32,526 nucleotides of DNA from a bacterium (GTDB taxonomy: Bacteria > Patescibacteriota > JABMPQ01 > JAUVWW01). Positions 1 through 32,526 of this stretch are shown here, piece after piece. The stretch is taken from assembly GCA_030603885.1 (NCBI GenBank), contig JAUVWW010000003.1, positions 77,223 through 109,748 on the forward strand. The letters are read 5' to 3'. The translations under genes and the position numbers were made by a program. Under the pieces are notes generated by a model, which ran no database searches, had not been told where the DNA came from, and saw only the letters and a program-made list of their open reading frames with translations. Numbering within the stretch: position 1 is the stretch's first letter; every line of letters starts with the position of its first letter.

Positions 1-1
1 T

Positions 2-811
2 TGGGGCGGGGCCATGTTTTGGCCTCAATTCGTCCCATCAAGCTATCTTAGGATAGCCATTGATGGAGACGGAGATGGAAAGATTAATCTCTGGGAAAAG
101 ACAGACGCTCTTTTTAGCATTGCCTATTATCTGAAACTTTCAGGCTATGTTTTTGGAGATCCAGACTGCAAGAAGAGCAGAAGAGCCATCTGGTGTTACA
201 ATCACAGCTGGAATTACGTCGATGCTATCATCTACCTTTCACGACAGATGAGCACAGAGTTTACACCTGAACTTAAGGAGAGTATGGTAGAATTCGACAC
301 TGTCGAAGTTAAAGAATACGTAAGGGAGAACTACTCTAGAGATGATTTACGGATGTGGTCAAGAGTGGTGATTGTTCATCTGGATGAGACTCAGGGTGAC
401 TCCCTGGCACATTACCATATAGCAAGAGATGGCAATGTTTATCAGGCAATAGCAGATAGTTTAATAACTCCTCATTGTCCAGGCCTTGATTGGATCTCGA
501 TTGGAGTTGGTGCAGATGCCGACTCTCTGGGTTTAGATGGCCGGCAGTGTGATGCTTTAATTTGGTCTGTTGAAAAACTGCTAGAAGAGAATCCTTCTAT
601 TGAGTATGTGCTGGACGTAAAGGAAGCACAAGCTCTAGAAGGTCATTTTCTCTTCATAGGAGAGAAGAGAAAAACAAAACTTGAGGAGTCTCGAGCTGCC
701 GGAGAATTAAGAAAGATACTCGAGATAGATGGTTATAGAGTCAAGGATTTCTCCACTGTAAAGCAGGAAAAAGAAAATATTTGGAGGTATTTCTTTTTTC
801 AAAAACGCTAA
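2..811 (+). CDS. Lytic murein transglycosylase (MltB/SLT_2-like) C-terminal part fused to an amidase_2-like domain; 5' end outside window
   Basis: Frame is open to the window edge (W-G-G-A-M-F-W-P-Q-F upstream of the listed ATG). 'AMFWPQFVPSSY..IDGDGDGKINLWEKTDALFSIAYYLK..RRAIWCYNHSWNYVD' is typical of MltB-like transglycosylases. The distal half 'VVIVHLDE..HYHIARDGNVYQAIAD..HCPGLDWISIGVG' resembles amidase_2. Confidence 0.75.
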   Translation, partial: WGGAMFWPQFVPSSYLRIAIDGDGDGKINLWEKTDALFSIAYYLKLSGYVFGDPDCKKSRRAIWCYNHSWNYVDAIIYLSRQMSTEFTPELKESMVEFDTVEVKEYVRENYSRDDLRMWSRVVIVHLDETQGDSLAHYHIARDGNVYQAIADSLITPHCPGLDWISIGVGADADSLGLDGRQCDALIWSVEKLLEENPSIEYVLDVKEAQALEGHFLFIGEKRKTKLEESRAAGELRKILEIDGYRVKDFSTVKQEKENIWRYFFFQKR

Positions 812-838
812 GTTTTTAGGTCGAACTTAGCGTTTTTT
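802..838 (+). terminator. Rho-independent terminator
   Basis: aaacgctaagtt-ttaggtcg-aacttagcgtttttt: long stem plus T-tract directly at the stop codon. Confidence 0.85.
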
Positions 839-913
839 AGTTGGAGCTTTATTAACATTTTGAACTTTTTTGTTTTATGTTATACTATTTACAATCCCAG
901 AACTCTAAAACTT

Positions 914-1201
914 ATGAAACTCTCAAAAAAACAAGTAGAGCATATTGCTACCTTGTGTCGGATTAAATTATCCGAAAAAGAAAAGGAGAAATTTAAGACA
1001 GAGCTTTCTTCTATCTTAGATTTTGTAGAACAGCTTAATAAGGTAGACGTAACAGGTATTGAGCCAACAGCCCAGATTACAGGACTTAAAAATGTAAAGC
1101 GATTAGATAAAGTAAAACCATTTGCCAAGCCAGATAAATTAATAGAACAAGCACCAGAGAAAAAGGATAGATTTGTCAAAGTAAAACAAGTAATTGAGTA
1201 A
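914..1201 (+). CDS. gatC: Asp/Glu-tRNA amidotransferase subunit C
   Basis: MKLSKKQVEHIATLCRIKLSEKEKEKF..LSSILDFVEQLNKVDVTGIEPTAQITGLKNVKRLDKV; internal ATG at 914 preferred over the 860 start; directly precedes gatA. Confidence 0.9.
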   Translation: MKLSKKQVEHIATLCRIKLSEKEKEKFKTELSSILDFVEQLNKVDVTGIEPTAQITGLKNVKRLDKVKPFAKPDKLIEQAPEKKDRFVKVKQVIE

Positions 1202-1202
1202 T

Positions 1203-2654
1203 ATGAAATTAAACGAATTAACAGCTCATCAAGCCTATATTGGTCTTCGAAAAAAAGAATTTTCATCAACCGAGATTACTAAAGCCTGCCTCGATCAGAT
1301 TAAGAAAGTAGACAAAAAGATCGGTGCTTTTGTAACCGTGACTGACGATTTAGCTTTAGAACAAGCCAAGATAGCAGATGAAAAAATTGCTCAAGGAGAA
1401 GAGCTTAAGCCCTTAGAAGGTATTCCTTGTGCCATCAAAGATAATATATTAATCGAAGGAGAGAGGTGTACTTGTTCTTCAAAAATTTTAGAAAACTACA
1501 GAGCTACCTATAATGCTGGAGTAATAAAAAAGCTCAAAGAGCAAGGAGCAGTATTTTTAGGAAAGACTAATATGGATGAGTTTGCCATGGGATCTTCCAC
1601 AGAGCATTCTGCTTTTAAGAAAACAAAAAATCCTCATGATTTAACGAGAGTACCTGGCGGTTCTTCTGGGGGCTCAGCTGCTGCTGTAGCTAGTAATATG
1701 TGTATCTATGCTCTAGGAGCAGACACAGGAAGTTCTGTAAGACAGCCAGCTGCTTTTTGTGGAGTAGTGGGAATGAAACCGACTTATGGCAGAGTATCTA
1801 GATATGGCCTGGTAGCCATGGCTTCTTCTTTGGATCAGATTGGTCCTATTACTAAAGACATGGAAGATACAGCCTTGGTTCTTAGGGAAATTTCTGGTCC
1901 AGATGCAAAAGATTCTACTTGTGTTCAATATTCTGTACCAGATTATACTGAAGCTATTCCTTGGGGAATCGAGAACATAAGAGTAGGAGTAATAAAAGAG
2001 TATTTTGAAGAGGGGGTAGATAAAGAGGTTTCAGATTTAGTTAAAAAAGCTATTAAAGAACTTAAAAGATTGGGAGCTAAAATTTCAGAAGTCAGTCTGC
2101 CTCATACTATGTATGCTTTGCCTTGTTATTACATTATTATGCCGGCTGAAGTTTCTGCTAATTTGGCTCGGTATGACGGTATTAGATATGGCTATTCAAA
2201 GGTTAAAGCTAAAAATTTGTTAGATGTCTATCTAAGTAGTAGAGCCAAAGGATTAGGCGATGAAGTTCGTCGAAGAATTATGCTTGGTACTTTTGCTTTA
2301 TCCACTGGATATTATGAGGCTTATTATGACAAAGCTCAGAGAGTAAGGACAAAAATAAAAAGAGAATACGATGATATTTTTAGAGATTTCGATGTTTTAA
2401 TTGGACCAACTGCTCCAACTCCTGCCTTTAAATTAGGTGAAAGAATAAAAGATCCTCTGACTATGTACATGTCTGATGTTCTAACTGTCTCAGCTAACAT
2501 CTCTGGCATGCCAGCCATCTCTCTGCCTTGTGGCTTTGTTAAAAGAGAAAACAAAAAATTACCTGTTGGCTTGCAAATTATGGGAGATCATTTTAAAGAA
2601 GAGATGGTGATTAGAGTAGCTTCATCATATGAATTGAGAGAAAGGGCAGAATAA
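1203..2654 (+). CDS. gatA: Asp/Glu-tRNA amidotransferase subunit A
   Basis: Amidase signature 'GGSSGGSAAAVASNMCIYALGADTGSSVRQPAAFCGVVGMKPTYGRVSRYGLVAMASSLDQIGP'; ATG at 1203 is the likely start (the listed 1194 is a TTG). Confidence 0.95.
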   Translation: MKLNELTAHQAYIGLRKKEFSSTEITKACLDQIKKVDKKIGAFVTVTDDLALEQAKIADEKIAQGEELKPLEGIPCAIKDNILIEGERCTCSSKILENYRATYNAGVIKKLKEQGAVFLGKTNMDEFAMGSSTEHSAFKKTKNPHDLTRVPGGSSGGSAAAVASNMCIYALGADTGSSVRQPAAFCGVVGMKPTYGRVSRYGLVAMASSLDQIGPITKDMEDTALVLREISGPDAKDSTCVQYSVPDYTEAIPWGIENIRVGVIKEYFEEGVDKEVSDLVKKAIKELKRLGAKISEVSLPHTMYALPCYYIIMPAEVSANLARYDGIRYGYSKVKAKNLLDVYLSSRAKGLGDEVRRRIMLGTFALSTGYYEAYYDKAQRVRTKIKREYDDIFRDFDVLIGPTAPTPAFKLGERIKDPLTMYMSDVLTVSANISGMPAISLPCGFVKRENKKLPVGLQIMGDHFKEEMVIRVASSYELRERAE

Positions 2655-2664
2655 AGGTTAGATA

Positions 2665-2706
2665 TAAAAAATACGGCAAAGGTTATAAGAACCTCTGCCG
2701 ATTTTT
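2665..2706. terminator. Bidirectional terminator between gatA and the minus-strand lipoprotein gene
   Basis: cggcaaaggtt-ataag-aacctctgccg hairpin flanked by an A-tract on the left and a T-tract on the right. Confidence 0.75.
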
Positions 2707-2725
2707 AGTTTCTATTATTCCTTTT

Positions 2726-3232
2726 CTATTCCATTTCAAGAAGCCGAGATTCGATCTCATCCATTATCTGCATAATTTCAGCTTCTTTTATTTGCTTTGG
2801 AAGACTTTCCAGATTTTCCAAAGCAATTTCACAACTTTCCATTGCCTTTTCCAGAATTGCTTTCTCCACTTTCTTCAATCCGGATACTATCTTTGCATAA
2901 AGAAAATGAGCATCTGGTTCCCATTCCTTCCCTTCCGATTGTTGAAGGAATGTCTCAGCCATAAGCAAGGCATCCTCTAGATATCTTTGCCCGTTTTTAA
3001 AGTCTAGCTGAGAGAGGCTGATTAAGCTTTTCAGGCATATCAGATACATTTCCAGGTTAGGATTTTTTTCCAGAGCAGATTTCGCCTCTAGGAGAGCCTT
3101 TCGGAAAAATTCAATGGATTGTTTACCTTGCGTATTTAGGCCCTTTCGGTAGTAATCGCCAGGCTGCATGCGAAACATGCTACAACTGATCAGGAATATC
3201 AGGAATATCAAGAAGATACATATCTTTTTCAT
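2726..3232 (-). CDS. Small lipoprotein with helical-repeat-like (TPR-like) body; paralog of the 3414-3989 product
   Basis: Signal peptide and lipobox 'IFLISCS'; helical body 'SLISLSQLDFKNGQRYLEDALLMAETF' alignable with the neighbour's 'ASIILSGLDYDNSQSYIEDAFTVSRAF'. Confidence 0.75.
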   Translation of the reverse strand: MKKICIFLIFLIFLISCSMFRMQPGDYYRKGLNTQGKQSIEFFRKALLEAKSALEKNPNLEMYLICLKSLISLSQLDFKNGQRYLEDALLMAETFLQQSEGKEWEPDAHFLYAKIVSGLKKVEKAILEKAMESCEIALENLESLPKQIKEAEIMQIMDEIESRLLEME

Positions 3233-3278
3233 TTTTTCACCTCCTTGCAGTTTCCTGCGCTAATTGTTTAAACATTTA

Positions 3279-3307
3279 ACCTTAGCATAGGGCAAAAAAG
3301 GTGTCAA
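3279..3307 (-). promoter_or_regulatory. Sigma70-type promoter with extended -10
   Basis: Minus strand TTGACA-N17-TAAGGT with TGC directly upstream of the -10; about 46 nt before the lipoprotein ATG. Confidence 0.65.
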
Positions 3308-3361
3308 GTTTAGTGTGGTCTGTGTATTTAAACATCATAACAATAGGCAATTGATTAGATA

Positions 3362-3404
3362 TAAAAATACGGCAAAGGTTTGAAGCCTTCGCCGCGTTTT
3401 TTAT
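3362..3404 (-). terminator. Terminator of the minus-strand unit, similar to the 2665-2706 hairpin
   Basis: cggcaaaggtttgaagccttcgccg hairpin with an A-tract on the plus strand (T-tract on minus) and a T-tract on the right. Confidence 0.7.
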
Positions 3405-3413
3405 TTCCATTAT

Positions 3414-3989
3414 TTATTCTTTTTCAAGCTGGAATTGTAGAATCCGGAATTCTAATATCTGCCGAACAGAGGCACTCTCTGCCTTTTCTGGCCCAGGATC
3501 AAGATTCTCTAATGCATATTCCACAGCTGCTAATGCTTCTGAAAGAATTCTACGATCTGCCTCTTCCCATCCAGCAGCACACTTGGCAAACCAGTAAGCG
3601 CCAAGTGCTTCCTTCTTCTGACCCATCGTTTTCAATCGAAATGCTCGACTTACAGTGAAAGCATCCTCGATATAGGACTGACTATTGTCATAATCTAATC
3701 CACTCAGAATTATTGAAGCTTTTAGGTAGAATAAGTATCCTTTGTCTGATGTCGGATCTGTCTTCATTACAGATTCCGACTCCTCAAGCGCCTTCTTTAG
3801 GTTCTCTATAGCCTTCTCTTTGTATACCTCTTTAATAGTAGCATCACTTTCCTTCAAATACCAATAGTAAGCCTGTACCCCCCTTTCATAAGCACCCTGA
3901 CTCCTCATCAAATAGAGAGGAGAACAGCCTGCCAATATCAGCAATAAGGTAATTAAGACAATAGGGCATATAAATCTATTTCTTTTCAT
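3414..3989 (-). CDS. Small lipoprotein with helical-repeat-like body; paralog of the 2726-3232 product
   Basis: Lipobox 'LILAGCS'; ATG at 3989 is preceded by AGGAGG at 8 nt, better than the listed upstream GTG. Confidence 0.75.
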   Translation of the reverse strand: MKRNRFICPIVLITLLLILAGCSPLYLMRSQGAYERGVQAYYWYLKESDATIKEVYKEKAIENLKKALEESESVMKTDPTSDKGYLFYLKASIILSGLDYDNSQSYIEDAFTVSRAFRLKTMGQKKEALGAYWFAKCAAGWEEADRRILSEALAAVEYALENLDPGPEKAESASVRQILEFRILQFQLEKE

Positions 3990-3990
3990 C

Positions 3991-4593
3991 TCACTCACCT
4001 CCTAAACTTTCTATGAGTTCCAGTATCTCCTTGTATTTTCCTTTGTCTTCATCCTTTATGAAATCAAGATAAGGAAGACACTCTTTGAAGAAATCTAGAA
4101 CAGCAAAAAGCTCGCCTTTATGTCCAGGATCCAGGTCTGTCTTGCTAACCTCTTGCTTTACTATTTCGACGCATCTCCCTAAGAAGTCCAGATTCTCCCG
4201 GCTTTGCTTTTCAAGATATTCTTCGGGAACTTCCGGATACTTTTCTTTCAGAATTTTGAAACTGGTACAGTAGGTTAGGTCGAGATAGATAGGCCGAAGC
4301 AACTGAAAATCCTCTTCGTTTCGTCTTTCCGACCCCAACTGCTCTTCATACTTTTCCTTCAAGCCCTCAATACTCTCGATAAGATAAAAAACCATGGCAG
4401 GAGTCGGTTCTGGAAACTGAAGATCAGCAAATGGTTTTAGATTCACGATCTTTTTCCAGAGGTTAAATAGGGCCGGCCCAACTCCAAACAAAAGAGTTAG
4501 CCACCATTGCTGAGTCAGGATGGAGAACGTATTTAGCAAATCACGTAATTTCCGGACTTTTTCCAGAATTTCTTCATCCGTAAACTGTTTCAT
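3991..4593 (-). CDS. Hypothetical protein, 200 aa, one probable membrane-associated hydrophobic segment
   Basis: SD (ggaggtg) before ATG at 4593; 'WWLTLLFGVGPALFNLW' hydrophobic stretch; stop lies 1 nt before the next gene's ATG. Confidence 0.7.
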   Translation of the reverse strand: MKQFTDEEILEKVRKLRDLLNTFSILTQQWWLTLLFGVGPALFNLWKKIVNLKPFADLQFPEPTPAMVFYLIESIEGLKEKYEEQLGSERRNEEDFQLLRPIYLDLTYCTSFKILKEKYPEVPEEYLEKQSRENLDFLGRCVEIVKQEVSKTDLDPGHKGELFAVLDFFKECLPYLDFIKDEDKGKYKEILELIESLGGE

Positions 4594-4638
4594 TCTACAC
4601 CTCCTTTTTTGCTTTATTGTTTATGTGCCAAACATTAA

Positions 4639-4667
4639 ACCCTAGCATATGGTAAAAAAGATGTCAA
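4639..4667 (-). promoter_or_regulatory. Sigma70-type promoter with extended -10, near-copy of the 3279-3307 promoter
   Basis: Minus strand TTGACA-N17-TAGGGT with TGC extension; about 45 nt before the ATG at 4593. Confidence 0.65.
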
Positions 4668-4677
4668 ACTTGGAGCC

Positions 4678-4705
4678 TTTACAAGATTTTATAATTTGCT
4701 AATAT
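4678..4705 (+). promoter_or_regulatory. Candidate promoter of the htrA-like gene
   Basis: TTTACA-N16-TAATAT with TGC extension, divergent from the 4639-4667 promoter. Confidence 0.5.
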
Positions 4706-4750
4706 AGGATATACTGATTTTTAATTACCAATTACTAATTACAAAAGACC

Positions 4751-6058
4751 ATGCAAGACATTAAACCGCAAGCTACTCAACCAAAGCCATCACCCTCTCC
4801 AAAAAGACCAAGTCATGTTGGAATTATTGTTCTAGTAGTAATAATGAGCATTATTATTAGTGCTTTAGTTGGTTTTGCTGCTTCAGGTCTAGGAAAGGCA
4901 TTGGTATCTAAGGTAGCACCAAAAATCATCGAGAAGATTGAAAAAGTTCCAACTGAAATGAAAGAGATTATAGTTCAAGAAGAATCAGCTACTATTGAGG
5001 CTGTCAAAAAAGTTCAGCCAGCAGTGGCAAGTATTGTAGTTACCAAAGAGTTAAAGCAGCTTTATGAAGAAAGTGGTCTTCCTTGGAGTCCTCTGGGCGA
5101 AGATCCATTTTTTAAAGAATTTTTTAAAGGAACACCTTTTCAATTCGAATTTGAAACTCCTAAAAATGAAACTTCTCAAGAGGAAGAGAAACAGACCATT
5201 GGTGGAGGATCAGGATTTATTATAACTTCTGATGGTTTAGTTCTGACTAACAAGCACGTAGTTTCGGACAAAACAGCAGAATATACGGTAGTAACCCACG
5301 AAGGAACAAAATACCCAGCTAAAGTTAAGACTATTGATCCAGTTAATGATGTTGCTTTCTTAGAAATCGAAGCTGAAGATCTGCCAACAGTTGAGCTAGG
5401 AGATTCAGATACCTTGCAAGTAGGACAAACCGTCATTGCTATCGGAAATCCCCTCGGACAATATCCCAATACTGTGACTAAAGGCATTGTCTCGGGCAAA
5501 GGTCGAGCCATTACTGCTGGAGGCATTTTAGGTCAAACTCCTGAAAGACTAGAAAATGTTATCCAGACCGATGCTGCCATTAACCCAGGAAATTCTGGTG
5601 GGCCATTGATTAATATTGATGGACAAGTAGTGGGAATTAACACAGCCATTGATCTTCAAGGACAGCTGATTGGCTTTGCCATTCCCATTAACGAAATCAA
5701 AGAGAGCATTGAGTTAGTTAAGGCAGGAAAAGAGTTAAAAGCGGCCTTTTTGGGAATACGTTATCTTATCATTACTCCCGAGATAGCTAAGGCTAACAAC
5801 TTGTCAGTAGACTATGGAGCTTTGATTCTTAGAGGAGAAGAGAGAGGGCAGTTGGCTGTAGTTCCTGGCTCTCCAGCAGATGAAGCTGGTCTTGAGGAGA
5901 ATGACATTATCCTAGAATTTGATGGTCAAAGGATAGACCAGGAACATACCTTAGCCTCAATGATTAGAAAACGTAAGCCAGGGGATGAGGTGGAACTAAA
6001 AATTCTACATAAGGGAGAAGAGAAGGTGATCAAGGTTGAGTTGGGGGAGCTTGAATAG
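4751..6058 (+). CDS. HtrA/DegP-type trypsin-like serine protease with N-terminal TM anchor and C-terminal PDZ domain
   Basis: TM 'VGIIVLVVIMSIIISALVGFAA'; catalytic motifs 'LTNKHVV', 'NDVAFLEI', 'INPGNSGGPLINIDGQVVGINTAI'; PDZ 'VVPGSPADEAGLEENDIILEFDGQRID'. Confidence 0.95.
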   Translation: MQDIKPQATQPKPSPSPKRPSHVGIIVLVVIMSIIISALVGFAASGLGKALVSKVAPKIIEKIEKVPTEMKEIIVQEESATIEAVKKVQPAVASIVVTKELKQLYEESGLPWSPLGEDPFFKEFFKGTPFQFEFETPKNETSQEEEKQTIGGGSGFIITSDGLVLTNKHVVSDKTAEYTVVTHEGTKYPAKVKTIDPVNDVAFLEIEAEDLPTVELGDSDTLQVGQTVIAIGNPLGQYPNTVTKGIVSGKGRAITAGGILGQTPERLENVIQTDAAINPGNSGGPLINIDGQVVGINTAIDLQGQLIGFAIPINEIKESIELVKAGKELKAAFLGIRYLIITPEIAKANNLSVDYGALILRGEERGQLAVVPGSPADEAGLEENDIILEFDGQRIDQEHTLASMIRKRKPGDEVELKILHKGEEKVIKVELGELE

Positions 6059-6142
6059 TTTAGATAAAATAAAGATAAATACATAGATCTGATTGTCGAT
6101 ATAGAAGACAAATTCAAAGTTCTAGAGAAAAGGCAAGAGAGA

Positions 6143-6385
6143 GTGATGTTTCCACCAGATGCTTCGCGGGAAACCATAGTATTTAAAGGGACTCATGGAA
6201 AAATGAAGCTTGAAGGGTTAATAAGGCCTAAGATTCTAGACAAGAAAGTTCATTATCATAGAAAGCGCCCAGATAGCTGGATTGAATATCAAACAGATGA
6301 TAAAGAGATGAGAGTAGAAGTAAAGCTGTGTATTTGGGAAACCGGTATATGGCGAGAAATTTCACTAGAAGCATTGGGGAGATAG
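6143..6385 (+). CDS. Small hypothetical protein, possibly 5'-truncated or with a non-standard start
   Basis: Listed ORF begins GTG-ATG. In-frame coding-like sequence (IDLIVDIEDKFKVLEKRQER) continues upstream without ATG/GTG/TTG to a stop near 6068. Confidence 0.45.
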   Translation: MMFPPDASRETIVFKGTHGKMKLEGLIRPKILDKKVHYHRKRPDSWIEYQTDDKEMRVEVKLCIWETGIWREISLEALGR

Positions 6386-6402
6386 TTTATCCCCATCTCC
6401 CC
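6376..6402 (+). terminator. Possible stem-loop/terminator ahead of the radical SAM cassette
   Basis: ggggagat-N11-atctcccc stem; only a weak T-tract follows. Confidence 0.4.
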
Positions 6403-6422
6403 CTAACAACTTTTTCAAAACC

Positions 6423-7343
6423 ATGGAACTAATTAAATTTCCAGGGGAAATAAGATACGTAGTCACGAACAGATGTCCATATACTTGTTATTATTGTCAT
6501 ACCGAAGGAATGCCCGGGCCACTTTATGGTCAAGAGGAATTAGATGCCGAAGACTATGCTTTCTTTTTTAAGATTGGAACTCAATTAGGCGTAAGGACAA
6601 TATCTATCTCAGGTGGTGAGCCTCTAGTAAGAGATGATATTTCAGATATAGTATCTGCTTTAAAGAAAAAAAGTGCATTTATTGAAATAACAACAAATGC
6701 TTATCTTGTAGATAGACATAAATCGATATGGAAAGACGTTGACGAAGTTCATGTTTCAATTGATAGTCTTGATGAGAAAGTCTACAAAAATATTACTAGA
6801 GTTAAAGGTTCATATAGAAAAGCCATTGATGGTATAAAATTTTTGAGTAGTCAAGATTTTAAGTTTTTCAAACTTAATAGCTGTAGTATTAGAGGATTAA
6901 ATACAAATCTAGGACAGATAAAGCAGTACATTGAATTTGCAAGAAGAGTAAATGCGATTCCAAGATATATAGAACTCTTTCCTGAAGAACTAGAAGGTTT
7001 TATTAGCCACGAAGAGTTATCCGATGTTTTGAATAAGATTGGTTATAAAGAAATTAGAAGACAACAAAGGAAAATAGTTTTACAAAAGAGTAACAATCTT
7101 ATTGAATTAATCTATATTTTTTGTACCTTGGCTCTTAAGCAAAAAAATCCAGAATCATACTGTTACAATAATAACGATGTATTTTTAACTCCAAATGGAG
7201 TATTGAAATATTGTATGTTAAGAGATAGATCAATAGATGTCTTAAAAGAAATAAAAGATAGAAATGGAAATAGGTTATTGACAAAAATTAGAAGGTCTTT
7301 TGAAAAATTAGGAAAAGATTGTCCATTAAAAAGAAAAATATGA
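6423..7343 (+). CDS. MoaA-like radical SAM enzyme with C-terminal auxiliary-cluster-like Cys motif
   Basis: CxxxCxxC 'TNRCPYTCYYCHTEG'; 'SISGGEPLVRDD'; C-terminal 'FCTLALKQ..SYCYNNNDVFLTPNGVLKYCML' resembles the MoaA second-cluster region. Confidence 0.85.
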   Translation: MELIKFPGEIRYVVTNRCPYTCYYCHTEGMPGPLYGQEELDAEDYAFFFKIGTQLGVRTISISGGEPLVRDDISDIVSALKKKSAFIEITTNAYLVDRHKSIWKDVDEVHVSIDSLDEKVYKNITRVKGSYRKAIDGIKFLSSQDFKFFKLNSCSIRGLNTNLGQIKQYIEFARRVNAIPRYIELFPEELEGFISHEELSDVLNKIGYKEIRRQQRKIVLQKSNNLIELIYIFCTLALKQKNPESYCYNNNDVFLTPNGVLKYCMLRDRSIDVLKEIKDRNGNRLLTKIRRSFEKLGKDCPLKRKI

Positions 7344-8584
7344 AGTTAGCAATTAAGGGTGGTAAAAAAAGTGTTACTTTTCCTCACCCTCATTTTAGCT
7401 GGCCACTTATAGAAAAGGAGGAAATAAAAGCTGTTACGACCTATCTCCAAAGTAGAAAGCCGATTTCTATAGATGGCCGAGAAGGAATTTACAAAGAGTT
7501 AGAAGACACGATTAAAAAATATTTCGGTGTCCGTTATGCTCTTCTTACAAATTCTGGTACAACTGCTTTACATTCAGCTTTTTTTGGCGTAGGGATAAAA
7601 CCCGGTGATGAAGTTATAGCTCCTACATACACTTTTCTAGCTACAGTAACTCCAATTTTTCATTGTGGTGGCATTCCTATCCTATGTGATGCCCAGACAG
7701 ATACTGGAAATGTCGATCCTAAAGATATAGAGGAGAGAGTAACTAAGAAAACGAAAGCAATAGTAGTTACCCATATGTTGGGGCATCCGGTAGAATTGGA
7801 TGAGATATGTCAGATAGCTAGGAGGCATAAACTTTTTTTGATTGAAGATTGTTCTCATGCCCATGGCGCTCTGTACAAAGAAAAGAAAGTAGGAACTTTT
7901 GGTGATGCTGCTTGCTTTAGTTTACAAGCACAAAAGATTATTACTGCCGGAGAGGGAGGATTTCTCATTACAAATGATCGAGAAATTTATGAAAGAGCTA
8001 TTTTACTGGGTCATTTTCGGGAACGTTGTAGGCAAGAAGTAAAGTTGCCATTTTATAAGCAATTTGTTGATACCGGGTATGGTTTAAAATATAGAATACA
8101 TCCTTTAGGAGCAGTAATCGCTTTAGTCCAATTTAAAAAATTAGATAAATGGATAAAATTACGAAGGGAGACTTTGAACTACTTTAGTAAGAAGCTAGAA
8201 GGAATTCCAGGAATAGAACCTCCAGAAACCAGAACATATGTTGATAGAGGTGCTTGGTATGGATATAAACCAAAGTATAAGCCAGAGGAATTGGATAATC
8301 TTCCTGTCCAAAAATATATTAAGGCTCTTCAAGCAGAAGGAGTAGAAATACATAAACCAGGCTCAAAGCCTCTACATCTACTTCCACTTTTTCAGATAGA
8401 AAATGATAGAATGTATGGTTTTACTAAGAAAACCTATAAAAGAGGAGATTTTCCGAAAGCAGAAAAATACTACGAAAGTATATTGAGTCTTCCCACCTTT
8501 ACACTCCCCCCAGAAAGAGATATAATAGATCAATATATAGAAGCATTCCAAAAAGTAGCTAATAATATTAAAGAGTTGGTATGA
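7340..8584 (+). CDS. DegT/DnrJ/EryC1/StrS family PLP-dependent aminotransferase
   Basis: 'ALLTNSGTTALHSAFFGVGIKPGDEVIAPTYTFLATVTPI', 'IEDCSHAHGALYKEKKVGTFGDAACFSLQAQKIITAGEGGFLIT' (PLP Lys present); ATGA overlap with the preceding gene. Confidence 0.92.
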   Translation: MKLAIKGGKKSVTFPHPHFSWPLIEKEEIKAVTTYLQSRKPISIDGREGIYKELEDTIKKYFGVRYALLTNSGTTALHSAFFGVGIKPGDEVIAPTYTFLATVTPIFHCGGIPILCDAQTDTGNVDPKDIEERVTKKTKAIVVTHMLGHPVELDEICQIARRHKLFLIEDCSHAHGALYKEKKVGTFGDAACFSLQAQKIITAGEGGFLITNDREIYERAILLGHFRERCRQEVKLPFYKQFVDTGYGLKYRIHPLGAVIALVQFKKLDKWIKLRRETLNYFSKKLEGIPGIEPPETRTYVDRGAWYGYKPKYKPEELDNLPVQKYIKALQAEGVEIHKPGSKPLHLLPLFQIENDRMYGFTKKTYKRGDFPKAEKYYESILSLPTFTLPPERDIIDQYIEAFQKVANNIKELV

Positions 8585-9012
8585 GAAAGAGTAAAATTCA
8601 AGCAATTGTAGTGGCTGGTGTTTTAATTAGAAAAGGAAAAGCATTGATTCTTCAGAGAAGTGATAAAGAGAAAATTTTACCAGGTATTTGGGAATTACCC
8701 AGTGGAAAAAAAGAATTTGGCGAGAATATAGAAGGAAGCTTGATAAGAGAATTTAAGGAAGAGACCGGAATAGATATCAAAGTCAGCAATCCTATTTCAG
8801 TCTTTGATTATAAGGTAGAAGAAAGAAATTGTATTCGAGAAACAACCCAAATAAACTTTTTAGTAGAGCCAAAAAATATCAAGTTCTCTGTAAGATTGGC
8901 TCCAGAACATCAGTCTTACACTTGGATAGCCAAAGAAGAAATTGATAACTATAAACTAACCAGTTCAACTAAAAAGGTACTCCTGAAAGCATTTGATATG
9001 TTTTCTTTATAA
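8581..9012 (+). CDS. NUDIX hydrolase
   Basis: Exact Nudix box GKKEFGENIEGSLIREFKEETGI (Gx5Ex7REUxEExGU); ATGA overlap with the aminotransferase stop. Confidence 0.92.
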   Translation: MRKSKIQAIVVAGVLIRKGKALILQRSDKEKILPGIWELPSGKKEFGENIEGSLIREFKEETGIDIKVSNPISVFDYKVEERNCIRETTQINFLVEPKNIKFSVRLAPEHQSYTWIAKEEIDNYKLTSSTKKVLLKAFDMFSL

Positions 9013-9034
9013 AACCTTTTACAAAGGAGGGGCT

Positions 9035-9556
9035 ATGTATGACCATTATATGACCAGCAAGACTTATAAGAGAATGCACAGTAAGGTAGAAGAGATTGAA
9101 AATCGATTGAAAAAAGAGCTACCTAAAAAGTTCGGTGCCTTCGAGAATTATGATTGGATGGATGATGCGCCCTATGAGGCTTTACAAGATAAGCAGCAAG
9201 AACTTATTCGAGAACTGAGAAGACTATATAGAAGGATGAGTGGAAGGATAGGGATAATAGACGGGATGGACGACTTGCCTGAAGAAATAGTTACTATAGG
9301 TAAAGAGGTAGATCTTGTTAATCTTAATACTAGTGAAGAGGAAGTTTATTACATCTTAGGACCAGAAGATATAGATACCTATAGAGATGATCCTGAGTTC
9401 GAACGAGGGACAGTCATTTCTTATGCCAGCCCTATAGCCAAAGCACTATTTGGCAAAGGAGTAGATGCAATAGTTACCCTAGGAAATAGGGAGTTTAGAC
9501 ACACATGTAGGATTGTGAAACTGAGACAGCTATTTGGCAAAAGGGGTGATCAGTGA
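9035..9556 (+). CDS. GreA/GreB-like transcription elongation factor family protein
   Basis: Helical N-terminal region, C-terminal 'EEEVYYILGPEDID..VISYASPIAKALFGKGVDAIVTLGNREF' matches the GreA_GreB C-terminal domain; strong SD aaaggagggg; ATG at 9035 preferred. Confidence 0.75.
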   Translation: MYDHYMTSKTYKRMHSKVEEIENRLKKELPKKFGAFENYDWMDDAPYEALQDKQQELIRELRRLYRRMSGRIGIIDGMDDLPEEIVTIGKEVDLVNLNTSEEEVYYILGPEDIDTYRDDPEFERGTVISYASPIAKALFGKGVDAIVTLGNREFRHTCRIVKLRQLFGKRGDQ

Positions 9557-9578
9557 GATACATTGATTACCCCTTTTT
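9538..9578 (+). terminator. Rho-independent terminator
   Basis: aaaggggtgatcag-tgagata-cattgattaccccttttt. Confidence 0.7.
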
Positions 9579-9759
9579 ACTTTTAATTTCTTGTAGTATC
9601 TCCCCTTATAAATCCAAAGTGTTCTGAATGTTAGGCCAATTTCGAAACAAAGTATTACAAGACATATAAAAATATTTGCTCTTAGGGAACACTGATGGGA
9701 ATTGGCTAAAATTTTCAAATATTTATTTTTTATGTTAAATTAAACAAAGGATATAAACC

Positions 9760-10326
9760 ATGGAAATCGAATTAAGAGCCTTTGTAAAAAATCTAAAAGA
9801 GATTGAAAGAAGATTAATAAACCTTAAAGCAAAGAAAATCACCAGAGAACATATTATTGATTGGTGGTATTGTCCAAAGGAGTTTAAGAAGTTCAAAGAA
9901 ATACATCAGCACAAACCAGGATCGTATGGTTTACGTATCAGAAAAAGAATCTCTCATAATAAAGAATATTATGAGCTTAACTGTAAGGTCCTGGAAAAAA
10001 GAGGTGATCACAGAGCTTTTCATGAGTATGAGACTCAACTGTCTGATTATAAACAAGCAGGCAAAATTTTAGAAGGAATAGGATTTAAGATATTTTGTGT
10101 CTTGGATAAAATCAGAACCACTTATAAGCTGGGAAGGTGTCTTGTGAATCTTGAAGATATAAAAAAATCCCCCCCTGTAATAGAACTGGAAATAAAAGCT
10201 CATAAGAAAATAAAACAACACAAAAAGCATCTTGGGGAGATACTGAGAAAATTAGGGGTAGAGAAAAAAGATGAGATTGAAACTAGCATTACCAATCTTT
10301 ATATGAAACAATATGCTTTTAAATAA
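9760..10326 (+). CDS. CYTH domain protein (class IV adenylate cyclase / CyaB-like)
   Basis: N-terminal 'MEIELRAFV', 'SYGLRIRKRI', 'HRAFHEYET', 'VCVLDKIRTTY/LGRCLVNLEDI..PPVIELEIKA' pattern of the CYTH beta-barrel. Confidence 0.8.
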   Translation: MEIELRAFVKNLKEIERRLINLKAKKITREHIIDWWYCPKEFKKFKEIHQHKPGSYGLRIRKRISHNKEYYELNCKVLEKRGDHRAFHEYETQLSDYKQAGKILEGIGFKIFCVLDKIRTTYKLGRCLVNLEDIKKSPPVIELEIKAHKKIKQHKKHLGEILRKLGVEKKDEIETSITNLYMKQYAFK

Positions 10327-10346
10327 AATTTTAGAAAATACTTACA

Positions 10347-10377
10347 ATAAAGAGAGGTTCAAGTCTGCCTCTCTTTT
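10347..10377 (+). terminator. Rho-independent terminator
   Basis: aaagagagg-ttcaagtctg-cctctctttt. Confidence 0.7.
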
Positions 10378-10460
10378 GATTTATATAAATTTATGATAAG
10401 ATTAATATAAATTATAAAAAATTATAACAAATGACTCTCTAAACTAATTTTTAAAAGTAT

Positions 10461-10916
10461 ATGCCAAAATTACTCCAAAAAATCGAAGAGGATCTAAAAA
10501 AGGCTGTCATGGAGAGAGATGAGGTTAAAATCTCTACTTTGAGAATGATTATTACTGATATTCACAATGAAGAGATTGCTAAAAAGAAAAGAGGTAAATT
10601 GACCGATGAGGAAATACAAGAAGTTATCCAGAGATCAGTTAAGAAACATAAAGATTCTATTGAGGCTTTCAAAAAAGGTGGCCGGGAAGATTTGGTTAAA
10701 AAAGAAAAAGAGGAAATGGAGATCTTGGTTGGATATCTGCCCAAACAGTTTACTAAAGAAGAGATAGAAAAGATTGTAAAAGATGCTATTACTAAAACAG
10801 GAGCAACCTCAATGGCTGATATAGGAAAAGTGATGGGTCAGGTTATGGGACAGGTAAAAGGTAAAGCTGAAGGGAGGGTAGTGAGTGAAATAGTAAAAGA
10901 GCAGCTGAGTAAATAG
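10461..10916 (+). CDS. YqeY/GatB-YqeY domain protein
   Basis: 'LLQKIEEDLKKAVMERDEVKISTLRMI', 'YLPKQFTKEEIEKIVKDAI', 'GKVMGQVMGQVKGKAEGRVVSEIVKEQL'. Confidence 0.9.
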   Translation: MPKLLQKIEEDLKKAVMERDEVKISTLRMIITDIHNEEIAKKKRGKLTDEEIQEVIQRSVKKHKDSIEAFKKGGREDLVKKEKEEMEILVGYLPKQFTKEEIEKIVKDAITKTGATSMADIGKVMGQVMGQVKGKAEGRVVSEIVKEQLSK

Positions 10917-10934
10917 CTATAGATTCCTAAAACT

Positions 10935-12041
10935 ATGAGAAATAGAATAATATTTGCCATTTTTGCTATTGGCCTTTTAGCCTTTGTTTTTTATTTTTGT
11001 TTTGCTGATCTTATTTTTGTCCAAAAATCTGATTTTATTTCTAACGTTTTAAGAAGTGAAGCAAGTCAGTTTGCCTCACAAGAGGAGGAGGAAATAAAGC
11101 CAGAAAAAGTTGGGACTACTTTATTAGCTGTTGGTGACATTATGCTCTCTCGACATGTGGGAACCAGGATCCGTCAGGCTCAAGATAATATTTTACCTTT
11201 CCGAAAATTAAAAGATGAACTTAGCCAGGCAGATATTACCTTTGGAAATCTCGAGTCTCCTTTCTATAACAAAGGTCCTCTAATAACAAGTGGCATGGTT
11301 TTTAAGGCAGAACCCGAGACTATTGAAGGACTTGTTATCTCTGGTTTCGATATTTTATCATTAGCTAATAATCATTTTGGGGATCGAAGAGAGGAGGCTA
11401 TGGTTTATACATTCAAGCACTTAAGAGAAAACGGCATTAAATTTATTGGTGCAGGAGAAAACTTTAAAGAAGCCCATGCTCCAACTTTTCTTAATCATGA
11501 GGGTATTAGGTTTGCCTTTTTAGCCTATGATACCCCTACAGTTACCCCATCTTCTTATGCTGCTACAGAAGAGAAGCCGGGTTTGGCTTTTATGGATGTG
11601 GAGCAATTAAAGAAAGACATAGCTAAAGCAAAAAGAAGGACGGAAGTAGTGATTGTCTCCATGCATGCTGGAACAGAATATACCAACCAACCTAACCAGG
11701 CACAAAAAGATTTTGCTCACACTGCCTGTGAAGCTGGGGCTAGCCTGGTTTTAGGTCATCATCCTCATGTGGTTCAGATCACAGAACAATATAATGATTG
11801 TTATATTATCTATAGCCTAGGTAATTTTGTCTTTGATCAGATGTGGTCAGAAGAAACAAGGGAAGGAGTGATGGCTAAGTGCAAGTTTGAAGATGAAGAG
11901 TTAAAGAAGATAGAATTTATTCCTATAAAAATAGAAGATTATAACCAACCAAGATTGGCTCATGATTCTGAAAGCAAGGAAATATTAAAAAGAATGAATT
12001 TAGACAAAACTACTTTTGAGTTTAATCAAATTGTGGATTAA
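10935..12041 (+). CDS. CapA/PGA_cap family metallophosphatase-like protein
   Basis: 'LLAVGDIMLSRHVG', 'FGNLESPF', 'LSLANNHFGD', 'HAGTEYTNQPNQAQKDFAHTACEAGASLVLGHHPHVVQ', 'YSLGNFVFDQ'; N-terminal TM. Confidence 0.9.
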   Translation: MRNRIIFAIFAIGLLAFVFYFCFADLIFVQKSDFISNVLRSEASQFASQEEEEIKPEKVGTTLLAVGDIMLSRHVGTRIRQAQDNILPFRKLKDELSQADITFGNLESPFYNKGPLITSGMVFKAEPETIEGLVISGFDILSLANNHFGDRREEAMVYTFKHLRENGIKFIGAGENFKEAHAPTFLNHEGIRFAFLAYDTPTVTPSSYAATEEKPGLAFMDVEQLKKDIAKAKRRTEVVIVSMHAGTEYTNQPNQAQKDFAHTACEAGASLVLGHHPHVVQITEQYNDCYIIYSLGNFVFDQMWSEETREGVMAKCKFEDEELKKIEFIPIKIEDYNQPRLAHDSESKEILKRMNLDKTTFEFNQIVD

Positions 12042-12110
12042 TCATTTTTATTTTTGTGTTAGGATTAATACAGTCGATTATAATTAAAAATATCAACTAA
12101 CCTAAAAATT

Positions 12111-12995
12111 ATGAAAAAATCAATCATCGTAGCCATTATTGTCGTCGTCTTAGTAATAATTGGTCTTTTCTTCTATTTTAGGCCAGCCAATCAAGTGAGG
12201 ATTATAGAAGTGGAGGCAGCTAAAGTAGAAATAGGGTCACTTTCTAAAATTGTTTCTGCCTCAGGAAATCTTAAGCCAGAAAGAGAAATCTCTTTGACCA
12301 GCGAGAGAGGAGATATAGTGAAAGAAATTCTAAAACGAGTAGGAGACGAGGTAAAGAAAGACGATGTTTTAATTAGGTTTGAAAATAACTTTGAGTTAAA
12401 AAGTCCCATCGAGGGAAAAGTATTAACCCTGGATGTTGTAGAAGGGCAAAGAATGCAAGTAAGCCAAGCTTTGCCAGCTTTTTCTGGTCAACAAACTGCT
12501 ATTATTACCATTGCCGATTTTGATCCTTTGATAGTCGAAGTAGAAATAGATGAAACAGATATTATAAATATAGCCAAAGAACAAGAAACAAAAATTACTT
12601 TAGATGCTTATCCAGACAAAGAATTATCTGGCAAAGTAGTTGAGATTGGGATTAGTCCTCTTCAAGCTATGCCAGGAGAATCTCCTACTTATCTTGTGAA
12701 GATAGAGATTCAAAATAGTCAAGAAATTAATCGAGCTGGACTTTCTTCAGATGTAGAAATTAAAGTGGAAACTAAAGAAGATATATTATATGTGTCTTAT
12801 GAAGCAGTCTTTGAGGAGGAAAATAAATACTTTGTCTTTGAAGTAGAAAATGAAATGGCTAAGAAGACCGAGGTCAAAATTGGCCTAGAGACAGATGATT
12901 ACTATGAGACAGTCTCTGGATTAGAGAGAGAGGATATGGTCATTGTTTCTGATTTGGACAAAGTGGCGGATGGGCAGAAAGTGAAGATTAAATAA
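12111..12995 (+). CDS. HlyD/MacA-like membrane fusion (adaptor) protein
   Basis: N-terminal TM; lipoyl-like 'SASGNLKPEREISLTSERGDIVKEILKRVGDEVKKDDVLIRF..SPIEGKVLTLDVVEGQ'; precedes ABC ATPase and MacB-type permease. Confidence 0.85.
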   Translation: MKKSIIVAIIVVVLVIIGLFFYFRPANQVRIIEVEAAKVEIGSLSKIVSASGNLKPEREISLTSERGDIVKEILKRVGDEVKKDDVLIRFENNFELKSPIEGKVLTLDVVEGQRMQVSQALPAFSGQQTAIITIADFDPLIVEVEIDETDIINIAKEQETKITLDAYPDKELSGKVVEIGISPLQAMPGESPTYLVKIEIQNSQEINRAGLSSDVEIKVETKEDILYVSYEAVFEEENKYFVFEVENEMAKKTEVKIGLETDDYYETVSGLEREDMVIVSDLDKVADGQKVKIK

Positions 12996-13028
12996 CATCT
13001 AAACATAACGAAGGGCAGTGATGCTTAA

Positions 13029-13715
13029 ATGTATCTCATTGAAACCAAAAATCTAACCAAAATTTATAGACTAGGAGAAGTTAAGGTACCAGCTCTTCAA
13101 GGGGTTGATCTTAAAGTCAAAAAAGGAGAATTTGTATCCATTATTGGTCCTTCAGGTTCTGGTAAATCAACCTTAATGCATTTGATTGGGGCTTTAGATA
13201 CCCCAACCTCAGGATCTTATAAATTAGAAGGAGAGGAGATGTCGAAAAAAAGTCAGAGTGAGCTGGCTAATATTCGTCTAACAAAGATTGGTTTTATTTT
13301 TCAATTTTTTAATCTTTTACCCAGATTAACCGCTTTGCAAAATGTAGAATTGCCCATGGTTTATCAGGGATTGCCACCAAAGGAGCGTAGACAAAAGGCC
13401 CTTGAAGTTCTAAAGTACTTAGGATTAGAAAAACGCATCAGTCATAGACCCGGTGAGCTTTCCGGAGGAGAGCAGCAAAGAGTGTCTATTGCCCGATCTT
13501 TAGTTAATGATCCTGAAATAATCTTAGCTGATGAGCCAACGGGAAATTTAGATACTAAAACTGGACGCGATATTCTTAAGATTATAGATAATCTAAACGA
13601 GAAAGAAGGAAAAACAATTATTATAGTTACTCATGAATATGATATTACCAAGTATACAGATAGAATCATTACTTTAAAAGATGGAAGGATTGTAAAGGAT
13701 GAAAAAGTAATTTAG
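13029..13715 (+). CDS. ABC transporter ATPase (MacB/LolD type)
   Basis: Walker A 'GPSGSGKST', signature 'LSGGEQQRVSIARSL', Walker B 'IILADEPTGNLD'. Confidence 0.97.
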   Translation: MYLIETKNLTKIYRLGEVKVPALQGVDLKVKKGEFVSIIGPSGSGKSTLMHLIGALDTPTSGSYKLEGEEMSKKSQSELANIRLTKIGFIFQFFNLLPRLTALQNVELPMVYQGLPPKERRQKALEVLKYLGLEKRISHRPGELSGGEQQRVSIARSLVNDPEIILADEPTGNLDTKTGRDILKIIDNLNEKEGKTIIIVTHEYDITKYTDRIITLKDGRIVKDEKVI

Positions 13716-13736
13716 CAACTTAATAAGGTTTTAGAC

Positions 13737-14963
13737 ATGAGCACACTCGAGAGTATAAAAATTGCCATTTCTGCCATTCGATCCTCAAAGCTCAGGGCTG
13801 GACTAACCATGCTAGGGCTAATCATAGGAGTTTTGGCAGTAATATTACTTGTTGGCCTTGGTCAAGGAGTAAAACAGGAAATTGCTTCCCAGATTGAGGG
13901 CATGGGAGCCAATCTAGTAGTGGTTGTTCCAGGAAAATTTGAAGAAGGAGGAGAAATGACTGGCTCAGCAGCAGCTGCTATATCCACTAGCCTAACCAAT
14001 GAAGATATTAAGACTATCAGAGAAAGATGTTCTACCTGTAAGCTAGTCTCTGGAATTAGTTCTATTTCCGGAACAGCTCGCTATCGAAAGAAAGAAACTC
14101 CTTCTTTGATGGTTTTGGGCACGGATTCATTTTTGGCTGGAATTCGGGGAACAGCTATGGACAAGGGAAGATTTATACGTCAAGCAGAGGCAGAAAGGGG
14201 AAGTTCAGTAGTTGTTTTAGGAAACAAAATTGCTCAAGATTTATTTGTCCGTGAAGATCCTATAGGTAGAGAAATAGATCTAGATAAAACTAATCTAGAA
14301 GTAATTGGAGTAGCTGAGGAGGTAGGTGCCTTTGGTACTGCTGAAATGGGAGTTAATTTTGATGAGATGATATATATACCTTTTAGTCTGGCTCAAAAGA
14401 TAGGTAGAGTCGAAGATAAAATTAACCGAATTATTATCCAAGCTGCCTCTTCTGATAAAATAGAAGAAACCCAAAAGGAGGTAAAAAAGATTCTCGTTAA
14501 GCAACACGGAGGCACAGAGGATTTTTCTGTTTTAACTCAAAAGGAGATGTTAAGAATGATGGATACGATATTAGGAATGTTAACTACAGTACTGGCTGGC
14601 ATAGCTAGTATATCTTTGGTGGTGGGTGGAATAGGTATTATGAATATTATGCTTGTTTCTGTGACAGAAAGAACAAGAGAAGTCGGAATTAGAAAAGCAG
14701 TAGGAGCTAAAAATAGAGATATCTTGGGACAATTTTTAATAGAAGCTGTAACTTTAAGTTTGGTGGGGGGAGGCTGCGGGGTGCTTTTAGCTTGGGTCAT
14801 TGGCGTGCTAGTTTCTCCTTATTTAGATTTTAATATTGTTTTGACCTTGCCCATTATTCTTTTAGCCTTTGGTATTTCAGCTTCAATAGGGATTATTTTT
14901 GGTACTGCTCCAGCAGTCAGAGCTTCAAGATTAAATCCGGTGGATGCTTTAAGATACGAGTAA
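13737..14963 (+). CDS. ABC transporter permease (MacB/FtsX-type)
   Basis: 'SKLRAGLTMLGLIIGVLAVI', 'GGIGIMNIMLVSVTERTREVGIRKAVGAKNRDILGQFLIEAVTLSLVGG', 'PAVRASRLNPVDALRYE'. Confidence 0.95.
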   Translation: MSTLESIKIAISAIRSSKLRAGLTMLGLIIGVLAVILLVGLGQGVKQEIASQIEGMGANLVVVVPGKFEEGGEMTGSAAAAISTSLTNEDIKTIRERCSTCKLVSGISSISGTARYRKKETPSLMVLGTDSFLAGIRGTAMDKGRFIRQAEAERGSSVVVLGNKIAQDLFVREDPIGREIDLDKTNLEVIGVAEEVGAFGTAEMGVNFDEMIYIPFSLAQKIGRVEDKINRIIIQAASSDKIEETQKEVKKILVKQHGGTEDFSVLTQKEMLRMMDTILGMLTTVLAGIASISLVVGGIGIMNIMLVSVTERTREVGIRKAVGAKNRDILGQFLIEAVTLSLVGGGCGVLLAWVIGVLVSPYLDFNIVLTLPIILLAFGISASIGIIFGTAPAVRASRLNPVDALRYE

Positions 14964-14968
14964 TAAAA

Positions 14969-16777
14969 ATGCAAAACGGCAATTCAAAATTTAAAATTAG
15001 TTTTTTAGTTAGATATTCTAATTTAATGGCTCTTTTTCTTTTGGTTGTAATGGCTGTTCTGGCTATTACTAGTATGGCTGGTGATTCAGGTATCACTGAC
15101 GAAGTAGCCCATATTCCGGCTGGATATTCTTATTTAAAATTTCAGGATTATAGGCTTAATCCCGAGCATCCGCCTCTGATTAAAGGTCTAGCTGCTGTGC
15201 CTCTTTTATTTTTGAATCTCAAGTTTCCTCTCAAGCATATTTGCTGGGCGGAAGATGTTAATGGTCAATGGGAGTGTGGCTGGCAGTTTATTTACCATAT
15301 CAAAAATAATGCTGATCAAATGCTATTTTGGTCTCGAATCCCAATAGTTTTACTTGCCTTACTTTTGGGATTTTTTATTTTTAAATGGGCTAAAGAGCTT
15401 TATGGTCCAAGAACAGCTTTATTTGCTCTATTTTTGTATTCTTTTTCTCCTAATATTTTGGCTCATTCTAGATATGTTACTACAGATTTAGGTTTGTGCG
15501 TTTTTTTCTTTATATCTTGCTATTATTTTTGTAGATTTGTCAGAAAACCAGGCTGGCTTAATCTAATTCTAGCTGGTCTCACTTTTGGTCTAGCTCAGCT
15601 TTCCAAATTTTCGGCTGTTTTACTTATCCCTTATTTTATTTTACTGACTATTATTATTCTTTTAATCAAAAGAAAAGTCTTTAAAATTTTTGTTCCTGCT
15701 CTTCTCTTGATCTTTATCATCGGCTATCTATTAGTAGGAGCAGTTTATCAGTTTACCATGGCTAAAATGCCTCTTGATCTCCAGCACCGGCTCATTGATC
15801 AGTCTTTGGCTAGCGATTTAAAAATAGCTGGCATAACTCGAGATACCTTACATAGGTTAACTAACTTTTCTCTGACAAGGCCATATGCTCAATATTTGAC
15901 CGGTTTAGCCATGGTCTTTGGCCATATGGCCGGTGGTCATACTACCTACTTTTTAGGAGAGACTTCTAATCAAGGTTGGTGGTATTTCTTTATTATAGCT
16001 TTCTTGCTAAAGACTCCAATTTCTGTTTTGATTCTAGTCTTTTTTGCCCTCATTCTATTTGCCAAAAATTTCATTACTACCTTTAAAAGTTATACTGCCC
16101 AAGGCGGATTGAATAGATTAAGTCGAGCCCATAAAAAAATAACTGGTTATATTTGGAAGCACCTTGAGAAATTTGTTTTTGTTACCATTATTTTGATGTG
16201 GGTAGTTGTAGGGATGAGAAGCAAGTTAAATATTGGCTTGCGTTACATTTTGCCTCTTTACCCTTTTATATTTATTCTATTAGGTAAAGAAACAATAGGA
16301 TTTATTCGTAGTATTAAGTCAAAAGCTAAGATTTATTTAGGATGGCTTCTAGTAATTTTGATGATTTGGTATGTGGCTGCCAATCTTTATATCTTCCCTT
16401 CTTATCTTGCTTATTTTAACCAATTTATCGGTGGTCCAAGAAATGGCTATAAATATATGGTGGATTCTAATTTGGATTGGGGGCAAGATTTAAAAAGACT
16501 AGCTCATTGGGTTGATGAAAAAGGAATTGATAAAATTAAAGTTGATTATTTTGGTGGAGGAGTACCTGAATATTATCTAGGAGATAAATACCAAGAGTGG
16601 CATTCGCAAAAAGGACCCACCACTGGCTGGCTGGCTGTTTCGGCTACTTATTTTCAAACTTCCAAATGGTGGTACAAGATCCAAGGTCAGCCAGATTATT
16701 CTTGGCTTGAGAAATATGAACCAGTGGAACAAATTGGATATTCGATACTTATTTATCACATAACACAAAACATGTAA
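14969..16777 (+). CDS. Polytopic PMT/GT39-like membrane glycosyltransferase
   Basis: 'DEVAHIPAGYSYLKFQDYRLNPEHPPLIKGLAAVP' near the N-terminus, many TM helices, soluble C-terminal segment. Confidence 0.8.
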   Translation: MQNGNSKFKISFLVRYSNLMALFLLVVMAVLAITSMAGDSGITDEVAHIPAGYSYLKFQDYRLNPEHPPLIKGLAAVPLLFLNLKFPLKHICWAEDVNGQWECGWQFIYHIKNNADQMLFWSRIPIVLLALLLGFFIFKWAKELYGPRTALFALFLYSFSPNILAHSRYVTTDLGLCVFFFISCYYFCRFVRKPGWLNLILAGLTFGLAQLSKFSAVLLIPYFILLTIIILLIKRKVFKIFVPALLLIFIIGYLLVGAVYQFTMAKMPLDLQHRLIDQSLASDLKIAGITRDTLHRLTNFSLTRPYAQYLTGLAMVFGHMAGGHTTYFLGETSNQGWWYFFIIAFLLKTPISVLILVFFALILFAKNFITTFKSYTAQGGLNRLSRAHKKITGYIWKHLEKFVFVTIILMWVVVGMRSKLNIGLRYILPLYPFIFILLGKETIGFIRSIKSKAKIYLGWLLVILMIWYVAANLYIFPSYLAYFNQFIGGPRNGYKYMVDSNLDWGQDLKRLAHWVDEKGIDKIKVDYFGGGVPEYYLGDKYQEWHSQKGPTTGWLAVSATYFQTSKWWYKIQGQPDYSWLEKYEPVEQIGYSILIYHITQNM

Positions 16778-16811
16778 CACATAACATTTTGTGTTCCATG
16801 TCCTATATTCT

Positions 16812-17216
16812 ATGAGAGGTCCAGAAGCAACAGTAGGAGCTATAATTAAGAAGGGGGGTAAGATTTTATTAGTTAAAAGGAATAATAAGCCTTTTAGAAA
16901 TTATTGGACTTTTCCAGGAGGACATATTGAGCGGGGAGAAACTGCTCTCCAGGCCATAAAGAGGGAAGTTAAAGAAGAGACAGACCTTACTTTGACCAAG
17001 CCCAGATTTTTTTGTTTTAATGATGAAATTTTTCCGCGTTTAAAGTGGTATGCTGTACTTTTGGTTTTCCTTGGTAAATCTAAAGGGAAAATAAAAGGGG
17101 ATGGAAAAGAAGTAAAAGAAATTAGATGGTTTTTTAAAAAAGATCTTTCCAAAATAAAAATGGCCTTTAATCATGGCCAGATTTTAAAGAAGTATTTTAG
17201 GTTGAAGAAGGGATAA
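16812..17216 (+). CDS. NUDIX hydrolase (second in window)
   Basis: 'WTFPGGHIERGETALQAIKREVKEETDL': Nudix box with the final Gly replaced by Asp; ATG at 16812. Confidence 0.88.
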   Translation: MRGPEATVGAIIKKGGKILLVKRNNKPFRNYWTFPGGHIERGETALQAIKREVKEETDLTLTKPRFFCFNDEIFPRLKWYAVLLVFLGKSKGKIKGDGKEVKEIRWFFKKDLSKIKMAFNHGQILKKYFRLKKG

Positions 17217-17220
17217 AAAA

Positions 17221-17297
17221 TGGCGGGGACGAAGGGATTTGAACCCTCGATCTCCTGCGTGACAGGCAGGCGCTTTAAACCACTAAGCTACGTCCCC
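17221..17297 (-). tRNA. tRNA-Asp(GTC), CCA encoded
   Basis: GGGGACG TA GCTT..anticodon arm CCTGC-CTGTCAC-GCAGG..GAGGG-TTCGAAT-CCCTT CGTCCCC G CCA. Confidence 0.93.
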
Positions 17298-17389
17298 TTA
17301 AACTTAATAATACCAAAAAATAAATTATTTGTCCATAACTGACAAAATAACTGGGACAAGATATACTAAAAGTTACTAACGCATAATCT

Positions 17390-18307
17390 GTGTTTTTAAA
17401 AGAAAAACTGGCTATTAACCCAGAAAAAATTTGTCCAAAACTAGAGTCTTTTATTAAGGAAAAGATGGATCTTCTAAAAAGGGATGGAGTGATTTTAGGT
17501 GTGTCTGGAGGACTTGATTCAGCGGTGACAGCTGCCCTTTGTGTTAGAGCAGTAGGAAAAGATAAAGTCTTAGCTCTGATTATACCAGAGAGAGATTCTG
17601 CCTCAGAGACAAAGACTGATGCCATTATGGTGGCCAAGAACTTAGGTATAAAGTATATATTCGAAGACCTTACTCCCAAGCTTAAAATGTTTGGTATCTA
17701 TCAGCTTCTTCCCTCAAGGTTTATTCCTAAAGCATGGAGAGGAAAAACTGTTCGTAGGTTTTATGAGTTATACGCTAAGAAGGTAGGTGAGAGCCCGTTT
17801 CAGAGTGGACTTTTAGGGTCAAAAGGTCTACCTTATGCTGACTGGTTAAACAAGAGCAATGCTTATTATCGAATCAAGCATCGTATGAGAATGGTTATTC
17901 TTTATTGGCAAGCTGAGCTAAAAAATCTTTTGTATGTCTCCTGTGCCAACAATACAGAATGGCTGACTGGATTTTTTGTAAAATTTGGTTGTGATGGAGC
18001 AGGGGATGTCATGCCTCTTTTGCCTTTTTATAAAACCCAGGTTAGAGAGCTAGCAAAGTATCTAAAGGTACCTAAAAAAATTCAAGAGAAAATACCTTCC
18101 CCGGACATTATGGCTGGAATTACTGATGAATACGCTATGGGCATCTCTTATGAGAAGTTGGATTTGATTTTAGTAGGACTAGAGAGCAAGATGAACTTTA
18201 AAGATATTGCCAAAGAAGCTTCAATAAGCACTGAACTTGTTGAATACGTTAACGATCTATACAAAAAATCAGACCACTTCCGCAAGGTATATGTACCTGA
18301 GTTTTAG
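17390..18307 (+). CDS. nadE: NAD(+) synthetase
   Basis: PP-loop 'GVSGGLDSAVTAALC', 'SCANNTEWLTGFFVKFGCDGAGDVMPLLPFYKTQVRELAKYL', 'IPSPDIMAGITDEYAMGISYEKLDLIL'; GTG start. Confidence 0.9.
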   Translation: MFLKEKLAINPEKICPKLESFIKEKMDLLKRDGVILGVSGGLDSAVTAALCVRAVGKDKVLALIIPERDSASETKTDAIMVAKNLGIKYIFEDLTPKLKMFGIYQLLPSRFIPKAWRGKTVRRFYELYAKKVGESPFQSGLLGSKGLPYADWLNKSNAYYRIKHRMRMVILYWQAELKNLLYVSCANNTEWLTGFFVKFGCDGAGDVMPLLPFYKTQVRELAKYLKVPKKIQEKIPSPDIMAGITDEYAMGISYEKLDLILVGLESKMNFKDIAKEASISTELVEYVNDLYKKSDHFRKVYVPEF

Positions 18308-18314
18308 GATTAAT

Positions 18315-18349
18315 AAAAATAGTGGTCAATTATCCGCCACTATTTTTTT
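18315..18349 (+). terminator. Terminator after nadE (also the 3' side of the minus gene)
   Basis: aaaatagtgg-N10-ccactatttttttt. Confidence 0.7.
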
Positions 18350-18372
18350 AAATTATTTATAAGATAGTCTTT

Positions 18373-18921
18373 TTAGAAACTTTCTTCGAAGGCTTCCTCA
18401 TCAGCCTCAGACCATTCTTGAAGCTGTTCTTCTTCTCTCTTTAAAATCTCATCCCACATGGAGGAGTTTTGAGAAGTTAAGGCTATAACCTTGCTTTTAA
18501 AATTGGTATTAAATTCAGCCAAAGCTTTTTTACTTTTTTTAAAAATCTTAACTAGATCTTCAAGTGCCTTTTCAGGTAATATGGGCAAAAATACCAAAAG
18601 ATCATTCTGATCGATTAAAGGAATGGTAGATTGAGAAATTAAATTTTTAAGTTCTTCTAGGAGAGGAAAGTCTTCTTCTTGATAGTATTTTTGAACCAAT
18701 TTTTTGGTGTGAGGAATATTTTTTCCGGTGGTATCTTCACTTTTTGAAGCAGCAGAAAAGCTAGCTGCCTTTAGCCGGGCGATAAAGCCCTCAATAATTT
18801 TTTTTAGACTTGGAGTTTTGCCAGCCCCCTGATATTGATCCGAAGTTTCCATTTCTCTTTTGATGGAGTTTTCCACAAACTGTTCTCTAATTTCTTTGAT
18901 TGGTTCTTTTTCAATTTTCAT
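18373..18921 (-). CDS. Conserved-style hypothetical protein, acidic C-terminus
   Basis: ORF starting at internal ATG (18921), since the listed start overlaps the tRNA gene; no recognised family. Confidence 0.6.
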   Translation of the reverse strand: MKIEKEPIKEIREQFVENSIKREMETSDQYQGAGKTPSLKKIIEGFIARLKAASFSAASKSEDTTGKNIPHTKKLVQKYYQEEDFPLLEELKNLISQSTIPLIDQNDLLVFLPILPEKALEDLVKIFKKSKKALAEFNTNFKSKVIALTSQNSSMWDEILKREEEQLQEWSEADEEAFEESF

Positions 18922-18927
18922 AAAAAT

Positions 18928-19002
18928 TGGTACCAGGGGTGGGAATTGAACCCACGACATGAGGCTTATGAGTCCTCCGCTCTACCACTGAGCTACCCTG
19001 GC
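18928..19002 (-). tRNA. tRNA with CAT anticodon (elongator Met or Ile2), CCA encoded
   Basis: GCCAGGG TA GCTC AGTGGTA GAGC G GAGGA CTCATAA GCCTC ATGTC GTGGG TTCAATT CCCAC CCCTGGT A CCA. Confidence 0.9.
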
Positions 19003-19003
19003 T

Positions 19004-19078
19004 TGGTTGCGGGGGTAGGATTTGCACCTACGACCTCGAGGTTATGGGCCTCGCGAGCTACTACTGCTCCACCCCGCT
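19004..19078 (-). tRNA. Initiator tRNA-fMet (CAT), CCA encoded, atypical
   Basis: AGCGGGG TG GAGC AGTAGTA GCTC G CGAGG CCCATAA CCTCG AGGTC GTAGG TGCAAAT CCTAC CCCCGCA ACCA; A1xA72 mismatch and A11:U24 fit a bacterial initiator. Confidence 0.87.
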
Positions 19079-19182
19079 TTGTGAACGCCATTTGGCGATT
19101 TCATTATATACTATAACTTGAAATAATGCAAGGTTTTTGGTAAAATAGATTTAAAAGCAGTTTATAAGTTTATTAAATTAAC

Positions 19183-20157
19183 ATGCTTATTACTAATTTA
19201 ATCTTTTTCATTGCCTCCTGTATTGTTTTAATTCTTAGTGGATCTTGGTTGGTCAAGAGTTTAAGTAAGATTGCTCGTTTTTTAAAACTGAGTGAGTTTA
19301 TAGCCGCTTTTATTATCATGGCTTTTTCTACCTCTGTACCAGAGCTGTTTGTGGGTATCACTTCAGCTATAGAAAAAAATCCTGCTCTGGCTTTAGGTAC
19401 TGTTATTGGTTCTAATATTGCAGCTTTGACTTTGGTCATTGGTATAGCGGTTATTTTGGCTAGAGGAATTAAGATTAGGAGTAAGATGGTTAGGCAAGAT
19501 GCCACTAATATGTTCTTTATTGCTTTGGTCCCTGTGCTTTTAATGTTTTTTGGTCGTTCTATTGAGCGATGGGAAGGAGCTATCTTAGTGGCTATTTTTG
19601 TTTTCTATATCTGGCGGATGATTAAAAGAAGAAAAAGATTTGAAAGAGAATACAAAGATGGAGTGAAAGTTAAAGATATAATTATATCTTCATTGATCTT
19701 TTTAGGCTCTTTGGTTTTATTATATCTAAGTGCTCAATTTTTGGTAAAATATGCTACTTTATTAGCCTTAGATTTAGCTTTACCCGCTATCCTGATTGGT
19801 TTGTTTTTGGTGGCTATTGGTACTTCTTTACCTGAACTTGTTTTCCAAACAAGAGCAGTTCTAACAAAACATCCTGAAATGGCTCTAGGTGATTGTATTG
19901 GTAGTGTGGTAGCCAATTCTACTTTGGTTTTAGGAATAACCGCCCTTATTTATCCCATTGAAGCAAATTTTCTACTTTTCTTCACTTCTGCCATTTTCAT
20001 GCTAGTCATCGTCTTTTTATTTGGAACAATGGTGGAAAGTGGAGACAAATTATATCTTAGAGAAGGCTTATCTTTGATTTTTCTCTATATTTTCTTTATC
20101 ATGCTTGAATTTTATATTCATACTCTTCAAGGAAAAGAAGGAATTTTAGGATTTTAA
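19183..20157 (+). CDS. CaCA family Na+/Ca2+ exchanger-like transporter
   Basis: Two inverted alpha repeats: 'AFIIMAFSTSVPELFVGITSAIEKNPALALGTVIGSNIAALTLVIG' and 'LFLVAIGTSLPELVFQTRAVLTKHPEMALGDCIGSVVANSTLVLG'. Confidence 0.95.
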   Translation: MLITNLIFFIASCIVLILSGSWLVKSLSKIARFLKLSEFIAAFIIMAFSTSVPELFVGITSAIEKNPALALGTVIGSNIAALTLVIGIAVILARGIKIRSKMVRQDATNMFFIALVPVLLMFFGRSIERWEGAILVAIFVFYIWRMIKRRKRFEREYKDGVKVKDIIISSLIFLGSLVLLYLSAQFLVKYATLLALDLALPAILIGLFLVAIGTSLPELVFQTRAVLTKHPEMALGDCIGSVVANSTLVLGITALIYPIEANFLLFFTSAIFMLVIVFLFGTMVESGDKLYLREGLSLIFLYIFFIMLEFYIHTLQGKEGILGF

Positions 20158-20176
20158 AACTTAAATAAAAATTTTT

Positions 20177-20202
20177 AAATCCCTTTGATAAGGGATTTTT
20201 TA
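20177..20202 (+). terminator. Rho-independent terminator
   Basis: aaatccctttgataagggattttttaa. Confidence 0.75.
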
Positions 20203-20213
20203 ATCTTATTATA

Positions 20214-20242
20214 TTGAAATTTATTTTTAGAAATGTTAATCT
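20214..20242 (+). promoter_or_regulatory. Candidate sbcD promoter, extended -10
   Basis: TTGAAA-N17-TAATCT with TGT directly before the -10. Confidence 0.6.
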
Positions 20243-20263
20243 AAACTGAGCTAAATTATAGCT

Positions 20264-21472
20264 ATGATTAAACTTCTTCACATTGCCGATATCCATCTAG
20301 GTATGGAGAATTATGGAAAGACAGATCCTATAACTGGTCTTTCCTCCAGGCTTTTAGACTTTTTAGAAAGCTTTGATTATGCTATTGATTATGCTTTAGA
20401 AAATAAAATAGATTTAGTTTTGTTTGCTGGTGATGCTTTTAAATCAAGATACCCCTCTCCTACTTTTCAGCGAGAATTTGCCAAGAGAATAAAAAAACTA
20501 GCTTCTTCGGGAATACCAACGGTTTTGCTAGTTGGGAATCATGATATACCTGCTTCCGAGGGAAAAGCTAATACTTTAGATATCTATCATACTTTGGAGG
20601 TGGAAAATGTTTATGTCTCAAGAAAACCAGAACTTTTAACTTTAGATTTAAAAAATAAAGAAAAAATACAGATTGCTACTTTACCCTGGCTTGCCAAAAG
20701 CATTTTAGCCAGCAAAAAAGATTATGAGAAAAAGACCATTTCTGAAATTCATCAAGAGATGGCTGAAAAGCTTGTCAAAAAAGTCAAAGATCTCATTCCT
20801 CAAATTGATGACCATTTGCCTTGTGTTATGTTGGCTCACACAACCATTGCCGGAGCAGAATATGGTTCAGAGCATAAGGTCTATGTTGGCTCGGATGTTG
20901 TCTTACCTTTGAATATTTTTGCTCAAGAACCTTTTGATTATGTAGCCCTAGGTCATCTCCACAAATTTCAGATTCTAAATCAGAATCCGCCAGTTGTTTA
21001 TTCAGGAAGTATAGATAGAGTAGATTTTTCAGAAGAAAAAGAAGATAAAGGATTTATAGTGGTAGAGATCTCAAATAAAAACACCAAATACCAATTTATC
21101 CCTGTCCCAGCCCGAAAGTTTTTGACTATTAGGGTTAAAGTTAATGAGGAAGATTCTGAGCCCACCCAAAAAGTAATCTCCCAGATTGAAAAGAACAAGA
21201 TAGAAGATAGAGTAATAAGAATTATTATAGAAGTTCCCGAAAGCCAGGTTGAGAAACTGCATGACCATGAAATTAGAAAAGTATTATCCCAAGCCCATTT
21301 TATTGCCGCGATTAATAAAGAAGTAATTAAAAAAGAAAGAGATAAAAAAGTTTTGTATACAGAAGAACTATCTGTGATAGAGGCTCTGGAAAGGTATTGG
21401 CAATCAAAGGGGATTAGCCAGAAAAGGATGAAGAGGTTGAAAGATTATGCAGAAAAGCTCACTAAAGAGTAA
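20264..21472 (+). CDS. sbcD: SbcD/Mre11-type exonuclease subunit
   Basis: 'LHIADIHLGM', 'DLVLFAGDAFKS', 'TVLLVGNHDIP', 'CVMLAHTTIAGAEYGSE', 'DYVALGHLHKFQ'; precedes sbcC. Confidence 0.95.
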   Translation: MIKLLHIADIHLGMENYGKTDPITGLSSRLLDFLESFDYAIDYALENKIDLVLFAGDAFKSRYPSPTFQREFAKRIKKLASSGIPTVLLVGNHDIPASEGKANTLDIYHTLEVENVYVSRKPELLTLDLKNKEKIQIATLPWLAKSILASKKDYEKKTISEIHQEMAEKLVKKVKDLIPQIDDHLPCVMLAHTTIAGAEYGSEHKVYVGSDVVLPLNIFAQEPFDYVALGHLHKFQILNQNPPVVYSGSIDRVDFSEEKEDKGFIVVEISNKNTKYQFIPVPARKFLTIRVKVNEEDSEPTQKVISQIEKNKIEDRVIRIIIEVPESQVEKLHDHEIRKVLSQAHFIAAINKEVIKKERDKKVLYTEELSVIEALERYWQSKGISQKRMKRLKDYAEKLTKE

Positions 21473-21491
21473 GAATTGTTAAATTGTTATC

Positions 21492-24080
21492 ATGATTCCT
21501 CTTCGTCTACAACTTCATAATTTCATGTCCTATGGCTCAAATTCTCAGCCTTTAGATTTTAAAGGTATTGATTTGGCTTGTCTTTCAGGAGCAAATGGCG
21601 TGGGAAAATCTTCTCTTTTAGAGGCAATAACCTGGGCGCTTTGGGGCAAGGCAAGAGCTAAATCGGATGATGATTTGATTAAATTAGGTAACCAAGATAT
21701 GTGGGTTGATTTTGTATTTGATTTAGAGGGGACAAAGTACAGAGTGGTTAGAAAAAGATCAAAGCAAGGCAAAGGGCAAAGTTCTCTGGAATTTATGATA
21801 GCTTCTGGATTGGAAGAAAAAGGAAGACAAGAGAGTTTAAGCGATTGGACACCCATGACCGGGGCTACTAAAGCCGAAACTCAGGAGGCAATCGTAAAGA
21901 CCCTACGCATGGAATATGACACTTTTATTAATTCTGCTTTTCTGCGTCAAGGTCATGCTGATGAATTTACGGTCAAACGGCCAGCCGAAAGAAAAGCTAT
22001 TTTAGGCGATATTTTAGGTCTGTCTTATTACGATCAGCTAGAATCTCAAGCTAAAGAATTATCTCGTCATAAAGAAATCGAAAAAGAAAGTTTAGAAAAA
22101 CAGCTTGAGGACATGATTTTAGAGCTTGGAGACAAGAAAACAATTCAAAAAGAAGTAGAAAAAATTGAAAAATCTTTACAAGGAACTTCAAAAGAAATCC
22201 AAGTCAAAGAAAAAGAGGTTATAGACCTACAAAAAAAGAAGTCTGATCTTGAAACAGATCTGAAAAAGATAGAGGAATTAAAATTAAGAGTCTCTGATTT
22301 TGAAAAAGACATCCAAGATTTAAATTTAGATATTCAGAAACATGATCAGATCGTATCTTTTGCCCAAAAATTAATTATCCAGAAAGAAAGCATCGAGACA
22401 AATTTTGAAAAGTATAAAGAGAATCTAAAATTAAATGAAGATTACAATCAAAAATTATCTAAGCAGCTAGAATTAAATAAACAAAAATCAGAGATTGAAA
22501 AAAACATTGATCAGGAAAAACATAAATTAGAAATGGAAAAAGGACAGACAAAAGCCAAATTAGAGGAAATAAAAAATAAATTAGCCAAAAAAGAAGAAAT
22601 AGAAGAAGAAAAAAATAAAATAGAGAAAGAGTTGAGTTTATTGAAACAAAAAGAAAAGGAATTAATTGAATTCCAAAAAGATTATCATAAAATTAAAGAA
22701 AGATTAGCTGAAATAAAAGTTGAGTTAAAACAACTAAAAACAAACGGAGAAGAGATTAAGAACAAGATTACTATTTTATCCAAAGCAAAAGCTGATTGTC
22801 CTTTGTGTAAACAAAGTTTGACAGAGGAACATAGAAAAGAAGTCATTGGTGAGCTAGAAAATCAACTTATCCAGAAAAGAGAAGAGTATAAAGAATTGAG
22901 AGATAAGAAGATTACTTTTAAAGAAAAAACAGAGAGTTTGGAAGCAAATATTAAAGAAACAGAGATTGAACTGACTGGTAAATCAGAAGTAGAGAGGAAG
23001 CTGACTGAGTTGTCTAAAGATTTAAGGGAAATAGAGAATTTAACACAAGAAGAAAAAGAACAAATAGAAAAATACAAGAAATTGTCAGAGAGACTCGAGG
23101 GAAAAGAATATGATCCAGAAGATTTTAAAAAGCTTCAAGAGCTAGAAAAAGAAATTTCTTCTATCAGTTATGATGAAAAAGAGCATAATCAAGTTAAAGA
23201 AAAAGTTAAACAATTAGAGAAATATGGTCAATTAAAATCAAAGCTTGATCAAGCAAAAGAGAAAATTACTGATTCCAAAGAAGCCAGAGCCAGAATTGAA
23301 GAAATCATCAAAAGAAAAAAAGTCTCCATAGAAAAAGATACCAAAGAAAAAGAGGATTTGGCTCAAAATATTAAGAAGCTAGAAATAATAAATAACAAAT
23401 TAGAAGAAGAAAATAAAGTTTTAATGGATCTGAGAGTTAAAGTTTCTGGTGTGCAAAAGGAATATGGGGCAGTTAAGGAAAAGTATGATCGATTGATCAA
23501 AATTGAAGAGGAAGAGAAAGAAAAGCGAAAAAAACTAAAAGGGGCAGAAGAGGAAAAATCAATTTATGACGAATTAGCTTTAGCTTTTTCTAAAAAAGGA
23601 GTTCAAGCCATGATTATTGAATCAGCTATTCCTGAAATTGAAGAAGAAGCAAATAAGCTGTTATCTCGTATGACCGACGGAAAAATGCAAGTCAAATTTG
23701 AAACACAAAGAGAAAAAAAGACTGATGGTGAACTTCAGGAGACTTTGGATATTAAGATTTCTGATGAGCAAGGAATAAGAGCTTATGAATTATTCTCTGG
23801 CGGTGAAGCTTATCGGATTAATTTTGCCATTCGAGTCGCTTTGTCTAAACTTTTAGCTCATCGGGCTGGAGCCAAATTGCAGTTTTTGGTGATTGATGAA
23901 GGCTTTGGTACTCAAGATATTCAGGGAAGAGAACATTTAGTAGAAGCCATTAATTCCATTTCTTCTGAATTTAAAAAAATTCTAGTTATCACCCATGTCC
24001 CAGAACTTAGAGATGTTTTTCCCACTAGAATAGAAATAACTAAGGATGAAGAAGGAAGTCATTTGAATGTGGTGGGGTAG
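21492..24080 (+). CDS. sbcC: SbcC/Rad50-type SMC-like ATPase with zinc-hook motif
   Basis: Walker A 'GANGVGKSSLLEAITWALWG', long coiled coil, zinc hook 'CPLC', C-terminal 'ELFSGGEAYRINFAIRVALSKLL..LQFLVIDEGFGTQD'. Confidence 0.95.
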   Translation: MIPLRLQLHNFMSYGSNSQPLDFKGIDLACLSGANGVGKSSLLEAITWALWGKARAKSDDDLIKLGNQDMWVDFVFDLEGTKYRVVRKRSKQGKGQSSLEFMIASGLEEKGRQESLSDWTPMTGATKAETQEAIVKTLRMEYDTFINSAFLRQGHADEFTVKRPAERKAILGDILGLSYYDQLESQAKELSRHKEIEKESLEKQLEDMILELGDKKTIQKEVEKIEKSLQGTSKEIQVKEKEVIDLQKKKSDLETDLKKIEELKLRVSDFEKDIQDLNLDIQKHDQIVSFAQKLIIQKESIETNFEKYKENLKLNEDYNQKLSKQLELNKQKSEIEKNIDQEKHKLEMEKGQTKAKLEEIKNKLAKKEEIEEEKNKIEKELSLLKQKEKELIEFQKDYHKIKERLAEIKVELKQLKTNGEEIKNKITILSKAKADCPLCKQSLTEEHRKEVIGELENQLIQKREEYKELRDKKITFKEKTESLEANIKETEIELTGKSEVERKLTELSKDLREIENLTQEEKEQIEKYKKLSERLEGKEYDPEDFKKLQELEKEISSISYDEKEHNQVKEKVKQLEKYGQLKSKLDQAKEKITDSKEARARIEEIIKRKKVSIEKDTKEKEDLAQNIKKLEIINNKLEEENKVLMDLRVKVSGVQKEYGAVKEKYDRLIKIEEEEKEKRKKLKGAEEEKSIYDELALAFSKKGVQAMIIESAIPEIEEEANKLLSRMTDGKMQVKFETQREKKTDGELQETLDIKISDEQGIRAYELFSGGEAYRINFAIRVALSKLLAHRAGAKLQFLVIDEGFGTQDIQGREHLVEAINSISSEFKKILVITHVPELRDVFPTRIEITKDEEGSHLNVVG

Positions 24081-24110
24081 GGTCTAGTAATCTAGTAATT
24101 TAGGAATAAA

Positions 24111-24158
24111 AATAGGTCAGCTGTCGTACAGACTAGCTGACCCTATTTATTTTTGGCT
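24111..24158 (+). terminator. Terminator after sbcC
   Basis: aataggtcagct-gtcgtacagact-agctgaccctatttattttt. Confidence 0.7.
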
Positions 24159-24199
24159 TAAATAAGCCATTTTTATTTGAATTTATACACATAATTTTC

Positions 24200-24228
24200 T
24201 TTACTTTTGCTTAAAAATCGTGTAAAAT
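24200..24228 (+). promoter_or_regulatory. Candidate promoter of the membrane protein-pheS-pheT unit
   Basis: TTTACT-N17-TAAAAT, about 31 nt before ATG 24259. Confidence 0.45.
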
Positions 24229-24258
24229 AAAGAAAAGTTCTAAATTCTACATCCATTT

Positions 24259-24627
24259 ATGACTCTTCGTCGCTACTTAATTGGCATGATCATTTCTACC
24301 CTTACCTGTTGGGCTGCTTGGGTGATTGTTTTAATTTATATTGATCCTGAAAAAGCAGGCTTTGTTGGTTTTTTAAGTTTTTATGTTAGTTTATTTTTTG
24401 CCATGGTTGGCACCCTAGCTTTAGCTGGATTTTATATTAGACGTTGGTTTTCTAAAAATGAGGTTCTCTTTGCCCACATTACCCCTTCTTTTAGACAGGG
24501 AGTACTGCTTTCTATTTGTTTTATTGGATGTTTGATTTTGCAATCTTTTAGAATATTGACTTGGTGGGATGGGATTTTGTTTGTAGGGGCAGTGGCACTT
24601 TTAGAGTTTTATTTTATGAGTAGATAA
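24259..24627 (+). CDS. Small integral membrane protein (about 4 TM), function unknown
   Basis: Strongly hydrophobic 122-aa ORF, 8 nt upstream of pheS. Confidence 0.75.
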   Translation: MTLRRYLIGMIISTLTCWAAWVIVLIYIDPEKAGFVGFLSFYVSLFFAMVGTLALAGFYIRRWFSKNEVLFAHITPSFRQGVLLSICFIGCLILQSFRILTWWDGILFVGAVALLEFYFMSR

Positions 24628-24634
24628 TATAAAC

Positions 24635-25657
24635 ATGGAAAAAGAATTAAAGACAATAAGAGAGATTGCTTTAAAAGAAATTTCTCAGGCAAAAAGTTTG
24701 GATGAGCTTAACAATCTCTATTTAAAGTACTTTGGCCGCAGAAAAGGAAAACTCACCATTATTTTACGTGGCATTAAAGATTTGTCAGAAAAAGAACGGC
24801 CCAAGATTGGTAAGTTGGCTAATGAAATTAAGCAAGAGCTAGAACAAGAGTTAGAGAAAAAGAAAAGAGAGTTTCAAGAAGCAAAGATAGATATCATTGC
24901 TAAAAAAGAATGGATCGATGTTACCCAGCCTGGTGTAAAACCTCCTCATGGACATCTTCATCCTATCACCCAAGTTCGAAGAGAAGTAGAGAAGGTTTTT
25001 TCATCCATGGGATTTGAAATTGCAGAAGGACCAGAAGTGGAGAAAGAATATTATAATTTTGATGCTCTAAATATTCCTAAAGAGCATTCGGCCCGAGAAT
25101 TGATGGATACTTTTTGGTTAAAGGATGGAAATTTGCTTCGGACTCATACCTCTCCTGTTCAAGTTAGAGTAATGGAAAAAAGAAAACCTCCTTTAAGAAT
25201 AATAGCTCCTGGCCGTTGCTTTCGTTATGAAGCCATTGATGCTTCCCATGAAGCTACCTTTAATCAGGTAGAAGGACTAATGATAGGCGAAGGTGTATCT
25301 TTAGCCAATCTTAAAGCAGTTCTTATTTCTTTTGTCAAAAGATTTTTTGGAGAAGAAACCAAAACTCGTCTTAGACCAGGATATTTTCCCTTTGTGGAAC
25401 CTGGATTTGAGTTAGATATAACTTGCACTGTATGTGGTGGAAAAGGCTGCTCTGTTTGCAAAGGAACAGGTTGGGTAGAGATTATTCCTTGTGGTATGGT
25501 CCATCCCAATGTGCTGAAAAATGTAAAATATGATCCCAAAAAAGTTTCTGGCTTTGCTTTTGGCATGGGTCTGGATCGGGTGGCCATGATGAGATACGGG
25601 ATTGATGATATCCGACTTTTTTATGGCGGAGATCTTAGATTTCTAAATCAGTTTTAA
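24635..25657 (+). CDS. pheS: Phenylalanine-tRNA ligase alpha subunit
   Basis: 'HPITQVRREVEKVFSSMGFEIAEGPEVE', 'LLRTHTSPVQVRVM', 'FNQVEGLMIGEGVSLANLK', 'CTVCGGKGCSVCKGTGWVEI', 'GFAFGMGLDRVAMMRYGIDDIRLFY'. Confidence 0.97.
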   Translation: MEKELKTIREIALKEISQAKSLDELNNLYLKYFGRRKGKLTIILRGIKDLSEKERPKIGKLANEIKQELEQELEKKKREFQEAKIDIIAKKEWIDVTQPGVKPPHGHLHPITQVRREVEKVFSSMGFEIAEGPEVEKEYYNFDALNIPKEHSARELMDTFWLKDGNLLRTHTSPVQVRVMEKRKPPLRIIAPGRCFRYEAIDASHEATFNQVEGLMIGEGVSLANLKAVLISFVKRFFGEETKTRLRPGYFPFVEPGFELDITCTVCGGKGCSVCKGTGWVEIIPCGMVHPNVLKNVKYDPKKVSGFAFGMGLDRVAMMRYGIDDIRLFYGGDLRFLNQF

Positions 25658-25659
25658 TT

Positions 25660-28026
25660 ATGAAAATCTCATACAACTGGCTAAAAGATTTTGTAAAGAT
25701 TAAATTAACTCCTGAAAAACTGGCAGAAGAGTTAACTGTCAAGTCTTTTGAGGTAGAAAGCATAGAAGAGATAGGTAAGGGTTTAGAGAAGATTGTAGTA
25801 GGAGAGATTTTAGATATTAAGCCCCATCCCCAGGCAGAAAAGTTACAGCTGGTAACAGTTGATATTAAGAAGAAACCGCTAACTTTTGTCTGCGGAGCTT
25901 TTAATATTAAAAAGGAACAAAAAGTGCCAGTAGTTTTAGTTGGAACAACTTTACCTGATGGCACCTTAGTTAAAGAAGCTACCATCCGAGGAGTTAAATC
26001 TCCGGGTATGCTTTGTTCGGAAAAAGAGCTAGGCCTAGGCGAAGATCACACTGGCATTATGATTCTTGATCCGAAATTGAAAGTAGGACAGTCCTTGGCC
26101 AAAGCTTTAGAATTAGAGGATACAATATTGGATCTAGATGTTTTACCAAATCGAGCTCATGATTGTTTAAGTCACATTGGAATAGCTAGAGAAGTAGCAG
26201 CCATTACTAATGTAGAATTTAGGATTAAGAATTTAGAATTAAAAGAGCAGAAAGATTTAAAAATAGAAGATTTTGTCAAAGTCAAAATAGAGGATACTAA
26301 ATTATGTCCTCGCTATACGGCTAGAGTGGTTAGTGATATAAAAGTAAAAGATTCGCCACAATGGCTTAAGAACAGACTGCAAGCTTGTGGTGTTCGGCCG
26401 ATCAATAATATTGTCGATATTTCCAATTATGTCATGCTGGAGTATGGTCAGCCCATGCACGCTTTCGATGCAGACAAAATCGTTAATAAACAAATTATTG
26501 TTCGAAGAGCTAAAAATGGAGAAAAGATTATTACTTTGGATGGAGAGAAAAGAGAACTGACTAAAGATATGTTAGTTATTACTGATAGCAAAAAGCCTAT
26601 TGCCATTGCTGGAGTGATGGGAGGAGCTGAGAGTGAAGTTAAAAATACTACAAAGAGTATTATTCTAGAATCAGCTAATTTTAATTCTTTAAATATTCGG
26701 CAGACCGCAACTAAGCTATGTTTAAGATCTGAATCCTCTGATCGCTTTGGCTATGGACTGGATCCTAATCTAGCTAGCCAGGCTCAAGATAGAGCTGCCT
26801 ATCTAATGCAAGAGCTGGCCCAAGGAAAAGTAGTTTCTGGCCTGATTGATATTTATCCTAAAAAAGTAAAGCCCTGGAAAGTAAAAGTGAATCTAGATTG
26901 GCTGGATAAATTTCTTGGAGTGTCAGTTCCTAAAAATAAAGTTTTGCAAATATTGAAATCTTTGGAGTTTGAGGTAAAGCAGAAAGGAAGAGAATTAGAG
27001 GTGAATATTCCTACTTTTAGATTAGATATAACCATTCCAGAAGATGTAGCAGAAGAGATGGCTAGACTTTATGGGTATAGCAAAATTAAAGAGCAAAGCC
27101 CTCGAGGGAAACTAGAGCCAGTGCCCAAAAATGATCAGCTCTATTGGGAAAATTTTGTCAAAGATACTCTATCTGGTGCAGGATTTATAGAAGTCTATAA
27201 TTACTCGTTTTCAGGAGAAAAAGAATTGAAAATTTTAGGAAAGGGCACAAAAGATGTCTTAGAATTGGTTAATCCGCTGAACATAGAACTAAAATACATG
27301 CGTCCTAGTCTTGTTCCTGGAATATTACAGAATGTGCTAAGCAACCTAAGAAATTTCGATCAGTTTAAGATTTTCGAGCTAGCTCGGGTGTATATTCCCA
27401 AAAAAGGTAAACTACCAGATGAGAGGAGAAGGATCTGTGGAGCAATTGTCAGTCAACAGCTTTTTTACGAAGCAAAAGGTGTAGTGGAACTTTTATTAAA
27501 TAAACTTGGTATCCCAGAGAAGACCGTAAGCTTTAAGCTGAAAGCTGAAGGCTGGATATGGCATCCTGGTCGGACAGCCGAGATTAAAGTCAACCAAGAA
27601 ATAGTAGGCGTATTAGGCGAAATTCATCCCAAGATTTTGGCTAGGTTAGATATTGAATCTAAGGTAGCCATGTTTGATTTAGATTTTGACAAAATTATTA
27701 CCCTAGCCACTACCAAAAAAGCCTTTAAAAAAATGCCAAAATATCCTGCCATAACCTTGGATTTAGCCTTTATTTTAGCCAAAAAAACCTTGCACGATCA
27801 TCTAAAAAATGCTGTATTAGAAGCAGGAAAGCCTTTAGTTCGAGAAGTAGAGCTTTTTGATGTCTACGAAGGAAAACCACTGGAAAAAGGTAAAAAAAGC
27901 CTTGCTTTTCATATCACTTATCAAGCAGAAGACAGGACACTTAAAGACAAAGAAGTATTTAGGATTCAGGATAAAATTATAAAAGCTTTAGAAAAGAAGT
28001 TTGGAGCAAAAGTAAGGAAAGAATAA
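25660..28026 (+). CDS. pheT: Phenylalanine-tRNA ligase beta subunit
   Basis: N-terminal tRNA-binding-like domain, 'MLEYGQPMHAFDADKI', 'IAIAGVMGGAESEV', C-terminal ferredoxin-fold anticodon-binding-like end; follows pheS. Confidence 0.97.
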   Translation: MKISYNWLKDFVKIKLTPEKLAEELTVKSFEVESIEEIGKGLEKIVVGEILDIKPHPQAEKLQLVTVDIKKKPLTFVCGAFNIKKEQKVPVVLVGTTLPDGTLVKEATIRGVKSPGMLCSEKELGLGEDHTGIMILDPKLKVGQSLAKALELEDTILDLDVLPNRAHDCLSHIGIAREVAAITNVEFRIKNLELKEQKDLKIEDFVKVKIEDTKLCPRYTARVVSDIKVKDSPQWLKNRLQACGVRPINNIVDISNYVMLEYGQPMHAFDADKIVNKQIIVRRAKNGEKIITLDGEKRELTKDMLVITDSKKPIAIAGVMGGAESEVKNTTKSIILESANFNSLNIRQTATKLCLRSESSDRFGYGLDPNLASQAQDRAAYLMQELAQGKVVSGLIDIYPKKVKPWKVKVNLDWLDKFLGVSVPKNKVLQILKSLEFEVKQKGRELEVNIPTFRLDITIPEDVAEEMARLYGYSKIKEQSPRGKLEPVPKNDQLYWENFVKDTLSGAGFIEVYNYSFSGEKELKILGKGTKDVLELVNPLNIELKYMRPSLVPGILQNVLSNLRNFDQFKIFELARVYIPKKGKLPDERRRICGAIVSQQLFYEAKGVVELLLNKLGIPEKTVSFKLKAEGWIWHPGRTAEIKVNQEIVGVLGEIHPKILARLDIESKVAMFDLDFDKIITLATTKKAFKKMPKYPAITLDLAFILAKKTLHDHLKNAVLEAGKPLVREVELFDVYEGKPLEKGKKSLAFHITYQAEDRTLKDKEVFRIQDKIIKALEKKFGAKVRKE

Positions 28027-28037
28027 GTTATAAAATT

Positions 28038-30245
28038 ATGCCTAAAAAGAAAAGGCGAACAATTAAAAAGAAAAAGACGATCAGGGGATCTGCTAAGCAA
28101 GCAAGAAAGCCGGTTCGAAAGAAGCCTGCTAAAAAAGTTAGAGAACCTAGAGCTAAAAAGCGAGCGGCTAAGAAAGAAATAGAAAAGCCTAGGGTCATGA
28201 CTGCTCGCACCGGAGCTACTAGATTAGAGGAAACTTATACTGTTAAAGACATTACTGTTCTAAAAGGTCTTGAACCTGTTCGGCAGAGACCAGGAATGTA
28301 TATTGGAGGTACGGGCAAGGAAGGATTACATCATTTAATCTGGGAGTGTGTTGATAATGCTATAGACGAAGCCATGGCCGGCTATTGCAGTGAGATTAAG
28401 GTAGTTTTAGAACCAAAAAATTTAGTAACTGTAGAGGACAATGGCCGAGGCATACCCATAGAAAAACATCCAGCTACAAAGAAATCGGCTCTTGAGACAG
28501 TGATGACCACTTTGTATGCTGGAGCTAAATTTGGAGCAAAGAGTTATAAAGTAGCTGGTGGATTACATGGGGTTGGTGTTTCTGTGGTTAATGCTTTATC
28601 TGATTGGACAAAGGCTGAAGTTAAAAGAGGGGGTTTTCTTTATAGTCAGGAATATTCAAAAGGAAAAGCAAAGACCAAAGTCAAAAAAATAGGCAAAGCT
28701 AAAACCACAGGGACCAAAGTCTCCTTTCATCCAGATCCAAATATTTTCAAAGAAATAGAATTCAATTGGAATAAAATTCTAAATCATCTAAGACAGCAAG
28801 CTTATCTAACTCCCGGAGTAAAAATTACAATTACAGATAAGAGAAGTTCAACCAAAGAGTATAGTTTTTATTTTGAAGGAGGTATTGTCTCCTATGTTAA
28901 ACATTTAAATAAAGGAGCCAAGCTAATTCATGAAATTCCATTTTACGTGTCCCGCCAGATAGACGATACTCTAGTTGAGATAGCCTTGCAATATACTGAT
29001 GAAGTCAAGGGGATTGAGGTTAGTTTTGCCAATAATATTAATACTCAAGAAGGAGGCATGCACCTTGTTGGATTTAGGACCGCCTTAACCAGGGTGATTA
29101 ATGATTATGCTCGAAAAAATGATTATCTTAAAGAAAAAGAGGGGAATCTGACTGGGGAAGATGTTCGAGAAGGACTAACCGCTGTTATTTCAGTTAAGCT
29201 AAGAAGTCCTCAATTTGAAGGTCAGACAAAAGCCAGATTAGGAAACCCAGAGGCAAGGACTTTAGTTGCTTCTGTGGCCTCTGATGCTTTTTCTGAATAT
29301 CTTGAAAAGCATCCTGATCAGGCTAGGCTGATTATGGGCAAGGTACTTTTGGCAGCCAAAGCTAGATTGGCAGCTAAAGCAGCTAAGGAAACAATCATAA
29401 GGAGAGGGGTGATGGAAGGTTTGACTTTACCTGGTAAGCTAGCTGATTGTTCTACAAAAAATCCAGAGGAAACAGAATTATTTATTGTGGAAGGAGATTC
29501 GGCCGGAGGCTCGGCAAAGCAGGGTCGAGACAGAGAATATCAGGCTATTCTACCTATTCGAGGAAAGATTCTAAATGTAGAGAGAGCTAGACTAGATAAG
29601 ATGCTAGCTTCAAAAGAGATCAAAGCCTTGATTATTGCTCTGGGATGTGGAATTGGAGATGATTTTAATATTAAGAAGCTAAGATACCATCGAATTATTA
29701 TTATGACCGATGCTGATGTTGATGGAGCTCACATTAGAACTTTGCTTTTAACACTTTTTTATAGGTATCTTCCTCAGGTTATTGAACGAGGACATCTATA
29801 TATTGCCCAACCTCCACTTTATAGAATCCAATATGGAAAGAAGATAGAATATGCTTATACTGACGAGGACAAGACAGAGATTATAGAGAGTTTTATAAAG
29901 AAGGGTAAGGAGGCCCAAAAAGGCCAAAAAAAATCAAAGAAGGCAACAGCCAAAGGGTTTAAGGTTAAATCTTTAAAAGGAGAGGAAAAAGAAGCTTTGC
30001 CCGAAGCTGGGTTAGGCGGGGAAGCCAAAGTTATTATCCAGCGCTACAAAGGCCTTGGAGAGATGAATCCGGAGCAGCTTTGGGAAACAATTATGGATCC
30101 AAAGAATAGAGTAATGAAGCAGGTAACCATAGAAGATGCAGAGAAAGCAGATGAGACTTTTGATATTTTAATGGGAGATGAGGTGGAGCCTCGTAAGAGA
30201 TTTATCCATACTCATGCCAAGGCGGTTAAAAATCTTGATATTTAA
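28038..30245 (+). CDS. gyrB: DNA gyrase subunit B (type II topoisomerase B subunit) with basic N-terminal extension
   Basis: 'VLKGLEPVRQRPGMYIGGTGKEGLHHLIWECVDNAIDEAMAGY', TOPRIM 'ELFIVEGDSAGGSAKQGRDREYQAILPIRGKILNVE', 'QRYKGLGEMNPEQLWETIMDP'. Confidence 0.95.
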   Translation: MPKKKRRTIKKKKTIRGSAKQARKPVRKKPAKKVREPRAKKRAAKKEIEKPRVMTARTGATRLEETYTVKDITVLKGLEPVRQRPGMYIGGTGKEGLHHLIWECVDNAIDEAMAGYCSEIKVVLEPKNLVTVEDNGRGIPIEKHPATKKSALETVMTTLYAGAKFGAKSYKVAGGLHGVGVSVVNALSDWTKAEVKRGGFLYSQEYSKGKAKTKVKKIGKAKTTGTKVSFHPDPNIFKEIEFNWNKILNHLRQQAYLTPGVKITITDKRSSTKEYSFYFEGGIVSYVKHLNKGAKLIHEIPFYVSRQIDDTLVEIALQYTDEVKGIEVSFANNINTQEGGMHLVGFRTALTRVINDYARKNDYLKEKEGNLTGEDVREGLTAVISVKLRSPQFEGQTKARLGNPEARTLVASVASDAFSEYLEKHPDQARLIMGKVLLAAKARLAAKAAKETIIRRGVMEGLTLPGKLADCSTKNPEETELFIVEGDSAGGSAKQGRDREYQAILPIRGKILNVERARLDKMLASKEIKALIIALGCGIGDDFNIKKLRYHRIIIMTDADVDGAHIRTLLLTLFYRYLPQVIERGHLYIAQPPLYRIQYGKKIEYAYTDEDKTEIIESFIKKGKEAQKGQKKSKKATAKGFKVKSLKGEEKEALPEAGLGGEAKVIIQRYKGLGEMNPEQLWETIMDPKNRVMKQVTIEDAEKADETFDILMGDEVEPRKRFIHTHAKAVKNLDI

Positions 30246-30263
30246 TATAGAAAATGCTATCGT
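30235..30263 (+). promoter_or_regulatory. Candidate promoter of the giant repeat protein, overlapping the end of gyrB
   Basis: TTGATA-N17-TATCGT with TGC extension; -35 is inside the last gyrB codons. Confidence 0.5.
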
Positions 30264-30289
30264 AATATAGATATTTAACAATTCAGTCC

Positions 30290-32526
30290 ATGTCTAAACC
30301 ATTTAAAATCCTACCCATTGTCCTTTTGTCTGTCTTAGTTGCTTTTCAGCTAGGCCTGCCTGTTTTAGCTCAACCAAACTATAATCAAGCATCAGGCATC
30401 TATACTGATGATTTTTCTGATACTTCAGGGATTTCTTCTTTAGATAAAACTGAGCACAATGCCCCAGCTACACGAGTAGAGCTTGGTCCGGGGATAAATA
30501 CATTTACTGAGGATTTTACTACTGAGACCTATAAAGATGCTGCCAATACTACGGCTGATTGGGATACCAGTGGTACCAAGGTAAATTTGTCCAGAGGACT
30601 AGATGCCACCGCGCAGACCAGCGGTACTAGCGAAAATTTGAATTCTGTCTTCTTTACTGACTCCAACACTGGCTGGGCAGTGGCTGATTGTGGTACCTTT
30701 TGTATAGGCAATACTTCCATTATTCATACCAGTAACGGAGGCACAAATTGGTCAACCCAAAATAGTGGTACCGGTCAGCATTTAAATTCTGTCTATTTCA
30801 CTGACTCCAACACCGGCTGGGCAGTGGGGGAGAATGGCACTATTCGCTACACTACCAATGGCGGGACAAATTGGTCTTCTCCATCAAGTGGGATGACTAG
30901 TAAAGATTTAAAGTCTGTTTTCTTCATCGATTCCAATACCGGTTGGGCAGATGGAACAACAGTTAACATCCCAAGTAAGATTCTCTATACTACCAACGGA
31001 GGAGTAGATTGGGGTTTACGGACCAGAAACGTTAGTAATACTTTATACTCTATCTTCTTTACCGATTCCAACACCGGCTGGGTAGTCGGTACTTCCGGCA
31101 CCATTATCCATACCACTAACGGCGGTTCAAATTGGTCAGTGCAAACAAGTGGAACTAGTAATCATTTACGTAGTGTTTTTTTCACCGATTCCAACACCGG
31201 CTGGGCAGTGGGAGATTCTGGCACTATTATCAAAACTACCAACGGAGGTACGAATTGGTCTCCCCAGACTAGTGGGACTAGTGATAATTTAAACTCTGTC
31301 TTTTTTGTTGACTCCAACACCGGCGGTGCAGTTGGTAGCTCGGGCACTATTATTTATACCACTGACGGAGGCTCAACTTGGTCAGCCCAGACCAGCGGGA
31401 CTAGCAATACTTTAAATTCTATTTACTTCGCTGACTCTGATACTAGTTGGACAGTGGGAAATAGCGGCACTGTCTTAAAATTAGAACGAGTTTACCAATC
31501 TCCTAAAATAGCCCAATCAACCAACGTTAATACTACAGGTTTTAGTATTGCTAAAGCCACCCTTAATGCCACTCAAGAGCTAAATGGACAATCAATAGAT
31601 TATTATCTTTCAGCGGACGGAGGAACAAATTGGGAAGCAGTAACATCTGGCCTAGAGCACAGTTTTTCAAATTCTGGATCAGATTTGAGATGGAAAGCAG
31701 TTTTGGAAACTACTGAGCCATCAGCCACGCCAATTATCGATGATCTAACTGTTGAATACAGATTCGACTCAGCCACTTATGACAAGTCGTTTAGTGAGGA
31801 CTTTGATACTGATGTTTATAAAGACACACCTTCCACCACAGCTTTTTGGGATACTAGCCAGGGGCAAGTAAGTCTCCCTTCAGAATTTCAGGTTAATACC
31901 TATACAACTAGCCACCAGTTATATCCAGCCATAGCTGTGGATTCAGATGGTGATTTTGTTATTACTTGGGCAAGTCTAGTCGATCTTAATTTCGATATCC
32001 GTGCTCAAAGATATAACTCTTCAGGTACACCTCAAGGTTCAGAATTTCAGGTTAATACTTATGCAACCAATAACCAGAGCTATCCAGCTATAGCTATGGA
32101 TTCAGACGGGGATTTTGTTATTGCCTGGGCAAGTAGTGGTCAAGATGGTTCGGGTTATGGTGTCTATGCTCAAAGATATAACTCTTCAGGTACACTCCAA
32201 AATTCAGAATTCCAGGTTAATACTTATACAGATGATCACCAGGAATCTCCAGCTATAGCTATGGATTCAGATGGTGATTTTGTTATTACTTGGCAGAGTT
32301 TTCAAGATGGTTCAAGTCGGGGCATCTATGCTCAAAGATATAATTCTTCAGGTACACCCCAAGATTCAGAATTCCAGGTTAATACCTATACAGCTAGTGA
32401 TCAGTATAATCCAGCTATAGCTATGGATTCAGACGGGGATTTTGTCATTGCCTGGGCAAGTCTAGTCGATTTTAATTTCGATATCCGTGCCCAAAGATAT
32501 AACTCTTCAGGGACACCCCAAGATTC
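30290..32526 (+). CDS. Large secreted/surface repeat protein (YCF48/BNR-like propeller repeats plus a second ~54-aa repeat family), 3' end outside window
   Basis: ATG 30290, signal peptide 'ILPIVLLSVLVAFQLGLPVLAQ', frame stays open to the edge; repeats 'LNSVFFTDSNTGWAVGxSGTIIxTTNGGTNWS' and 'SEFQVNTYTxxxQxxPAIAMDSDGDFVITWxS..AQRYNSSGTPQ'. Not in the ORF track because no stop lies in the window. Confidence 0.85.
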   Translation, partial: MSKPFKILPIVLLSVLVAFQLGLPVLAQPNYNQASGIYTDDFSDTSGISSLDKTEHNAPATRVELGPGINTFTEDFTTETYKDAANTTADWDTSGTKVNLSRGLDATAQTSGTSENLNSVFFTDSNTGWAVADCGTFCIGNTSIIHTSNGGTNWSTQNSGTGQHLNSVYFTDSNTGWAVGENGTIRYTTNGGTNWSSPSSGMTSKDLKSVFFIDSNTGWADGTTVNIPSKILYTTNGGVDWGLRTRNVSNTLYSIFFTDSNTGWVVGTSGTIIHTTNGGSNWSVQTSGTSNHLRSVFFTDSNTGWAVGDSGTIIKTTNGGTNWSPQTSGTSDNLNSVFFVDSNTGGAVGSSGTIIYTTDGGSTWSAQTSGTSNTLNSIYFADSDTSWTVGNSGTVLKLERVYQSPKIAQSTNVNTTGFSIAKATLNATQELNGQSIDYYLSADGGTNWEAVTSGLEHSFSNSGSDLRWKAVLETTEPSATPIIDDLTVEYRFDSATYDKSFSEDFDTDVYKDTPSTTAFWDTSQGQVSLPSEFQVNTYTTSHQLYPAIAVDSDGDFVITWASLVDLNFDIRAQRYNSSGTPQGSEFQVNTYATNNQSYPAIAMDSDGDFVIAWASSGQDGSGYGVYAQRYNSSGTLQNSEFQVNTYTDDHQESPAIAMDSDGDFVITWQSFQDGSSRGIYAQRYNSSGTPQDSEFQVNTYTASDQYNPAIAMDSDGDFVIAWASLVDFNFDIRAQRYNSSGTPQD
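30611..31480 (+). repeat. Seven coding repeats of about 123-135 bp (YCF48/BNR-like)
   Basis: Recurring 'gactccaacaccggctgggcagtggg..' near 30660, 30804, 30931, 31066, 31188, 31311 and 31434. Confidence 0.85.
31880..32526 (+). repeat. Tandem coding repeats of 159-165 bp (DSDGDFVI family), continuing past the window
   Basis: 'tcagaatttcaggttaat' units start near 31880, 32039, 32204 and 32366. Confidence 0.9.

Follow-up and report, generated by a model that had tools for sequence, protein, structure and literature searches.

A18 and G55 in place of G18 and U55 at the elbow of initiator tRNAs from Patescibacteria and phages

Positions 18 and 55 of initiator tRNAs were found to form one unit with two states, G18/U55 or A18/G55, and nearly no intermediates. 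The second state was observed in an initiator tRNA gene of a Patescibacteria genome, located in the 32,526-nucleotide stretch of DNA analysed here (the window). As 18 and 55 nearly always change together, A18/G55 looks like an alternative working fold and not like damage.

The initiator gene and its genome

The host genome (825 kb in 12 contigs, 99.3% complete) has 46 tRNA genes according to Rfam. In the window, ARAGORN and Rfam identified three tRNAs, namely Asp, elongator Met and the initiator. The features of the two Met tRNAs are given below, with the evidence in brackets.

19004..19078, minus strand: initiator tRNA-fMet(CAU) gene, sole copy by tRNA gene count, CCA encoded (ARAGORN; Rfam RF00005, 55 bits; cloverleaf fold)
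19062, minus strand: A18 replacing G18, in the D-loop AGTAGTA at 19059-19065 (sequence; changes together with G55 in relatives and phages)
19061, minus strand: G19, conserved, partner of C56 (sequence)
19022..19026, minus strand: U54-G55-C56-A57-A58, T-loop fitting UGNRA, with G55 at 19025, C56 at 19024 and A58 at 19022 (sequence; motif in PMC2258182)
19047, minus strand: C33 replacing U33, anticodon loop CCCATAA (sequence; independent of the elbow change)
19044..19046, minus strand: CAU anticodon (ARAGORN, sequence)
19039..19051, minus strand: A29 (19051) paired with U41 (19039); initiator G:C pairs left are 30:40 and 31:39, two of three (sequence)
18928..19002, minus strand: elongator tRNA-Met(CAU) with U33, G18G19 and T-loop TTCAATT, all canonical; in-genome control (ARAGORN, Rfam)

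Read base by base on the minus strand, the initiator gene consists of AGCGGGG TG GAGC AGTAGTA GCTC G CGAGG CCCATAA CCTCG AGGTC GTAGG TGCAAAT CCTAC CCCCGCA ACCA. RNA folding gave a perfect cloverleaf (-29.7 kcal/mol, z = -2.4). Among the features of bacterial initiators, the CAU anticodon with an unpaired A1xA72 is present, as is a purine 11 : pyrimidine 24 pair in the form of A11:U24. The original prediction had called an initiator from these features, in agreement with ARAGORN, Rfam (RF00005, 55 bits) and the base reading, and its readings of C33, G55, A18 and A29:U41 were all correct, as was its description of the neighbouring CAT tRNA at 18928..19002 as canonical, with U33, GG and TTC. The D-loop had also been described as lacking the GG pair, which holds for G18, changed to A18, but not for G19, which is intact together with its partner C56. 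The elbow has the bases of the canonical G19-C56 and U54-A58 pairs, and G18-Psi55 is absent.

A Met-tRNA formyltransferase is encoded in the genome (PF02911 match, E 4e-31). A search for a second, canonical initiator tRNA, as suggested in the original prediction, found none among the 46 tRNA genes (Rfam, 99.3% complete genome). Since the CAT anticodon occurs in two tRNA genes only, both inside the window, the gene at 19004..19078 is, judged by its sequence, the genuine and sole initiator tRNA of the genome.

The changes at 18, 55, 33 and 29:41 had been listed together, and they were compared with the state of related genomes. C33, which replaces the U of the U33-turn, was present in 3 of 20 variant and 14 of 88 canonical Patescibacteria initiators (Fisher p = 1), and was therefore ruled out as part of the elbow change. 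The three initiator G:C pairs 29:41, 30:40 and 31:39 are incomplete here at A29:U41. In the canonical Patescibacteria initiators this is the commonest state of the pair (50/88), so it was rejected as a special feature, and with G29:C41 in only 22 of 88 it is no bar to membership among the initiators of the phylum. As C33 is uncoupled from 18/55 and A29:U41 is commonest in the phylum, the four changes do not form a single event. C33 is also present in eukaryotic initiators (PMC9023262, PMC7912444), and replacement of U by C in a U-turn is reported to be tolerated in the neomycin riboswitch (PMC6061696).

Other observations were made at this locus and in the same genome. A 93-codon open frame on the plus strand (window 18835-19116) runs antisense to both Met tRNAs and resembles the spurious proteins that annotation often places over tRNAs. 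For AUA decoding, a tRNA-Ile(UAU) is present (L009 4109-4184), with no third, lysidine-type CAT tRNA. An extra tRNA-like gene (L003 248-317, G000:C1:43147-43215; 42.7 bits) has a short anticodon loop, TTCTAA, possibly with CUA or CU as its anticodon, and may be suppressor-like or degenerate.

Coupling of positions 18 and 55

Among 110 distinct Patescibacteria initiators, 88 were G18/U55, 22 were A18/G55 and none was mixed. The original prediction had proposed a coordinated loss of G18 and U55; the coordination is strict, but the change is a swap to A18-G55 and not a loss. Because part of this set had been recovered through G55, the coupling was retested from the other side, with A18 fixed and position 55 free. 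Matches were obtained in 25 of 289 genomes, four of which were discarded as chance matches; G55 was present in all of the real initiators (21/21), and two new variant initiators with a 4-base variable region were added. In G011, G174 and G149, what matched the G55 pattern was not a tRNA and was rejected. Initiators with A55 or C55 were found in none of 144 genomes. The union of the G55 and A18 searches placed A18/G55 in about 34 of 289 Patescibacteria genomes (12%) from 18 families, a tally that includes genomes in which position 18 is less certain (aberrant D-arm, families f34 and f58) and L075, of which the 5' exon was not recovered.

Both forms of the elbow coexist within families f38, f46 and f50. 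The f46 pair of L079 (variant) and L152 (canonical) is identical except at four bases (18, 20, 55 and 57), which favours a paired change in place over import. U54, C56, A58 and G19 are kept in A18/G55 initiators, with a purine at 57; within Patescibacteria this was A57 in 20/20 variants, compared to 25/88 canonical initiators. From these comparisons, A18/G55 appears to have had several origins among Patescibacteria initiators and one or more further origins in the tRNA-His of the host genome.

In family f38 (L041, L042 and L048) there are clusters of three CAT tRNAs, and one GGGCC...CAT tRNA adjoins the variant initiator. Initiator genes with G55 are split by introns in L075, L076, L087, L089 and L090 (genomes G154, G071, G280, G201 and G246), with intron ends that fit U33/C34 insertion, and group I introns were called by Rfam in those of L075, L076 and L087.

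Across bacteria, 85,462 GTDB species were scanned with a G55-initiator pattern that fixes a 5-base variable region, which gave at least 115 records. The matches listed contained 95 distinct G55 initiators, of which 92 had A18, two had G18 and one, from Clostridiales (AGCCAGGTA), was ambiguous and readable either way at position 18. Both G18/G55 cases were in MAGs: in the genome of L180 this tRNA also occurs with U55, and L291 is elongator-like. Among the matches listed, the named relatives with the variant were mostly Patescibacteria, i.e. the Candidate Phyla Radiation (Andersen-, Kaiser-, Adler-, Kerfeld-, Zambryski-, Nomura-, Falkow-, Uhr-, Kazan- and Saccharibacteria), with a minority from Alphaproteobacteria, Planctomycetes, Bacteroidota and others. 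L219 and L224 are examples from Saccharibacteria. The larger genomes outside Patescibacteria mostly have a canonical initiator as well, with the variant as an extra copy. Two of the copies examined are located near phage replication genes (DnaB-like helicase and RuvC-like, L249) or an integrase (L193).

The strongest single result was obtained from 2.9 million viral contigs, scanned for the four combinations in one identical frame with the 5-base variable region fixed. A18/G55 was found at least 109 times and G18/U55 at least 115 times, compared to one case of A18/U55 (the initiator-like tRNA L583) and none of G18/G55. The two states are thus discrete, and combinations between them are all but absent (Fisher p about 4e-65, kinship ignored). 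Among the matches listed, A18 was present in 92/92 distinct viral G55 initiators, and GG in 106 of 113 viral U55 matches. The seven U55 matches without GG were rejected as intermediates, six being partial tRNA copies and the other, L520, having a mismatched acceptor stem. Viral variants use G57 besides A57, and all fit U-G-N-R-A.

Extra A18/G55 initiators are carried by phages and prophage-like regions (L249, L193 and viral contigs such as L350-L456). When the variant consensus was compared to named phages using BLAST, mostly canonical initiators were retrieved, and A18/G55 was present in one of nine examined, Phage CBW1004C-Prop1. In this phage the initiator-like tRNA (L581 1001-1076) is unannotated and has the anticodon loop TTCATAC. 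Comparison with the initiators of relatives, as recommended in the original prediction, and with those of viruses shows A18 with G55 recurring in dozens of species and more than 100 viral contigs. Intermediates are nearly absent, and this is more than chance.

The change had been considered specific to the initiator, and this was contradicted by other tRNAs. A18/G55 was also present in the tRNA-His of the same genome (L012 276-349, minus strand; G000:C2:18677-18748; D-loop AACAGTTA, T-loop TGCAATT), in a tRNA-Cys in L250 (AGTAGCTA / TGCAAAT) and in an elongator-like CAT tRNA in L078, so initiators are enriched for the swap and not unique. G55 occurred only in His and Cys among 161 distinct non-Met tRNAs sampled, both with A18. 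The A18/G55 pattern in tRNA-His was found in no other of the 144 Patescibacteria genomes searched and was ruled out as a lineage trait; the other match, in G106, was not tRNA-like by its letters. An effect on the use of TruB had been anticipated as well. The catalytic domain of TruB is encoded in the host genome and U55 is kept in 44 of its 46 tRNAs, so loss of the enzyme was ruled out, and any such effect would be confined to the A18/G55 tRNAs, which are without its target. The effects on IF or P-site selection and on start-codon choice that had also been suggested are speculative.

Proposed fold of the elbow and alternative explanations

Canonical elbows have residue 18 inserted between 57 and 58, and G18-Psi55 is a one-hydrogen-bond pair adjoining G19-C56 (PMC4810234). 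In UGNRA triloops elsewhere, the G often pairs with an A that lies outside the loop, resulting in a composite GNRA fold (PMC2258182). The variant initiators have both U-G-N-R-A and an outside A that covaries with the G. We infer that their T-loop, U54-G55-C56-R57-A58, represents the T-loop motif of rRNA and riboswitches in its UGNRA form. A18 of the D-loop would enter the gap between 57 and 58 and form a sheared-type pair with G55, and G55-C56-R57-A18 would then make up a composite GNRA fold that substitutes for G18-Psi55. As the L-shape and the flat G19-C56 face would be kept, the variant should be acceptable to the ribosome and to other readers of the elbow. With G in place of U the Psi55 target is lost directly, and both TruB and any Gm18 methylase would be left without a target base in an A18/G55 tRNA. 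The gene most probably encodes a functional initiator tRNA in which an alternative tertiary pair forms the elbow; the covariation was observed, and the geometry is deduced from knowledge of the motif. The bypass of EF-Tu and of A-site entry may loosen the constraint on the elbow, which may account for the enrichment in initiators.

If this constraint were relaxed altogether, since an initiator neither binds EF-Tu nor passes through the A site, both elbow partners could have decayed with no 18-55 contact. G55 is far commoner in initiators than in the other tRNAs sampled, as relaxation would predict, but decay would yield many combinations, whereas A18/G55 alone was found, and neither A55 nor C55 occurred in 144 genomes. 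Viral intermediates amount to one against at least 100 for the matched states, and U54, C56, A58 and G19 are all kept, so we regard relaxed decay as very unlikely. A degenerate extra copy or an assembly error, with a canonical initiator elsewhere, is extremely improbable. The variant does sit beside a canonical initiator as an extra in alphaproteobacterial and other large genomes, but here it is the sole initiator of a 99.3% complete genome and its cloverleaf is perfect. Assembly error is rejected because dozens of independent assemblies show these bases too. Overall, a pseudogene, an assembly error and relaxed decay are each excluded or improbable.

The abundance of A18/G55 initiators in viral contigs, and the location of alphaproteobacterial extra copies in prophage-like DNA (DnaB-like helicase and RuvC-like in L249, integrase in L193), would also fit a spread by phages, from which Patescibacteria gained theirs by replacement. 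However, outside 18, 55 and 57 the Patescibacteria variants resemble their own canonical relatives (four differences between L079 and L152), and the tRNA-His of the host genome changed likewise, which points to evolution in place; import therefore seems quite improbable to us. Alternatively, the swap may have been selected because an enzyme that reads the elbow, either one that makes Psi55 or Gm18 or a nuclease that targets tRNAs, would no longer recognise the tRNA, with the phage copies acting as resistant initiators during infection. Their frequent carriage by phages is consistent with such an escape, and PMC10264068 proposes that phage tRNAs evade tRNA-targeting defences via anticodon-loop mutations. 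In Patescibacteria, on the other hand, the variant is the sole chromosomal copy, and we consider selected escape unlikely. The preferred reading of an alternative working elbow can be widened to a second discrete elbow solution, the A18-G55 composite GNRA, which would have had many origins in Patescibacteria and phage initiators, made Psi55 unnecessary and been selected, e.g. as an escape from an elbow-reading enzyme. This wider proposal is tentative, and we hold it to be possible rather than probable.

Comparison with known systems and significance

The gene shares with the canonical bacterial initiator (E. coli type) CAU, the 1x72 mismatch, A11:U24, G30:C40, G31:C39, the CCA end, U54-A58 and G19-C56. 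It differs in having A18/G55 for G18/Psi55, C33 for U33 and A29:U41 for G29:C41. U-G-C-A-A, the U-A closing pair, the G in second position and an outside A are in common with the UGNRA T-loop, or lonepair triloop, of rRNA and the TPP riboswitch (PMC2258182); here the outside A would be residue 18 of the tRNA D-loop, in a pair replacing G18-Psi55. Eukaryotic initiators (PMC9023262, PMC7912444) likewise have C33, but in these the change lies at 54-58 (A54-A58) and G18G19 and Psi55 are kept, whereas here U54 is kept and 18/55 are changed.

No description of A18/G55, of G55 or of an elbow variant in CPR initiators was found in the open-access literature, subscription journals being outside the scope of the search. 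G55 is also present in the T-loop of the staphylococcal non-proteinogenic tRNA-Gly of cell-wall synthesis (GUGC instead of GTPsiC), which is without both G18 and G19 and is withdrawn from translation. The two have G55 in common, whereas the present tRNA retains G19 and is, by the tRNA gene count, the sole initiator.

Models for annotation and structure that are built on G18-U55 will score A18/G55 initiators wrongly. As a clean, two-state natural replacement, A18/G55 suggests that a different pair can be used to build the elbow, and that the tRNA elbow can reach the UGNRA T-loop chemistry of rRNA and riboswitches. It also tests the need for Psi55 and TruB, and would provide a comparative handle on the requirements specific to initiators.
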